Positions 1 to 64,000 of a stretch of 64,000 nucleotides of DNA are shown here, piece after piece. Source of the DNA: Lichenifustis flavocetrariae (GTDB taxonomy: Bacteria; Pseudomonadota; Alphaproteobacteria; Rhizobiales; Beijerinckiaceae); contig NZ_JAMOIM010000020.1 in NCBI RefSeq assembly GCF_026130545.1, positions 32,637-96,636 of the forward strand, in the 5' to 3' direction. The translations under genes and the position numbers were made by a program. The number at the start of each line of letters is the position of its first letter. Position 1 is the first letter of the stretch. The notes beneath the pieces were generated by a model. The model was not told the DNA's origin. It was given only the letters and a program-made list of their open reading frames with translations, and searched no databases.

Positions 1-2
1 TC

Positions 3-347
3 GCGCCGGGACCCGACGAGGCCGGCCTGGCGAAGACGATCCCGGCCATCGACCTGACGCGGGAGCACGGGCGGCTCAGCTGGTTCGAACTGGCGGGCGT
101 CTTCCGCCGCAGCGCCTTCGTGGTCGGCAACGACACCGGCCCGAGCCATCTTGCGGCGCATAGCGGCGCGGCCGGCCTGGCGCTGTTCGGCCCGCACTTC
201 CGGCCCGAACAGGCGAGCATTCACCGGGAGCAGTTCGACGCGATCGCAGTGTCCGATCTCAGTGATTTGAAGCCCGCCGAGGTGCTTCACCGGGTATTGG
301 AACGGTTGAATGAGACGCGGAAGACCAGGGCAACGCGTGACGCTTAG
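3..347 (+). CDS. Glycosyltransferase family 9 (heptosyltransferase-like), 3' part only
   Basis: The gene enters from the left edge and only its last 114 codons are present. The frame is open from base 3 and ends with TAG at 345-347. The segment NDTGPSHLAA, followed by a Gly-Pro-His stretch, is the signature of the C-terminal nucleotide-sugar-binding lobe of GT9 enzymes such as ADP-heptose:LPS heptosyltransferases (WaaC, WaaF, RfaQ). By family it would add a sugar to the lipopolysaccharide core at the inner membrane. The acceptor cannot be told from this fragment. Its stop codon overlaps the 3' end of the convergent GFA gene by a few bases. Confidence 0.8.
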   Translation, partial: APGPDEAGLAKTIPAIDLTREHGRLSWFELAGVFRRSAFVVGNDTGPSHLAAHSGAAGLALFGPHFRPEQASIHREQFDAIAVSDLSDLKPAEVLHRVLERLNETRKTRATRDA

Positions 348-745
348 CCGATGACCCGGGGCGCCCGCAGATAACCGAAGCCCCCGATGCCGGGCCAAGT
401 CCGTCCGTCGGGATACCGCACTTCGACGCCCCTCAGGTCGCGCTCATCCGCCAGCCACATGTTCACGCCCATGAGCGTGTTTCCAAATTTTGACACTGCA
501 CCTTTGGTCAGGACGAAATGGGTCGTCACACCGCACTCGGCGCAGAAATGGACTTCCGCATTCGGGTCTTCCTTATCGGCTCGGCAATAGCCTCTCGTTG
601 ATCCGTCGATGCTTACTTCCGAAGGGGTGAAATATCCCCAGCGAGCGCCCGTTTTACTGCACAACGTGCAGTTACATTCATTGACGAACTCCGGCTGTCT
701 TTCCACCCTGACATGGACTTGGCCGCAAAGGCAGGAGAGGGTCAT
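344..745 (-). CDS. GFA/CENP-V family zinc-binding protein
   Basis: A protein of 133 residues with the Cys pattern of the GFA (glutathione-dependent formaldehyde-activating enzyme / CENP-V) fold: CLCG near the N terminus, CNCTLC around residues 24-29 and CAEC around residue 70, which in the family bind structural zinc ions. I take the ATG at 745, because the Cys-rich fold begins right after it; the longer reading frame adds 20 residues (MMRCASV...) unlike the family. Most members have no proven enzyme activity, so formaldehyde detoxification should not be assumed. It is convergent with the glycosyltransferase and divergent from the GbsR/MarR regulator. Confidence 0.82.
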   Translation of the reverse strand: MTLSCLCGQVHVRVERQPEFVNECNCTLCSKTGARWGYFTPSEVSIDGSTRGYCRADKEDPNAEVHFCAECGVTTHFVLTKGAVSKFGNTLMGVNMWLADERDLRGVEVRYPDGRTWPGIGGFGYLRAPRVIG

Positions 746-863
746 CCGATACCACCATGGCAAGAGGCGAGCCCGAAAGGTAGCAACCGACGCGCAACGC
801 ATCAATCCAGCTCCTGCGACAGCGCAGGAAACGAGACGCTTGACTCGCGGCTCGTTCCGTTAT

Positions 864-879
864 TTATGTAAAAACAGAA
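864..879. promoter_or_regulatory. Operator-like inverted repeat upstream of the GbsR/MarR regulator
   Basis: TTATGTAAAAACAGAA lies 13 bases before the GTG start of the regulator. It agrees at 13 of 16 positions with the perfect palindrome at 1451-1466 in front of the next operon. Two matching sites flanking one MarR-type gene suggest that the regulator represses itself and the downstream operon. Binding is inferred from position and similarity only. Confidence 0.5.
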
Positions 880-892
880 ATAGGAGAAATCG

Positions 893-1417
893 GTGCATAT
901 CACCCCGATCATGGAGAAATTTGTCCTTCACTGGGGAGAGATGGGTTCGCGCTGGGGGGTCAACCGGTCTGTCGCGCAGATCCACGCTCTGCTTTATCTC
1001 AGCGCGCGACCCCTGCCGGCGGAAGAAATCGCGGACGCGCTGTCGATCGCCCGCTCCAACGTCTCGAACAGCCTGAAGGAATTGCAGGCCTATCAGTTGA
1101 TCGATGTCGTCCACCTCCTCGGCGACCGACGGGACCATTTCAAGGCCGAAACAGATCCCTGGAACATCATGCTTCGGATTGCTGAGGAGCGGAAGCGGCG
1201 GGAGATCGACCCCGCACTCACCATGCTGCGGGATTGCGTCAAGGAGGCCGACGGGAATGCTGGGACCGATCCTGTTGTGCGCGAACGGCTCGCGACCATG
1301 CTGGAGTTCCTCGACGGTCTGACCGGTTGGTACGATCAGGTGAAGCGCCTGCCGCGCGCGGCTCTGACAGGCATTATGAAACTGGGCGGTAAAATAACTG
1401 CGCTCATCCGACACTGA
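893..1417 (+). CDS. GbsR/MarR family transcriptional regulator
   Basis: A regulator of 174 residues with a winged helix-turn-helix at about residues 25-80: a helix with AQIHALLYLS, then PLPAEEIADALSIARSNVSNSL, in which the SRSNVS-like recognition helix is typical of GbsR-type MarR proteins. The C-terminal half is helical and probably the dimer interface. The start is GTG at 893, preceded by AGGAGA at about 882. The neighbouring operon at 1484-3585 and this gene carry related 16-bp palindromes, so it most likely controls itself and that operon. GbsR relatives often sense osmolytes or lipophilic compounds; no ligand can be read here. Confidence 0.85.
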   Translation: MHITPIMEKFVLHWGEMGSRWGVNRSVAQIHALLYLSARPLPAEEIADALSIARSNVSNSLKELQAYQLIDVVHLLGDRRDHFKAETDPWNIMLRIAEERKRREIDPALTMLRDCVKEADGNAGTDPVVRERLATMLEFLDGLTGWYDQVKRLPRAALTGIMKLGGKITALIRH

Positions 1418-1450
1418 GCAAAAACACGCGTCTCCACTTCGATCATAGAT

Positions 1451-1466
1451 TTCTGTAATTACAGAA
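1451..1466. promoter_or_regulatory. Perfect 16-bp palindrome, candidate operator of the SDR/DoxX operon
   Basis: TTCTGTAATTACAGAA is its own reverse complement. It sits 17 bases before the ATG at 1484 in the otherwise GC-rich gap after the regulator gene. The related site at 864-879 precedes the regulator itself. This size and symmetry fit a MarR-type dimer site. Confidence 0.6.
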
Positions 1467-1483
1467 TATAAGGAAAACAGCAA

Positions 1484-1741
1484 ATGAACATGCAGTTTCC
1501 TCTCATTCTCGCGGCGTCGGGCAGTGGCGCGGCACTCGTGTTCGCCATTCTGCGCAAGCCGCTGTTTCGCGTCGTCGTCGACCTCTGCGGCACCGCAGAT
1601 CGAGGACGGTCCTGGACCCTCTACACAGTCATCATGCTCGTGCTGTCGCCGATGCTGGCGGTGAGCTTCGCGACAAGTTCTGAGGCGGTCCAATGGGGTG
1701 ATCCCCTCTTTGTCGCGCGTTGCACTCTTGGTCCATTCTAG
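1484..1741 (+). CDS. Small membrane protein, probably cut short by a frameshift
   Basis: The frame codes for 85 residues with two hydrophobic segments (about 6-24 and 47-65) and a strong ribosome site, AAGGAAAA, before the ATG. It ends abruptly as ...ARCTLGPF at 1741. In the next frame the bases that follow read ALMMALAVFGFTLWKPSNLLF and go on to a TGA at 1858-1860 that overlaps the ATG of the next gene as TGATG. That is what the natural 3' end of this gene should look like. I infer a single-base indel near 1720-1738, either a real mutation or a sequencing error. I do not recognise the family. The gene heads an operon with the SDR-DoxX and DUF2269 genes. Confidence 0.6.
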   Translation: MNMQFPLILAASGSGAALVFAILRKPLFRVVVDLCGTADRGRSWTLYTVIMLVLSPMLAVSFATSSEAVQWGDPLFVARCTLGPF

Positions 1742-1860
1742 CCCTGATGATGGCCCTCGCGGTCTTCGGCTTCACGCTCTGGAAGCCCAGCAACCTGCTG
1801 TTCGATGCCAAGACGAGACGCAAAACCCTGACCGAGCCGAGCACAGGCGAGGGCGCGTGA
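1729..1860 (+). pseudogene. Displaced 3' part of the small membrane protein gene
   Basis: This frame has no start of its own with a ribosome site but codes for a third hydrophobic segment (SILALMMALAVFGFTL) and a polar tail ending GEGA before TGA at 1858-1860. It continues the preceding gene after a frame change. The stop overlaps the ATG of the SDR gene, the spacing expected for translationally coupled genes. Confidence 0.5.
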
Positions 1861-3122
1861 TGCGGATCGGCATTGTCGGCGCTACGGGATTCATCGGCCG
1901 GCATACGGTCGCCGAACTCGTCGGTCGTGGCCATCACGTCCGTGCCTTCGGACGGGACCTGATGCAACTGGACCTCCTTCCCGTCCATGGAGATGTGGCG
2001 GTCATCCGCCACGACACCAACTGGATCGCGCTGTTGGACGGTCTCGATGGGCTTGTCATCGCGACAGGGTCGCTCAATGGACCGGGAATGATCGAGGCGC
2101 ACCGCGATCTGCCGCGGCGCATCGCCAAGGCGGCACGGTTGCGTGGTCTCCCGCGCCTCGTCCTTGTGTCGGCCGTCGGCGCATCAAGTCACGCGCCGAC
2201 ACGGTTTCTGCGTAGCAAGGCAGAAGGAGAAGCCGCCATCCTGGCGAAGAAGCCTCCCGGCTGGACGATCCTGCGTCCATCGCTCGTCTATGGCCCTGGC
2301 GGGCGCAGCATGCAGTTTCTAGCGGCGGTCGCGGCCCTACCGATCAGGCTTCGTCTGGATAGCGGACCGCTCCGGCCCATCCTGGTCGACGATGTGGCAG
2401 GGGCTATCGCGGATCTCCTTGAGAGCAGCCAGCCGCTGCCGGACGCGATCGACGCCGTCGGACCCCGATCCCTTGACATCAACGCCTACGTGGATGCCCT
2501 CGGCTCTTGGCTGGGCCTGCGCGCCCGCTGTGCGGTTCGTATACCGACCGGCCTGATCGTCGCCGCCGCGACCGTCGGAACGACCCTCCATCTGTCGCTG
2601 CTTGACCGTGACGCGATCACGATGCTGGTCGCAGGGGCCCATGGCGATCCGGACGCGCTTGGCCGCCTCACTGCCGTTCGCCCCCGCACCGTGATGGACG
2701 GGCTCAAGCGGTATCCGGCATCGCGCGCCGACCATATGGCGGCGCGGCTTGGGCCTTGGCCGCACTGCTTGCGACAGTCCCTCGCGCTGCTCTGGGTGGG
2801 CACTGGACTGGTGTCGGTCGTCAACCTCCAGGATGGAACATCGCTTCTGCGCGAGGCTGGTATCGACGGACGCATCGCCCTCGGCGTCACGCTTGGTGGG
2901 GCCATGTGGGATGTGCTCCTCGGCGCAGCCGCCCTCCTCAAACCTTTCCGCGGAATGGCCACGATCGCTCAAGCCGCGACGATATTGCTCTATACGGCCA
3001 TCGCCACGGCATTGCTCCCCGGGCTCTGGGGCGATCCCCTTGGGCGACTCCTGAAGAATATCCCCCTCTTCGTCGCCACCCTTCTCCTGGCCCAGATCTC
3101 ACGGAGATCCGATCATGGATGA
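1860..3122 (+). CDS. NAD(P)-binding SDR protein fused to a DoxX-like membrane domain
   Basis: A protein of 420 residues. Residues 1-290 form an atypical short-chain dehydrogenase or epimerase fold: GATGFIGR at 7-14 is the dinucleotide-binding glycine motif, followed by LVLVSAVGA and LRPSLVYGPGG. Residues of about 300-415 contain four hydrophobic segments of DoxX-like type. The true start is the ATG at 1860, which overlaps the previous stop and begins MRIGIVGATGF; an upstream in-frame start would add 54 unrelated residues. The last eight bases overlap the DUF2269 gene. By family it is a membrane-anchored oxidoreductase of unknown substrate, and the operon is probably under the GbsR/MarR regulator. 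Confidence 0.85.
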   Translation: MRIGIVGATGFIGRHTVAELVGRGHHVRAFGRDLMQLDLLPVHGDVAVIRHDTNWIALLDGLDGLVIATGSLNGPGMIEAHRDLPRRIAKAARLRGLPRLVLVSAVGASSHAPTRFLRSKAEGEAAILAKKPPGWTILRPSLVYGPGGRSMQFLAAVAALPIRLRLDSGPLRPILVDDVAGAIADLLESSQPLPDAIDAVGPRSLDINAYVDALGSWLGLRARCAVRIPTGLIVAAATVGTTLHLSLLDRDAITMLVAGAHGDPDALGRLTAVRPRTVMDGLKRYPASRADHMAARLGPWPHCLRQSLALLWVGTGLVSVVNLQDGTSLLREAGIDGRIALGVTLGGAMWDVLLGAAALLKPFRGMATIAQAATILLYTAIATALLPGLWGDPLGRLLKNIPLFVATLLLAQISRRSDHG

Positions 3123-3585
3123 ATATCTCTGGATCAAATATGCCCACATCCTCGGTGCGACGGTCATCTTCGGCACCGGGATCGGAACTGCTTTTCAGAT
3201 GTGGGCAGCTCACCGCAGCCGGGACGTTCGGGGGCTGGCTCTCGTGACCCGGAATGTCGTGAAGGCCGATTGGATATTCACGACGCCTGCGGTCCTGCTC
3301 CAGCCCCTCACCGGCACGGTCTTGGCTGTCTCGGCCGGCTATGGCCTGCATGATCGCTGGCTGCTGGGCGCGATCCTCCTTTACGGGCTTACCGGCCTGT
3401 GCTGGCTGCCCGTCGTCTGGATCCAGATCAAACTGCGCGACCTGGCCGCCCAGGCCGCCGCGACATCCCAGCCTCTGCCGGCGGCCTACGACCGGCTGTT
3501 CCGCTGGTGGTTTGTCCTCGGAGTGCCGGCATTTGGGTCGGTGCTCGTGATCTTCCACCTCATGATCCAGAAGCCGACCTTCTGA
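3115..3585 (+). CDS. DUF2269 family integral membrane protein
   Basis: A protein of 156 residues with four predicted transmembrane segments, beginning MDEYLWIKYAHILGATVIFGTG, which matches the DUF2269 family (predicted integral membrane proteins of unknown role). A conserved His in the first helix resembles that of HemJ/CopD-like small membrane oxidases, but no function is established. The ATG lies inside the end of the SDR-DoxX gene, so the two are translationally coupled. This is the last gene of the operon. The next gene converges from the other strand 26 bases later. Confidence 0.85.
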   Translation: MDEYLWIKYAHILGATVIFGTGIGTAFQMWAAHRSRDVRGLALVTRNVVKADWIFTTPAVLLQPLTGTVLAVSAGYGLHDRWLLGAILLYGLTGLCWLPVVWIQIKLRDLAAQAAATSQPLPAAYDRLFRWWFVLGVPAFGSVLVIFHLMIQKPTF

Positions 3586-3611
3586 CCGGCTTCCACGTGT
3601 GCCGTGTCCGC

Positions 3612-4883
3612 TCAAGCCGCCTTCCGCAATTCAGCGACCGGCATCTTGGCCGCAACGGCCTCCGCCACGAGATCGGCCGTCGCGGCCGACAAGGTCCAGC
3701 CCAGGTGCCCATGGCCGGTATTGTAGAACACACCCGGCCGGCTGCCGGCGCCGACGCGCGGGAGCATGCTGGGAAGCATCGGCCGCAGACCTGCCCAGGG
3801 GACAATCTTGCTCGTGTCGACGCCCGGAAACAGGTGCCGCACCCAGGCCGTGAGCGGTTGGATGCGATCGAACCGGATATCGCGGTTCTCGCCGTTGAAC
3901 TCCGCCGTTCCGGCGACCCGGAACCGGCTCACTCCGAACCGGCTCGACACGATCTTGGTCTGGTCGTCGAGCAGGCTGACCCAGGGTGCCGCCGCCTGAC
4001 TCTCAGCGTCGTCGAGGTGAACCGTGATCGAATAGCCCTTCACGGGATAGATATTGACGCGATCGCCAAGCCCTTGCGCGAAATGGCGGCTCGACAGGCC
4101 CGCACAGATCACCACGCCGTCGAAATGAGCCCGCTCCTGCTTCGGCGAGGCATTTTCGTCACCGGTTTCAGCTTGGGGCATCCAGGACACGTCGATCCCG
4201 GACGCCGCGGTTGCGACATCGGTCACAAGTGCTTCCTGCACGAAGGTGACGCCGCGCCGCTGGCACGCGAGCGCCAGACCCCGCGTGAACTTGTGGATAT
4301 CGCCGGTGGCATCGGACGGCGTGAAGAATCCACCATAATAGTCGCCATGCAGCGCCGGCTCGATGGTCCGCATCTCGTCAGGCGTCACGGCGCGGCGGTC
4401 GAGCCCGCCTTCCGTCAGAAGCGCGTTGACGGCCTCGGCATGATCGAACCCCGCCTTGTCGCGGTAGATATGCAGGATGCCGCGCTGTTCGAGGTCGAAG
4501 GCGATGCGCTCTCGTTGCGCCCAAGCCCCCAGCACCTTGCGGGCCGCGATAGCCAGCCGCGTCGTCTCGACCGTATTGGCGCGATAGTTCGGGATCTGAC
4601 CCAGGAATTCGGCCAGCCATGAATATTTGTGCCAGCTCGGACGCGGGTTGAGCAGAAGCGGCGCGTCGCTTTTCAGCATCCACTTGAGCCCCTTGAGGAT
4701 CGTGCCCCAGGAGTTCCAGACTTCCGCGTTGCTGGCCGACAATTGGCCGCCGTTGGCGAAGGACGTCTCCATCCCGGCGTAGCGCTGACGATCGAAGATC
4801 GTCACGGCAAAGCCTCGTTCCGTCAGCGCATAGGCAGTGGTTATGCCGGTGATCCCGGCGCCGATAACGGCAATGTGTGACAT
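3612..4883 (-). CDS. dadA: D-amino-acid dehydrogenase family FAD oxidoreductase
   Basis: A protein of 423 residues of the DAO/DadA family. VIGAGITGITTAYAL at residues 5-19 is the FAD-binding dinucleotide fold. FANGGQLS, PVKGYS and the C-terminal GHGHLGWTLSAATADLV are DadA family signatures. DadA oxidatively deaminates D-amino acids, passing electrons to the respiratory chain at the inner membrane. The ATG at 4883 has GGAG upstream. A tandem glycine riboswitch occupies the leader, so the true substrate may well be glycine, sarcosine or another amino acid linked to glycine metabolism rather than D-alanine. The symbol records family membership only. Confidence 0.85.
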   Translation of the reverse strand: MSHIAVIGAGITGITTAYALTERGFAVTIFDRQRYAGMETSFANGGQLSASNAEVWNSWGTILKGLKWMLKSDAPLLLNPRPSWHKYSWLAEFLGQIPNYRANTVETTRLAIAARKVLGAWAQRERIAFDLEQRGILHIYRDKAGFDHAEAVNALLTEGGLDRRAVTPDEMRTIEPALHGDYYGGFFTPSDATGDIHKFTRGLALACQRRGVTFVQEALVTDVATAASGIDVSWMPQAETGDENASPKQERAHFDGVVICAGLSSRHFAQGLGDRVNIYPVKGYSITVHLDDAESQAAAPWVSLLDDQTKIVSSRFGVSRFRVAGTAEFNGENRDIRFDRIQPLTAWVRHLFPGVDTSKIVPWAGLRPMLPSMLPRVGAGSRPGVFYNTGHGHLGWTLSAATADLVAEAVAAKMPVAELRKAA

Positions 4884-4940
4884 TAAAACGGTCTCCAGAC
4901 AGTTGGCCCGACCGGACGAGCAATGCTCCTCCAGCTTCGA

Positions 4941-5120
4941 GCCCCCTCTGTCATGGAACCTGAGAGATTCACGCCGATCACAAGATCAACGTTTCCCCTT
5001 CGGTGGGCGCTTGAGACGCCACTCTCCAGAGTGTTCGGTGACACGGTCCTTTTGCCTGAGAGTTTGGCGGGGCTTTGCTCCGTCGGCGGCCCGGACCTTA
5101 CGGCCCGAACGCTCTCCCAT
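4941..5120 (-). promoter_or_regulatory. Tandem glycine riboswitch (gcvT type)
   Basis: Read on the minus strand from 5120, the leader holds two consecutive aptamers. The first starts with GGGAGAGC, contains GCCGACGGAGCAA and closes with CTCTCAGGCAAAAGGACCG (about 5118-5044). The second starts with CTGGAGAGTGG, contains CACCGAAGGGGAAAC and closes with ATCTCTCAGG (about 5030-4955). Both carry the conserved core of the glycine aptamer, joined by a short linker as in cooperative tandem riboswitches. The dadA start is about 60 bases downstream. I see no clear intrinsic terminator between them, so control could be translational or through an antiterminator I did not recognise. Confidence 0.93.
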
Positions 5121-5140
5121 GTCACTTGTCGAACGGTTTA

Positions 5141-5169
5141 AACATAACTCCTGCGAGGTGGATCGGCAA
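5141..5169 (-). promoter_or_regulatory. Sigma-70-like promoter of the riboswitch-dadA transcript
   Basis: On the minus strand TTGCCG (5169-5164) is followed after 17 bases by TATGTT (5146-5141). Transcription would start near 5133, about a dozen bases before the first aptamer. Position and spacing both fit; the call is by eye. Confidence 0.5.
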
Positions 5170-5208
5170 TCCGTCGCAGCGCGCAAAGATGCACCAACCT
5201 GGGCTCTC

Positions 5209-5841
5209 TCAGCCGAGAAGGTAACCAAGTTGCCTCAGGGCAGGCAGAAGGTCGAGCAGCGGCAGGCCCAGGACCGTCGCATGGTCGCCCTCGATCCGGG
5301 TGAACAGCTGGATGCCGAGCCCTTCGAGCCGATAGGCCCCCACGCTCGCGCAAACCGCCGACCCCTCGGCGGCCAAGTAGGCGTCGAGAAAGGGTTCGCT
5401 CAGCGACCGCATGGTGAGACGCGCTTCCGCGACGGTGTCGAACAGCACGGCGTCGTCGCGGACGAGGCAAACGGCCGAAGACAGCGTGTGGGTCTTGCCT
5501 GACAGACGCACAAGATGCGCGCGAGCGGCCTCGCTCGATGTGGGTTTCGCGAACAGATCCTCGCCAAGCGCCAACACCTGATCGGCGCCCAGCACCAGTT
5601 GGCCGGGGTGGCTCTTCGCCACAGTCATGGCTTTCGCCCGGGCGAGATGCGCCGCGACGACCGACGGGGCTTCCCGGGCCGCGCGGAGCGGCGCCTCGAT
5701 CGCGCGTTCGTCGAGATCGGCCGGCCGCACGGTGACGGGGAGCCCCGCTCCTTCGAGAAGGACGCGCCGCGTGGCGCTGCCGGAGGCGAGAACAAGTGGT
5801 GCGTCGGCGAGCCAAAAGCGGGACGACATCGGACCGCTCAC
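5209..5841 (-). CDS. Maf family nucleotide pyrophosphatase
   Basis: A protein of about 210 residues with the Maf signature [16 protein letters not shown] near the N terminus, GADQVL in the middle and a C-terminal GLPLL. Maf proteins hydrolyse non-canonical or methylated nucleoside triphosphates in the cytoplasm. The GTG at 5841 overlaps the ppsR stop (GTGA); an ATG at 5829 is an equally good start and gives 206 residues. The gene is co-transcribed with ppsR, the usual arrangement next to the origin in this class. The gene that normally follows (aroE) is absent and is replaced by the riboswitch-dadA unit. Confidence 0.88.
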
Positions 5842-6671
5842 GCCTGAGTGATAAATTGCATGCGGTGCATCTTATAGAGGTCGATGATGGCAGCCGCCGT
5901 TTCCTCGATCGATCGGCGCGTCACGTCGATATAGGGCCACTGGTTCAGCGCGAACAGGCGGCGGGAATGGGCCACCTCCTCGGCCACGGCAGCCTTGTCG
6001 ACATAGGGCGTATCGTGGTCGGCGTTGAGGGTAAGCAGCCGGTTCTGCCGGATCTGCACGATGCGCTCAGGGGAGGCGATCAACCCGACGATCAATGGCT
6101 GCTTCAGCTCGAACACCCGCGGCGGCAGCGGCACCTGCGGCACGAGCGGGATGTTGGCGGTCTTGATGCCCCGGTTGGCGAGGTAGATGCTGGTCGGCGT
6201 CTTCGAGGTGCGGCTTACGCCGAGCAGCAGAACGTCGGCCTTCTCGTAGCTTTCACCTTCCTGACCGTCATCATGCAGCATGGTGAAGTTCAGCGCGTCG
6301 ATCCGTTTGAAATAATCGGCGTTCAGCACGTGCTGCGCGCCGGGACGCGGCGTCGAGGGCGTCCCGAGATAGGCCTGGAACAGGCCGAGGATCGGCTGCA
6401 GAACTGAGAGACAGGGCGATCCGATCTCCCGGCAGGCCTGTTCGAGACGCTCGGTCAACTCGGGTTCGACCAATGTGAAGAGCACGATGCCAGGTGCGGC
6501 TTCGATCTCGGATATCGCACGCTCCAGCTGCGCCCGGGAGCGCACCAGCGGGTAGACATGCTCGATCGACGAGACCTCCTGGTATTGCGCCGCCACGGCG
6601 CGGCTGACCGCGATCAACGTTTCCCCGGTCGAGTCCGAGACAAGATGGAGATGAAAATATTGCCGGCCCAC
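5838..6671 (-). CDS. PpsR-type pyruvate,water dikinase / PPDK regulatory protein (DUF299)
   Basis: A protein of 277 residues starting with GTG at 6671, preceded by a GGAG site. The N terminus [13 protein letters not shown] and the loop GVSRTSKTP at about residues 150-158, a P-loop-like phosphate-binding segment, are diagnostic of the DUF299 kinase/pyrophosphorylase family. Such proteins switch pyruvate phosphate dikinase or PEP synthase by ADP-dependent phosphorylation and Pi-dependent dephosphorylation. In alphaproteobacteria this gene commonly lies on one side of the chromosome origin with hemE on the other, exactly as here. Confidence 0.9.
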
Positions 6672-7113
6672 GATTCGTCTCCGGTTTCCGACGCTTACGC
6701 CCTGACGCCGATGCTTATCCCACGACTTGGGATCTCGGCTGTGGACAAACGACGCCAGAGCCGAGGGCGTGACGGTTTGTTGCCCAGCCCACGGGTTTAT
6801 CCCCAGCCGCCGTCAACATGGCTGGCCTCGTCGCCTGAGACCAGCACCAATCCTGTGGGAATCGCGGGAATCGGGGATGATCGACTCAGGGGCGATCCAC
6901 CGTGCGCCGTATTCCCGCCTGAATCATTGACGGGAATCGTCTTTCTCGCACCCCGTCGTTAAGATTTTAGTTATACCTCTGAACGATTGGTTAAGACGGG
7001 ATAGTGTGTGATGAACGAAGCGGACCCGATTCCCACCGCCTAAGAGAAGAAACAGAAATGAGTCTTAAAGAATCTTTCTTATTTATTTACGAACGGCACG
7101 CCGTTCTCTCCTG
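6672..7113. other. Probable chromosomal replication origin (oriC)
   Basis: A gene-free 442 bp between ppsR and hemE, the place where Caulobacter crescentus and relatives have their origin. It holds DnaA-box-like sequences: TGTGGACAA at 6740-6748 (reverse of TTGTCCACA, 8 of 9 to the consensus TTATCCACA), TTATCCCCA at 6797-6805 (8 of 9) and a weaker TTATCCCAC at 6715-6723. Nine GANTC sites lie at 6672, 6859, 6868, 6883, 6921, 6934, 7028, 7060 and 7070. The right third (about 6958-7090) is AT-rich and could be the unwinding element. A CtrA-like pair TGAA-N7-TTAA lies at 6980-6994. Assignment rests on these signals plus gene order. Confidence 0.72.
7091..7106. promoter_or_regulatory. Inverted repeat just before hemE
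   Basis: GAACGGCACGCCGTTC has two 7-base arms around a 2-base centre and ends 7 bases before the hemE ATG. It leaves no room for a normal ribosome site, so it may be an operator or a translation-limiting hairpin at the border of the origin. Confidence 0.4.
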
Positions 7114-8145
7114 ATGGTGGACAAGCCCTTCCTCCGCACCATCGACGGCCATCGGATCGACGGACCCCCGCCCGTGTGGCTCATGCGCCAGGCCGGGCGC
7201 TATCTTGCGGAATATCGTGAGATTAGGGCGACAGCCCCGAGTTTCCTCGATTTCTGCTACACGCCGCGGCTTGCGATCGAAGCGACCCTGCAGCCGATCC
7301 GGCGCTTCGCATTCGATGCCGCGATCTTGTTCAGCGATATCCTGGTCGTGCCCGATGCGCTCGGGCAGACCGTGTCGTTCGAAACCGGTCATGGCCCGAG
7401 GCTCGACCCGGTCGCGACCCCGGAAGCCTTCGGGCTGTTGCGCGACAGTCTCGATCTCGACCGCTTGGCCCCGGTGTTCGAGGCCATTGCCGGCATCAAG
7501 GCCAAGTTGCCAGCCGAGACAGCGCTGATCGGTTTCTGTGGCGCACCCTGGACGGTGGCGAGCTACATGGTGGCGGGACGCGGAACACCCGATCAGGCGC
7601 CGGCGCGTCTTCTCGCTTACCGCGATCCGGACCTGTTCAGCCGTCTGATCGACCGGCTCGTCGAGGCGTCGATCCTTTACCTCGACACCCAATTCGCTGC
7701 GGGGGTCGATGCGGTGCAGATCTTCGATTCCTGGGCCGGCGTTCTGCCGCAGCCTGCCTATCTGCGCTGGTGCCAGGCACCGCTAGAGGCGATCGTCCGC
7801 GGCTTGCGAAAAACCCGGCCCGAAGCGCGCATCATCGGCTTTCCCCGCGCCTCGGGAGGTCAGATCCTGACGGCCGCATCGAGCGGCGTCTCGGCGATCG
7901 GGCTCGATACAGCGGTCGATCCGGCGTGGGCGCACCGCATGCTGCCGGCGGGTCTTCCCGTCCAAGGCAACCTCGATCCGCTGGTGCTGATGGCGGGCGG
8001 GGCCGCTCTCGATCAGGCTGTCGACGATATCTGCGACGCCCTCTCCGGACGACCCCATGTGTTCAATCTCGGACACGGCATTCTACCCGAAACGCCGGTG
8101 GCGCATGTCGAGCAGATGCTCGGCAGGTTGCGCGGACGGGCGTGA
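7114..8145 (+). CDS. hemE: Uroporphyrinogen decarboxylase
   Basis: A protein of 343 residues with both family signatures: VWLMRQAGRYLAEYREIR at about residues 20-37 and GFCGAPWTVASYMVAG at about 144-159. It removes four carboxyl groups from uroporphyrinogen III to give coproporphyrinogen III in cytoplasmic haem synthesis. The length is normal. The ATG at 7114 is chosen because MVDKPFLRTIDG matches the usual N terminus, although no good ribosome site precedes it. It is followed by hemJ, and the pair stands beside the probable origin. Confidence 0.96.
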   Translation: MVDKPFLRTIDGHRIDGPPPVWLMRQAGRYLAEYREIRATAPSFLDFCYTPRLAIEATLQPIRRFAFDAAILFSDILVVPDALGQTVSFETGHGPRLDPVATPEAFGLLRDSLDLDRLAPVFEAIAGIKAKLPAETALIGFCGAPWTVASYMVAGRGTPDQAPARLLAYRDPDLFSRLIDRLVEASILYLDTQFAAGVDAVQIFDSWAGVLPQPAYLRWCQAPLEAIVRGLRKTRPEARIIGFPRASGGQILTAASSGVSAIGLDTAVDPAWAHRMLPAGLPVQGNLDPLVLMAGGAALDQAVDDICDALSGRPHVFNLGHGILPETPVAHVEQMLGRLRGRA

Positions 8146-8190
8146 ACCGCTACTCGCTTAGCGGTCTGTCGATGCAGCTGGAGCAGCAGC

Positions 8191-8622
8191 TTGGATTATT
8201 ACCCGTGGTTGCTGTCCCTGCATGTGCTCGCGATCATCGCCTGGATGGCCGCGATGCTGTATCTGCCCCGCCTGTTCGTCTACCATGCGCAGGTGGGCGC
8301 CGGGACGCCGCAAAGCGAAACCTTCAAGGTCATGGAGCGCCGGCTTCTGAAGGCCATCATGAATCCGGCCATGATCGCGGTCTGGATCACCGGCCTATGG
8401 TTGGCGATCTCGTCGGGCTACATCAAGACGGCCGGTTGGCTGCACGTCAAACTGCTGCTCGTGATCCTGATGAGCGGCGTTCATGGGTTCTTGTCGGCTT
8501 CCACGCGACGGTTCGCCAATGACGCCAACACGCGGTCACCGGGGTTCTACCGGGTTCTCAACGAGGCGCCGACCGTGCTTTTGATCGGCATTGTGATCCT
8601 CGCGGTCGTCAAGCCATTTTAA
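8191..8622 (+). CDS. hemJ: Protoporphyrinogen IX oxidase HemJ (CopD-like)
   Basis: A membrane protein of 143 residues with four hydrophobic helices. The N terminus YPWLLSLHVLAIIAWMAAML followed by YLPRLFVYH is the HemJ signature, with the conserved His of helix 1. HemJ oxidises protoporphyrinogen IX to protoporphyrin IX in bacteria that lack HemG and HemY. The start is TTG at 8191, with GGAG eight bases upstream; no in-frame ATG or GTG precedes it. It is 45 bases after hemE and almost surely co-transcribed with it. The genes rho and mnmE that usually follow in this class are not here. Confidence 0.9.
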   Translation: MDYYPWLLSLHVLAIIAWMAAMLYLPRLFVYHAQVGAGTPQSETFKVMERRLLKAIMNPAMIAVWITGLWLAISSGYIKTAGWLHVKLLLVILMSGVHGFLSASTRRFANDANTRSPGFYRVLNEAPTVLLIGIVILAVVKPF

Positions 8623-8679
8623 TGCCAAGCCGCTAAGGCATGGTGGCGTCTTCCGTTTCGACCTGGACTTGAGGTTTGA

Positions 8680-9684
8680 TTGTCCGGTTTTCCGCCCACC
8701 AAAGCACCTCAAGTGGTCCTCACGCCCGCGACCGGCCAGATTCGGATTCTCGATTATCTCTGGCCGGTGATTGGAATCGCGGCGGTTCTTCTGTCCGGCT
8801 GGCTTCTCTTTCGCGAAATCCACAACCTGTCCTGGGCAGAGGTCAAGGCTGCGATCGCCGCCATCCCGGCCGTGCGCTGGGGCCTCGCCTTCGCGTGTAC
8901 GGTGCTGGCCTATGGCGCACTCGCTTGGTACGACCGCATCGCCCTGTTGCATCTCGGCTTCAAGCTGTCCTGGGGCTTCATCTCGGCCGTTTCGTTCACG
9001 ACTTACGCCTTGTCGCACAACATCGGCATGTCGATGTTCTCGGGTGCGATGGTGCGATATCGCGCCTATTCGACCAAGGGTCTGACCCTGACCGACATCG
9101 GCATTCTGGTCGCCTTTTGCTCCTTCACGTTCACGCTTGGCAACGTGCTGCTTGGGGGCATCGTTTGCCTCTTCGAGCCGGGCATTCTGGAGAGGCTCTT
9201 CGCAATCCCGCCCATGGTGGTGCGCGAATTGGGGGGCCTGCTGCTCGGCCTCGTGGTGCTTTATGTGATCGGCTCGGCCTTGCACCTGAAGCCGTTCGTC
9301 TTCCGAGGCATCAGGCTCATCTATCCGCGGCCGGGAATCGCGGCCCGGCAGCTGATCGCAGGCCCGTTGGAGCTCCTCGGCGCGGCGGGTATCATCTACG
9401 TCGCGCTGCCGCCGGAGTTCAATCCCGGTTTTCTGGTCGTGCTCGGCGTGTTCCTGGCCTCGTTCACGGCCGCGATGCTCAGCCATGCACCGGGCGGGCT
9501 CGGCGTTCTCGAATTCGTCTTCGTCTCAGGCCTGCCTGATGTCCCACCGGCCGACGTGTTGGCGGCCCTTCTGGTCTTCCGGCTGCTCTACCTCCTCCTG
9601 CCGCTGATCCTGGGCATTGTTGCGGTCGTGGCCTTTGAGCGTGGGCGGCTCGCGCGTGTCTTGGACAAGCGCGGCCCCGGGTGA
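8680..9684 (+). CDS. Lysylphosphatidylglycerol synthase-like membrane protein (UPF0104/YbhN type)
   Basis: A polytopic protein of 334 residues with about eight hydrophobic segments. Features such as AYGALAWYDRIAL, SHNIGMSMFSGAMVRYRAY and SHAPGGLGVLEFVF belong to the flippase-like transmembrane domain of MprF and its stand-alone relatives. The catalytic lysyl-transferase domain of MprF is absent, so lipid lysylation should not be assumed; a lipid flipping role is plausible. It starts with TTG at 8680 behind a GAGG site. It stands alone, convergent with DUF3297. Confidence 0.82.
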   Translation: MSGFPPTKAPQVVLTPATGQIRILDYLWPVIGIAAVLLSGWLLFREIHNLSWAEVKAAIAAIPAVRWGLAFACTVLAYGALAWYDRIALLHLGFKLSWGFISAVSFTTYALSHNIGMSMFSGAMVRYRAYSTKGLTLTDIGILVAFCSFTFTLGNVLLGGIVCLFEPGILERLFAIPPMVVRELGGLLLGLVVLYVIGSALHLKPFVFRGIRLIYPRPGIAARQLIAGPLELLGAAGIIYVALPPEFNPGFLVVLGVFLASFTAAMLSHAPGGLGVLEFVFVSGLPDVPPADVLAALLVFRLLYLLLPLILGIVAVVAFERGRLARVLDKRGPG

Positions 9685-9694
9685 GTCCTGTGAT

Positions 9695-9955
9695 TTATGT
9701 CTGTGAAACGTCGGGTTCGTCAGATCGGAAATAGGGCTCCACCGGGCCCGTGACCTTGATGGTCAGAGGATTGCCAGCCCGATCCTTGCCATTGCCAGCC
9801 GCGAGGCGGACCCAGGATTCGCTGATGCAATATTCCTCGACGTTGGTTTTCTCGACACCCTTGAAGCGAATGCCGACCCCGCGTTCGAGAACGGCGGCAT
9901 CGTAGTAGGGACTGTTCGGATTGACCGAAAGTCGGTCAGGCGGAGTCTCGCTCAT
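9695..9955 (-). CDS. DUF3297 family protein
   Basis: A small acidic protein of 86 residues without signal peptide or membrane segment. The sequence SETPPDRLSVNPNSPYYDA, then GIRFKGVEKTNVEEYCISE, matches the DUF3297 family of short conserved proteobacterial proteins of unknown function. It converges on the UPF0104 gene and lies 104 bases downstream of the end of sciP on the same strand. Confidence 0.87.
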   Translation of the reverse strand: MSETPPDRLSVNPNSPYYDAAVLERGVGIRFKGVEKTNVEEYCISESWVRLAAGNGKDRAGNPLTIKVTGPVEPYFRSDEPDVSQT

Positions 9956-10059
9956 GCAGGGGACCTCGAGATCGAAAAATGAACCGAACGCTACATAGGC
10001 GGACGAACATTCCGTGCCAAGATCACTGCCGCCCGACGATCACGAGCCATAGCCTCCGG

Positions 10060-10335
10060 TTACTGACGATAATGCTGGATGCGAGTGGTGCGGAGACCCG
10101 CAAGGCCATGCTGGTCGATCGACATCTGCCAGCTCAGGAATTCATCCACCGTGAGCGTATAGCGGTTGCATGCCTCTTCGAGAGAGAGAAGTCCGCCCCG
10201 CACGGCCGCCACGACTTCAGCTTTACGGCGGATCACCCATCGCTTCGTCGAAGGAGGTGGAAGGTCCGCGATCGTTAGGGGAGAGCCATCAGGGCCGATG
10301 ACGTACTTGACGCGCGGCCGATGCATTTCAACCAT
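10060..10335 (-). CDS. sciP: SciP, cell-cycle inhibitor of CtrA (DUF1153)
   Basis: A protein of 91 residues that is essentially all DUF1153: RVKYVIGPDGSPLTIADL, then KRWVIRRKAEVVAAVRGGL and LTVDEFLSWQ. The second half is a Trp-repressor-like helix-turn-helix. In Caulobacter, SciP binds CtrA on DNA and blocks transcription of CtrA-activated genes. I use the ATG at 10335; a second ATG at 10326 is possible, and the longer frame to 10392 adds 19 residues unlike the family. A CtrA-box-like sequence lies upstream (10394-10408), which fits the known CtrA-SciP loop. Confidence 0.92.
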   Translation of the reverse strand: MVEMHRPRVKYVIGPDGSPLTIADLPPPSTKRWVIRRKAEVVAAVRGGLLSLEEACNRYTLTVDEFLSWQMSIDQHGLAGLRTTRIQHYRQ

Positions 10336-10671
10336 GGTCCAACTCGCATACTCACACGGACTGCTCAGATGAACCCAAGCTAAATGCCGCAACTTAATAT
10401 CCGACTAAGTCAAAGCTATGCTTTTTCAGCGCTTTTGGGACGCTTTTGATTGAAAGGAACCCTTTAGGGTTATGAACGATTCTTTTCCCTGAAGTCTCCA
10501 ATTCATCGCTTGTTAGGATTTTGGCCGCAAAGCGGTTCATTTTGAAACAACATCATTGTCATTTCTCGATGGCTATTTACCTGGTATTATAGGCTCTGGC
10601 TTTTTCGCGGCTGCGCGGGTAAGCGTTCTCATCGACACAACCTCATACCTCCGACATTTTTGTCCCGCGCC
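10336..10671. other. Divergent intergenic region sciP / mnmA
   Basis: A 336-base region that is less GC-rich than its neighbours and contains the promoters of both flanking genes. TTAA-N7-CTAA at 10394-10408 matches the CtrA consensus TTAA-N7-TTAA in 7 of 8 fixed bases. A short inverted repeat, AACCCT-TT-AGGGTT, lies at 10458-10471. I see no convincing gene in it. Confidence 0.5.
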
Positions 10672-11874
10672 ATGCCGTCATCGTTTCCCCTCAACTCGCT
10701 CGGGCTCGCCAAGCCGCCGGAGGACACCCGCGTGGTGGTCGCCATGTCGGGTGGGGTCGACAGTTCCGTGGTGGCCGCACTCTTGAAGCGCGACGGCTAT
10801 GAAGTGATCGGCATCACGCTTCAGCTGTACGATCATGGGGCCGCGACGCATCGCAAGGGGGCTTGCTGCGCCGGGCGTGACATTCATGACGCCCGCGACG
10901 CCGCCGCCCGGCTCGGCACTCCGCACTATGTCCTCGACTATGAGGCGCGCTTTCGCGACAAGGTCATTCTTCCCTTCGTGGACAGTTATCTGAGCGGCGA
11001 GACCCCGATCCCCTGCGTGTCGTGCAACCAGCACGTCAAGTTCGCCGATCTCTTCGATGCCGCCTGCGATCTCGGAGCCGATGTTCTGGCGACCGGGCAT
11101 TACGTCACGGCCGACCGTGCGCCCGATGGGCGCTGGAGCCTATTCCGGGCCCTCGATGCCAATCGGGACCAGAGTTACTTTCTTTATGCCACCACCGCGG
11201 CCCAATTGGAGCGCCTGCGCTTCCCCTTGGGACAGATGCAGAAGGCCGACGTGCGGGCTCTTGCGCGAGACTTCGGTCTCGCGGTCGCCGACAAGGCTGA
11301 CAGCCAGGACATTTGCTTCGTGCCGAGCGGCCGCTACACGGACCTGATCCGGAAGCTGCGACCTGAGGCGCTTGAGGCGGGCGATATCGTGCATCTCGAC
11401 GGCCGCGTGCTCGGGCGCCACGAGGGCATCGCCGATTATACGATCGGTCAACGCAAGGGACTGGGCCTCGCTGACAATCCGCTCAGCGGCAACGAACCGC
11501 TCTATGTCGTGGCGATCGAGCCCGAGCGAGCGCGGGTCGTCGTGGGGCCGCGCTCGGCGCTGGCGACACAGTCTGTCGCACTGCGCGGTGTGAATTGGAT
11601 CGGACCGGCGACGCTCGAAAACCTTCCGCCAGACGGGTTGGACATCGCGGTCCGGCTGCGATCGACACGCCCGCCTGTCTCGGCGCGGTTGAAACTCATC
11701 GATGGTGAGCCTGTTGTCGAATTGCTGCAGGCCGAAGAAGGTGTCTCGCCCGGTCAAGCCTGTGTGTTCTATGCCTCTGACGCGCCGCAGGCTCAGGTCT
11801 ATGGCGGCGGCATCATCACGCGGACCGCACAAGTCCGTCATCAGACGGTAGCGCTCCAGGCTGTGGCCGGATGA
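10672..11874 (+). CDS. mnmA: tRNA-specific 2-thiouridylase MnmA
   Basis: A protein of 400 residues. SGGVDSS at 26-32 is the PP-loop that adenylates U34. [13 protein letters not shown] carries the first catalytic cysteine and DSQDICF the second, and [11 protein letters not shown] is a conserved tRNA-binding segment. It puts sulphur on position 2 of the wobble uridine of Lys, Glu and Gln tRNAs. The ATG at 10672 is preferred over a TTG four codons upstream. Its stop overlaps the next start by four bases (ATGA). Confidence 0.95.
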
Positions 11875-12548
11875 CCGACGACGCGCGTCTGGCCAAGGCG
11901 ACGATCAGCGACGCATCCCAGGTGGTCTCCGCCTATGCGCGCTGGGCGCCTGTCTACGATCTCGTCTTCGAATTCGTCATGCGGGCCGGACGGCAGGCAG
12001 CCGTCGCGGCTCTGGGGGCCAGGCCGGGACGGGTCCTGGATGTCGGCATCGGCACCGGGTTGGAACTGCCGCTGTTTTCGCCGCAGCAACGGGTGACGGG
12101 CATCGACCTCGCCGAACCGATGTTGCGCCGGGCGCAGACCAAGGCGGCGCGCGGGCCCGGCAACGTCGACGGTCTCTGCGTCATGGATGCAGCCCGGCTG
12201 GCCTTTCCGGACGCTAGCTTCGACGCCGTGATCGCACCCTATGTGTTGACCGTGGTGCCAGACCCCGACGCGATGCTCGACGAGATCGATCGCGTGGTGA
12301 AGCCGGGCGGCGACGTCGTGCTGGTCAATCATTTCGGGGCTTCGCAGGGGCCGATCGCGGCGATCGAGGCCTGGCTCGGCAAGCGCGCGGCTTCGCTCGG
12401 CTGGCATCCGCAATTTCCCTTTGCGGTGCTCGGCGACTGGCTCGCCAAGACGCCGGACATGGTTTTGACGGGGCGCCGGACCGTCGGCGTGTTGAATCTC
12501 TTTACCGTCGTCACCCTGCGCAAACGGGGTGCCGACCCGCAAGGGTAG
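11871..12548 (+). CDS. Class I SAM-dependent methyltransferase (PmtA-like)
   Basis: A protein of 225 residues. [12 protein letters not shown] at the N terminus and [15 protein letters not shown] at about residues 55-69 (motif I, SAM binding), then [14 protein letters not shown] and [14 protein letters not shown], define a class I methyltransferase. This arrangement resembles Rhizobiales/Rhodobacter phosphatidylethanolamine N-methyltransferases (PmtA), so a role in phosphatidylcholine synthesis is possible but unproven. It is coupled to mnmA by an ATGA overlap and followed six bases later by the FAD-linked oxidase. Confidence 0.8.
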
Positions 12549-12554
12549 TGACCG

Positions 12555-13961
12555 ATGACGAAGCGTGTTGAAAACGGCCGTCCCGACAGCGCCGCACTGG
12601 CGGATGTGATCTCCGGGCTGGCGGCGCTTCTCGGCACCCGCCTGCAGACCTCGGAAGCGCTCCGGTTCCAGCACGCCAATATGGCCACGAGCGTCAATCG
12701 CGAGCCCCCTGATGCCGTCGCGTTCCCGCAGACGACCGAAGAGGTTGTGGCAATCGTCCGGCTGTGTGCCTCCCATCGGGTGCCCGTGATCCCCTATGGT
12801 ACCGGGACCTCGTTCGAAGGCCATGTGAACGCGCCTTTCGGCGGCGTCAGCGTGGATTGTTCGCTGATGAACCGGGTGCTCGCGGTCCATGCCGAGGATC
12901 TCGACTGCGTGGTGGAGCCCGGCATCACCCGCAAGGCGCTCAACGCGCATCTGCGTGACACCGGCCTGTTCTTTCCGGTCGATCCGGGCGCCGATGCCTC
13001 CATCGGCGGCATGGCCTCGACGCGGGCTTCGGGCACCAATGCGGTGCGGTATGGCACTATGAAGGACAATGTGCTGGCCCTGACCGTCGTGACACCGGAA
13101 GGCGCGCTCGTCGAGACGGCGCATCGCGCCCGGAAGTCGTCGGCCGGCTACGACCTGACACGCCTGTTCGTGGGTGCCGAAGGCACGCTCGGGATCATTA
13201 CGTCGGTGACGCTGCGGCTGCAGGGCATTCCTGAGGCGATCTCGGGTGGGGTCTGTCCGTTCCCGAGCGTCGAGGCGGCCTGTCTCGCGACGATCGCCAC
13301 GATCCAGTCCGGCATTCCCGTGGCCCGGATCGAACTCCTCGATGCGCTGCAGGTGCGCGCCTGCAACCTCCATTCCGGCATCGGTCTGCCCGAGAGCCCC
13401 TGCCTGTTCGTCGAGTTCCATGGATCGGATGCCGGTGTCGTCGAGCAATCCGAGCGCTTCGCCGAGCTTGCGGCCGACCTCGGCGGAGGCCCTTTCACCT
13501 GGGCGACCGCCGCCGAGGAACGCACCAAACTCTGGCAGACGCGGCATGACGTCTACTGGGCGGGGTTCAAGCTCCGGCCCGGGGCCAAGACGATCCCCAC
13601 CGACGTCTGTGTGCCGATCTCCCGCCTGGCCGAATGCGTGGTGGCGACCCAGGCCGACATCGCCGAAAGCCGGCTCGTGGGGCCGATCGTCGGCCATGTC
13701 GGGGACGGCAACTTCCACGTCGGTCTGCTGGTCGACGAGGACGACCCCGCCGAAATGGTGCGCGTGCACGCCTTCATGGAGCGGCTCGTGCGCCGGGCCT
13801 TGTCCATGGAGGGCACCTGCACGGGAGAACACGGCGTCGGCCAGGGCAAGGCCAAGTACCTCCGCGAGGAGTTCCCGGCCGCGACCCTCGATCTGATGGG
13901 CCGGATCAAGCAGGCCATCGACCCTCTGAACATCATGAACCCGGGCAAGATCCTGCTTTAG
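12555..13961 (+). CDS. FAD-binding oxidoreductase, D-lactate/glycolate dehydrogenase type
   Basis: A protein of 468 residues of the FAD_binding_4 / FAD-oxidase C family. Residues 55-235 hold the FAD domain (PVIPYGTGTSFEGHV, DPGADASIGGMASTRASGT), and the C-terminal half has GHVGDGNFH and the ending GEHGVGQGKAKYL, both typical of D-lactate dehydrogenase (cytochrome) and GlcD. It should oxidise a short 2-hydroxyacid and pass electrons to cytochrome c or quinone. D-lactate is the likeliest substrate from overall likeness. It probably belongs to the mnmA transcript. Confidence 0.88.
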   Translation: MTKRVENGRPDSAALADVISGLAALLGTRLQTSEALRFQHANMATSVNREPPDAVAFPQTTEEVVAIVRLCASHRVPVIPYGTGTSFEGHVNAPFGGVSVDCSLMNRVLAVHAEDLDCVVEPGITRKALNAHLRDTGLFFPVDPGADASIGGMASTRASGTNAVRYGTMKDNVLALTVVTPEGALVETAHRARKSSAGYDLTRLFVGAEGTLGIITSVTLRLQGIPEAISGGVCPFPSVEAACLATIATIQSGIPVARIELLDALQVRACNLHSGIGLPESPCLFVEFHGSDAGVVEQSERFAELAADLGGGPFTWATAAEERTKLWQTRHDVYWAGFKLRPGAKTIPTDVCVPISRLAECVVATQADIAESRLVGPIVGHVGDGNFHVGLLVDEDDPAEMVRVHAFMERLVRRALSMEGTCTGEHGVGQGKAKYLREEFPAATLDLMGRIKQAIDPLNIMNPGKILL

Positions 13962-13974
13962 GGCAGCCCGATTT

Positions 13975-14343
13975 TCAGGTGACGGGCGCAAAGACCCTTA
14001 GTCGGTGTCCGTCGGGATCGAGACCGACGAAAGTGGTGCCGAAATCCATCACGGTCGGCGCTTGAGCAATGACGACGCCCTTGGCGGTCCAAGCGGCGTG
14101 GGTTGCCTCGACGGATGCCGCATTCGCGACCGTGAAGCCGATTTCGCTCCCTCCGGGTTGGGCCGTCACGATCGGAGAGGCGGTGTGCCGCGACCATATC
14201 CCGAGCATCAGACCCTCCGCGAGCCGAAACATCGCGAAGGTGGGAGATTGCTCGATCGGCTGTTCTTCCAACAGAGCCGCGTACCATCGCGTGCTGGCTT
14301 CGGGCGATTCGACGAAAAGCAGGATAAAACGGGCGACCGGCAT
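13975..14343 (-). CDS. VOC family (glyoxalase/bleomycin-resistance fold) protein
   Basis: A single-domain protein of 122 residues beginning PVARFILLFVESPEASTRWYAALL, the usual first beta-alpha unit of the vicinal oxygen chelate fold, and ending TFVGLDPDGHRLRVFAP. Such small proteins may be dioxygenases, isomerases or binding proteins, and the substrate is unknown. It lies 44 bases downstream of a WYL-domain regulator on the same strand, a common pairing that suggests the regulator controls it. Confidence 0.85.
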   Translation of the reverse strand: MPVARFILLFVESPEASTRWYAALLEEQPIEQSPTFAMFRLAEGLMLGIWSRHTASPIVTAQPGGSEIGFTVANAASVEATHAAWTAKGVVIAQAPTVMDFGTTFVGLDPDGHRLRVFAPVT

Positions 14344-14387
14344 GGTGTCCTCCTTGGTGAACCCTGCGATCCTGTCACGCCGTCGTG

Positions 14388-15104
14388 TCAGGATCTGTCA
14401 GCAGTGATCGCCCCGGGCACTCCGGTGAGCCCCTCCCGATCGCGCCAGAGTTTCAGAAGCATTCGACGTGGTTTCGGGTAGCGAAGCTCCGTCTCGCTCA
14501 TCGTCCGGATGCGATCGGCGCGGAAATGGCGAAAGTCGTCGCGGAGTTCGCACCAGGCGATCAGCACCCTGACCTGGTCGAAGAACCCGAGCCCGATCGG
14601 CCATACCAGGCGCTCGGTCACCGTGCCGGCCTTATCGCAATAGCCAAGACGCAGCTTCGTTTGTGCCCGCATGGCGCGTCGGACTTCGGCAAGGTCGACC
14701 ATCCCGGGCAGCGCGGCTCGTCCTGGCCCGGCGAGGAGGCCGACATGATCGAGGTCGTGACGCCGATGGTCCGGCAGCGCCGTTCTGATCCGGGCGAGTG
14801 CGCTCTCGGCCGCGGCCGACAATTCGGCATCGCCTTGTCGGACGACCCATTGCGCACCGAGACTCAAGACTTCGATCTCGGATTCGGTGAACATCAGCGG
14901 TGGAAGCAGGAAGCCGGGGCGCAGCACGAAGCCCAAGCCCGCCGCCCCTTCGATTGCGGCGCCTTGTCCGACGAGGCTTTCGATATCGCGATAGACCGTG
15001 CGCAGCGACACATCGAGCTCAGCGGCCAGCTGGGCGCCGCTGACCGGGCCGCGATGACGGCGCAGGAGCTGCAATAAGGCCAGGAGACGCTCGGCCCGAG
15101 ACAT
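14388..15104 (-). CDS. YafY/DeoR-like transcriptional regulator with WYL domain
   Basis: A regulator of 238 residues. Residues 1-60 are a winged helix-turn-helix of the HTH_11 type ([22 protein letters not shown] then [19 protein letters not shown]). The remainder, from about residue 130 on, is a WYL domain, a ligand- or nucleotide-sensing beta domain. I choose the ATG at 15104 because the HTH begins there; the longer frame to 15284 adds 60 residues over the rpmJ leader. It is likely the regulator of the downstream VOC gene. Confidence 0.88.
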
Positions 15105-15170
15105 ATCCGCACCCTTTCTGACCCGCTTTGGCCGCCTCATCCCGGACAACAGCGGATTTACATTGATTTT

Positions 15171-15195
15171 CCTTCCCGCTTGCGGCAAGGGAAGG
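15171..15195 (+). other. First hairpin of the rpmJ leader
   Basis: CCTTCCC and GGGAAGG pair around an 11-base loop. No run of U follows on either strand, so it does not look like a terminator. With the second hairpin at 15213-15239 it makes a structured leader in front of rpmJ. Confidence 0.45.
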
Positions 15196-15212
15196 CCGCT
15201 CGCGGAGGATGC

Positions 15213-15239
15213 AGTCCCCGCTTTTTTGTGCTGGGGACT
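15213..15239 (+). promoter_or_regulatory. Hairpin covering the rpmJ ribosome-binding site
   Basis: AGTCCCC (15213-15219) pairs with GGGGACT (15233-15239) around a U-rich loop. The only Shine-Dalgarno candidate near the ATG at 15243 is the GGGGA inside the 3' arm, so folding would hide it. This suggests translational control of L36. Inferred from pairing only. Confidence 0.45.
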
Positions 15240-15242
15240 CCC

Positions 15243-15368
15243 ATGAAGGTTCGTAATTCTCTGAAATCTCTGCGCGGTCGCCATCGCGACAACCAGCTGG
15301 TTCGCCGCAAGGGCCGCGTCTACATCATCAACAAGACGCAGAAGCGCTACAAGGCCCGTCAGGGCTGA
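15243..15368 (+). CDS. rpmJ: 50S ribosomal protein L36
   Basis: A 41-residue basic protein starting [17 protein letters not shown] and ending YKARQG. It is the alphaproteobacterial form of L36 without the four zinc-binding cysteines. L36 sits in the large subunit near the base of the L7/L12 stalk. The start is fixed by the MKVRNS motif at 15243; an upstream in-frame ATG adds 21 non-homologous residues. The gene is monocistronic, with hairpins before and a 10-bp stem after it. Confidence 0.97.
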
Positions 15369-15398
15369 TTCGTTTCACGACGAAGGGTTTGGTTGTTA

Positions 15399-15435
15399 CC
15401 ACTCTGCGGCCTTAAGTTGCAGCGTCGCAGAGTGG
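15399..15435 (+). terminator. Stem-loop downstream of rpmJ
   Basis: CCACTCTGCG (15399-15408) and CGCAGAGTGG (15426-15435) form a perfect 10-bp stem, 31 bases after the rpmJ stop. The tail is only CTTTAC, so it is a weak intrinsic terminator or a 3' stabiliser. Confidence 0.55.
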
Positions 15436-15471
15436 CTTTACGAAGGCCCAGGAACGCCCTACCTTGACGTC

Positions 15472-16218
15472 ATGCGTCGAGCGGCTTTTTTAGCGATTCT
15501 GGCGATAGGCTCAGGGGTTGCGGCACAGGCCGAGCCCTTCTTGTCGCGTGAAGGGCAAGAGAGTTTTTTCGACCAGTTTGCCATCCAGTCCCCCCCGCTC
15601 CATGGTCAGCCGCAGCTTGACGATGGAACGTCGCCAAGATCCAAGCCGGCCGGCAATCCTGGCGTGACCGCGCCTCTTGTAGCGCCGCCCCCGAAAGCCG
15701 ACGATCAGGCTGGAAAGAGTGTCGCGCCTGTCAGCCAGGCGGATCGTCTGGACGACCTGTTCCAACGCCTGGCTCATGCCGAGGACAGCGAACAAGCGAG
15801 CGGGATCGCGCTCCTCATCCAGCATCTCTGGTTGCAGTCGGGCTCGGATACGGCCGACCTCCTGATGGCCCGAGCCGTCGTGGCGCTGGGCAAAAACGAC
15901 TCGGACCTTGCGACAAAGCTTCTCGACAAGATCGTGGTGATCGATCCCGGTTGGGCGGAGGTCTGGAACAAGCGGGCCACACTCCGCTTCCTGAACGGCG
16001 ACGATGTCGGCGCGATGGACGACGTCGCTCACGTGTTGGTGTTGGAACCCCGGCATTTCGGCGCGTTGAGCGGCATGAGCTTCATTCTTCAACGCAATGG
16101 CATGAAGAAGGAGGCCTTGGCGCTGATGCGCAAAGCCGCCAGCATCTATCCTCACAATACCGAGCTTGAGAAGGTCAAGTCTCAGCTTGAGCTGGAAGTC
16201 GAGGGGCGCGACATCTAG
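15472..16218 (+). CDS. Secreted TPR-repeat protein
   Basis: A protein of 248 residues with an N-terminal signal peptide (RRAAFLAILAIGSGVAAQAE, cleavage near residue 20), a proline-rich linker (about 40-80) and at least three tetratricopeptide-like helix pairs from about residue 90 (ATKLLDKIVVIDPGWAEVWNKRA, VLVLEPRHFGALSG). It is probably periplasmic and binds partner proteins. No enzyme motif is seen. It lies alone between rpmJ and the SDR gene. Confidence 0.8.
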   Translation: MRRAAFLAILAIGSGVAAQAEPFLSREGQESFFDQFAIQSPPLHGQPQLDDGTSPRSKPAGNPGVTAPLVAPPPKADDQAGKSVAPVSQADRLDDLFQRLAHAEDSEQASGIALLIQHLWLQSGSDTADLLMARAVVALGKNDSDLATKLLDKIVVIDPGWAEVWNKRATLRFLNGDDVGAMDDVAHVLVLEPRHFGALSGMSFILQRNGMKKEALALMRKAASIYPHNTELEKVKSQLELEVEGRDI

Positions 16219-16294
16219 AGTTCTGCGATGGTGCCGCGTCGATGCGGAGCGTGGCTGTCATGCGCCGCCTGATGGCATCTCCAGGGAGGATGAC

Positions 16295-17068
16295 GTGACA
16301 ACCTTGAAGATCCCCGATTTGGCCGGCAAAGTGTTTCTCGTCACCGGGGCGTCGACGGGCATCGGGGCCGGCGTGGCGATAGCGCTTGCGGCTCAAGGTG
16401 CGCGCGTGGGAATTCATTTCAACGCCAGTGAGTCGGCGGCCACCGAGGTCGCGGCCGCCATCGCTGATGCGGGCGGCGAAAGCTTTCTGGTCGGTGGCAA
16501 CATGGCCGACCATGATCAGGCCGTGTCGGTGGTCGATCGCACGGCCGCGCATTTCGGCCGGCTCGACGGGCTGATCAACAATGCCGGAAGTATGCTGGGT
16601 CGCGTCCCAACGCTCGACTCCAATGCGGATCACGACCGGGCGGTCGTCGACCTCAACTCCCACTCGGTGATTTGGGCCTCCCGGGCCGCGCATCCCTGGT
16701 TGAAGAAGCAGGGTGGGGTCATCATCAATGTCACGTCGATCGCGGCGCGCAATGGCGGCGGCGGTGGCGCCGTGCTCTACGCGGCCGCGAAGGGTTTCGT
16801 GAGCACATTCACGCGGGGCTTCGCCAAGGAAGTTGTCGGCGATCGGATTCGGGTGAATGCGGTGTCGCCGGGCGTCATTCTCACCCCGTTCCATGAGCGG
16901 TTCAGCACCGAAGCGCAAATGCAGGGCATGGTCTCCGCTGTTCCCATGGGGCGGGCCGGCACGGTCGAGGATTGCGTCGGGACGTTCCTGTTTCTCGCTT
17001 CCGACGCTCTCAGCGGCTATGTCACCGGCCAGATCATCGAGGTGAACGGCGGGCAGCTCATGCCCTAA
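16295..17068 (+). CDS. SDR family NAD(P)-dependent oxidoreductase
   Basis: A classical short-chain dehydrogenase of 257 residues: TGASTGIGAG (cofactor loop), NNAGS, VTSIA with the catalytic serine region, YAAAKG (Tyr-x3-Lys) and the C-terminal EVNGGQLMP. The start is GTG at 16295 with GGGAGGA five bases upstream; the longer frame from 16166 overlaps the TPR gene. The substrate cannot be read from the sequence. The next gene is a MocA-type dehydrogenase, so sugar or polyol metabolism is possible. Confidence 0.87.
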   Translation: MTTLKIPDLAGKVFLVTGASTGIGAGVAIALAAQGARVGIHFNASESAATEVAAAIADAGGESFLVGGNMADHDQAVSVVDRTAAHFGRLDGLINNAGSMLGRVPTLDSNADHDRAVVDLNSHSVIWASRAAHPWLKKQGGVIINVTSIAARNGGGGGAVLYAAAKGFVSTFTRGFAKEVVGDRIRVNAVSPGVILTPFHERFSTEAQMQGMVSAVPMGRAGTVEDCVGTFLFLASDALSGYVTGQIIEVNGGQLMP

Positions 17069-17102
17069 CTGCATGGAGTGAGGCCGGGGCGCGTCCCGCC
17101 AC

Positions 17103-17118
17103 CAGCCGTTTTCGGCTG
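17103..17118 (+). terminator. Short hairpin after the SDR gene
   Basis: CAGCCG-TTTT-CGGCTG followed by TCTTC, 35 bases after the SDR stop. A small stem that could end the SDR transcript. Confidence 0.35.
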
Positions 17119-17235
17119 TCTTCGGGGTTGACGGCGGCCCCTCCTGTATGGCCGTGCTCGAAAATGAACTTTGCGGCGTTGTGATGGGGGGCCGGGAACA
17201 GGCGCCTCGAGCCGAGAAGGATGGGAGGCACAGCG

Positions 17236-18231
17236 ATGCTGAAATTCGGGTTGATCGGGGCCGGACGTATCGGCCGTATTCATGGCGCCAACGTTCACGC
17301 CAGACCGGGGGCCGAACTCGTCGCCGTGGCGGACTTCGATCTGAAGGCCGCCCAGGCTTTCGCGGCGGAGACCGGTGCGGAGGCAATGAGCTCCGAAGCG
17401 ATCCTGAATTCCTCGGACATCGACGCCATCCTGATCTGCTCCCCCACGGACACCCATGCCCATCTGATCGAGACGGCCGCGCGGGCCGGCAAGGCGGTGT
17501 TCTGCGAGAAACCGGTCGACCTCTCCTCGGACCGCGTCAAGACAACCCTCCAGGTGGTGGAGGCTGCGGGCGTGCCGTTGATGATCGGCTTCAACCGCCG
17601 CTTCGACCCGAGTTTTGCTGACCTCCACAAGCGTCTGCGCGCCGGTGCCGTCGGCGAAGTGGAGATCGTCACCATCCTGTCGCGCGATCCCGCCCCGCCG
17701 CCCGTTGCCTACATCGAGCGCTCGGGGGGTCTGTTCCGCGACATGATGATTCACGATTTCGACATGGCGCGCTTCCTACTCGGCGAGGAGCCGGTCGACG
17801 TGCAGGCGTTCGGCTCGAGCCTCGTTGACCCTGCCATCGGCAAGGCCGGCGACGTCGATACAGCTGTGGTGCAGATGCGCACCGCCTCTGGCAAACTCTG
17901 CCAGATTTCCAATTCGCGCCGCGCCACCTACGGCTACGATCAGCGCATCGAGGTGCACGGGTCTAAGGGCATGCTGCGGGCCGGCAATATGCACAAGACC
18001 ACGGTCGAGCTCGCGACGGGGGCCGGACTGACGATCGACCCCGTGCAGGACTTTTTTCTGCAGCGTTATGCCGAAGCCTACAGGCTGGAACTCGGCGCCT
18101 TCGTGGATGCGCTGAGCGGCGGCGCCAAGCCCTCGCCCTCGGGCATCGATGGTCTGCGGGCGCAACGACTCGCCGATGCAGCGACGGAATCGGCCAAGAG
18201 CGGCAAGCCGGTGCAGATTTCACTCGACTGA
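17236..18231 (+). CDS. Gfo/Idh/MocA oxidoreductase, inositol 2-dehydrogenase type
   Basis: A protein of 331 residues. Residues 3-30 (FGLIGAGRIGRIHGANVHAR) are the NAD-binding Rossmann motif. FCEKPVDLS carries the family Glu-Lys-Pro motif and GGLFRDMMIHDFDMARFL the His-Asp-x3-Arg catalytic region. These are features of myo-inositol 2-dehydrogenase (IolG) and relatives. No other iol genes are nearby, so the substrate is tentative. The ATG at 17236 has GGGAGG upstream and is preferred to the ATG at 17221. Confidence 0.85.
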   Translation: MLKFGLIGAGRIGRIHGANVHARPGAELVAVADFDLKAAQAFAAETGAEAMSSEAILNSSDIDAILICSPTDTHAHLIETAARAGKAVFCEKPVDLSSDRVKTTLQVVEAAGVPLMIGFNRRFDPSFADLHKRLRAGAVGEVEIVTILSRDPAPPPVAYIERSGGLFRDMMIHDFDMARFLLGEEPVDVQAFGSSLVDPAIGKAGDVDTAVVQMRTASGKLCQISNSRRATYGYDQRIEVHGSKGMLRAGNMHKTTVELATGAGLTIDPVQDFFLQRYAEAYRLELGAFVDALSGGAKPSPSGIDGLRAQRLADAATESAKSGKPVQISLD

Positions 18232-18341
18232 GCCACGCGGCGGCAACTGGTTCCGACCCAAAGGGACGCCGCATTCCCGTTTTCCTGCAACTGCACGACG
18301 TCAGAACCGTTGGGTAGTGCGGGACGGTGGAGGAATGGCGG

Positions 18342-18593
18342 ATGAAATCCCTGATTGCGCTTTTGTCTCTCGCAATGCTGTGCGATGTGGGCGCGTCCAG
18401 TCCGGCCGCCGCACAGTTCTTCTACGATCCGCACGGGCCTCCGCTGGTGTATTACACTGAGCGGCAAGCGTGGCCGCAGCCCGTCATCCGGCTGCCGGAT
18501 GGCCGACGCGTCGCAGTCCCGGCATGGTCGGCGCAAGGTGAGCAACACCGCGATGAGCCTCCGGTGCCCGCGTCACAATATAGCCTCAACTGA
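18342..18593 (+). CDS. Small secreted protein of unknown function
   Basis: An 83-residue protein with a clear signal peptide (MKSLIALLSLAMLCDVGASS then PAAAQ, cleavage after about residue 25) and a short mature part rich in Pro, Tyr and Gln. The ribosome site GGAGG is well placed before the ATG at 18342. I do not recognise the mature part. It converges on pyrC with nine bases between the stops. Confidence 0.6.
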   Translation: MKSLIALLSLAMLCDVGASSPAAAQFFYDPHGPPLVYYTERQAWPQPVIRLPDGRRVAVPAWSAQGEQHRDEPPVPASQYSLN

Positions 18594-18602
18594 GCGCCGT
18601 CG

Positions 18603-19694
18603 TCAGCGGGTTGTGATCTCGCCGATCGACCAGGGCAGGTCTTCGCCGCCCCGAAACACCACGATCTCCTCGTCGTCGACCGCCACCGAGGCGAAACACC
18701 GGGAGGGGCGCTTGATCAGCGTAAGCTGGCCCTCGTTGGGCGCGACCCCGTAGAAGCGTGCGCCGTTGAGCGACGCGAAAGCCTCGAACCGGTCGAGCGC
18801 GCCTTCCTCGTCGAACACTTGCACATAGCTCTGCAGCGCGGTGGCGCCGACAAAGATGCCAGCGCAGCCGCAGGCCGCTTCCTTGGCGCTCGCCACATGG
18901 GGGGCCGTGTCGGTGCCGATGAAGAAACATCCGTCCCCCGAAGTCACGGCCTTGCGCAGCGCCAGCCGATGTCGCTCGCGCTTGGCGACCGGTAGGCAAT
19001 AGAGATGCGGCCGCAGACCGCCCTGAAACAGGGAGGTTCGGTTGATCATCAGGTGATGCGGCGTCACCGTGCCGCCGACACGCGGGGCATGCGCCCGGAC
19101 GATGTCGATCGTCTCCGCCGTGGTCACGTGTTCGACGACCACCTTGAGGCCCTGGTGGCGCGCGAGCAGAGGCAGCAGCGTCTCCTCCATGAAGACCGCC
19201 TCACGGTCGAAAATGTCGACCGCCGGATCGGTTGCCTCCCCGTGGATCAGCACCGGCATGCCGATCGCCTCCATCCGGGCCAGGACGGGCGCCAAGCCGG
19301 GGATGTCGGTCACCCCATGATGCGCGTTGGTGGTGGCCCCGGCGGGATAGAGCTTTGCCGCCGCCCAGACCTCGTCCCGAAAGCCGCGCTCGATTTCGTC
19401 GGGCGTGGTCCTGTCGGTGAGATAGCAGGTCATCAGCGGCCGGAAATCGGAATCGCCCGGCCGTACGGCAAGAATCCGTTCGCGGTAGGCGGCCGCAGCC
19501 GCCACGCTGGTGATCGGCGGTACCAGGTTCGGCATGATGATGCCCCGGGCGAATTGTGCCGCCGTATAGGGGAGCACCGCTTTCAGCATGGCGCCGTCGC
19601 GCAGGTGGACATGCCAGTCGTCCGGACGCCGGATCGTGACGGACAGCGGCCGCCCGGCGGTGGGAGCCGAGGGGAAGAGGTCTGCGACACTCAT
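18603..19694 (-). CDS. pyrC: Dihydroorotase
   Basis: A protein of 363 residues of the E. coli-type (class II) dihydroorotase. DDWHVHLRDG near residue 25 gives the first zinc histidines, KLYPAGATTN contains the lysine that becomes carbamylated, PVLIHGE and VVEHVTT give further ligands, and FFIGTDTAPH holds the catalytic Asp. It closes carbamoyl-aspartate to dihydroorotate in pyrimidine synthesis. It is monocistronic here, with no other pyr genes nearby. Confidence 0.95.
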   Translation of the reverse strand: MSVADLFPSAPTAGRPLSVTIRRPDDWHVHLRDGAMLKAVLPYTAAQFARGIIMPNLVPPITSVAAAAAYRERILAVRPGDSDFRPLMTCYLTDRTTPDEIERGFRDEVWAAAKLYPAGATTNAHHGVTDIPGLAPVLARMEAIGMPVLIHGEATDPAVDIFDREAVFMEETLLPLLARHQGLKVVVEHVTTAETIDIVRAHAPRVGGTVTPHHLMINRTSLFQGGLRPHLYCLPVAKRERHRLALRKAVTSGDGCFFIGTDTAPHVASAKEAACGCAGIFVGATALQSYVQVFDEEGALDRFEAFASLNGARFYGVAPNEGQLTLIKRPSRCFASVAVDDEEIVVFRGGEDLPWSIGEITTR

Positions 19695-19888
19695 CGGCCG
19701 GAACCCCCGACATGAGCTCGCAAGCTCCTCAGGCCACGCGAATGATCTTTCAAGCGCATGATACGTACCGTGCCTGGGGTCCGCCGCCCAGGCTGTAAGC
19801 GGTCTTCAAAGATCTGCATGGCCAGCCGTCAGATTGTGTCTTCCAGACTGGCTGAAACCGATCGGAGGTCGGGTCAAGCCTAAAAGTG

Positions 19889-19906
19889 GAGGCTGCAGTC
19901 AGCCTC
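19889..19906 (-). terminator. Intrinsic terminator of the chemoreceptor gene
   Basis: On the minus strand GAGGCTG-ACTG-CAGCCTC is followed by CACTTTTAGG, 36 bases after the receptor stop. The 7-bp stem and short T run fit a terminator. The rest of the gap to pyrC (19695-19941) shows nothing else I can call. Confidence 0.5.
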
Positions 19907-19941
19907 TCCGAGATTTGCTACATTGTCGCTCGACCCAGGCT

Positions 19942-21861
19942 CTAGAATTCCGTCCAGCCCTCTTCCGGTGCAACGTCGGATTTCAGCGCCGCTCCACCTC
20001 GGCCAAGGGTTTTCAACGCTGGAGAGGTTGCACTCGTGGGGACCGCTTGCCGTTCCCTTGCGTCGAAGCGCACGCTGCCATCGACCTTGAAGCCGCCGAT
20101 CAACTTCGCCAGTTCCCCGGTTTCCTCCGCAAGGCCACGGCTTGCGGCCGTGGTTTCTTCAACCATCGCGGCATTCTGCTGCGTGACCTGGTCCATCTGG
20201 GCGATGGCCACGTTCACTTGCTGCAGAGCAGTCGACTGTTCCTGCGAGCGGGCCGCGATCTCTCCCACGACCGCGTTCAAGCCACCGATCTGACCGGCGA
20301 TGCGGCCAAGGAATTGTCCCGTCTCCCCCACAAGTTCAACCCCGCGACCAACGTGCGTTTCGGATGTCGTCACGAGCGCCTTGATCTCTTTCGCGGCTTC
20401 GGCCGAGCGCTGCGCCAACCCTCGCACTTCGGATGCGACGACCGCAAAGCCCCGTCCCGCATCGCCGGCCCGTGCCGCTTCAACGCCGGCGTTCAAGGCA
20501 AGCAGATTGGTCTGAAAGGCGATCTCGTCCACCACACCGATGATCTGGCCGATCTGCCGGGATGAGGTTTCGATACCCGCCATGGCTTCAACCGCATGCC
20601 GGACCACGACGCCGGATGCTTCCACATCGGCCGTCGCGTTGCCCACGACCTCTCGAACATGAAGCACGCTGCCCGCTGTCTTGCCGATCATGGTCGTGAT
20701 CTGCTCAAGCGCGGCAGCCGTCTGCTCGAGGCTCGCGGCCTGTTGTTCGGTGCGGCGTGACAGATCCTGCGTCGCGGTCGAAATTTCCCCGGATCCCGAG
20801 CGGATCGCGTCCGTATTGGTCGACACCACCCTCATGGTTTGCTGCAATTTTGCGAGGGCGTCGTTGAAGTCATGGCGAAGTTTCTCGTATCCGGTCCTGA
20901 ACGGAGTTTCGAGACGGAACACGAGATCGCCCTGGGACAGACGTTCCAGGCCGCTGGCCACCGCTGTCATCACGACGGCCTGATCCTGCGCCGATCGCGT
21001 CTGCAATGCCTCGTTGGCGTCGCGCTCGCGGTCGGCCGACTGACGTGCCTCGGCGGCAGCGGCCTCAAAGCGACCTTTTTCAAGCGCCGCCTGCTTGAAG
21101 CTTTCGAGGGCACCTGCGATCTGCCCGATCTCGTCCCCACGTCCAACCAGCGGAACCACGACCGAGTTGTCACCGGCCGCGAGCCTGCTCATCAGGGCTG
21201 TCATGGCGGAGACTGGCGCCGCGATGGTTCGACGGAGCCAGAACCAGGCCACCAGCGTCATGGTCAGCGAAACGAGGGCGCCCCCTGCCAAAATGATACG
21301 AAGCAGCGCATTGGCCTGAGCTTCGTCGGCCTCGGCTTCCTCCGACCATCGTTTGATCTCGGTGCGGGCCGCATCGGCCGCCCTGCGGAACTCCGTAAAA
21401 AGAACCGAAGCGCGTTCCGACACGGCAATTGCCGCCGCTTCACTCATCTTGGAAGGATCGCCCCCGAGCGACACGACTTTATTTCCGATCTCCTCCTGCC
21501 AGCCGTTGACGGAAGCCGCCACCGCAGCAACGGTCGCGAGGACGCTTGGTTTGCCCCTAGCGTCTGTCCCGGCATGCGCGACGGCAGCCTCGATGAACTT
21601 GCCCGCATCCTGGTATTTCGTGACATAGCGTGGAAGCTTGTAAAGGATCAGGCCTCGGATCGAGGCATTCTGATCGTAAAGCCCTCCCAACACTTGATCG
21701 ATATCATCGACCACGATCTTAGACGTCACATCCAGATGCGCTGCTTCTGTAAAATTCGATTGGCATAGGTAAATTGAAATACACATTGAAAGGACGGTCG
21801 CTAAGACGCCGCTGAACCCCAGCATCATCTTTTTGGACACGCCAAGATCCCGCAATACCAT
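19942..21861 (-). CDS. Methyl-accepting chemotaxis protein
   Basis: A chemoreceptor of 639 residues. A first membrane helix lies at about residues 11-31 and a helical periplasmic sensor follows. A second membrane helix precedes a HAMP domain at about 190-260 (RRTIAAPVSAMTALMSRLAAG), then a second HAMP-like stretch and the signalling hairpin with DAGRGFAVVASEVRGLAQRS. The C terminus ends EEGWTEF, a CheR/CheB-binding-like pentapeptide tail. I choose the ATG at 21861, preceded by GAAGG; starts at 21885 and 21966 are possible. The ligand is unknown. Confidence 0.9.
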   Translation of the reverse strand: MVLRDLGVSKKMMLGFSGVLATVLSMCISIYLCQSNFTEAAHLDVTSKIVVDDIDQVLGGLYDQNASIRGLILYKLPRYVTKYQDAGKFIEAAVAHAGTDARGKPSVLATVAAVAASVNGWQEEIGNKVVSLGGDPSKMSEAAAIAVSERASVLFTEFRRAADAARTEIKRWSEEAEADEAQANALLRIILAGGALVSLTMTLVAWFWLRRTIAAPVSAMTALMSRLAAGDNSVVVPLVGRGDEIGQIAGALESFKQAALEKGRFEAAAAEARQSADRERDANEALQTRSAQDQAVVMTAVASGLERLSQGDLVFRLETPFRTGYEKLRHDFNDALAKLQQTMRVVSTNTDAIRSGSGEISTATQDLSRRTEQQAASLEQTAAALEQITTMIGKTAGSVLHVREVVGNATADVEASGVVVRHAVEAMAGIETSSRQIGQIIGVVDEIAFQTNLLALNAGVEAARAGDAGRGFAVVASEVRGLAQRSAEAAKEIKALVTTSETHVGRGVELVGETGQFLGRIAGQIGGLNAVVGEIAARSQEQSTALQQVNVAIAQMDQVTQQNAAMVEETTAASRGLAEETGELAKLIGGFKVDGSVRFDARERQAVPTSATSPALKTLGRGGAALKSDVAPEEGWTEF

Positions 21862-21997
21862 GCCATTGCCTTCGATTTGACTCATGGCATCAGGACATCG
21901 ACAGTTTAAAATGTCGTGCATGCAGCGCGACGTGCACGCGCGTGGAAGCTGCGTAACCGTCGCCAAGGGGCGAGACTGCTTTTTCGAGCTCGGCCGG

Positions 21998-24900
21998 TCA
22001 GTCCGCCGGGCCGAACCCTCCGCCCGTCGGCGTGCGGATCGTCACGGCTTCGCCGGCTTCGAGAACGGTGTGGTCGGCGCCTTTGAGGTCATCCTGGCTG
22101 CCGTTGTTGCGACGCACGAAGGCCGCGCCGCATGCGCCTGGCGCGCCACCCGCGAGGCCGTGCGGCGGCAGCATGCGGTGCGAGGACAGGATGCTGCATT
22201 CCATGCGCTCCAGAAAGCGCAGGCGCCGCTCCGTTCCCCCGCCCGAGGACCAACGTCCGCGCCCGCCCGACCCGGATCGGATATGGAAGTCCTCCAGCAG
22301 CACGGGGAAGCGCATTTCCAGCACCTCCGGGTCGGTGAGCCGGGAATTTGTCATGTGGACATGGACGGCGTCGGTGCCGTCGAAGCCTGTTCCGTCGTTG
22401 CGGATGCCGGCGGGCGCGCCGGAACAGATCGTCTCGTAATATTGCGTGCTCGCATTGCCGAAGGTCAGATTGTTCATCGAGCCCTGCGAGGCGGCCACGA
22501 CCCCAAGGGCGCCGAAGAGCGCGTTGGTGACATGTTGGCTCGTCTCCACATTGCCGGCCACGACCGCGCGGGGGTATTGCGGCGCCAGCATCGAGCCTTC
22601 GGGAATCACGATGTCGATTGGCTCCAGGCAGCCGGCATTCATCGGGATGTTCTGCTCGACCATGACCCGGAAGGTGTAGAGGACGGCGGCGCGCGTCACC
22701 GGCGCGGGGGCGTTGAAATTGTTGGGCTGAGCGGGGCTCGTGCCGGTGAAATCCACCTTGGCGCGCCGGTTGGCCTTGTCGACTGTGATCCGGACCTTGA
22801 TGACCGCGCCCTGGTCGGTCGGGTATTCGAAGGCGGAATTGGTCAGCCGGTCGATGACTTGCCGGACCGACTCGGCCGCATTGTCCCGCACATGCCGCAT
22901 ATAGGCCTGCACGGTCGCGAGTCCGAATTGCGCCACCATGGCCCGGATCTCGGCGACGCCCTTCTCGTTCGCGGCGATCTGCGCCTTGAGGTCGGCGATG
23001 TTCTGGACCGGGTTGCGGCACGGATAGGGATGATCGGTCAGCACGCGACGGATTTCGGCCTCGCGGAAGCGGCCACGGTCCACCAGCTTGAAATTGTCGA
23101 TCAGCACGCCCTCCTCGTCGACCGTGGTCGCGAGCGGGCTCATGGAGCCGGGCGAGGTGCCGCCGACGTCGGCATGATGGCCCCGGCTCGCCACCCAGAA
23201 GAGGATTTCGGTGCCGGCCGCGTCGAAGATCGGCGTCACCACCGTGATGTCGGGCAGGTGGGTGCCGCCATTGTAGGGCGCGTTGAGGGCATAGACGTCG
23301 CCCGGCGCGATCTCCGGGTTGGAGCGACGCACCGTGTCGACCGAGCGGTCCATCGAGCCGAGATGCACCGGCATGTGGGGCGCATTGGCGCAAAGTTGCC
23401 CGTCGGCATCGAACAGCGCGCAGGAAAAGTCGAGCCGCTCCTTGATGTTGACCGAATAGGCCGTGTTGCGCAGCGTCAGGCCCATCTGCTCGGCGATCGA
23501 CATGAACAGGTTGTTGAACACTTCGAGCATCACGGGATCGGCGTCGGTACCGACCGCACGGTTGCGCGTGAGCTTGTCGCGCCGCCGCAGCAGGAGATGG
23601 TTCTTGGCGCTGACTTCGGCTGCCCAGCCGGGCTCCACCACCACGGTCTGATGCGGTTCGATGATCAGCGCCGGCCCCACGACAGCTTGACCGGCCCCAA
23701 GATCGGCGCGTGCGTAGACGGAGGCCTCGTGCCAGGCGCCGGCGCAGAACATCGGCGACCTGCGGATCGGCTCCGGTGTCCTGTCGCGCATCACCTCGTC
23801 GGGCTCCTCGATCGCCGCGGCCCCACCCTGCGCCTCGACCTCGACGGCCTCGACCACGAGCGGCTTGGCGGTATCGATGAAGCCGAAGCGGGCCCGGTGT
23901 TCCGCCTCGAAAGCCGCCTGCATAGCATCCGGCGCGCCGAACGGCACTGGAAGAGCAGTGTCGGTCCCGTCGTAGCGCACATGGGCGCGTGACACGGTGA
24001 CGACATCCGCGGCTGCCAAGCCCTGGCCGGCGAGTTCCGCCTGGGCTTCCCGAGCGAGATCCTGCATGGTGGACTCCAACGCATCCCGCGAACCCGCGCC
24101 AAGCGGCAGCACGACGGCCCGCGTGCGATTGGCCCGGATGTCCGCGAGCCCCATGCCGTAGGCCGAGAGCACGCCGGACAGCGGATGGATGTGGACCGTT
24201 TCCATGCCGAGCCGGTCGGCGATCAGGCAGGCATGCTGGCCGCCCGCGCCTCCGAAGCAGGACAGCGCATAGCGCGTCACGTCATAGCCGCGCGCGACCG
24301 AGATCTTCTTGACCGCATTGGCCATATTGTCGACCGCGACATCCAGGAAGCCGTGCGCGACCTCCCCCGGCGTCTTGCCAAGGCTCGCGGCGAGTGCCGC
24401 AAACTTTTCATGGACGATGTCGATGTCGAGCCGCTGGTCCTGCCCTGGTCCGAAAATCGCCGGGAAATGATCGGGCAGAAGCTTACCGGTCATGATGTTG
24501 GCGTCTGTGACGGTCAGCGGGCCGCCCTTCCGATAGGCGGCCGGCCCCGGGTCGGCCCCGGCCGAGTCCGGGCCGACCCGGAAGCGGCCCGCCTCATGAA
24601 ACAGGATCGAGCCGCCCCCGGCCGCGACCGTGTGGATGTGCATCATCGGCGCGCGCATGCGCACGCCGGCCACCTCGGTTTCAAAAGCCCGTTCGAGCTC
24701 CCCCTTGAAATGGGACACGTCGGTCGAGGTGCCGCCCATATCGAAGCCGATCACCCGGTCGAGGCCCGCCATGCGGGCCGTCTCGACGGCGCCGACGACG
24801 CCGCCCGCCGGGCCGGACAGGATCGCGTCCTTGCCTTGGAACAGATGCGCTGCCGTGAGGCCGCCGGAGGACATCATGAACATGAGACGCGGCCGCCGCG

Positions 24901-25624
24901 CGCCGGATGCTTCATCGGGCGTGGCTCCAAGCGCCGCCGCGACCCGATCGACGTAGCGGCGCAGGATCGGCGTGAGATAGGCGTCGACCACCGTGGTATC
25001 GCCGCGTCCCACCAGCTTGACGAGCGGCGAGACCTCGTGGCTGACGGACACCTGTTCGAACCCCGCCGCGCGCGCCAGGCGCCCAACGGCCGCTTCATGG
25101 GCCGGATATTTCCAGGCATGGAGAAAAACCACCGCCAGCGAACGAAAGCCGTCCGCCCGGAGAGTCTCGAGGGTCCGGCCCATGGCTGCCTCGTCGGGTG
25201 CCAGCTCGACCGTGCCGTCGGCCCGCACGCGCTCGGCGACTTCCTCGACGCGGGCATAGAGCAGTTCGGGAAGCACGATATGCTTGGCAAAGATGTCGGG
25301 CCGGTCCTGGTAACCGATCCGCAAGGCGTCCCGGAAGCCACGGGTGATGAGGAGTGCCGTGCGTTCTCCCTTGCGCTCCAGAAGCGCATTGGTGGCCACC
25401 GTCGTGCCCATCTTCACGGTGCCGATCCGCTCCGACGGGATCGCGGCGCCCGGTGCGACATCGAGCAGACGGCGGATCGCCTCGATCGCCGCATCCTCAT
25501 AGGCGCCGGCATTTTCCGACAGAAGTTTCAGGCTGCGAAGGCCACCCGCAGGATCACGCGCCACCACATCGGTGAACGTGCCGCCGCGATCGATCCAGAA
25601 ATCCCACCGTCCGGCGTCGTTCAT
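21998..25624 (-). CDS. Fused hydantoinase A/B (5-oxoprolinase-like)
   Basis: A protein of 1208 residues. The N-terminal ~690 residues are HyuA-like ([27 protein letters not shown]; the actin-like ATPase fold) and the remainder is HyuB-like ([30 protein letters not shown] near the end). Full-length fusions of this order include 5-oxoprolinases and some N-methylhydantoinases, which open a lactam or imide ring with ATP. The ATG at 25624 starts directly at the conserved N terminus. It stands alone, with no transporter or carbamoylase beside it. Confidence 0.9.
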
Positions 25625-26099
25625 CGCGACCGTTGCTCCGTCAGATTCAACAGCCTTGTGGCACGGAGCGATCCTCGTGCAAACATCCTGGACGGCACGA
25701 GCCTCGGGCTGGTTCCGGGCGAAGCGGTCTGGCACGAACGACATCGTTGCCACCACGCCGCCGTCGCGGTGGAATGAGCCGCATTCATGTTGGAGAATCT
25801 GGAGAACCGGTATTCAATGCCCAACTCGGCGTGAACGTCGCCGGACAACGCACCAAAGAGTGCGGGTCACCAGGAGGAAGAGAGACGATGATCAGCATTC
25901 ACGAAGGCCGCCTCAAGGGATCGCGGATAGCGCGTTCTGCACGAGAGCTCTTGCCTTCTGGCATTTAGCCGAGATGGCGAACCGCCAATCTCGGTAGGTC
26001 TCGTTCGGACTGATCCAACGCCGTTCACTTCCGCACCGGCCGCAAGACGCGCGCCGCGCCTTCCCTTCATAACTCTGCACCCCCGTCGAGGCAGCTTCA
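25625..26099. other. Intergenic region hyuAB-like gene / DUF485
   Basis: A 475-base region between divergent transcription units, carrying promoters for both sides. The only coding hint is a 26-codon frame at 25888-25968 (listed separately). I see no tRNA, riboswitch or repeat. Confidence 0.4.
25888..25968 (+). CDS. Possible 26-residue small ORF with strong ribosome site
   Basis: ATG at 25888 preceded by AGGAGGAAG with good spacing; it codes for MISIHEGRLKGSRIARSARE plus six residues. No family is recognised. The good ribosome site is the only support. It could be a leader peptide of the DUF485-actP operon or the remnant of a decayed gene. Confidence 0.25.
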   Translation: MISIHEGRLKGSRIARSARELLPSGI

Positions 26100-26426
26100 A
26101 TGCTGGACAAAAACCCGTCTCCGCCGCGTGGCGAGAGCTCACGAATGCTCCGCGATCCCAACTTCAAAGCGCTTGTGCAGGAACGCTCCCGCTTTGCTTG
26201 GACGATGTCGATCGTCATGGTCGTCGTCTATCTGGCTTTCATCCTGCTGGTCGCCTTCGCACATGATCTGATGGCCACCACGATCGGCGGCGGGCCTCTC
26301 TCGTTGGGGATCGTTCTCGGCCTTGCCGTCATCGTCTTCGCGTTTCTGCTGACCGGAATCTACGTCGTCCGTGCCAACGGACGCTACGACGATCTCACCC
26401 GTAAGCTGACGGGGACCAAGCTGTGA
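26100..26426 (+). CDS. DUF485 membrane protein, partner of the acetate symporter
   Basis: A protein of 108 residues with two transmembrane helices (about 35-57 and 67-90) and the motif [20 protein letters not shown] of DUF485 (YjcH). In proteobacteria this gene is coupled to actP and is thought to be an accessory of the symporter. The ATG at 26100 has GAGGCAG upstream. The stop overlaps the actP start (GTGA). Confidence 0.92.
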
Positions 26427-28114
26427 CCAGAGCCTTCAAGACCTTCGTGGCGGCCGCCATCCCGGTACTGGCCGCCACCTCGGCCGTAGCGGCCGGCCTC
26501 GACAGCGGACCCGTGCAGCAGCAGCCCCTCAATTTCGCGGCCATTGCGATCTTCGTGGGCTTCGTCCTGCTGACGCTCGGCATCACTTATTGGGCCGCCC
26601 GGACGACGCACTCGGCGCGCGACTTCTACGCCGCCGGCGGCGGCATCACGCCGTTGCAGAACGCGCTCGCGATCGCGGGCGATTTCATGTCGGCCGCGTC
26701 ATTTCTCGGGATTTCCGGCTTGGTCTTCAGCTCGGGTTTCGACGGGTTGATCTACTCGATCGGCTTTCTGGTCGGCTGGCCGATCGTCTTGTTCCTCATC
26801 GCCGAGCGCTTGCGCAATCTCGGCCGTTATACGTTTGCGGATGTCGCCTCGTTCCGACTCGCGCCGGGACCGATCCGCTCTCTCTCGGCGGTCGGCACGC
26901 TCGTGGTCGTGGCCTTCTATCTGATCGCCCAGATGGTGGGGGCCGGACAGCTCATCCAACTTCTCTTCGGCCTCGACTACCTCCATGCCGTGGTGATCGT
27001 CGGCGTCCTGATGATCGTCTACGTGGCCTTTGGTGGCATGAAGGCGACTACCTGGGTGCAGCTCATCAAAGCCTGCCTGCTGCTCGTCGGCGCGACGTTG
27101 CTGGCCCTATCGGTCCTCTGGCACTACGGCTTCAGCCCCAATGCCATGTTCGCGGACGCCATCGCGGTCCATCCGAAAGGCGCGGCCATCATGGCGCCCG
27201 GCGGCTTCGTGAAGGATCAGGTCTCGACCGTCTCTCTCGGCCTGGCGCTCATGTTCGGCACCGCTGGCCTGCCGCATATCCTGATGCGCTTCTTTACGGT
27301 CCGGGACGCCAAGGCGGCGCGCAAGTCGGTGTTCTACGCGACTGGCTTCATCGCCTATTTCTATCTCCTGACCTTCGTGATCGGCTTCGGGGCGATCACC
27401 TATCTCATGCCGAATGCGAATTTCTTCAAGCTCGGCGCCGATGGACACTATGACAAGATCAAGGACCTGATCGGCGGCGCCAACATGCCGGCGATCCACC
27501 TGTCCAACGCGGTTGGCGGGTCGCTCTTCCTCGGCTTCATCTCGGCCGTGGCCTTCGCGACCATTCTGGCCGTTGTGGCAGGCCTGACCCTGTCGGGCGC
27601 GTCCGCGATCAGCCACGACCTCTATGCAAGCGTCATCGCCCGAGGGCGCACGACGGAAGGACGCGAGGTGCGGATCTCCAAGATCGCCGCGGTTGTGATC
27701 GGTTTCGTGGCCATCTACCTCGGCTATGTGTTCCAGAAACAGAACGTCGCCTTCATGGTGGGTCTCGCCTTCGCGGTCGCGGCGAGCTGTAACTTCCCCG
27801 TCCTGTTGATGTCGATCATGTGGCGGGGCACCACGACGGTGGGGGCCTTCGTGGGCGGAGTCGTGGGGCTCGTCAGTGCGGTCGGCATGGTCGTGCTGAG
27901 CAAGGCCGTCTGGGTGACGACCTTCGGGCACCCGGCCGCGATCTTCCCCTACGACAATCCGGCGCTGTTCTCCATGCCGCTGGCGTTCCTGTGCATCTGG
28001 GTCTTCTCAAAGCTCGACACCAGCCGACGCGGGGATGCGGAACGTGCCGCTTTCGACGCCCAATTCGTCCGCTCGGAAACCGGCATCGGCGCGAGCGTGA
28101 TGGGCGCGCACTGA
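26423..28114 (+). CDS. actP: Cation/acetate symporter ActP
   Basis: A protein of 563 residues of the sodium:solute symporter family with a signal-like first hydrophobic stretch and about 13 transmembrane helices. The segments [25 protein letters not shown] and [25 protein letters not shown] are typical of ActP. It imports acetate and other short carboxylates with a cation. The start is GTG, coupled to the DUF485 gene. No acetyl-CoA synthetase gene is adjacent. Confidence 0.94.
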
Positions 28115-28148
28115 CGAGAGTCGGCTGCGGACGGCCCGCAGCCGACGA

Positions 28149-29129
28149 TCAATTTGGTGGATCGAAATCCGCCGGATTGAAAGCCCGATGCGTGCCGCAA
28201 AACTCGCATGTCACGCCGATCTTGCCGTCCGGGCCGATCATGTCATGCCGTTCGGCCGGCGTGAAACTCCGCAGCATGGTCTCGATCCGCTCCTGCGAAC
28301 ACCGACAGGCGTCCCGCAGGTTCTGCGGCTCGAAGACGTTGACGCCGCGCTCGTGGAAGAGGCGGTAGAGCAGACGTTCGCTCGACAGGGTGGGATCGAC
28401 GAGTTCGTGATCCTCGACGGTCGCCGCCAAGGCCTTGGCTTCCGACCAAGCATCATCTTCGTCGACGGGCTGCGCCTGCATTCCCTCGGGTGCGTCGCCG
28501 GGATCGAGGTCGGCCTGCCGCTTGCGGTCCTCCGACTCCGGCAGGAACTGCAGCATCAATCCGCCAGCCCGCCATTCGGTGCCGGACCCTGTCACGTTCT
28601 GGGCGACCGCCAAGCGAACGAAGGTGGGGATCTGTTCGGATTGCCGGAAATACTGGTCCGCCGCGGCTTCCAACCCCTGCCCGTCGAGCGGCACCACGCC
28701 CTGGTAGCGCGACATGTCCGGACCCTGGTCGATCGTCAGCGCCAGATGGCCGTGGCCGAGCAGTTCGGCGGCCGTCATGCGATGGTCGGACGCGAGTTTG
28801 TCCGCGTCGTACCGCGCGAAGGCGCGAAGTCGGTCGGGCGCGTCGAAATCGACGACCAGCATGTCCACCGGACCGTCCGTGCGCGTCTGCAGTTGAAATC
28901 GTCCGTCCGTCTTCAACGACGATCCGAGAAGCGCGCATAGAACCACGGCCTCCCCGACGAGCCGGCTGACCGGATCGGGATAGGCGTGCTTGGTCAGAAT
29001 ATGGTCGACGGCGGCGCCGAGCCGGGTGACACGACCACGCACGTCGAGGGGGGCGATCGCGAAGGGAAGAATGAGGTCGTCACGGCCGAGATCGGAAACC
29101 GCACGCGACCCCGACGACATCGACGTCAT
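28149..29129 (-). CDS. hslO: Redox-regulated chaperone Hsp33
   Basis: A protein of 326 residues with the Hsp33 N-terminal fold ([32 protein letters not shown]) and a C-terminal zinc switch with Cys275-x-Cys277 and Cys308-x-x-Cys311. Oxidation of these cysteines releases zinc and turns on the holdase activity in the cytoplasm. It is the last gene of argD-argF-hslO; its ATG overlaps the argF stop (ATGA), an arrangement common in Rhizobiales. Confidence 0.95.
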
Positions 29130-30079
29130 TCAGGCAGCGCTCCAAAGCACCAGGCCAGAACCCCCTTTTGCGCATGCAAACGGTTCTCGGCCTCATCAAA
29201 AACCACGGATTGCGGCCCGTCGATGACGTCATCCGTCACCTCTTCACCGCGGTGAGCCGGCAGGCAATGCATAAAGATCGCATCCTTGCCCGCCGCTCCC
29301 AACAAATGCGCATTCACCTGATAGGGCGCAAGGAGGTTATGACGTTGCTCGCCGTCCTCGTCGCCCATCGAAACCCAGCAGTCAGAGATGACAGCGTCGG
29401 CGCCGTTGACCGCTTCATACGGATCGGTGGTCAGGTTGAGCTTGGTGCCGTGCTGCTTGGCCCAGCCGATCAGCGCGGGGTCGGGCGCGAGTTCCGGCGG
29501 ATTGGCGACGTTGATGGTGAAATCGAAGCGCTGCGCGGCATGGATCCAACTTGCCAGCACATTGTTCGAGTCGCCGCTCCACGCGACCGTGCGGCCCTGG
29601 ATCGGTCCCCGATGTTCTTCGAAGGTCAGGACGTCGGCCATGACCTGGCAGGGATGCGACGCCTTGGTCAATCCGTTGATCACCGGCACCGTGGCGTGGG
29701 CAGCCAGTTCTTCCAGATCGTCCTGGTTCAAGATCCGGATCATGATGGCATCGACGTAGCGCGACAGGACGCGCGCCGTGTCGGCGATGGTCTCGCCGCG
29801 GCCGAGCTGCATTTCGGCGCCTGTCAGCATCAGCGTCTCGCCGCCGAGCTCGCGCATGCCGACATCGAACGAAACGCGCGTCCGGGTCGAGGGTTGATCG
29901 AACACCATGGCCAGCATCTTGCCGTTCAAGGGCCGGTGCTGGCCGTTCAGTCGCTGCTCGGCCCTGTGCCGCTTCATCGCCGCCGCACCATCCATGATAC
30001 GGCGGAGATCCGCGGCGTCGATCGCGCTGAGGTTAAGGAAATGCCGAGGCTTGGGAAGGGCCCCGTTGGCGCCTGTCAT
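29126..30079 (-). CDS. argF: Ornithine carbamoyltransferase
   Basis: A protein of 317 residues with the carbamoyl-phosphate loop [16 protein letters not shown] (Ser-Thr-Arg-Thr), the HPCQ motif in [12 protein letters not shown] and the ornithine loop [13 protein letters not shown]. It makes citrulline from ornithine and carbamoyl phosphate. The ATG at 30079 overlaps the argD stop; the longer frame up to 30520 runs back through argD and is not used. Confidence 0.96.
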
Positions 30080-31278
30080 GCGGCCCCCCGTCTGGATTCG
30101 GCGGTCGCGGCCTCGATATCGACACAGGCCGCCTCCAGCCGACGGCAGCAGTCCGCGACCTCCGCCTCGGTCACCACCAAGGGGGGCAGGAGCCGCACCA
30201 CATTGTCGCCGGCCGCGATCACCAGGAGATGATGGCGGCGCGCGGCCGCCACAAATTCGGTGTTGGGGGTGGTCAGGCGAAGCCCGAGCATCAGCCCCTC
30301 GCCACGTATTTCCGCAATAATCCCCGGATGCGCGTCCTTGAGCGCGGCGAGGCGCTGCTTGATCGACAGGCCTAGAAGCTTGACACGCGGCAGGAACTCC
30401 GGATCGAGCAGCACGTCGAGCACGGCATTGCCGACGCTCATGGCGAGTGGGTTGCCGCCGAAGGTCGTGCCGTGGCTCCCGAGCGTCATACCGGACGCGG
30501 CCTCGTGGGTGGCGAGGCAAGCCCCCATGGGAAAGCCGCCGCCGATCCCCTTCGCGACCGACATGATATCAGGGCTGATGCCACTCGGCTCGTAAGCGAA
30601 GAGATAACCGGTGCGTCCGACACCGCTTTGCACCTCGTCCATGACGAGCATCAGGCCGTGCTTGTCACACAAGGCCCGGTAGGCCCGCAGCAGCTCGCTC
30701 TGCATCACCCGGATGCCGCCTTCACCTTGGATCGGTTCGAGCATGATGGCAGCGGTCTCTGGCCCGATGGCCGTCTCGGTCGCTGCGAGATCGCCGAACG
30801 GCACCTGATCGAACCCGTCGACCTTCGGTCCGAACCCGTCGATGTATTTCTGCTGTCCGCCGGCCGCGATCGTGGCAAGCGTCCGGCCGTGGAAGGCGCC
30901 TTCGATCGTGATGACCCGGAACCGCTCGGAATGGCCTTTGGCAGCATGATACTTCCGAGCCATCTTGATGGCCGCCTCGTTGGCTTCGGCGCCCGAATTT
31001 GTGAAGAAGACCACATCGGCGAACGAGGCATCCGTCAGGCGCTTGGCGAGACGCTCTCCCTCAGGAATGCGATGCAGGTTCGAACTGTGCCAGAGCTTGC
31101 CGGCCTGCTCGGTAAGTGCGGCCACGAGATGCGGGTGCGAATAGCCAAGCGAGGCCACGGCGATGCCGGCGCCAAAATCCAAATAGCGCTCCCCCTCGCG
31201 GGTCGTGAGCCATGCGCCATCGCCACGCTCGAAGCTGAGCTCGCTCCGGGCAAATACGGGAAGCAACGAAGAAGTCAT
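30076..31278 (-). CDS. argD: Acetylornithine aminotransferase
   Basis: A PLP enzyme of 400 residues. [26 protein letters not shown] (PLP Asp) and [17 protein letters not shown] (Schiff-base Lys) fit class III aminotransferases of the ArgD/AstC group, and linkage to argF supports ArgD. It converts N-acetylglutamate semialdehyde to N-acetylornithine, and may also serve succinyl-diaminopimelate. I use the ATG at 31278; the frame extends to 31455 without conserved residues. Confidence 0.95.
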
Positions 31279-31738
31279 CGGCTTAACCTTGCGTCGACAT
31301 GGCCTTAGGGTTTGCGGCCGCCCTTTGAAAACGACAGTTCCGGCCATTGCGTTGCAAGACCGAGAGATGCCGTATCCGGTCCGGGGTCGCCCGCGCGAAG
31401 CAGGCTTGGATGATAGAGGCGCAAAACCAAAGTTGCCGCCCCAATGGGACGGCAACGGCTCTTTGATAAAGCGTTTTGCTTGGCCGCGTCAATTTTTGTT
31501 TACTGGACGATGCTAATTCGACGTGAGTCTTTCCCGTCACACTTGGAAGCCATTTGGGGAAAACTTGGGTCCGGTCCGGCCGACTCTTGCGCGTGAATCC
31601 GCCGGACGTATAGACTCGAAACCGATCGGAAGCCGAGTGGCGGCCTCGTCCTTCTCGATGCGTGCGTAGCCTGCCGCCAGTTCGGCGGAGAGGTATTTTC
31701 CCTTTTTTACCAATATCTTGGAATGAACAGGAGAGGCC
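31279..31738. other. Divergent intergenic region argD / gcrA with clustered GANTC sites
   Basis: A 460-base region with the promoters of argD (leftward) and gcrA (rightward). Four GANTC sites lie within 93 bases at 31525, 31582, 31595 and 31613, 120-215 bases before the gcrA start. GANTC is the target of the CcrM methylase and of GcrA-methylation control. No gene is evident. Confidence 0.5.
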
Positions 31739-32245
31739 ATGTCCTGGACTGACGAACGCGTTGAACAACTCAGTAAGCTCTGGCTCGAAGGCCGGAGCGC
31801 CAGCCAGATCGCGGCGGAGCTTGGGCTTGGCGTGACGCGGAACGCGGTGATCGGCAAGGTCCATCGGCTAGGGCTCGCCGGGCGCGCCAAAGTGGTTGCG
31901 CCTCAGGCTCAAGGACGCACGAAGGCCAAGGCGCAGGTCACTGCCGCGCCGGAGGTCGAGGAGGTCGAAGCCACTGTTGTGCCATTGCGCAATGTCCCGA
32001 CCCCGATCCAGGATGCAGTGGGCGAGCTTGCGATCCCGCCGTCTGAGCGGGTCACGATCATGGAGCTTCGGGAAACGAGCTGCCGGTGGCCGATGGGCGA
32101 TCCGAGCCATGCCGAATTCCGCTTCTGTGGCGCCAAGACGGCCATCGGCAGTGGGCCTTACTGCGCGACCCATGCGCGGCTTGCATTCCAGCCGACGCAA
32201 GACCGCCGGCGGGATCGCGTCGAACGGTATGCGCGGATCGCCTGA
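31739..32245 (+). CDS. gcrA: GcrA cell-cycle regulator
   Basis: A protein of 168 residues. The N-terminal helix-turn-helix SWTDERVEQLSKLWLEGRSA followed by GVTRNAVIGKVHRLGL is the diagnostic GcrA DNA- and methylation-sensing domain. The C-terminal part, with CRWPMGDP and FCGAK...YCATHARLA, is the sigma-70-contacting region. GcrA works with RNA polymerase at promoters methylated at GANTC. The ribosome site AGGAGAGG is strong. GANTC sites crowd its own upstream region. Confidence 0.95.
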   Translation: MSWTDERVEQLSKLWLEGRSASQIAAELGLGVTRNAVIGKVHRLGLAGRAKVVAPQAQGRTKAKAQVTAAPEVEEVEATVVPLRNVPTPIQDAVGELAIPPSERVTIMELRETSCRWPMGDPSHAEFRFCGAKTAIGSGPYCATHARLAFQPTQDRRRDRVERYARIA

Positions 32246-32281
32246 TCGGCGTAGTTTCGTCGCGGCTCGCGAGGGCATGCC

Positions 32282-32698
32282 GTGATTGCCATCACGCATT
32301 TCATCGGCATCGATGAGCGGGAAATCAGCGAGAATTTCGTCCGGGCTTCGGGTCCGGGCGGGCAGCACGTCAATACGACCGCGAGCGCCGTCCAGTTGCG
32401 CTTCGACGCTCTTGGATCGTGCAACCTCCCGCAGGATCTCAAGGATCGCCTGCGGCGGCTGGCCGGACAGCGCATGACGGCCGAGGGTGTCATCATCATC
32501 ACGGCGGAGTCTTTCCGGTCCCAGGCGCGCAATCGTCAGGATGCCTTGGAACGGCTCGTGGCCCTGCTTCGCGACGCATCGGTGCGTCCCGTCGTGCGCC
32601 GGCCAACCCGGCCGACCCTTGCCTCAAAGAAGAGGCGGCTCGAAGCAAAAGGTCGAAGAGCCAGCACGAAGGCCCAGCGGCGCGATCCCACGGATTGA
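32282..32698 (+). CDS. arfB: Alternative ribosome-rescue factor / peptidyl-tRNA hydrolase ArfB
   Basis: A protein of 138 residues with the release-factor-like domain: SGPGGQHVNTTASAVQLRFD contains the GGQ loop that enters the peptidyl-transferase centre. The C-terminal tail is Lys/Arg-rich (SKKRRLEAKGRRASTKAQRR), as needed to sit in the empty mRNA channel. It frees ribosomes stalled on non-stop mRNA. The start is GTG at 32282. Confidence 0.93.
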   Translation: MIAITHFIGIDEREISENFVRASGPGGQHVNTTASAVQLRFDALGSCNLPQDLKDRLRRLAGQRMTAEGVIIITAESFRSQARNRQDALERLVALLRDASVRPVVRRPTRPTLASKKRRLEAKGRRASTKAQRRDPTD

Positions 32699-32815
32699 CC
32701 GACTGTGAGAATGGAGCCCGCTGTGGCCAAAGTCTCACAGTGTACCTGTTGAGGACGCATTAAGGTACGTTCGTGCCTTCCCGGCGAAGGCGTCACGCTG
32801 TCCGCGCGGCCCCGC

Positions 32816-34069
32816 ATGTCCCAAGTGCCCCGAAAGCCTGCCGAAGACCCGGCTATCGACGCCGGCGATTTTCTGGTGCGCGTCGGTTTGACCATCCTGG
32901 CCATCCTGGTTCCGGTCAGCGTCGTGTTGTCGCGGCGCGCGCTCTTCACGCTCGTGCCGGTGGGCAGCAGCCTTGTGTTGATCGGGGGATTGTTGCTGCC
33001 GCATGTTCATTTGCGGCAGAGGCTCTCAGCCATGTGCCGTACGGTTCCGGGCCTCAGCGGGCTGGCACTGCTGGCGTGGTGCGCCCTTTCGCTGGCCTGG
33101 ACCCCCTTTCCGGCCGACGCCGCGGCGCGGCTTTGGAAAACGGGTGGCACTTTGGGGCTCGTGGCCCTTACGGTCGCGTTGCTGCCCGAGCGGACCCGCA
33201 CCTCGAACATCTATCTGTTCCCGATCGGTCTTGCCGTCGCTTCGATCGCGACCGTCGTGGTGATGCTGCTGGCGCCGCAACCTTTGCTCACCATGCAGAC
33301 GGGCGACTCGACTCCGGAACGCGCGGCCCTGACGCTCGTCGTCCTGGTCTGGCCTGCCATCGGCGCCCTTGCGGTGCGGGATCGCTGGATTACCGCGACC
33401 GTGATGGCGGTCGGCGTGACGGTGGCGGCGATCGCGGCTTGGACCTCTGTGGCGCTGGCGGCGTTGGCTATCGGCGCCTTGACGTTCGCGGTCGCGACCT
33501 GGAATCCGCCTCGGGTGGCGCGGGTCATGGGGGGCTGCGCCGTGATCCTGTTCCTCCTCGCGCCACTCTTGCCGTTCGTGCTGTTGAAGCCGCTCGATGC
33601 CGCGGCCGCGATCGGCCTCATGGATCGAATCCCGCCTCTGGCGGACGTCTCGGGATCGGTGCGGATCTGGGCCGATGTCGTTGCCGCCGAGCCGCTCCGT
33701 CTCGTCACAGGGCATGGCTTCGACATCATGTCCCATGCGATCGCGAGCGGTTTCGTTCCGGCTCCGCAGCCGCGCAGCATCTTGTTCGAGACCTGGTACG
33801 AACTGGGTCTCGTGGGCGCCGTCCTGGCAGCGTGTTTCGCCGTGAGCGCATTCGCGGCGGTGGGTCGGGCGTCGCCGGCGGTCGCGCCTTTCCTTCTGGC
33901 GGAACTTGCGGCCGGTTTCACCGTGTCGCTCTGGGGTCTCGACACGACGCAGCTTTGGTGGGTGACCTTTCTCAGCGTCGGTGGGCTCGCCTTCGTGCAT
34001 GTGGTGCGGGGGCAGTATAAGACCGATCGTCCGGCCGCGGCGGCGCTGCACCCCAGTCCGGCGCAGTAG
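32816..34069 (+). CDS. O-antigen-ligase-like polytopic membrane protein
   Basis: A protein of 417 residues with about ten hydrophobic segments. The part SGSVRIWADVVAAEPLRLVTGHGFD, then SILFETWYELGLVGAVLA, resembles the periplasmic-loop and following region of WaaL/Wzy-type O-antigen ligases, where Arg-x-x-Trp and Gly-His-Gly are conserved. It would join or polymerise glycans on the periplasmic face. No sugar-biosynthesis genes are adjacent, so the assignment is moderate. The ATG at 32816 lacks a clear ribosome site. Confidence 0.65.
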   Translation: MSQVPRKPAEDPAIDAGDFLVRVGLTILAILVPVSVVLSRRALFTLVPVGSSLVLIGGLLLPHVHLRQRLSAMCRTVPGLSGLALLAWCALSLAWTPFPADAAARLWKTGGTLGLVALTVALLPERTRTSNIYLFPIGLAVASIATVVVMLLAPQPLLTMQTGDSTPERAALTLVVLVWPAIGALAVRDRWITATVMAVGVTVAAIAAWTSVALAALAIGALTFAVATWNPPRVARVMGGCAVILFLLAPLLPFVLLKPLDAAAAIGLMDRIPPLADVSGSVRIWADVVAAEPLRLVTGHGFDIMSHAIASGFVPAPQPRSILFETWYELGLVGAVLAACFAVSAFAAVGRASPAVAPFLLAELAAGFTVSLWGLDTTQLWWVTFLSVGGLAFVHVVRGQYKTDRPAAAALHPSPAQ

Positions 34070-34215
34070 CGGCCCGCCCGGGCCGACCGACCGCCAGCGC
34101 AAGCGGCCGCCTCAAAACGGCCGAATGGTCGTCTGATCTAGGGGCGGATCGACGACAGCGCGGAACGCACCCGGCGGGCGCACGCGCATCTGGAAGCGAA
34201 GCGACGGGACCATCG

Positions 34216-35736
34216 ATGCAGCCTGCCCAAGTGCCCGGCCCAGACTATTGCTGGCGCGACATCGCCGCGATCGCCGATGGCGCGCCGATGCGCCTTTCCG
34301 GCGACGCCGAGGCGCGGATCGCCCGGGCACGGCTGATCGTTGATGCCATCGTGGCGAAAGGTGTGAGGGCCTATGGGGTCAATACCGGTGTCGGCGCCCT
34401 CAGCGAAACCGTCGTCCCGCGCGAGGACCAACGCAGCTTGTCGCGTCACATCGTGCTCAGTCACGCGGTGGCCACCGGGCCATTGATGTCCGTTCCCGAA
34501 ACACGCGCCATCATGGCCGCCGCGATCGCCAACATGGCCCACGGCCATTCGGGCGTCCGGCCCGAGCTCGTAACCTATCTTCTGGCGCTGCTCGACCAGG
34601 GATGCACACCCAGCGTGCCGCGACAGGGGTCGGTGGGATATGTCACCCATATGGCCCATGTCGCCCTCGTGCTGATCGGCGAAGGCGAAGCGCTGGTCGC
34701 CGGCCAATTGAGGAGCGGCCAAGACGCTCTCGCGTGCATCGGTCTTTCGCCCCTGACGCTCGACACCAAAGAGGGGCTGAGCGTGATCAACGGCACCCCC
34801 TGTGCAACGGGTCTCGCCTGCCTTGCACTGGCCCGTGCGGAGCGGCTCCTCGATTGGGCCGACGCCGTCGCGGCGCTGAGCTTCGAATGCCTCGGCGGCC
34901 AGCTTCCTTCGATCAGTGCGGATGCGATGGCGATGCATCGCTCGCCGGGACTGGGGCGTATCGCCGAGGTCCTCCGGTCCATTCTCGATGGCAGCGAACG
35001 TCTGAAGCGGGCGCAAGGCATGCGTCTCCAGGATGCTCTCAGCGTGCGTGCCGTGCCGCAAGTTCACGGCGCGGCGCGCGATGCCTTCGAATATGCGGCG
35101 TCGGTGATCGATCGTGAACTCGCCTCCTGTTGCGACAACCCGCTGGTGCACGGCACCCCCACCCATCCCCAGGTTTCGTCCACAGCGCATGCGGTGGGAG
35201 CGGGTGTCGCCTTGGCCATGGATACGCTGGCGATCGCGGTCGCGGAGGTGGCCGCCATGGCGGAGCGGCGTCTCGACCGCCTCCTCAACCCGCTGGTCAG
35301 TGGATTGCCGCCGTTCCTGGCCGAAACCGGCGGCGTGCATTCCGGGCTGATGATCGCCCAATATGCGGCCGCGTCGCTTGTTTCGGAGAACCGCCGACTG
35401 GCTGGTCCAGCGAGCCTCGACGGCGGCGTCACGTCGGGCCTGCAGGAAGATCACCTGAGCCACGCCACTCCGGCCAGCCTCAAGGCGCTGGCGATTATCT
35501 CGAACTCCGCGCGGGTCATCGGAACCGAATGGGTGGCGGCGACCCAGGCCTCCGATCTTTACCATGGCGAAGAGACGCGGGCTCCCGGCACAGAACGCCT
35601 TCATGCCCGTCTCCGCGCGTTGCTGCCACCTTATGCGGACGACCGCCCGCTGGGCCGGGATCTCGATCGGGCGGCCCGCGTGATCCGCGAGGAGAACGTC
35701 AAGCCTGTGGGAACCCGGTCGCCGTCATCATGCTGA
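34216..35736 (+). CDS. Histidine ammonia-lyase homologue lacking the MIO triad
   Basis: A protein of 506 residues of the HAL/PAL family. Conserved parts include the catalytic Tyr53 (AYGVNTGVG), Ser82-His83 (VLSHAVATG), CCDNPLV, VPQVHGA and LQEDHLSHA. At the cofactor site the family has GSVG-ASG-DLAPLA; here residues 138-150 read GSVGYVTHMAHVA, that is, the Ala-Ser-Gly that cyclises to MIO at 142-144 is missing and the flanking parts join in frame. The fold is probably intact, but normal MIO chemistry seems impossible. No hutU, hutI or hutC is nearby. Function unknown; histidase activity should not be assumed. Confidence 0.8.
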   Translation: MQPAQVPGPDYCWRDIAAIADGAPMRLSGDAEARIARARLIVDAIVAKGVRAYGVNTGVGALSETVVPREDQRSLSRHIVLSHAVATGPLMSVPETRAIMAAAIANMAHGHSGVRPELVTYLLALLDQGCTPSVPRQGSVGYVTHMAHVALVLIGEGEALVAGQLRSGQDALACIGLSPLTLDTKEGLSVINGTPCATGLACLALARAERLLDWADAVAALSFECLGGQLPSISADAMAMHRSPGLGRIAEVLRSILDGSERLKRAQGMRLQDALSVRAVPQVHGAARDAFEYAASVIDRELASCCDNPLVHGTPTHPQVSSTAHAVGAGVALAMDTLAIAVAEVAAMAERRLDRLLNPLVSGLPPFLAETGGVHSGLMIAQYAAASLVSENRRLAGPASLDGGVTSGLQEDHLSHATPASLKALAIISNSARVIGTEWVAATQASDLYHGEETRAPGTERLHARLRALLPPYADDRPLGRDLDRAARVIREENVKPVGTRSPSSC

Positions 35737-35819
35737 AATATGGCTTTGGCAGTGGAATAGCGGACCCAATCGCCATCTCGGACGTTGCTTGAGCTGAACA
35801 ATGACGTCGGAGCGTCCGG

Positions 35820-36395
35820 ATGCTTGAACATGTCCCATCGGCGGTAGGGCAGGCGCTGAAAAGCTTCAGGCCTGGCGTAGAGAAGCTGACCGTCATGTCG
35901 CCCGATTTCGCCGATGTCCCTGAAACATTGAGGGTGACAAGCAGCGCTTTCGCGAGTGGCGGTACCATCCCGGTGCGCTTCACCGAGGATGGCGCAAAGC
36001 TATCGCCGCCTCTGGCTTGGGCAGGCGTGCCTGCGGCGACTGCGGCCATCGTGCTTCTGGTCGAGGATGCCGACAGCCCGACGCCGTCGCCACTCGTCCA
36101 CGCGATCGCCTGGAACCTCGCGGGGGCCGACGGCGCGCTGGAAGAGGGCATGCTGAAGAGCGAAGGAAGTGGCGGGTGGCCCCAGGCCCTCGGCAAGAAT
36201 TCCTTCTTCAGGGCCGAATATCTACCACCCGATCCGCCGGCGGGTCATGGCCAGCACCACTATGCCTTCCAGGTCTTCGCGGTTGATTGCGCCCTCGACC
36301 TGGATGATGAACCAGGCCGGGGAGCTTTGATTGAAGCGATGCGGTCACATGTGCTGGCTAAGGGGTATCTTATCGGGACTTACGAGCGCATGTGA
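35820..36395 (+). CDS. YbhB/YbcL family (PEBP-like) protein
   Basis: A protein of 191 residues with the phosphatidylethanolamine-binding / Raf-kinase-inhibitor fold: VLLVEDADSPTPSPLVHAIAWNL (the Asp-x-Asp-x-Pro ligand loop) and QHHYAFQVFAVDCALDL. Bacterial members are cytoplasmic or periplasmic proteins without settled function. No signal peptide is seen. A GGAG site precedes the ATG at 35820. Confidence 0.9.
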   Translation: MLEHVPSAVGQALKSFRPGVEKLTVMSPDFADVPETLRVTSSAFASGGTIPVRFTEDGAKLSPPLAWAGVPAATAAIVLLVEDADSPTPSPLVHAIAWNLAGADGALEEGMLKSEGSGGWPQALGKNSFFRAEYLPPDPPAGHGQHHYAFQVFAVDCALDLDDEPGRGALIEAMRSHVLAKGYLIGTYERM

Positions 36396-36490
36396 GGTCG
36401 TTTGACCGGTGAAGCTGGGCGCCCACTGTGTCCCTCTCCCCGGAGAAAGACCTCCGGCCACCTACTGTTGTTTTATCGAATGGAATTGTG

Positions 36491-36967
36491 ATGTTCTTCC
36501 GGAGATCTCCCTGGGTTTTGCCGAAGACGCCTGGGCGGCTTGTTGCAGCGGCCATGGTGGCTTTGATGATTCCGACCTCGGCCGGGTTTGCGGCTGATGA
36601 CGGTGGGCTCGGCGAATTCTTCCGCGAGCAGTTCGGCATCGGCGGATCGCAGGCCGTCCAGCCTCAGCAGGAATACGATATCCCGGAAGACCGGCCTTTG
36701 ATTGTCCGGCCGCACCGATCGAGAGCCATCACGCGGAGGCCGCAAGCGAAGGTGGCGGTCGGTCCCGTTGCACCCGTGTCGATCTATCAGGACACAACCT
36801 TGCGGGCCGGCGACGCGGTGATGACCAGCAAGGGTATTCGGGTGTTCCTCGGCGGCCATTCGGCTCCTTATACGGAAGCCGATTTTGCGGCCTTGCCTGA
36901 CGCCGAAGGTCTTCCGAGGCAGATCGGCAAAGCTCTGGCCGCCATCGACAAGGCTCCGCGAGGTTAA
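36491..36967 (+). CDS. Secreted protein of unknown function
   Basis: A protein of 158 residues with a signal peptide (RLVAAAMVALMIPTSAGFAA, cleavage near residue 35), a Pro/Arg-rich middle and a C-terminal segment LRAGDAVMTSKGIRVFLGGH that looks like a small conserved domain. The ATG at 36491 is preferred over 36428 because the signal peptide then stands close to the N terminus. No family recognised. A hairpin follows 25 bases after the stop. Confidence 0.6.
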   Translation: MFFRRSPWVLPKTPGRLVAAAMVALMIPTSAGFAADDGGLGEFFREQFGIGGSQAVQPQQEYDIPEDRPLIVRPHRSRAITRRPQAKVAVGPVAPVSIYQDTTLRAGDAVMTSKGIRVFLGGHSAPYTEADFAALPDAEGLPRQIGKALAAIDKAPRG

Positions 36968-36991
36968 TAAGAAGCATTCAAAAGTAAGCAG

Positions 36992-37007
36992 CCGACGCCT
37001 CTGTCGG
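36992..37007 (+). terminator. Small hairpin after the secreted-protein gene
   Basis: CCGAC-GCCTCT-GTCGG, 25 bases after the stop, followed by GTACTTTGG. A weak intrinsic terminator or the first element of the structured region that extends to 37140. Confidence 0.35.
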
Positions 37008-37076
37008 GTACTTTGGATTCTGGCGTCGAGACTGTCACGTTTCTGTGTTGAGAGAGCCCTAATGCCGCCGGGTTCT

Positions 37077-37140
37077 GAGGCTATACGCTCCATAGCCTCA
37101 TCGGCTTTGGGATAGACTGGCGCAAAGCCGATTCTATCCC
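37077..37140 (+). promoter_or_regulatory. Structured leader with competing hairpins
   Basis: Three strong pairings lie side by side. GAGGCTAT (37077-37084) pairs with ATAGCCTC (37092-37099). ATCGGCTTTG (37100-37109) pairs with CAAAGCCGAT (37123-37132). GGGATAGA (37109-37116), in the loop of the second, pairs with TCTATCCC (37133-37140). The second and third cannot form fully together, because there are no linker bases to span the stems of a pseudoknot, so they look like alternative states. The next coding start is 30 bases downstream at 37171. Function is inferred. Confidence 0.45.
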
Positions 37141-37170
37141 GTGAGAAGCCGGATCGGAAGGACGATCAAC

Positions 37171-37434
37171 ATGGACGATAGGCCCATGGCGACATGGCAC
37201 TTCTTCTGTCGTGAAACCGAAACTGAACTTTGGTGCGCCGTTCCCGCCCATCAGGCGCTGCCGGCATTTCTCTTGTCCGGCGAATGGCATTTCAGCGGCC
37301 ATCAATCCGAAAGGCAGGCGCCGCCACCAGGCTTCGATCGTGCTGCCGCAGCTGTCGCCGAGCGGTTCAACGGGTTCTACCTGTTCCAGCTGACGTCCAG
37401 GCCCGGCACTTCCCTGGTCCTGGGCAGGTCATGA
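37171..37434 (+). CDS. Small protein of unknown function
   Basis: A protein of 87 residues beginning DDRPMATWHFFCRETETELWC, without signal peptide or membrane segment. AAGGA sits eight bases before the ATG at 37171; a GTG at 37141 is in frame but lies against the hairpin. The family is not recognised. It follows the structured leader at 37077-37140. Confidence 0.5.
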   Translation: MDDRPMATWHFFCRETETELWCAVPAHQALPAFLLSGEWHFSGHQSERQAPPPGFDRAAAAVAERFNGFYLFQLTSRPGTSLVLGRS

Positions 37435-37488
37435 TGCGATGCGGAGCGTCGATTGGGCAGAGCGCGGCGCTACCCGCATTCCCGTTTG

Positions 37489-37680
37489 CTACTGCGCCAT
37501 CGTGTCCATAAGCTGCTGCGTCGCTTCACGGATCAACAAGAGGATCTCGGTCGCTTCAGACTTGGTGACAAGACCGAGCTCGATGGCGGCCAGAAGTCCA
37601 TTCTTCACGCCCGAGGCCGACAGCGTGAGGCCGCCCTGGAAGTCTTGATCGATCGTGATCGTTCGCTGTCCGGGTATCAC
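37489..37680 (-). CDS. Small protein of unknown function
   Basis: A protein of 63 residues starting with GTG at 37680, preceded by GGAGGAG at ideal distance. The C-terminal half, GVKNGLLAAIELGLVTKSEATEILLLIREATQQL, is amphipathic helical. The family is not recognised. It converges on the 87-residue protein gene, and its promoter would lie in the region shared with the MFS operon. Confidence 0.55.
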   Translation of the reverse strand: MIPGQRTITIDQDFQGGLTLSASGVKNGLLAAIELGLVTKSEATEILLLIREATQQLMDTMAQ

Positions 37681-37826
37681 GGTGGCTCCTCCGACGCATG
37701 TGCTTGGTGGGCGAGTACACGCCCCGCAGGGTCATCTGCCAAAGGTGAGTCGCAAGGGTAAATTTTTGATGACCAAAAATCGCCCGGCACCGGTCCCCAT
37801 CCCCGGCAACCGTATTTCATGGAACT

Positions 37827-37854
37827 GTCACGCGGATGACGCGACACGCGTGAC
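37827..37854. promoter_or_regulatory. Inverted repeat upstream of the MFS-gluconate operon
   Basis: GTCACGCG (37827-37834) and CGCGTGAC (37847-37854) are perfect inverted arms 12 bases apart, about 80 bases before the MFS start. A candidate operator; the protein is unknown. Confidence 0.35.
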
Positions 37855-37935
37855 GAAAGGTGACGCCATGCACAGGTCTTGTTAGGACGAGGGCAGAAAT
37901 GTGCCCCGCATAAAGGGGCCGACGGGGAGGCGGGA

Positions 37936-39285
37936 ATGGACGACCAGTTCGCACAAAGGAGCCCGGGCTCGAAGGCCGCGACCGTGGTTCGGGTCGCCAG
38001 CGGCAACTTCCTGGAGATGTTCGACTTTTTCCTGTACGGGTTCTACGCCAAGAACATCGCGGCGGCGTTCTTTCCTGCCGAGGATGAGTTCGCGTCGTTG
38101 ATGTCGACGCTTGTCGTCTTCGGCGCTGGCTTTCTGATGCGTCCCCTCGGTGCGCTCGTGCTCGGTTCCTATATCGACCGGATCGGACGCCGCCGCGGCC
38201 TCATCCTCACACTCGGGATCATGGCATCGGGCACCGTGCTCATTGCCTTTGTGCCGCCCTATGCCAGCATCGGCGTCTGGGCACCCTTGCTCGTGCTGCT
38301 CGGACGCTTGCTGCAGGGCTTTTCGGCCGGCGTGGAACTTGGCGGTGTGTCGGTCTACCTCTCGGAAATGGCGACGCCGGGTCACAAGGGCTTCTATGTC
38401 GCGTGGCAATCGGCCAGTCAGCAGGTCGCGACCGTCGTGGCCGCGACGATCGGCTATGTCCTGGCGCAGACGCTGCAGCCGGAGGCCATGGGCGCCTGGG
38501 GGTGGCGCATTCCCTTCGTGATCGGCTGCCTCATCGTCCCCTTCCTGTTCGCCATCCGGCGCAGTCTACAGGAGACCGAAAGTTTCGCGCAGCGCACCCA
38601 TCACCCGACCCATGCGGAGATCATGCGGACGCTCGCCGACAATTGGCGCATCGTTCTGGCCGGCATGGCGCTCGTCTTGATGACCACGGTGTCGTTCTAC
38701 CTCATCACCGCCTATACCCCGACTTTCGGCGAACGCGAGCTGAAGCTGACCCGGTCGGATGCGCTCATCGTCACCTGCTGCGTCGGTATTTCGAACCTGA
38801 TCTGGTTGCCGATCTGGGGTGCTATCTCTGATCGGATCGGGCGTAAGCCGATCCTGATCGCCATCACGATCCTGACCATTCTCACCGCCTACCCGGCGCT
38901 TTCCTGGCTGGCCCGTGCCCCAAGCTTCATCCGTATGCTCGAAGTGGAGCTTTGGCTGTCCTTTCTCTACAGCAGCTACAATGGCGCCATGGTGGTGGCC
39001 CTGACCGAGATCGTCCCGGCCAGCGTCAGAGCGTCGGGTTTTTCGCTCGCCTACAGCCTCGCCACGACGCTCGGTGGTTTTTCGCTCGCCATCTCGACCT
39101 GGCTGATCGAGGCGACCGGGGACAAGGCTGCGCCCGGACTCTGGATGACCGCAGCGGCGGTGTGCGGACTCGGGGCCGCCTGGGTCATCTACCGGCCCGG
39201 TGGCCTGGCGGCCTCCTCACAGGCGGCGGCGGTGCCTCCCTTCGATGCTGCTCGGTCGGCGTCGCAATTTCGCACCCGAGGGTAA
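37936..39285 (+). CDS. MFS metabolite:H+ symporter (citrate/tricarballylate type)
   Basis: A transporter of 449 residues with 12 helices. [14 protein letters not shown] after helix 2 and [14 protein letters not shown] after helix 8 are the MFS loop motifs, and [22 protein letters not shown] marks the metabolite:H+ symporter group that includes CitA, TcuC and similar carboxylate carriers. The ATG at 37936 follows GGGGAGGCGGG. It is followed directly by an SDR and gluconokinase, so the cargo may be a sugar acid such as gluconate or idonate. Confidence 0.85.
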
Positions 39286-39289
39286 TCGC

Positions 39290-40051
39290 ATGTCTCTCTT
39301 CGATCTTAAGAACCGTATCGCCCTCGTGACGGGATCCTCGAAAGGGATCGGCTTCGCGCTTGCGCAGGGTCTCGCGGCCCATGGCGCCCGAATCGTGCTG
39401 AACGGCCGCGACCAGTCTGCTCTGGAGGCAGCGCGGGAGCGGTTGACCGTCCAGGGTCAGCACCCCGACATGTCACGTTTCGATGTAACCGACGCCGAGG
39501 CGGTGGAAGCTGCCATCACGGCCGTCGAGGCGGAGATCGGTCCGATCGACATCCTGATCAATAACGCCGGCATGCAGCATCGCGCCCCGCTCGAGACATT
39601 TCCGGTCGCCATGTGGCAGAAGCTGCTCGAGACCAATGTGACGAGCGCCTTCCTGGTGGGGCAGGCCGTCGCGCGCCGCATGATCCCCCGCCGCCGCGGC
39701 CGCATCGTCAACATCTGTTCGGTCCAGAGCGAGCTCGCGCGTACCAACATTGCGCCCTATACGGCCACCAAGGGCGCGCTCAAGATGTTGACCAAGGGCA
39801 TGGCGACCGACTGGGGCCGGCACAATATCCAGGTCAACGGCCTCGCACCCGGCTATTTCAAGACGGAACTCAACAAGGCGCTGGTCGAGGACGCCGCTTT
39901 CTCGGCCTGGCTGACAGCCCGGACGCCTGCGGGGCGGTGGGGTGATGTCGAAGAACTGGTCGGCGCCGCGGTGTTCCTCTCCTCCGACGCGGCCAGCTTT
40001 GTGAACGGGACGATTCTTTATGTCGACGGCGGTATCACCTCCTGCCTCTGA
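39290..40051 (+). CDS. SDR oxidoreductase, gluconate 5-dehydrogenase type
   Basis: A protein of 253 residues: TGSSKGIGFALAQGLA (cofactor loop), NNAGMQHRAPLE, VNICSVQSELAR with the catalytic Ser, YTATKGALKM (Tyr-x3-Lys) and the C terminus YVDGGITSCL. NAGMQHRAPLE and GLAPGYFKTELNKALV are features of IdnO/Gno gluconate 5-dehydrogenases, and the next gene is gluconokinase. It interconverts gluconate and 5-ketogluconate. The start is ATG at 39290, four bases after the MFS stop. Confidence 0.88.
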   Translation: MSLFDLKNRIALVTGSSKGIGFALAQGLAAHGARIVLNGRDQSALEAARERLTVQGQHPDMSRFDVTDAEAVEAAITAVEAEIGPIDILINNAGMQHRAPLETFPVAMWQKLLETNVTSAFLVGQAVARRMIPRRRGRIVNICSVQSELARTNIAPYTATKGALKMLTKGMATDWGRHNIQVNGLAPGYFKTELNKALVEDAAFSAWLTARTPAGRWGDVEELVGAAVFLSSDAASFVNGTILYVDGGITSCL

Positions 40052-40571
40052 GCGCCTGACGGTCATCGTCATGGGTGTCAGCGGATCCGGCAAGACGACG
40101 CTCGGCACCGATCTGGCCGCGGCGCTCGGGACCGCCTTCGTGGATGGGGACGATCTCCATCCCGCCGCCAATGTGGAAAAGATGGCGGCCGGGACGCCGC
40201 TCGACGACAACGACCGTTGGCCCTGGCTCGACCGTGTCGGCGGGACTCTGGCCAATCGGACCGCCTATCCGGCCGGGATTGTCATTGCGTGCTCGGCCCT
40301 TCGCCGCGTCTATCGGGATCGTATCCGCGCCGCGGCGACAGGACCGGTCGCCTTCATCTATCTCGAAGCCGAGGAAGCCGACATGGAACGCCGCTTGCGC
40401 GCGCGGCCGCATCACTACATGCCCGCGTCGCTCGTCCGCAGCCAATTCGCGACCCTCGAACCGCCAAGTGGAGAGACCGGTGTTCTCGTGCTCCAGGCGA
40501 CCGCACCTGCCGCGAGCAATGCCGAACGAGCCGCCGCATGGCTGAAACACACACGGTTGAGATCTGCTTAA
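40020..40571 (+). CDS. gntK: Gluconokinase
   Basis: A protein of 183 residues with the P-loop GVSGSGKTTLG at about residues 19-29, DGDDLHPAANVEKM and LDDNDRWPWLDR, all diagnostic of GntK. It phosphorylates gluconate to 6-phosphogluconate. The ATG at 40020 lies 32 bases inside the SDR gene; an alternative start at 40071 would begin just before the P-loop. The three genes MFS-SDR-GntK form one operon for sugar-acid use. Confidence 0.92.
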   Translation: MSTAVSPPASERLTVIVMGVSGSGKTTLGTDLAAALGTAFVDGDDLHPAANVEKMAAGTPLDDNDRWPWLDRVGGTLANRTAYPAGIVIACSALRRVYRDRIRAAATGPVAFIYLEAEEADMERRLRARPHHYMPASLVRSQFATLEPPSGETGVLVLQATAPAASNAERAAAWLKHTRLRSA

Positions 40572-40679
40572 GCATGACATTAATCATGGGTCCGACCGGC
40601 CCCCTTTCCTGATGCTGTTGAGAGTTTTGGAGGTGTGGGCCGCTACCGTTGCGCGGCCAGGACGGATATCCGCACAACT

Positions 40680-42197
40680 ATGCAGCTTGTTTTGTCGAGG
40701 CTCCGATCGAATAAACATCGTTCGCGCTGGATTGGCGTCCTGCTGGGGATTCTTCTGACCCTGATCTGTGCGGCCGTCGGTGATGTGCTTTTTGTGGCGC
40801 GTCAGAGCGAGACCGCCCGCGCCGCGCTTGAAACCTCCAACATCGCGGCGGCTCTCACCCAAGACATTCAGCGCAACATCGAGGTGTTCGATCTGTCGAT
40901 CCAAGGGGCGCTGGAACAGGTCGGCAAGCCTGCGGTCATGTCGGCTCCGGCCGATCTGCGCGATGCCATTCTGTTCGATCGATCCGCGACCGCGTCCTAT
41001 TTGTCCGAAATCGTGATCCTCGATTCTGCGGGCAATCGGGTGGTCTCCTCAAATCCCCTCGGGCCGACGCAATATAGCTTCGCAGATCACGACTTTTTTC
41101 GCATTCACGCCCAAAGGCCGGACTTCGGACTCTTCGTCAGCCGGCCCATGAAGTCGCCCATCGACGGTCAATCCGTCGTCGCATTCAGCCGGCGCCGCAC
41201 CAATCCGGACGGAAGCTTCGGCGGCGTCGTGGCGGGCATGCTGCGCGTCGAATATTTCAATCAGCTCTTTAAGCAGATCAACCTTGGGCCCGACAGCAGC
41301 ATCACGTTGTTCCGTAACGACGGCACCGTCATCATGCGCCAGCCCTACGACCCAGACCTGGAAGGGGTTCGCCAAACACCGAGCATTTTGTTCAATCTCG
41401 TCAGCCGGGCACCCATGGGGAGATATGTAGCGGCCTCAGTGGTCGATGGCATAAACCGCCTCTACAGCTACCGGCGCCTTGGAACGCTTCCGCTGATCGT
41501 GGATGTCGGAATGTCCACACGCGAGATCTACCATCAATGGTGGTGGAGGGTCGCGATGATTGGAACGATCGTGCCCGGCTGTTGTGTGCTGATCATCTTG
41601 CTGACGATCCGGCTCGAACGCGAATTAAGTCGGCGGCTCGAAGCCGAAGCCGCCTTGCGGATGCTCGTCGACAAGGATGCGCTGACCGGATTGGCCAATC
41701 GTCGCTGCTTCGATCGGGTGCTTCAGGCTGAATGGAGCCGTGCGGTCCGCCAGGGTCTTTCCCTGGCCCTCCTGATGATCGACGTCGACCAATTCAAGAA
41801 CTACAACGACGCTCTCGGCCATGCAGCCGGCGATGCCGCGCTGCGCCAGATCGCCGCTTGCCTCGCCGCCCACATACGTCGGCCGGGAGATCTCGCGGCG
41901 CGCTATGGGGGAGAAGAATTCGTGATCATTCTGCCCGGCACGGATCGTGCGGCCGCCCTGAAGATCGCGGATGGCCTTCGCCGTGCCGTCGAGCGGGTCG
42001 ATATCTCGCATCCCGCCTCCAATCTGGGCAGGTTGACGGTTAGCATTGGAGGTGCCCGGTTCGAGCCCGGCGAGGCCATGTCGACCGAGACGCTGCTGAG
42101 TGGCGCCGATTCGGCCCTCTACCTTTCGAAACGGTCCGGACGAAATGCGGTCAACTGGCACGACGTCGCGTCAGATTCTCTGCGTTTGGCATCCTGA
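40680..42197 (+). CDS. Membrane-bound diguanylate cyclase with dCACHE-like sensor
   Basis: A protein of 505 residues. Two membrane helices (about 16-37 and 290-313) enclose a periplasmic region that looks like a Cache sensor (DSAGNRVVSSNPLG; SFADHDFFRIHAQRPDFGL). The cytoplasmic GGDEF domain has DALTGLANRRCFDR and the active-site motif GGEEF at about 410-414, preceded by RPGD, an RxxD inhibitory site. It should make cyclic di-GMP. The start is uncertain: ATG at 40680 or GTG at 40635. Confidence 0.9.
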   Translation: MQLVLSRLRSNKHRSRWIGVLLGILLTLICAAVGDVLFVARQSETARAALETSNIAAALTQDIQRNIEVFDLSIQGALEQVGKPAVMSAPADLRDAILFDRSATASYLSEIVILDSAGNRVVSSNPLGPTQYSFADHDFFRIHAQRPDFGLFVSRPMKSPIDGQSVVAFSRRRTNPDGSFGGVVAGMLRVEYFNQLFKQINLGPDSSITLFRNDGTVIMRQPYDPDLEGVRQTPSILFNLVSRAPMGRYVAASVVDGINRLYSYRRLGTLPLIVDVGMSTREIYHQWWWRVAMIGTIVPGCCVLIILLTIRLERELSRRLEAEAALRMLVDKDALTGLANRRCFDRVLQAEWSRAVRQGLSLALLMIDVDQFKNYNDALGHAAGDAALRQIAACLAAHIRRPGDLAARYGGEEFVIILPGTDRAAALKIADGLRRAVERVDISHPASNLGRLTVSIGGARFEPGEAMSTETLLSGADSALYLSKRSGRNAVNWHDVASDSLRLAS

Positions 42198-42296
42198 GGG
42201 GTCGCACGCACTGTCTCGCAGAGATCTGGCAACCCGTTCTTAACCTGCACCCGGCATGCTCAAGGCCTGGAGGCCGCCCTCCCGGGTGGATTGCGC

Positions 42297-44111
42297 ATGA
42301 CCTCGACATCGACCTACTTCAGCTACAAGCTCTACTCGAACAATATTTCTAGGAGCCTGAGCAACGTCGCCTCTGAGGCGCAGGTCAAGAACGATCAGAC
42401 CTATTATGCGGCAAACATCGGCAAGGTGAAATCCGTCGATGATTTCATCGGCAATTATCGGCTCTTCAGCTATGCCATGAAGGCGGCGGGATTGGAGGAT
42501 ATGACCTACGCCAAGGCCTATATGAAGAAGGTCCTGACGAGCGATCTGACCGATCCCAAAAGCTTCGCCAATAGTCTGACCGACAAGCGCTTCAAGGCTT
42601 TTGCCCAGTTTTTCTCCTTCAGCGCCAAGGGACAGGTGACGGGTGCCCCGGCCGCGCAGACAGGGACCCAGGAGAGCAATACGGTCGCGCTCTTCACCGC
42701 CAAGGTCGGCGCGAGCTCGGTCGATGCGATCGTCGATACGAGCTATTACCAGGCGCATATCGGGAGTGTGAAGAGCATCGGCGATCTGATGAACGACTCG
42801 CAGCTGCTCGACTACGTGATGACGGCCTATGGGCTCGATAGCAACGCCTTGGACCACGGCACCCTGGCCCAATCGACGCAAGCCCAGAACGCGCTGACGG
42901 GGGTGCTCGAAAGCGACGCGTCGGACCCGAACAGCACGGCCGGAATGATCGCCAGCGGCACCGGCGACGCGTCGGCGATCCCGCTCTATGTGCAATCCAG
43001 CGCCCAGCAGGATGCGACTTCGGCGGCCTATACCAACCTCTACGGACGGACGTCCGAACTGATCAGCTACGAAAACAAGATCGGCTCGGTCCACACCGTC
43101 GATGCCTTCCTGGCCGATCCAACCCTGGTGTCAGTGGCCGAAAAAGCCTATGGGCTCGACACGAACGCCTATTCGACGGCCGATCTCAAGAAGATCCTGA
43201 CGAGCGACCTCGACGACCCGATGAGTGTCGCCAACCAGCTCGGCCCGAAGGCGATCGGTTTCGCCAAGGCCTTCAACCTGACGACATCTTCGTCGTCCAC
43301 CAATCCCTATCTGGCGCTCGCGCAGGACTTCAATTTTGACTCCAGCGGCGCGGCCACGTCGCAGCGCGTGGCCCAATCGACCGTCAATATCGCGGCCATC
43401 GAGACGCTCTACACCTCGCAAGCCAAAACCGATACGGCATCCCAGGCCGCCGCCAAAACGGAGTCGAATTATTACACGAGCGCGATGGGGTCGATCAAAA
43501 CGCTCGACGACCTCCTCGGCAATGCGCGCCTCGTCTCCTACATCAAGACGGCCTACGGCCTTGACAGCAAGACCTCGACCGCGACGCTCCGCAACGTTCT
43601 GACCAGCAATCTCGCCGACCCGAAGAGTGTCGCCAGCACGATGGGCGGCACCTATCGCCAGCTGGCGGCGGCCTTCAATTTCGGACCGAAGGGTACCATC
43701 ACCCGCGACACCGGGACCGCCGAAAGTGCCAAGAACGTCCAGGTGATGCAGGACAGCTACCTGCGGCAAACCCTGGAAGACGAGGCCGGCCAAAGCAATC
43801 CTGGTGTCAAGCTGGCGCTCTATTTCCAGCGGAAGGCCTCGTCGGGGGCCATCAACAATGTGTACAACATTCTGGCCGATACCGCACTGCTGAAGGTTGT
43901 TCAGACAGCCCTCAACATTCCCTCAAACACATCCGGGCAGGATATCGACATCCAGGCGAAGCAAATCACCAATCGCCTCAATCTGGCGGACCTCAAGAAC
44001 CCGGTGAAACTCGACAGGTTCCTGTCGCAGTTCGCCAGCCTCTACGACTTGCAGAATGGGAGCAATAGCGACAGCTCCGTCCTTTCGCTCTTCTCCCCTC
44101 CATCATCATAA
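42297..44111 (+). CDS. DUF1217 multi-repeat protein (flagellum-associated family)
   Basis: A protein of 604 residues made of four similar units and a related C-terminal helical segment. Each unit has a YY-x3-IG-x-VKS-type start (about residues 38, 150, 257, 397), then AYGL and a stretch such as LTSDLxDPxSVAN. This is DUF1217, found in Rhizobiales flagellar clusters, where it is usually shorter. No signal peptide is seen. A TTG two codons upstream is an alternative start. The neighbours, a TPR-GT9 protein and a glycosyltransferase, suggest a flagellar or surface function; it may be exported by the flagellar system. Confidence 0.8.
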   Translation: MTSTSTYFSYKLYSNNISRSLSNVASEAQVKNDQTYYAANIGKVKSVDDFIGNYRLFSYAMKAAGLEDMTYAKAYMKKVLTSDLTDPKSFANSLTDKRFKAFAQFFSFSAKGQVTGAPAAQTGTQESNTVALFTAKVGASSVDAIVDTSYYQAHIGSVKSIGDLMNDSQLLDYVMTAYGLDSNALDHGTLAQSTQAQNALTGVLESDASDPNSTAGMIASGTGDASAIPLYVQSSAQQDATSAAYTNLYGRTSELISYENKIGSVHTVDAFLADPTLVSVAEKAYGLDTNAYSTADLKKILTSDLDDPMSVANQLGPKAIGFAKAFNLTTSSSSTNPYLALAQDFNFDSSGAATSQRVAQSTVNIAAIETLYTSQAKTDTASQAAAKTESNYYTSAMGSIKTLDDLLGNARLVSYIKTAYGLDSKTSTATLRNVLTSNLADPKSVASTMGGTYRQLAAAFNFGPKGTITRDTGTAESAKNVQVMQDSYLRQTLEDEAGQSNPGVKLALYFQRKASSGAINNVYNILADTALLKVVQTALNIPSNTSGQDIDIQAKQITNRLNLADLKNPVKLDRFLSQFASLYDLQNGSNSDSSVLSLFSPPSS

Positions 44112-44259
44112 TTGACGAGGGTGTCGCACGGTTACCGATGAGGACCGCCAACTTCGACCGGACGTGAACGCCTCGCGAAAGTGTGTTTTGGTATAATTGT
44201 TCAGAACGTACTGCGCCGATAGCGTTCATATCCGCGCTGAGAGCCTACGGACCAAAGCA

Positions 44260-46614
44260 ATGGCGCCCGTTGATCCGCGCGACGATGCTCGGCTTCTGCT
44301 GCAATCCGCGGCCGAGGCGGCACTCGCGCTCATCGAGGGCGGCGACTTGGAAGGGGCTGTCGCGCACCTTGCGGGGCAAGCCGGGATCGCAGCCGCACAG
44401 CCGGTCGCGTGTTATGGGTTCGGGCTTCTCTGCGTCAAAGCCGGTGACCTCCCATCCGCGCTGTCCTGGTTCGATCGGGCGATCGGTCTCGACCCTGACG
44501 ATATGCGGACCTTGAGGGCGCGGGCCGTCGTTCTGCAGGACCTCGGTCGCCTTGAAGAGGCCCTCGCGAGCCTCGAACACATGGCCCGCCTGCAGCCACG
44601 TGACGCCGGGCTTCGATGCGACATCGGAATCGTCCTGCGGAACATCGGTCGTGCGCAGGAGGCGCTAGCCGCATTCTCGGAATCCCAGCGGCTTGCGGCC
44701 GATCCGTGCGAAGCGCTCGTTCAATCGGGACTGCTGTTGGCCGTTCTAGGGCGCTCTGACGAGGCGATCGCGGCTCTCGCGGAGGCGGCAACCTTGAGAC
44801 CCGACGAGGATGTGCTGACCCCACAAGGGATCCGGCTGCACAACGCGGGCCGGGATCACGAAGCCGTCGCGGTCTTCGCGGCCGCGGGCGGTCGCCGGCC
44901 GCTCGATGTCGAGGCGGAGCTCAAGCGCGGCCAGAGCTCCGTTCGGCTTGCCCGCTATGAGGACGCCATCGCGTGCTACGAGCGGGCCGCGCATCAGTCG
45001 AGCGATGACGCGCGGCCCTTGTTCCTCAAAGCGGCTGCACTGAAAATGCTCGATCGGCTGCCGGAGGCGCTTGCAGCCTATGACGCGGGCCTGGTCAAGG
45101 ATCCGCTGTCCTGTGAGGCCCATTGCAATCGTGGCAACCTGCTGCACCAGCGTGGCGCTACCGACGCCGCTCTCGCGGCCTATGCCCGCGCCCTGGCGAT
45201 CGATGCCGGCTTTCTGCCCGCGCATCTCAATCGCGCGAATATCCACTACCGGGCCGGCCGTTTCAACGAGGCGCTGGTCCATTGCCGGGAAATCCTCCGC
45301 CGCGAACCCGATCATGCGCCGGCGTCGAATCTGCTAGGTGCCATTCTGCACGAGCAGGGACGGGACGATGAGGCCTTGGGGGCGCTCGATCGTGCCATCG
45401 CGGTGCAACCGGATCTCCCGGAGGCGTGGCTCAACCGCGGCAACGTGCTCCGGGCCATGGACGATCTCGACGCCGCCATTCTGGCCTATGGCGAAGCGCT
45501 GCAGCGGAATCCGCAGGGGGCGGACGCGCTGTCCAATCTCGGCGTCGCCCGGCTCGAATTGGCGCAGGTGGACGAGGCTCTCGCGTGTTTCGACCGGGCC
45601 TTGACGCTGCAGCCGGATTTTCCCAACGCGCGGGCCAATCGGGCCGGGGTTTTGCTGCTCAAGGGCCGGCTCGGCGAAGGCTTTGCGGAATACGAGAGCC
45701 GGTGGGAGCGGACGAAACCGGTGTCGAGGCTCGTGACCCCGCCGGCGCCGCAGTGGGACGGGGAGGATCTCGCGGGCAGACGGATCTTGGTCTATGACGA
45801 GCAGGGCTTGGGCGATCTGATCCAGTTCTCCCGTTATCTTCCGCTGCTTGTCGATTGTGGCGCCGATGTCGACTTTTTGTGCCGCCCCAGCATGCGGCGG
45901 CTGCTCGGAGGACTTCTGACGGGAGTCCATCTCGTCGAAGCACCCGACCCCCGAATCCCGTACGATTTCGCCAGCGCGCTTCTCAGCCTGCCGCGCGGAT
46001 CCCGCACCGAACTCGGCTCGATCCCGTCGTCGCGGTCGTACCTGCATCCCGACCCTCAGCGTGCTGGCTTTTGGGCGGCCCAACTCGGTGCGCAAGGGTT
46101 CCGGATCGGTGTTTGCTGGCGTGGCAACACGGTGACGAGCCCAAAACGGAGCTTTCCGCCTGCCTGTCTGGCTCCGATCGCGGCAATCCCGGGCGTTCGC
46201 CTCATCAGCCTCGTCAAGGATGAACGACCCGACGAGCTCGGCGCGGTACGCGACCCTTGGCGAATCGAATCCGCCGGTCCGACCTTCGACCGCGGACCCC
46301 ATGCTTTCGTCGATAGTGCCGCGATCATCAGCCGATTGGATCTCGTCGTGACGAGCGACACGTCCATCGCTCATCTGGCCGGGGCTTTGGGGGTGCCGGT
46401 TTTCGTGGCCTTGCGGCAGGCCGCCGACTGGCGGTGGCTTCTCGCCCGCAGCGACTCCCCCTGGTATCCGACCATGCGTCTGTTCCGACAGACGCAGCGT
46501 GACGCCTGGGAGCCGGTCTTTGTGGAGATCGCACAAGCTGTCGTGACCTTGATGGCCGGCACGGTGGCAGGTGAGACCCTGGGCGCGGGCGACGCGCCCT
46601 CCACCCGGGCTTAA
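44260..46614 (+). CDS. TPR-repeat protein with GT9/OGT-like C-terminal domain
   Basis: A protein of 784 residues. The first ~480 residues are about a dozen tetratricopeptide repeats with regular Ala/Leu/Pro spacing (for example AYDAGLVKDPLSCEAHCNRGNLL). The C-terminal ~250 residues have DEQGLGDLIQFSRYLPLL, GVCWRGN and TSDTSIAHLAGALGVPVFVAL, typical of a GT9 or SPINDLY-like glycosyltransferase. Such proteins often glycosylate flagellin or surface proteins. The ATG at 44260 is chosen; a TTG at 44197 would add 21 residues. Confidence 0.8.
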   Translation: MAPVDPRDDARLLLQSAAEAALALIEGGDLEGAVAHLAGQAGIAAAQPVACYGFGLLCVKAGDLPSALSWFDRAIGLDPDDMRTLRARAVVLQDLGRLEEALASLEHMARLQPRDAGLRCDIGIVLRNIGRAQEALAAFSESQRLAADPCEALVQSGLLLAVLGRSDEAIAALAEAATLRPDEDVLTPQGIRLHNAGRDHEAVAVFAAAGGRRPLDVEAELKRGQSSVRLARYEDAIACYERAAHQSSDDARPLFLKAAALKMLDRLPEALAAYDAGLVKDPLSCEAHCNRGNLLHQRGATDAALAAYARALAIDAGFLPAHLNRANIHYRAGRFNEALVHCREILRREPDHAPASNLLGAILHEQGRDDEALGALDRAIAVQPDLPEAWLNRGNVLRAMDDLDAAILAYGEALQRNPQGADALSNLGVARLELAQVDEALACFDRALTLQPDFPNARANRAGVLLLKGRLGEGFAEYESRWERTKPVSRLVTPPAPQWDGEDLAGRRILVYDEQGLGDLIQFSRYLPLLVDCGADVDFLCRPSMRRLLGGLLTGVHLVEAPDPRIPYDFASALLSLPRGSRTELGSIPSSRSYLHPDPQRAGFWAAQLGAQGFRIGVCWRGNTVTSPKRSFPPACLAPIAAIPGVRLISLVKDERPDELGAVRDPWRIESAGPTFDRGPHAFVDSAAIISRLDLVVTSDTSIAHLAGALGVPVFVALRQAADWRWLLARSDSPWYPTMRLFRQTQRDAWEPVFVEIAQAVVTLMAGTVAGETLGAGDAPSTRA

Positions 46615-46667
46615 CGAACCGGTCGCGTGAGAGGTTTTGTTAAGTATGCCGGTTTACCGTCTTCGGC

Positions 46668-47423
46668 ATGGTTGAACGTCCCCACATCTTTCTAGCCACC
46701 CCGTGCTTCGGCGGTCAGGTCAAAACCGGCTACATGCAGTCCGTCCTCGGGCTCATGCATGTCGCCAACCAGGAGGGGTTCGACATGTCGATCGGCCTCC
46801 TCGGGCAGGACGCGCTCATCACGCGCTGCCGCAACACGCTGCTCGGCGCCTTCATGGAGGGCGGAGCCAGCCATCTTCTGTTCATCGACAGCGACATCGA
46901 ATTCGCGCCCGCCGCGGTCGTGCGCCTGCTGCGCAGCGGCAAGGATGTCGTCGCGGGCATGTATCCGATCAAGGATCTGAACTGGGAGATCGCCCCTCAC
47001 AACCGCCAGAAATTCGGCGAGGAGGGCCAAGCGGCCTGCCTGATGTATGTCGGCAAGCCCGAGAATCCGGCGCAGCGGGGCACGCCAGACGGGTTGATCC
47101 CTGCGACCTATGCCGGCACGGGCTTCATGATGATCAGCCGGCACGCGGGCGAGCGGCTGATCGCCGCCTATCCGGAGACGCGTTATCGGACGATCCACGC
47201 GTGGCCGCTTCCGAAAGGGCCGGAGCGCGAGCGCTATGCCCTGTTCGACACGATGATCGTTCCCGAGACGGGCGAATATCTGAGCGAGGATTATGCCTTC
47301 TGCCATCGCTGGCACGCGATTGGCGGCGATATCTGGCTCGATACGCAGTGTCGGCTGACCCATATCGGCAATGCTGAATATCGCGGCAACCCTATCACGC
47401 GTTTTCCCGTCGGGCTGAGCTGA
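46668..47423 (+). CDS. Small glycosyltransferase (GT-A fold)
   Basis: A protein of 251 residues. PHIFLATPCFGGQVKTGYMQS at the N terminus and HLLFIDSDIEF with a Asp-Ser-Asp metal site at about residue 72 fit a GT-A glycosyltransferase, and YAGTGFMMISRHAG is a conserved loop. Substrates unknown. It follows the TPR-GT9 gene by 53 bases and probably belongs with it. Confidence 0.75.
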   Translation: MVERPHIFLATPCFGGQVKTGYMQSVLGLMHVANQEGFDMSIGLLGQDALITRCRNTLLGAFMEGGASHLLFIDSDIEFAPAAVVRLLRSGKDVVAGMYPIKDLNWEIAPHNRQKFGEEGQAACLMYVGKPENPAQRGTPDGLIPATYAGTGFMMISRHAGERLIAAYPETRYRTIHAWPLPKGPERERYALFDTMIVPETGEYLSEDYAFCHRWHAIGGDIWLDTQCRLTHIGNAEYRGNPITRFPVGLS

Positions 47424-47429
47424 ACCGCT

Positions 47430-48215
47430 TCAGGCGGCCGTCCAGCCGCCGTCCATGACGATGTTCGCGCCCGTGATCTGCGCGGCCTCATTGGAACACA
47501 GGAAGAGAGCCGTCGCGGCGACCTGTTCGACCGTCACGAATTGCTTGGTCGGCTGCGCGGCCAGCACCACGTCGTTGATGACCTGTTCGCGCGTGAGATT
47601 GCGGGCCTTCATGGTGTCGGGGATCTGCTTCTCGACGAGAGGCGTCCAGACGTAGCCCGGCGAGATGCAATTGGCGGTCACGCCGGAGGTCGCGAGTTCC
47701 AGCGCCACCGTTTTGGTCAATCCCGTCAGGCCGTGCTTCGCCGCCACATAGGCGGCCTTGAACGGGGAGGCCACGAGTGAATGGGCCGATGCCGTGTTGA
47801 TGATCCGCCCCCAGCCCCGCCGCTTCATGCCCGGCACGGCGGCTCGGATCGTATGAAAGGCCGACGAGAGATTGATGGCCAGGATGGCGTCCCAGGCGTC
47901 GATGGGGAAGTCCTCGATCGGCGAGACACGCTGGATGCCGGCATTGTTGACCAGGATGTCGACGGAGCCGAGCTTGTCCTCGGCCTCCTGGATCATCGCG
48001 GCGATCTCGGCCGGCTTCGACATGTCGGCCGGCGAGTGCAGGCAGCGAACCCCGTGGTCCCGGCCGATCGTTTCCACCAGGGCCCGGATCGCCTCGGGTT
48101 CACCGAAGCCGTTCAACATCACATCGATCCCGCGGCCGGCGAGGGCCGTCGCCACCGCGAGTCCAATGCCGCTGGTGGAGCCGGTTACCACGGCACGATG
48201 CTGGGACTTTGGCAT
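47430..48215 (-). CDS. 3-hydroxybutyrate dehydrogenase
   Basis: An SDR of 261 residues: TGSTSGIGLAVATALA, NNAGIQRVSPIEDFP, NTASAHSLVASPFKAAYVAAKHG (Ser and Tyr-x3-Lys) and PGYVWTPLVEKQIPD. The last two are hallmarks of D-3-hydroxybutyrate dehydrogenases, which oxidise 3-hydroxybutyrate to acetoacetate in PHB turnover. The ATG at 48215 has CAGGAG upstream; the longer frame to 48314 is not conserved. It converges on the glycosyltransferase gene. Confidence 0.92.
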   Translation of the reverse strand: MPKSQHRAVVTGSTSGIGLAVATALAGRGIDVMLNGFGEPEAIRALVETIGRDHGVRCLHSPADMSKPAEIAAMIQEAEDKLGSVDILVNNAGIQRVSPIEDFPIDAWDAILAINLSSAFHTIRAAVPGMKRRGWGRIINTASAHSLVASPFKAAYVAAKHGLTGLTKTVALELATSGVTANCISPGYVWTPLVEKQIPDTMKARNLTREQVINDVVLAAQPTKQFVTVEQVAATALFLCSNEAAQITGANIVMDGGWTAA

Positions 48216-48378
48216 GCAACACTCCTGTCTGACGGGGTCCGTGTCGCTTTCTAACCCGAAATGTCGCGCGCTCCCACTCACGACCCACCGTCGTTTCGTG
48301 GGAAAAATAACCACACCTTAGGACATTTAACCTAATCTGCACCCTACGAGCAACGATTTCACAGGAAGTGAGCCGACG

Positions 48379-49143
48379 ATGTCTCTTTCGATATCGGGAA
48401 GTAGCAGCAGCCAAATGGCGCAAGCTTTGAAATTGATGAAGGACTTGAGCGCGACGTCGAGCACCGGTACCTCCGGCACCAGCGCGACCACGTCGACCTC
48501 CACCGATGCGTCCTCCACGATCGACAGCACGAACAGTGGCAGCACGCAGACGGCGGCAGCCCTGGCGGCCTTCCTGACTCAGCTCTCCGATCTGACGAGT
48601 TCGACTTCGGGATCGCAGGACACCATGCACACGAAAGGCGCGCATGGCGGACATGGTCCGCACGGCGCAGGCGGCCCACCGCCGACTTCAACGTCGACGG
48701 CATCGACCGCCACCAGCACGGATTCGACCACCTCGTCTCTGTTTTCGTCTCTGACCGCCTCGACCAGCACCGACAGCCTCACGAGCATCGCGGCGTCCTC
48801 CACCTCCTCGGCTTCGACCAGCGCAACCCCGGATTCCGCCGAGCTCATCAAGGCGATCGAGACGGCACTTCAGGCGTTTGCGTCGAGCTTTGCCGATGCC
48901 GACAGCTCATCTTCACGCGTCGCGTCCGGCCGTTCCGGGACGGACGCCACCACGCCGCCCCCGCCGCCGGTCAGCTCCGAAATATCGGCCAGCGCGTCAA
49001 ACACGGCTTCGACGACGAGCAGTGGCGTGACCGCCGGCGACAGCACGATTTCGACCATCAGCAACGAGCAGGCGGCTGCGGTCATGCGGGCCTTCCAGTC
49101 CTACGCGTCGCAAGGCGCGTCGACGTCCGTGGACGAATCCTGA
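48379..49143 (+). CDS. Ser/Thr-rich low-complexity protein
   Basis: A protein of 254 residues that is dominated by Ser, Thr, Ala and Gly. Two short non-repetitive helical segments remain: SSQMAQALKLMKDLSA near the N terminus and SAELIKAIETALQAFASSF in the middle, plus NEQAAAVMRAFQSYA near the end. A His/Gly/Pro stretch lies at about residues 82-98. No signal peptide, enzyme motif or known domain is seen. The composition suggests an extended, perhaps secreted or glycosylated protein. Confidence 0.6.
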   Translation: MSLSISGSSSSQMAQALKLMKDLSATSSTGTSGTSATTSTSTDASSTIDSTNSGSTQTAAALAAFLTQLSDLTSSTSGSQDTMHTKGAHGGHGPHGAGGPPPTSTSTASTATSTDSTTSSLFSSLTASTSTDSLTSIAASSTSSASTSATPDSAELIKAIETALQAFASSFADADSSSSRVASGRSGTDATTPPPPPVSSEISASASNTASTTSSGVTAGDSTISTISNEQAAAVMRAFQSYASQGASTSVDES

Positions 49144-49157
49144 GCCGGATAACCGGT

Positions 49158-49775
49158 TTAGAACACCAGACGGGGCGTCACAGCCGGCTTGATCATCAAG
49201 GGTTGGCCGGCCGTGACCAGCACCACCGTGTCGCAGACCTGCGCGATCGACTGGTTGAGCCGGCCCTGTGCGTCCCGGAACTCGCGTCCGAGACGATTGT
49301 CGGGCACGATCCCGCCCCCGACCTCGTTCGACACGAGGATGACCGGGGCGGGAAGGTTCCCCAGACAGGCGGCAAGCCCCTGAACGGCCTTCTCGATGTC
49401 ATGTCCGCCGAGCATGAGATTGGTGAGCCAGAGCGTCAGGCAATCGACCACCACCAGGGAGCCCGGGACGGCTTCGCGACCCAGCGCTGCGCTGAGCGCG
49501 AGCGGTTCCTCCACTGTGCGCCAACGTCCGTCGCGCGCGGCGCGATGGAGCGCCACGCGGCTTTCCATCTCCGCGTCCCAAATATCGGCCGTCGCCAGGT
49601 AGACAGGCGACAGGCCCGACCCCTCGGCCAGCGCCTGCGCGTGCGCGCTTTTGCCCGATCTGGCGCCCCCGAGAACGAGGCAGGACCGCACCGCAAGGGC
49701 GGCCGGCTCCGTAGGGCTTCCGATCAAAACGCGGTCTCCAGGCTGCTCGACGATTGCCGTCGCGCCGCAAACCAT
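49158..49775 (-). CDS. cobU: Adenosylcobinamide kinase / guanylyltransferase
   Basis: A protein of up to 205 residues. LVLGGARSGKSAHAQALA is the P-loop, YLATADIWDAEM follows it, VVDCLTLWLTNLML is the central strand, and VSNEVGGGIVPDNRLGREFRD is the CobU signature. It phosphorylates and guanylates cobinamide in cobalamin synthesis. The true start may be the GTG at 49691, which gives the usual ~177 residues and leaves room for divergent promoters; from the ATG at 49775 only 15 bases would separate it from the aminotransferase start. Confidence 0.9.
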   Translation of the reverse strand: MVCGATAIVEQPGDRVLIGSPTEPAALAVRSCLVLGGARSGKSAHAQALAEGSGLSPVYLATADIWDAEMESRVALHRAARDGRWRTVEEPLALSAALGREAVPGSLVVVDCLTLWLTNLMLGGHDIEKAVQGLAACLGNLPAPVILVSNEVGGGIVPDNRLGREFRDAQGRLNQSIAQVCDTVVLVTAGQPLMIKPAVTPRLVF

Positions 49776-49790
49776 ACATGACGTGGCCCC

Positions 49791-50942
49791 ATGAATCCCA
49801 TCTTCGCCGAGACGGGCACGAGCGTCTTCGAAACCATGTCGCGCCTGAGCGTCCAGCACGGGGCGATCAACCTGGGCCAGGGCTTTCCCGATGATCCGGG
49901 GCCGCGCGACGTACGCGAGGCGGCCGCGACCGCGGTGCTCGACGGCTGGAACCAATATCCGCCGATGCTGGGACTGCCGCAGCTCCGGCAGGCGATCGCG
50001 GCCCACTACCAGCGGTTCCAGGCTATCGACTTCGATCCCTTGAGCGAGATCATGGTCACGTCCGGCGCCACGGAGGCGCTGGCCGGTGCCCTGATGGCCC
50101 TGATTGAGCCCGGCGACGAGGTGGTGCTGTTCCAGCCCATGTACGACGCCTATCTGCCGCTCGTGCGGCGGGCCGGCGGGGTGCCGCGCTTCGTCACACT
50201 CCGGCCGCCGCATTGGCGCTTCGACGAGGACATGCTGGCGCGGGCCTTCGGCCCGCGGACCAAGCTCGTGCTGTTCAACAATCCGCTCAATCCGACCGGC
50301 ACGGTGTTCAGCGGCGAGGATCTCGCGCTGCTGGCCCGTGTCTGCGTCGCCCATGACGTGATCGCCATCTGCGACGACGTGTGGGAGCACGTGGTCTTCG
50401 ATGACAACCCCTACACGCCCCTCATCGCCTGTCCGGGCATGCGCGACCGAACGGTCAAGATCGGATCGGCCGGCAAGATCTTCTCCCTCACGGGCTGGAA
50501 AGTGGGCTTCGTGATGGCGCAGCCGAGCCTCCTGCGCGTGCTCGCGCGGGCCCATCAGTTCATCACCTTCACGACCCCGCCCAATCTGCAGACTGCCGTC
50601 GCCTACGGGCTCGGCAAGGACGAGAGCTATTTCCGGACCATGCGGACCGGGCTGCAGCGCAGCCGCGACCGCTTCGCGGCGGGGCTCACTGCGCGCGGCT
50701 GGCCGGTCGCGCCGAGCCAGGGCACCTATTTTCTGACGGTCGACATCGGCCGTATGGGTCTCGTGGACGACATCGCCTTCTGCGAGACCCTGGTGCGCGA
50801 GCGGCGCGTCGCCGCGATCCCGGTCTCGGCCTTCTATGCTGAGGACGCGATCCGCACGGCGGTCCGGTTCTGCTTCGCCAAGTCCGACGAGACCCTCGAT
50901 GCCGCGCTGGACCGGCTGGGTCAGGCCGGTAGCCTGGCGTGA
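49791..50942 (+). CDS. PLP-dependent class I/II aminotransferase
   Basis: A protein of 383 residues: INLGQGFPDDPGP, VTSGATEALAGALMAL, NNPLNPTGTVF and GSAGKIFSLTGWKVGF with the Schiff-base lysine. It belongs to the group of methionine/kynurenine and N-succinyl-diaminopimelate aminotransferases (YbdL, DapC-like). The substrate is not certain. Its stop overlaps the GTG start of the solute-binding protein (GTGA). Confidence 0.87.
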   Translation: MNPIFAETGTSVFETMSRLSVQHGAINLGQGFPDDPGPRDVREAAATAVLDGWNQYPPMLGLPQLRQAIAAHYQRFQAIDFDPLSEIMVTSGATEALAGALMALIEPGDEVVLFQPMYDAYLPLVRRAGGVPRFVTLRPPHWRFDEDMLARAFGPRTKLVLFNNPLNPTGTVFSGEDLALLARVCVAHDVIAICDDVWEHVVFDDNPYTPLIACPGMRDRTVKIGSAGKIFSLTGWKVGFVMAQPSLLRVLARAHQFITFTTPPNLQTAVAYGLGKDESYFRTMRTGLQRSRDRFAAGLTARGWPVAPSQGTYFLTVDIGRMGLVDDIAFCETLVRERRVAAIPVSAFYAEDAIRTAVRFCFAKSDETLDAALDRLGQAGSLA

Positions 50943-52018
50943 TCCGACACGTCGCTGCGCTGGCCTTCCTGGTCCTGACCTCGGTCACCGTGGGTGAGCG
51001 GGTCGACGCGGCCGAGAAGGCCGGAACTGTCCGGGTTCTGTCGATCAGCGACGCGCTTGATCCCGCCAGCCTCGACACGTTCGGCCGTGAGACGGGCATC
51101 GGGGTCCTGGTCGACAGCTTCGTGGCGTCGGATGCGATCGAACGAATGATGCGGGCGGCCGCACCACCCTATGACCTCGTTCTCATTCCCGCGTCAGCTC
51201 TCGGGCCTCTGTTGAAGGCCGGTCTTCTGGCCCGGCTCGATGCGGCGGCGGTCCCGGACGCCGTGCCGATCGAACCGCGCCTGGTCGAGGCCCTGGCAGC
51301 CCTCTCGGGCACCGGCTTTGCCGTTCCGTTCGACTGGTATGCGACCGTGCTGGCGCTGAACGCCGCCCGCCTCAAAGCGGCCAACGTCACGCTCGACGCT
51401 GGCACGGGATGGGACGTCCTGACCAAGCCCGATGTGCTGCGCGCCGTGGCGGCCTGTGGCTTCGGGGTGCCGGACCAACCGAGGACCCTCTACGCTCTAA
51501 CCCTGGCCATCACCGTTCCGCCCGACCGCGCACCCACCGTGCTCGATCGACGGCGCGCTTTGTCGGTTCTGGCGCAGCTGAAACTCGCGGCCAAATCCGG
51601 CACGGAGGCCGAACTCGCCGACAGCGCCGCGCAAGGGGATCTCTGCGCCGCGATTCTGCCAGGGCCGGCCGCCGTTCTCGCTTCCGAGCGCGCCAAAGTG
51701 GCCGAGAGCGGGGTCGATCTCATGGTCCTTACTCCGCAAACAGGCAGCCTCCTCTGGATGGATGTTCTGGCGGTTCCGGCCGCCTCCGTGAACCGTGACG
51801 CTGGGCTGGCCCTGCTTCGGTTTCTGCTGCGGCCCGAGACTGCGGCCATCATGGCCCGCGCCGGCCATGTTGCCCCTGCAACCCGCAATCCTCCCGCCCC
51901 AGGGATCGGCAATACGGCCGATGCCGCCATGCTTCGGTCGCTCGTCATTCCGCAGCCGCTCGATCCGGCTTTGGCACGAGTCATCGAAACGCAGTGGCAG
52001 CATGGCGCAGCCCATTGA
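50939..52018 (+). CDS. Periplasmic solute-binding protein (polyamine-binding-like)
   Basis: A protein of 359 residues with a signal peptide (VAALAFLVLTSVTVGERVDA) and the layout of PotD/PotF-type binding proteins: LSISDALDPASLDTFGRETGI, PYDLVLIPASALG and FAVPFDWYATVLALN. It would bind a polyamine or similar compound in the periplasm. No permease or ATPase genes are adjacent, so it is an orphan and may serve as a sensor or partner of a distant transporter. It is translationally coupled to the aminotransferase. Confidence 0.75.
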   Translation: MIRHVAALAFLVLTSVTVGERVDAAEKAGTVRVLSISDALDPASLDTFGRETGIGVLVDSFVASDAIERMMRAAAPPYDLVLIPASALGPLLKAGLLARLDAAAVPDAVPIEPRLVEALAALSGTGFAVPFDWYATVLALNAARLKAANVTLDAGTGWDVLTKPDVLRAVAACGFGVPDQPRTLYALTLAITVPPDRAPTVLDRRRALSVLAQLKLAAKSGTEAELADSAAQGDLCAAILPGPAAVLASERAKVAESGVDLMVLTPQTGSLLWMDVLAVPAASVNRDAGLALLRFLLRPETAAIMARAGHVAPATRNPPAPGIGNTADAAMLRSLVIPQPLDPALARVIETQWQHGAAH

Positions 52019-52078
52019 CGAATTCCCTCTTCTGTCGAACGGTGGAGCGCGACGACGCGGTCGTGCTAGAGAAGCCGC

Positions 52079-52753
52079 ATGAGGGGACTTCCAGAGGGAA
52101 ATGAGCATGGCCATCAGGCCGTGCTGACGCTAGACCGCGACGCACGGGCCGAGGCCATTCTGGCCGCCCTCGGCAATCGCTCGATCGCGCTTGTCGGGCT
52201 GATGGGGGCCGGCAAGACCGTGATCGGACGCCGCCTCGCGGCGCGGCTCGGCCTCGAATTCGTCGATACGGACCACGAGATCGAGATCGCGGCCGCGATG
52301 ACGATCCCGGAGATCTTCCAGCGCCATGGCGAGGCTTATTTCCGTGATCGGGAATGCCGGGTCGTGGCCCGCGTGATTGGCGTCGCACCCCGCGTCGTGG
52401 CGACCGGCGGAGGCGCCTTCATTCATGCTGCCACGCGTGCGGCCGTCCGGTCGGGCGCCGTCTCGGTATGGCTCAAGGCGGATTTCGAGGTGCTGATGCG
52501 ACGCGTGCGCAAGCGCAACAACAGGCCGATTCTCTACACCTCCGATCCCGAAGGGACGATGCGGCGCCTGATCGACATCCGCTATCCCGTCTACGCCCAG
52601 GCGGACGCCACTGTGATCTCGCGGGACGGCTCGCAGGACCAGGTGGTGCAGGATATTCTCGCGGCCCTCGAAGCCGGACCACTGCGGGCCGCGGCGGAGC
52701 TTGGCGCTCAGCCCTGGTCGGGCCAACCACGGAACCTAGAGCCTGATGAGTAA
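52079..52753 (+). CDS. aroK: Shikimate kinase
   Basis: A protein of 224 residues: ALVGLMGAGKTVIGRRLAARLG (P-loop), FVDTDHEIE (metal-binding Asp), FRDRE and VVATGGGAF. It phosphorylates shikimate. The first 15-30 residues and the last ~40 are extensions. The start at 52079 lacks a good ribosome site, and a GTG at 52121 is possible. It overlaps aroB by 8 bases. Confidence 0.94.
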   Translation: MRGLPEGNEHGHQAVLTLDRDARAEAILAALGNRSIALVGLMGAGKTVIGRRLAARLGLEFVDTDHEIEIAAAMTIPEIFQRHGEAYFRDRECRVVARVIGVAPRVVATGGGAFIHAATRAAVRSGAVSVWLKADFEVLMRRVRKRNNRPILYTSDPEGTMRRLIDIRYPVYAQADATVISRDGSQDQVVQDILAALEAGPLRAAAELGAQPWSGQPRNLEPDE

Positions 52754-53918
52754 CCCCGCGTCGCCGACCGAGTTCGAGACCGTCACGGCCACATCTCCAG
52801 CCGTGGTCCCGGTGCGTCTCGGGGATCGGTCCTACGACGTCCTGATCGGCCCGGACCTGCTTCGGGACGCCGGCCGGCGGATCGCGGCGGTGGCACCCGG
52901 CGCAGCCTGCGGGATCGTCACGGACACGACGGTCGCGGCCCATCATCTGGCGCCCCTCCAGGCGAGCCTGGACGAGGCGGGCCTCCGTCACACCGTGGTG
53001 ACGGTTGCGCCCGGCGAAGGCTCGAAGTCCTATGCGGGCTTCGCGGAGGTCTGCGACGCGCTTCTGGCCGCGCGGCTGGAGCGCGGCGACTGCGTGGTGG
53101 CGCTCGGCGGCGGCGTCGTGGGAGACCTCGCGGGCTTCGCGGCCGCAAGCCTCAAGCGCGGCATGACGCTGGTGCAACTGCCGACGAGCCTTCTCGCCCA
53201 GGTCGATTCGTCGGTCGGCGGCAAGACGGCGATCAATTCCCCGCTTGGCAAGAACCTGGTCGGCGCCTTCCATCAGCCGAGCCTGGTGCTGGCCGACACG
53301 GCGAGCCTCGACACGCTGGCGCCCCGCGAATTCCGCGCCGGCTATGCGGAACTCGTGAAATACGGGCTTATCGACGATCTCGATTTCTTCCAGTGGCTCG
53401 AACGCTACCGCGGCGCCGTGTGCGGCGGCGGACTGGAACGCGTCGAGGCCATCCGCCGCGCTGTCGCGGCCAAGGCCGCCGTCGTGGCACGCGATGAATT
53501 TGAGACGGGTGACCGCGCCCTGCTCAACCTCGGCCACACGTTCGGCCATGCGCTGGAGCGCCTCACCGGTTACGACGGCACCCGGCTGGTGCATGGCGAA
53601 GGTGTGGCCATCGGCATGAGCCTCGCGTTCCGGTATTCCGTTCATGAGGGCCTCTGCTCCGGCCAGGATGCGGAGCGGGTCACGGCCCACCTGCGCGCCG
53701 CCGGTCTCCCCACGAGCATCGGGGCCATACCGGGCTGGACCGCGGATGCAGACGCCATGCTGGACGCCATGGCCCAGGACAAGAAGGTCTCGCGCGGCAG
53801 TCTCACCTTCATTCTGGCCCGCGGCATAGGCCAGAGTTTCATCGCCCGCGGCGTGGTGCCGGAGCGCGTCAGGGCCTTCCTTCGGGACGAATTGCCTCCC
53901 GACGGCGAGCGCGCCTGA
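52746..53918 (+). CDS. aroB: 3-dehydroquinate synthase
   Basis: A protein of 390 residues with the NAD-binding segment VALGGGVVGDLAGFAAA, PTSLLAQVDSSVGGKTAIN and the zinc ligands in NLGHTFGHALE and VHGEGVAIGM. It makes 3-dehydroquinate from DAHP in the shikimate pathway. aroK-aroB is the standard pair in proteobacteria. Confidence 0.96.
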   Translation: MSNPASPTEFETVTATSPAVVPVRLGDRSYDVLIGPDLLRDAGRRIAAVAPGAACGIVTDTTVAAHHLAPLQASLDEAGLRHTVVTVAPGEGSKSYAGFAEVCDALLAARLERGDCVVALGGGVVGDLAGFAAASLKRGMTLVQLPTSLLAQVDSSVGGKTAINSPLGKNLVGAFHQPSLVLADTASLDTLAPREFRAGYAELVKYGLIDDLDFFQWLERYRGAVCGGGLERVEAIRRAVAAKAAVVARDEFETGDRALLNLGHTFGHALERLTGYDGTRLVHGEGVAIGMSLAFRYSVHEGLCSGQDAERVTAHLRAAGLPTSIGAIPGWTADADAMLDAMAQDKKVSRGSLTFILARGIGQSFIARGVVPERVRAFLRDELPPDGERA

Positions 53919-53974
53919 TTGTCCTCAGGCACGCGACGCCTAGGTGTTTTGCGAACGAAGGGGAAGCAACGACT

Positions 53975-54286
53975 ATGCGTTTCATCATCGCTGCCGGGCT
54001 CATGCTGCTGGCCGGGAGGGCCCAGGCCGAGGCACCCCACTGCATGATGCGGATCCTCATGGATGTTCCGGCCGAAGAGGCGCCGGAACAGATGAAATCG
54101 AAAACCAATGAGGAGTTCGGTCCCATCACGCAGATCAAGGTCAACCGGAAGACAGGCAAGATGACTTTCTGCGGCAAGGATACTTACTGCTACAATTCCA
54201 ATGCCTTCCAGTTCATCACACCCTGCCGAATCAAACGCGATCCCGAGATGAGTGACGGAACGTTCTTCTCGTTCTTCACACGATAG
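53975..54286 (+). CDS. Small secreted Cys-containing protein of unknown function
   Basis: A protein of 103 residues with a short signal peptide (RFIIAAGLMLLAGRAQAEA) and four cysteines in the mature part (Cys23, Cys66, Cys72, Cys84), possibly two disulphides. AGGGGAAG precedes the ATG. No family recognised. Confidence 0.6.
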   Translation: MRFIIAAGLMLLAGRAQAEAPHCMMRILMDVPAEEAPEQMKSKTNEEFGPITQIKVNRKTGKMTFCGKDTYCYNSNAFQFITPCRIKRDPEMSDGTFFSFFTR

Positions 54287-54323
54287 CCGGATGGACATCG
54301 CGCCATTCCGACCCACATCCCCA

Positions 54324-54344
54324 ACGGCTCAGGTGAGGAGCCGT
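54324..54344 (+). other. Hairpin before gloB
   Basis: ACGGCTC and GAGCCGT pair around 7 bases, 38 bases after the upstream stop and 20 before the gloB start. There is no T run, so its role as terminator is doubtful. Confidence 0.3.
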
Positions 54345-54364
54345 GGCCGCTTCGGAGAAGCCGG

Positions 54365-55135
54365 ATGACAGCTCATGTCCATCAGTTCCTTTGTCTCAAG
54401 GACAATTACGGCGTCCTGTTGCACGATTCCGTCACCGGCAGCACGGCCGCGATCGACGCGCCCGAGGCGCAGCCTATCCTCGACGCCCTCGACCAGAAGG
54501 GTTGGACGCTGACCGACATTCTGGTCACACATCACCATGCCGATCATGTCCAAGGCATCCCCGGCCTGAAAGCGCGTTTTCCCGAGGCGCGCGTAGTGGC
54601 GCCGGCCAAAGAGGCTTCGAAGATCGGGAATGTCGCGCTCGAAGTCGCTGAAGACGAGATTGTCAGCGTCGGCAAGCTGAAGGCGAAGGTTCTGGAAACT
54701 CCCGGCCATACGGCCGGCCATGTCGTCTATTGGTTCGAGGACGAATCGCTGCTTTTCGCGGGCGACACGCTGTTTCCGCTCGGCTGCGGTCGTGTGCTCG
54801 AGACTCCCCTGCCGATCATGTTGACATCGCTGCTGAAGCTGACGCGGCTCCCAATCGAGACGCTGGTCTATTGCGGCCATGAATATACGCTCAGCAACGC
54901 TCGCTTCGCCCTGACGGTCGATCCGGAGAATGCCTTGCTGCAGTCCCGCTTCCTCGATGTCGAGGCCTTACGCAAGGACGACAAGCCGACCGTACCGACC
55001 ACGATCGCCCTCGAAGTCGCCACGAACCCGTTCCTGCGGGCGGGCGACCCGACGTTGCAGCGCTCGATCGGCATGGCAGGGGCTGATCCGACGGCCGTCT
55101 TCGTCGAATTGCGGGAACGGAAGAACCGGGCGTGA
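54365..55135 (+). CDS. gloB: Hydroxyacylglutathione hydrolase (glyoxalase II)
   Basis: A metallo-beta-lactamase-fold protein of 256 residues with THHHADHVQG at about 55-64 (metal ligands), ETPGHTAGHVVYWF, FAGDTLFPLGCGR and YCGHEYTLSNARFA, all typical of glyoxalase II. It releases D-lactate and glutathione from S-lactoylglutathione. It is coupled by a GTGA overlap to a cupin gene. Confidence 0.93.
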   Translation: MTAHVHQFLCLKDNYGVLLHDSVTGSTAAIDAPEAQPILDALDQKGWTLTDILVTHHHADHVQGIPGLKARFPEARVVAPAKEASKIGNVALEVAEDEIVSVGKLKAKVLETPGHTAGHVVYWFEDESLLFAGDTLFPLGCGRVLETPLPIMLTSLLKLTRLPIETLVYCGHEYTLSNARFALTVDPENALLQSRFLDVEALRKDDKPTVPTTIALEVATNPFLRAGDPTLQRSIGMAGADPTAVFVELRERKNRA

Positions 55136-55584
55136 CCTCGCCGGTCAGGCAGGAGGCGCGCGACATCATCGCGCGGCTCGGCCTGAAGCCGCATCCGGAA
55201 GGCGGCCATTATCGCGAGATGTTCCGCGACCCGGCCGTCGATGCAACAGGGCGCTCTCGTTCGACAGCCATCTTGTTCCTGCTCGATGTGGGTGAAGTGT
55301 CGGAGTGGCACCGCATCGACGCGACCGAGGTCTGGCACTTCTATGCAGGAGCGCCACTTGTGCTGACGGTCTCGCCCAACGGGCACGATGCCGAGGCTCG
55401 CCGTCTCGGCCCCGACATCATGGCTGGCCAGATCCCGCAGATCGTGGTGCCGCCCGGATGCTGGCAGACGGCCACAAGCCTGGGCGCCTGGACGCTCGTC
55501 GGTTGCACCGTCGCGCCCGGCTTCGACTTCGCGGGCTTCGAACTGGCCCCGCCGGGATGGCGCCCGACGCCGCGGCGATCGTGA
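55132..55584 (+). CDS. Cupin protein of the DUF985 family
   Basis: A protein of 150 residues: LGLKPHPEGGHYREMFRDP and SEWHRIDATEVWHFYAGAPL are conserved cupin strands of DUF985, in which the histidines may bind a metal; PPGCWQTATSLGAWTLVGCTVAPGF forms the end. Function unknown. The start is GTG, overlapping the gloB stop. Confidence 0.88.
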   Translation: MTSPVRQEARDIIARLGLKPHPEGGHYREMFRDPAVDATGRSRSTAILFLLDVGEVSEWHRIDATEVWHFYAGAPLVLTVSPNGHDAEARRLGPDIMAGQIPQIVVPPGCWQTATSLGAWTLVGCTVAPGFDFAGFELAPPGWRPTPRRS

Positions 55585-55616
55585 ATCGATTGTTAAGACC
55601 ACGGCAGTAGATTAGC

Positions 55617-57029
55617 ATGACGGTGCGTCCGGCGTGTCGACTCGACAGATCGCAGACGCACTATGATGACCTCAGCGAGACCCGGATCCCGATGCGGCGT
55701 GCCACCGATCATCCGCCGGCTCTTTCGACCGGCGACGCCGGCCTGGACCCTCAGACCTTTGCGATCCTGCGCCGCACGGAGGCGACGGATAGCTATCACG
55801 GCCTGATCGCGCAGCAATTCTGCCGCACCACCCTTCTCGGTCTGCTGCCCTCGTTGCTGGAGACAGCACGCCGGGACGGGAAGTTGCCGGTGTTGATGCT
55901 GGTCCATGCCGCGCCTCCCGGGAGGCTTGGCCTCGGCGCCGCGGATGTCGAGGAGGAATTCCGGTTCGCTGTGGCGGAGGCGCTGTGCCGCGCACTGCGC
56001 GACACCGATATCGTCATGCGCCATTCGGCCTTCTGCTTCGCCATCCTGCTCGCCGATGCGGCGCCGACCGAGGCGGCCCATGTTGCCGACCGTCTTGCGT
56101 CCGTTCTCGCTGAAACCGGGATCCCGACATCCGTCGGCGTCGTGACGGCCAAAGTCAGCATCGGTGCCGCGACCACGGCGGCTGGCGATCGCGATGCCGC
56201 GGCCGTGGTGGGACGGGCCGAGACGGCGCTCGACCAAGCCCGTGCCTCGGGACGCCATGTTATCTTGGAGGCGCCGGCTTTTCTGCGGCGCGGCGAGCTT
56301 CGAGAGCAGGCTGTTGCCGAGGAGATCATCGTCTCCCTCGACGAATCACGCCTGCAGCTTGCTTTCCAACCCATCGTGGTCGCCTCCACCCGGGCGCTTT
56401 TCTGCCATGAGGCCCTGTCGCGTCTGTGCCGCCCCGATGGCACGCTCGTGTCTCCGGCGGATTTCTTTCCGGTCGCCGAGCGTACCGGTCTGGTCCAACG
56501 CATCGACCGTCGTGTCCTCGACCTTGCGCTGGCTCATCTCGAGGCCGATCCGCAGGCGCGGCTCTCGGTCAACCTGTCGATGCGCAGCGCGCAGGATGCC
56601 GCCTGGATGGAAGCCGCCTTCGACAGCCTGACCCAACACGGCGCCGCGGCCTCGCGCCTGATCGTCGAGATCACCGAGACCGCCGCCATCGACGACCTCG
56701 CCGTGATGGCCGCGACGGTGAAGCGCCTGAAGGCCTGCGGGGTGCGAGTGGCCATGGACGATTTCGGGGCCGGTTTCTCGTCCTTCCGCAACCTTCGCGA
56801 CTTGACGATCGACCTGTTGAAGATCGATGGCGCCTTCGTGCGGGATCTCGCGCAGTCGCCAGACGACGCGGTCTTCGTGCGCACGCTGGTCGGCCTCGCC
56901 AAGCATCTCGGCATCCCGGTCGTGGCCGAATATGTGGAGACCGAGGAAACCGCCGAACTGCTGACCGGCTGGGGGGTCGACTACCTGCAGGGACATCTCA
57001 TCGGCGCGGCCCTGCCACTCCCGGTGTAG
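55617..57029 (+). CDS. EAL-domain protein with degenerate GGDEF domain
   Basis: A protein of 470 residues. The N-terminal half (about 50-220) has the outline of a GGDEF domain but no GGDEF motif. The C-terminal EAL domain keeps the residues needed for catalysis: HEALSR (the EAL Glu), VNLSM, IVEITETA, MDDFGAGFSSFRN, LLKIDGAFV, AEYVETEE and LQGHLIG. It is probably an active cyclic di-GMP phosphodiesterase, cytoplasmic, since no membrane helix is seen. The start at 55617 is not certain, since the first ~40 residues are unlike the family. Confidence 0.87.
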   Translation: MTVRPACRLDRSQTHYDDLSETRIPMRRATDHPPALSTGDAGLDPQTFAILRRTEATDSYHGLIAQQFCRTTLLGLLPSLLETARRDGKLPVLMLVHAAPPGRLGLGAADVEEEFRFAVAEALCRALRDTDIVMRHSAFCFAILLADAAPTEAAHVADRLASVLAETGIPTSVGVVTAKVSIGAATTAAGDRDAAAVVGRAETALDQARASGRHVILEAPAFLRRGELREQAVAEEIIVSLDESRLQLAFQPIVVASTRALFCHEALSRLCRPDGTLVSPADFFPVAERTGLVQRIDRRVLDLALAHLEADPQARLSVNLSMRSAQDAAWMEAAFDSLTQHGAAASRLIVEITETAAIDDLAVMAATVKRLKACGVRVAMDDFGAGFSSFRNLRDLTIDLLKIDGAFVRDLAQSPDDAVFVRTLVGLAKHLGIPVVAEYVETEETAELLTGWGVDYLQGHLIGAALPLPV

Positions 57030-57114
57030 CCGCCATGCGGCGAAAGTGCGCCGCTCTGGACCCCGGCCTTGCTTCCGACGTACACAGGATCGCTCGTAGC
57101 GCGAGGCGGAACGC

Positions 57115-58098
57115 ATGGATCTGTCGGTCGGTTTCAGTATCTTCGCGCTCGTCCTTGCGCTTCTCGTCATCGTCACCATCGCGGCCGGCGTCCGCACCAT
57201 TCCGCAAGGCTATGTCTACACGGTCGAGCGCTTCGGCCGTTATTCGCGCTCGCTGAGCGCCGGGCTCGGGCTGATCACGCCTTACATCGAGCAGATCGGC
57301 CGCAAAGTGAATGTCATGGAGCAGGTCGTCGAAGTGCCGAGCCAGGAGGCCTTCACGCGCGACAATGCCGGCGTGAAGATCGATGCCGTGGCGTTCTGGC
57401 AGGTGCTCGATGCAGCGCGCGCCTCCTATGAGGTCTCGAACCTGCAGACCGCGATCCTGACGCTCACCATGACCAATATCCGCACGGTCGTGGGTTCGAT
57501 GGACCTCGACCAGCTGCTGTCCCACCGTGACGAGATCAACGAGAAACTCCTGCGCGTCATGGATGCGGCCGCCTCGCCCTGGGGCGTCAAGGTCACCCGC
57601 ATCGAGATCAAGGACATCCTGCCGCCGGCCGATCTCGCCGGATCCATGGCGCGGCAGATGAAGGCCGAGCGGGAAAAGCGCGCCTCCGTGCTCGAAGCCG
57701 AAGGCCAGCGTCAGGCCGACATCCTGCGCGCCGAGGGCCGCAAGCAATCGGCGATCCTGGAGGCCGAAGGCCGCAAGGAGGCGGCCTTCCGGGACGCCGA
57801 GGCACGCGAGCGCCAGGCCGAGGCGGAAGCCAAGGCCACCGCCATGGTGAGCGAGGCCATCGGCCGGGGCGACCTCGCCGCCGCGAACTTCCTCGTCGCC
57901 GAAAAATACATCGATGCCCTGCGGGCGATCGCCACGGCGCCCAACCAGAAGGTCATCGTCGTGCCGATCGAGGCGGCGGCCCTGGCCGGGACGCTCGGCG
58001 GCATCGCCGAGATCACGCGCTCGGTGTTCGGCGACCGCGACACGCCGCCGGTTCCGCGCGGCCGGGTGCCCAACACCGGTGCGACGCCGCCGCGATGA
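57115..58098 (+). CDS. SPFH/band 7 protein (QmcA/paraslipin type)
   Basis: A protein of 327 residues with one N-terminal transmembrane helix (about 8-27), a band 7 domain (IPQGYVYTVERFGRYSRSL; DAVAFWQVLDAARASYEVSN) and a long Glu/Ala/Arg coiled coil (about 180-250). It forms oligomers at membrane microdomains. It is coupled to nfeD by an ATGA overlap, the standard pairing. Confidence 0.93.
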   Translation: MDLSVGFSIFALVLALLVIVTIAAGVRTIPQGYVYTVERFGRYSRSLSAGLGLITPYIEQIGRKVNVMEQVVEVPSQEAFTRDNAGVKIDAVAFWQVLDAARASYEVSNLQTAILTLTMTNIRTVVGSMDLDQLLSHRDEINEKLLRVMDAAASPWGVKVTRIEIKDILPPADLAGSMARQMKAEREKRASVLEAEGQRQADILRAEGRKQSAILEAEGRKEAAFRDAEARERQAEAEAKATAMVSEAIGRGDLAAANFLVAEKYIDALRAIATAPNQKVIVVPIEAAALAGTLGGIAEITRSVFGDRDTPPVPRGRVPNTGATPPR

Positions 58099-58526
58099 GC
58101 GCGCTGGCGCTCGGCATCGGGGCCAGCTGGTGTTGGATCATCGCCGGGCTTGGGCTCGCGATCGGCGAGGTGATCGCGCCGGGCATTTTCCTCATCTGGC
58201 TCGGCCTCGCCTGCCTGGCGACCGGGCTCGTGGTCGCGGCAACCGCGCCTTCCTGGCCCGTGCAGGTGATCGTCTTCGCGCTTCTGGCTCCCGTGGCGGC
58301 CCTGCTGGGACGCCGCCTCATGCGCAATCCGCCGCCCACGTTGAACCGCCGCGGCCACGATCTCGTCGGCCGGGAGGTGGTGCTCGACACGCCGATCCAC
58401 AATGGCGTCGGCCGCCTGCCGCAGGGCGACACCTCGTGGCGCCTCGTCGGGCCCGATCTCGCGGCCGGCACGCGCGTGCGGATCGTCCGGATGGATGGCG
58501 TGACCCTGGTGGTGGAGCCAGTTTAG
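58095..58526 (+). CDS. NfeD family membrane protein
   Basis: A protein of 143 residues: two hydrophobic helical segments (about 10-60) followed by a short OB-fold domain (LVGREVVLDTPIHNGVGRLP; TRVRIVRMDGVTLVVEPV). NfeD proteins are partners of band 7 proteins; here they overlap by four bases. No ClpP-like protease domain is present. Confidence 0.92.
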   Translation: MSALALGIGASWCWIIAGLGLAIGEVIAPGIFLIWLGLACLATGLVVAATAPSWPVQVIVFALLAPVAALLGRRLMRNPPPTLNRRGHDLVGREVVLDTPIHNGVGRLPQGDTSWRLVGPDLAAGTRVRIVRMDGVTLVVEPV

Positions 58527-58541
58527 AGCGAAGGCGTCATC

Positions 58542-58672
58542 CCTTCTCCCGCGTGAGCGGGAGAAGGTGGCCTTGCGGAGCAAGGTCGGATGAGGGGAAT
58601 CGTAGACGCTGAGCCGGCCCTCATCCGTCACGGTTTCACCGCGACACCTTCTCCCGTTCGCACGGGAGAAGG
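58542..58672. repeat. Palindromic intergenic repeat of Rhizobiales type
   Basis: Two related hairpins, CCTTCTCCCGC-GTGA-GCGGGAGAAGG (58542-58567) and CCTTCTCCCGT-TCGC-ACGGGAGAAGG (58647-58672), enclose GGATGAGGG (58588-58597) and its complement CCCTCATCC (58618-58626). The whole is an imperfect inverted repeat of about 130 bp, typical of the dispersed palindromic elements in this order. No other copy was seen in the window. It may also end transcription between nfeD and uvrB. Confidence 0.7.
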
Positions 58673-58712
58673 AAGTCTTGGCCTTGCCGCCTAAACTCTC
58701 CATATTCGCTTC

Positions 58713-61364
<2,652 letters not shown>

Positions 61365-61366
61365 TA

Positions 61367-63529
61367 ATGAATAATGCACCAGAGCTCCCGTTACATTCCA
61401 GACCGCAAGGCGCGTGGACTGATCTGCAATTACACACGCTAGGCTGGAAGGCGTTCCAGGATCTGTCGGCTCAGATTTTAGAAGAGACCTTGAGGAGCAC
61501 TGTTGCGATTTTCCGAGAGGCCCAAGATGGGGGACAAGACGCCGTTTTCCTGATTAAGTCGAAATCGGGGACGTACAAGGACGGCACTGCGCAATGTAAG
61601 TTCACATCCAAAGCGACGAGGAGGTTTAAGTTATCGGACCTTCACTCCGAAGAGGCATCTATTATTGATTTGGTAGCTCGTGGGCAGGCGAATACCTATG
61701 TTGTCATCACCAACATGGGGGTTGATGCTACCACAGCAGTACAGGTACGAGATCGGCTGCGTGCACTCGGGGTGAGCAAGCCTCATGTTTTTGGTGGTGA
61801 GTTCATTACTAAGGTCATTCGTCAGAGTGCAAGGCTGCGGGCACTTGTACCTCGCGTTTATGGGCTTGGCGATCTGTCAACGATATTAGATGAGCGACGT
61901 GCCGCACAGACTGCTGCACTACTAGGACACCTGACAGACACCCTAAAGGTGTATGTACCTACTGAAGCACACAGACACGCCGTACGCGCTCTTACAGAGC
62001 ACAAGATAATTCTTTTGCTGGGTGAGCCAGCGACTGGAAAGTCGACAATAGCCGCAATTCTGGCAACAACAGTACTCGAAGGCGACGGTCAGAGATCCAT
62101 TAAGTGCGACGGTCCTATGGACCTCATAAACCGATGGAATCCTCATGAGACCAGCCGCTTTTACTGGGTAGATGACGCATTTGGACCAACTCAAGTCCGT
62201 ACAGATTACATAGACACATGGATTTCCATAATGCCATTTGTGCAAGCCGCAATGGCGAAAGGGAATCGATTTGTACTGACTTCGCGGCGTCATATATATG
62301 AGGGAGCCAAGCCAAGATTAGGTACTCGCAATCATCCTCTTTTCAAGAATAAGAAGGCTATAGTAGATGTTGGCGACCTTTCTGAGGAGGAACGTCGCCA
62401 AATCCTTTATAATCACATCAAAGCGGGCAACCAGCCCGCTTGCTGGAAACGCGAGGTCAAACCGCATCTGCAGGATCTCGCGTCGGAAGGCCGATTTATA
62501 CCCGAGATAGCCAGGCGACTTGGCGACTCTATGTATACAAGTAGAGTAGGGTATAGTCGTGCTGCCCTACTTGCATTTGTTAGAGAACCTAAGACACACC
62601 TTGTAGAAGTTATAAGAGAGCTGGCACGTGTTCATCAAGCGGCTCTGGCGCTTGTTTATGTCGAGAGAAGTAGGCTCGTTATTAACTCATCAGAAAACAG
62701 TAGCGCATGGGGCCTTGTTGCAAAAGCATATGGACTTGAAGACATTTCTCTATCTGAAGCGCTTCATGAGCTCGACCATTCATTTATAGTTAAAGCTACC
62801 GACGGTGTCCATAATTGGTGGACATTTAAACACCCAACCCTAGTGGATGCTTTTTCGGAGATTATCGCACTGAATCCCCAATCTGCAGAGCTCTATATCC
62901 GTGGAGCTCATTGGAGCAGCATACTTTCTGAGGTTGTTTGTATAGGCTGTAAACCCATTAAAGACGCGATTGCTGTCAGCGAGGATCAATTCCCTATACT
63001 TGCAAGGCGTCTATTGGACGTAACTAACGAACCAGATGTAAATACGCTGCTATTCAGGTTTCTTGAAGTTCGAGCATCAGATGTATGTCTTAAAATGTTT
63101 CTTGAACACGAACCGGACGTTTTCCTAAGAGAGTCTCGAAGCTATTTTAGCCTGTCAAACAATCCAAAAATCGGCCTCATGGCTCGCGCACAGAAACTAG
63201 GTCTACTGCCCGACGAGGAAAGGTCAAACATTGTGTACGTCGTCAAACAGCGCTTGAGAGACGAGCTCGATACATTATTCCTAACAGACGATGTGCTTTC
63301 CCTATTCAATCCGATGGATCTAGTAGAATTTACAATTTGGATGAGGAAGTTTCTTCCCGACATCAAAGATCATGTCGCAGATATTGAGAACAGAGTAGGG
63401 CTCGACGAGGATGGGGAATCAGCATTCGACGATTACAAAACAGCCCTGTTTGACCTGGAGAGGATATTTTTAGACGACGATGACGCGCTTTCCACCCTGA
63501 GAGATGCAGAAGGGGAGTATCCGGCATGA
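61367..63529 (+). CDS. Mrr-like nuclease fused to a nSTAND3-type NTPase, probable defence protein
   Basis: A protein of 720 residues. Residues 20-160 look like a PD-(D/E)xK restriction-endonuclease (Mrr) domain: GWKAFQDLSAQIL, then Asp54-Gly-Gly-Gln-Asp58 and Gln76-Cys-Lys78. Residues 200-420 are a STAND-type P-loop NTPase: Walker A GEPATGKST at 219-227, Walker B YWVDD at 266-270 and the sensor stretch RFVLTSRR at 301-308. The remainder is helical and could sense a ligand. This order (nuclease effector, STAND core, sensor) matches anti-phage Avs-like and nSTAND3 conflict proteins. The gene is much less GC-rich than its neighbours and uses codons such as ATA, TTA and AGA, a sign of transfer. 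It starts 2 bases after uvrB and is followed by an IS66 gene. Confidence 0.8.
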   Translation: MNNAPELPLHSRPQGAWTDLQLHTLGWKAFQDLSAQILEETLRSTVAIFREAQDGGQDAVFLIKSKSGTYKDGTAQCKFTSKATRRFKLSDLHSEEASIIDLVARGQANTYVVITNMGVDATTAVQVRDRLRALGVSKPHVFGGEFITKVIRQSARLRALVPRVYGLGDLSTILDERRAAQTAALLGHLTDTLKVYVPTEAHRHAVRALTEHKIILLLGEPATGKSTIAAILATTVLEGDGQRSIKCDGPMDLINRWNPHETSRFYWVDDAFGPTQVRTDYIDTWISIMPFVQAAMAKGNRFVLTSRRHIYEGAKPRLGTRNHPLFKNKKAIVDVGDLSEEERRQILYNHIKAGNQPACWKREVKPHLQDLASEGRFIPEIARRLGDSMYTSRVGYSRAALLAFVREPKTHLVEVIRELARVHQAALALVYVERSRLVINSSENSSAWGLVAKAYGLEDISLSEALHELDHSFIVKATDGVHNWWTFKHPTLVDAFSEIIALNPQSAELYIRGAHWSSILSEVVCIGCKPIKDAIAVSEDQFPILARRLLDVTNEPDVNTLLFRFLEVRASDVCLKMFLEHEPDVFLRESRSYFSLSNNPKIGLMARAQKLGLLPDEERSNIVYVVKQRLRDELDTLFLTDDVLSLFNPMDLVEFTIWMRKFLPDIKDHVADIENRVGLDEDGESAFDDYKTALFDLERIFLDDDDALSTLRDAEGEYPA

Positions 63530-64000
63530 GCACCCCACGTTTCGGAGCCGCGCGTGAGGCGCGATGATGGCCACTCCGATGAGGTAGAGGGGGATGATTT
63601 GGCCAGTGACGACGATCGGCAAGGTGATCCGCATGATGCCCAGCGCGTACATGTTGGATATGGGGTCGGGCGCCGTGTTGAGGTGATCAGCGGGGTGGAG
63701 CGCCGTCGGCGTTGGGCGCGCGAGGAAAAGGCGCAGATCACGGCGGAGAGCTTTGTGCCCGGCGCCAATGTCTCGGACGTGGCGCGGCGTCATGGGATGA
63801 GCCTGGGCCTTCTTCACCACTGGCGACGCCTGGCGCGCGAGGCTGCGAGCGCCACCGCGGGCGCCAATACGACGTTCGTGCCTGTCCTGGCGATGGAGGA
63901 ATCCTGCGAGGCCAGGCCGAGCACTCATGGGGCCGTGATTGAAATTACACTCGGCGGCGCGTGCATCCGGGTTCATGGCCCGGTCGACGGCGCGGCGTTG
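63530..64000 (+). mobile_element. Left part of an IS66-type insertion sequence
   Basis: The TnpA frame begins 24 bases after the nuclease-NTPase gene and returns to high GC. The terminal inverted repeat of the element should lie just left of tnpA, possibly inside the 3' end of the defence gene, but I could not identify it without the other end. Boundaries are therefore approximate. Confidence 0.55.
63554..64000 (+). CDS. tnpA: IS66 family transposase accessory protein TnpA, 5' part
   Basis: The frame is open from GTG 63554, after a CGGAG site, to the right edge (149 codons, no stop). GRRVEVISGVERRRRWAREE followed by ITAESFVPGANVSDVARRHGMSLGLLHHWRRLAR is the helix-turn-helix core of IS66-type TnpA. 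The later part THGAVIEITLGGACIRVHG also fits the family. Another GTG within the frame may be the true start. The rest of the insertion sequence (tnpB, tnpC) would lie outside the window. Confidence 0.82.
   Translation, partial: MRRDDGHSDEVEGDDLASDDDRQGDPHDAQRVHVGYGVGRRVEVISGVERRRRWAREEKAQITAESFVPGANVSDVARRHGMSLGLLHHWRRLAREAASATAGANTTFVPVLAMEESCEARPSTHGAVIEITLGGACIRVHGPVDGAAL

Follow-up and report, generated by a model that had tools for sequence, protein, structure and literature searches.

The window, by which we mean the whole 64,000-nucleotide stretch of DNA that was analysed, carries close to its right end an open frame of 720 amino acids on the + strand (61367..63529; 720 codons plus stop) encoding a protein of nuclease-nSTAND3 type. 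The gene directly upstream, considered here for context only, is uvrB (58713..61364, +; 883 aa), whose stop at 61364 lies two bases before the ATG of the nuclease-nSTAND3 gene at 61367. All six genomes of the genus, own genome included, contain uvrB; in the three relatives inspected (L101-L103) the DNA 3' of uvrB gave no sign of the nuclease-nSTAND3 gene. The GC content of the gene is 0.44-0.52, as against 0.58-0.73 across 50-61 kb. Both the position right behind uvrB and the lower GC, which a preliminary description had reported, are thus borne out. With at least 3341 homologues of its product at E<=0.001, chance is excluded as the source of the open frame; a Vibrio relative used as the query retrieved at least 3303, and the two lists may overlap.

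The 3' end of the frame is not its own. Sequence that the window shares with contigs C107 and C100 of its own genome starts at about 63517, and we identify it as the left end of a multicopy insertion sequence together with the start of a transposase helix-turn-helix gene (63517..64000, +; PF01527 in the first frame, E 1.6e-13). The contig ends inside this element, and partial further copies occur elsewhere in the genome. The frame is native to about position 63516, and the insertion sequence supplies its last codons and the stop; the window copy is therefore truncated at its 3' end. The window protein aligns colinearly with its relatives, the nearest of which extend about 45 residues beyond its end. 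We considered an intact system in the window and rejected it, the end of the frame being insertion-sequence DNA. The gene had been described as abutting an IS66 element: the element does adjoin, yet it cuts the gene, and the IS66 type is a label of that description, our own identification resting on the PF01527 domain and the partial copies. A search of the same genome for the missing end, with the homologue P0003 and with a peptide-end pattern, returned none from the 180-contig assembly, in which a gap is possible. The same genome encodes a second nSTAND3 protein (L157, at G000:C105:47354-47806) in an open frame of 1340 aa.

That a nuclease and a STAND NTPase share one chain had been proposed from the letters alone, with Mrr_cat and nSTAND3 profiles named as the check. 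When these profiles were run, the NTPase half of the proposal was clear. Residues 196-352 (61952..62422, +) match nSTAND3 (PF20720) with E 1.3e-38, over positions 1-154 of 155 and with a score of 132.6 against a curated cut-off of 27.2 bits, so that membership of this Pfam family is secure. The Walker A motif (62021-62044), D269-D270 (62171-62176) and a T-S-R motif (62279-62287) all lie on the + strand within this domain. The nuclease half is less distinct, since Mrr_cat (PF04471) reaches only 16 of the required 21 bits on residues 23-120 (E 0.013); among five relatives scanned, one exceeded the cut-off (P0134, 22 bits) and four stayed below. We nevertheless delimit an N-terminal nuclease-type domain at residues about 21-150 (61427..61816, +) by its invariant columns, and this region is covered when the model of a relative is matched structurally to Avs4. 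Mrr-type restriction nucleases share the conserved catalytic set D ... Q-x-K, which D58 (61538-61540, +) and Q76 and K78 of the Q76-C77-K78 triplet (61592-61600, +) reproduce in columns invariant across our 148-member alignment, A2.

Further invariant columns of A2 are G224-K225, D269 of the NTPase, R307, and the triplet H489-P490-T491 (62831..62839, +), which we take to resemble the MHD motif of NLR proteins; the columns of D54 and D270 are only nearly invariant. Two residues named earlier accordingly need adjusting: the Walker lysine is K225 and not K224, and the invariant acid of the nuclease is D58 rather than D54. The C-terminal half (residues about 500-716; 62864..63514, +), described as helical, is indeed helical in models of relatives, and we presume it to be the sensor. 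In the window protein this half lacks the linker and the C-terminal nonapeptide found in relatives. As a whole, the preliminary interpretation had the architecture right and stands in part, with these corrections and with a copy that the insertion sequence has truncated rather than merely adjoined.

What the insertion removed is a short and strikingly uniform end. In relatives the lost tail reads R-S-I-F-[SD]-D-[VI]-D-E-COOH, nine residues, and its commonest form across the family, R-S-[IVLMT]-F-[SD]-D-[VI]-[DA]-[ED], is present in most members; it is set off against the rest of the C-terminal third, where conservation per 30-residue block is no more than 40-66%. Among the matches listed, 117 of 119 homologues carry it when one Q at the first position is counted, and 119 of 121, the query counted in, when Q and S are. 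The lengths of the four listed homologues that lack it are 691, 715, 639 and 556 residues. At the level of genome loci, a looser pattern finds the tail in 75 of 83, exactly at the end in 62. Three loci without a match (L020, L058, L062) run off their contig, in L017 and L085 the tail end was found in a further frame (L139 in the case of L085), and in L016, L044 and L048 the end is replaced, broken or short. Because homologue lists and loci overlap, these counts are not independent.

Tailed records include Chryseobacterium, Streptomyces, Geobacter, Vibrio and Bradyrhizobium. The window copy, colinear with the family in its body, does not contain the R-S-x-F-x-D-[VIL] nonapeptide. L016, a second family copy within the genus (genome G001), is likewise tail-less, its frame running on into other sequence. 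P0014, a homologue of 907 aa, has an N-terminal extension, and its source name is that of a HigA-type antitoxin component with an ATP-binding part. One complete outgroup, the sibling nSTAND3 protein L153 from the same order, has a nuclease-like start and ends without the tail; not every such protein therefore needs it, and we discarded the idea that the tail is general to all of them.

Three lines of evidence from relatives suggest that the tail docks on the lid of the NTPase. In two AlphaFold models confidence climbs again over the tail. Covariation links an acid of the tail to a lysine just past the NTPase domain, K351 of P0173 and K365 of the window protein (62459..62461, +), which is its predicted partner: where the tail position is acidic, the lysine position holds K or R in 276 of 277 sequences, and where it is not, in 4 of 32. 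Against this, the column pair 351-753 (P0173 numbering) ranks no higher than 259th of 275,653 column pairs. The 310-sequence set behind these figures left out 4 of the 240 listed homologues (those under 735 residues) and 10 of the 83 loci, which were broken, truncated or distant or had not been extracted; covariation of tail position 750 (S/D) was set aside, its partners looking like clade markers. Finally, losses of tail and lysine coincide on the tree, yet 5 of 10 tail changes sit off a shared branch. The window protein retains K365, the counterpart of the lysine paired with the acid that it has lost.

The same peptide recurs in phages. When RSIFDDVDE with a stop was back-translated into a search pattern, six viral contigs matched, none resembling the STAND family, and two relaxed patterns raised the total to 13; two scrambled versions of the relaxed pattern matched no viral contig. 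One contig (L115) was dropped, sharing only the nonapeptide with the others. In the remaining 12, as in Burkholderia phage Bm1, a small protein has R-S-[IV]-F-[DC]-D-[VI]-D-E as its C-terminus. In Bm1 this is CDS_0105, found by tblastn at E 0.2, whose end is exactly RSIFDDVDE; it sits in a group of small genes towards the right end of the phage, and these may be early genes. Tail queries against 50,697 phage records, of limited sensitivity at so short a length, gave only Bm1 as a convincing match, with Streptomyces phage ribonucleotide reductases at E 1 to 6. Exactly one tagged gene was present in each of the 12 tagged records searched, a set that leaves out the record of L110.

In many of these phage proteins a spacer like HPNGxPxFxxDGTMLDExGN precedes the peptide, and their N-terminal parts differ, falling into at least six kinds when compared pairwise by reading, among them relatives of phrog_1372 (E 5.6e-26) and phrog_3292 (E 1.8e-15). 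For one tagged group, 6 of 12 database matches carry a sigma-70 region-4 type domain (PF08281), and in the same 12 the peptide stands at the end in 10 and has residues behind it in 2. Instead of a strict terminus, the phage peptide may thus be part of a module of about 30 residues that can move. P0129 and P0130 have the module internally or with extra residues behind it.

Our main reading, to which we assign a probability of roughly 0.52, is that the gene encodes a nuclease-type and STAND protein in one chain, likely an anti-phage receptor, in which the nonapeptide is a predicted lid-docking switch, and that the insertion sequence removed this tail and likely disabled the copy. The proposed course in intact relatives starts with recognition of a phage product by the helical half. 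A disordered linker would let the tail reach the helix that bears the conserved lysine, either in its own subunit or in a neighbour; the docked tail would allow the NTPase to assemble an active oligomer, whose nuclease would go on to cut DNA. The phage proteins that end in this peptide would compete for the site of the tail. The broader proposal is that of a large, cross-phylum receptor family run by a nine-residue plug, which an acid-lysine pair would hold on the NTPase lid of the same protein, with phages defeating such receptors by placing the same nine residues on assorted small proteins as a peptide-tag mimic that jams an NLR-like switch; this we hold more tentatively, at odds somewhat short of even.

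The data on docking and covariation also fit a tail that acts as an autoinhibitory latch, keeping the NTPase closed while docked on the lid and freed upon sensing, in which case the phage peptides would be inhibitors in trans. In Apaf-1-like folds at rest, C-terminal parts keep the molecule closed, and the best structural matches of model 1 include Apaf-1 and NLRC4. The tail-less copies speak to this point. Eight copies lack the normal end, and all eight retain all 14 residues examined; among them, the tail of L085 lies in a further frame, while in P0196 and P0204 far more is missing than the tail. This leaves five copies lacking mainly the tail (the window copy, P0038, P0065, L048 and L016). 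If loss of the tail unleashed the nuclease, disabling changes would be expected in such copies, and they show none at the catalytic residues checked. We therefore prefer the tail as an activator and consider the latch rather unlikely, although the tail-less copies could be recent or silent, which would reconcile them with it. That the tail is needed for activity rather than for restraint has, in our estimate, modest odds.

A second alternative holds that the peptide is an address tag, read by a third protein that would serve STAND and phage proteins alike, so that there would be a common receptor and no mimicry. Its appearance after a spacer on unrelated proteins is in keeping with such a role, as is the finding that in 2 of the 12 proteins related to the phage module the peptide is internal or followed by further residues. 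A possible partner is an OLD-like ATPase, from an ABC-ATPase cluster that flanks the STAND gene in 18 of 73 loci. In 13 of them the OLD/AriA-like ATPase gene lies just upstream on the same strand (L019, L021, L034, L037, L038, L045, L068, L073, L075, L076, L078, L087 and L097), and the two may form a recurrent two-gene unit. Pfam, applied to 115 of 120 neighbour proteins, found AAA_15 in 17 and an OLD-like TOPRIM domain in 10, and for one of the ABC-ATPase neighbours PADLOC named AriA best, followed by Old and GajA. Such a neighbour fits a defence setting, yet 55 of the 73 loci have none among the flanking frames kept.

An address tag should also occur on other host proteins. In 30 family genomes the pattern for the tail end matched nothing outside the STAND gene (14 of 14 matches), a negative of limited sensitivity because 16 of the 30 known carriers were missed. 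In 385 genomes of the window's class there was one match, weakly like the end of a family member (phmmer E 4.9e-5 in a small set) and probably a family remnant; the tail as a general bacterial protein end was rejected on this ground. The covariation of the tail, moreover, is with a residue in the same chain. We regard the address tag as improbable. With no other host proteins found to carry the peptide in these searches, phage proteins aimed at the STAND protein are favoured, and they would likely jam the predicted switch.

Least probable of all is a window copy that still functions in its tail-less form, the insertion having merely swapped one dispensable end for another: the open frame, the intact catalytic residues checked and the existence of other tail-less copies, one of them with a replaced end in the same genus (L016), would permit it, but the tail is near-universal in the relatives examined, including distant Chryseobacterium and Streptomyces records, and K365 is still in place to pair with the lost acid. 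The copy is probably disabled, the insertion sequence having removed the predicted switch tail, which is of concern to anyone wishing to clone it as a defence system.

As to distribution, the nuclease-nSTAND3 family occurs on 36 of 72,556 plasmid records and in 4 of 60 relatives of the window's genome, own genome counted; plasmid carriage and such patchy spread are usual for defence genes and no proof of that role. Members of the STAND family itself, full-length and tailed, are encoded on three IMG/VR contigs (L106, L107 and L108). There is active interest in how STAND receptors of bacteria switch from rest to activity and in how phages prevent this. Conservation of a short peptide while the C-terminal half drifts offers one contact that can be tested by single-residue changes, and the natural phage proteins with the same peptide suggest ready-made inhibitors.

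Literature searches returned nothing on nSTAND3 joined to a restriction endonuclease, on the PADLOC candidate PDC-S73, or on RSIFDDVDE and four shorter tail fragments, and what was retrieved on Avs proteins with a C-terminal tail or mimicry held nothing on the nuclease-nSTAND3 family. By sequence, the window protein matched no PDB chain at E<=1; the A2 profile reached E 0.03 at best, with P-loop and helical matches, none named Avs. Seven BFVD matches at E<=0.001 were mostly AAA+ proteins. Against the PADLOC library, which holds Avs models, the window protein matched seven families at E<=1, none of them named Avs.

In its layout the protein may resemble Avs systems: an effector-type domain and a STAND module share one chain, and the C-terminal half, helical in models of relatives, is a putative sensor. 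PDC-S73 was the sole PADLOC match of three full-length relatives at E<=1e-5. Its nuclease-STAND half matches the family at E 3.8e-26 to 3.9e-35, but the match is partial (best stretches 5-337, 7-340, 4-379 and 4-360 of 752), ending at profile position 337-379 and leaving the C-terminal half and tail without a counterpart. Avs4 (AVAST type 4), with a chain of 1534 residues, is about twice as long as the window protein. Avs5 (SIR2-nSTAND3) has SIR2 as its effector, where the present family has a nuclease-type domain. Apaf-1 and NLR-type STAND receptors differ in both effector and sensor, and we know of no such tail peptide in them. In conclusion, the gene is best read as coding for an immune nuclease similar to Avs4 and Avs5, with a switch peptide at the C-terminus that rare phages mimic; in this genome it is likely disabled.
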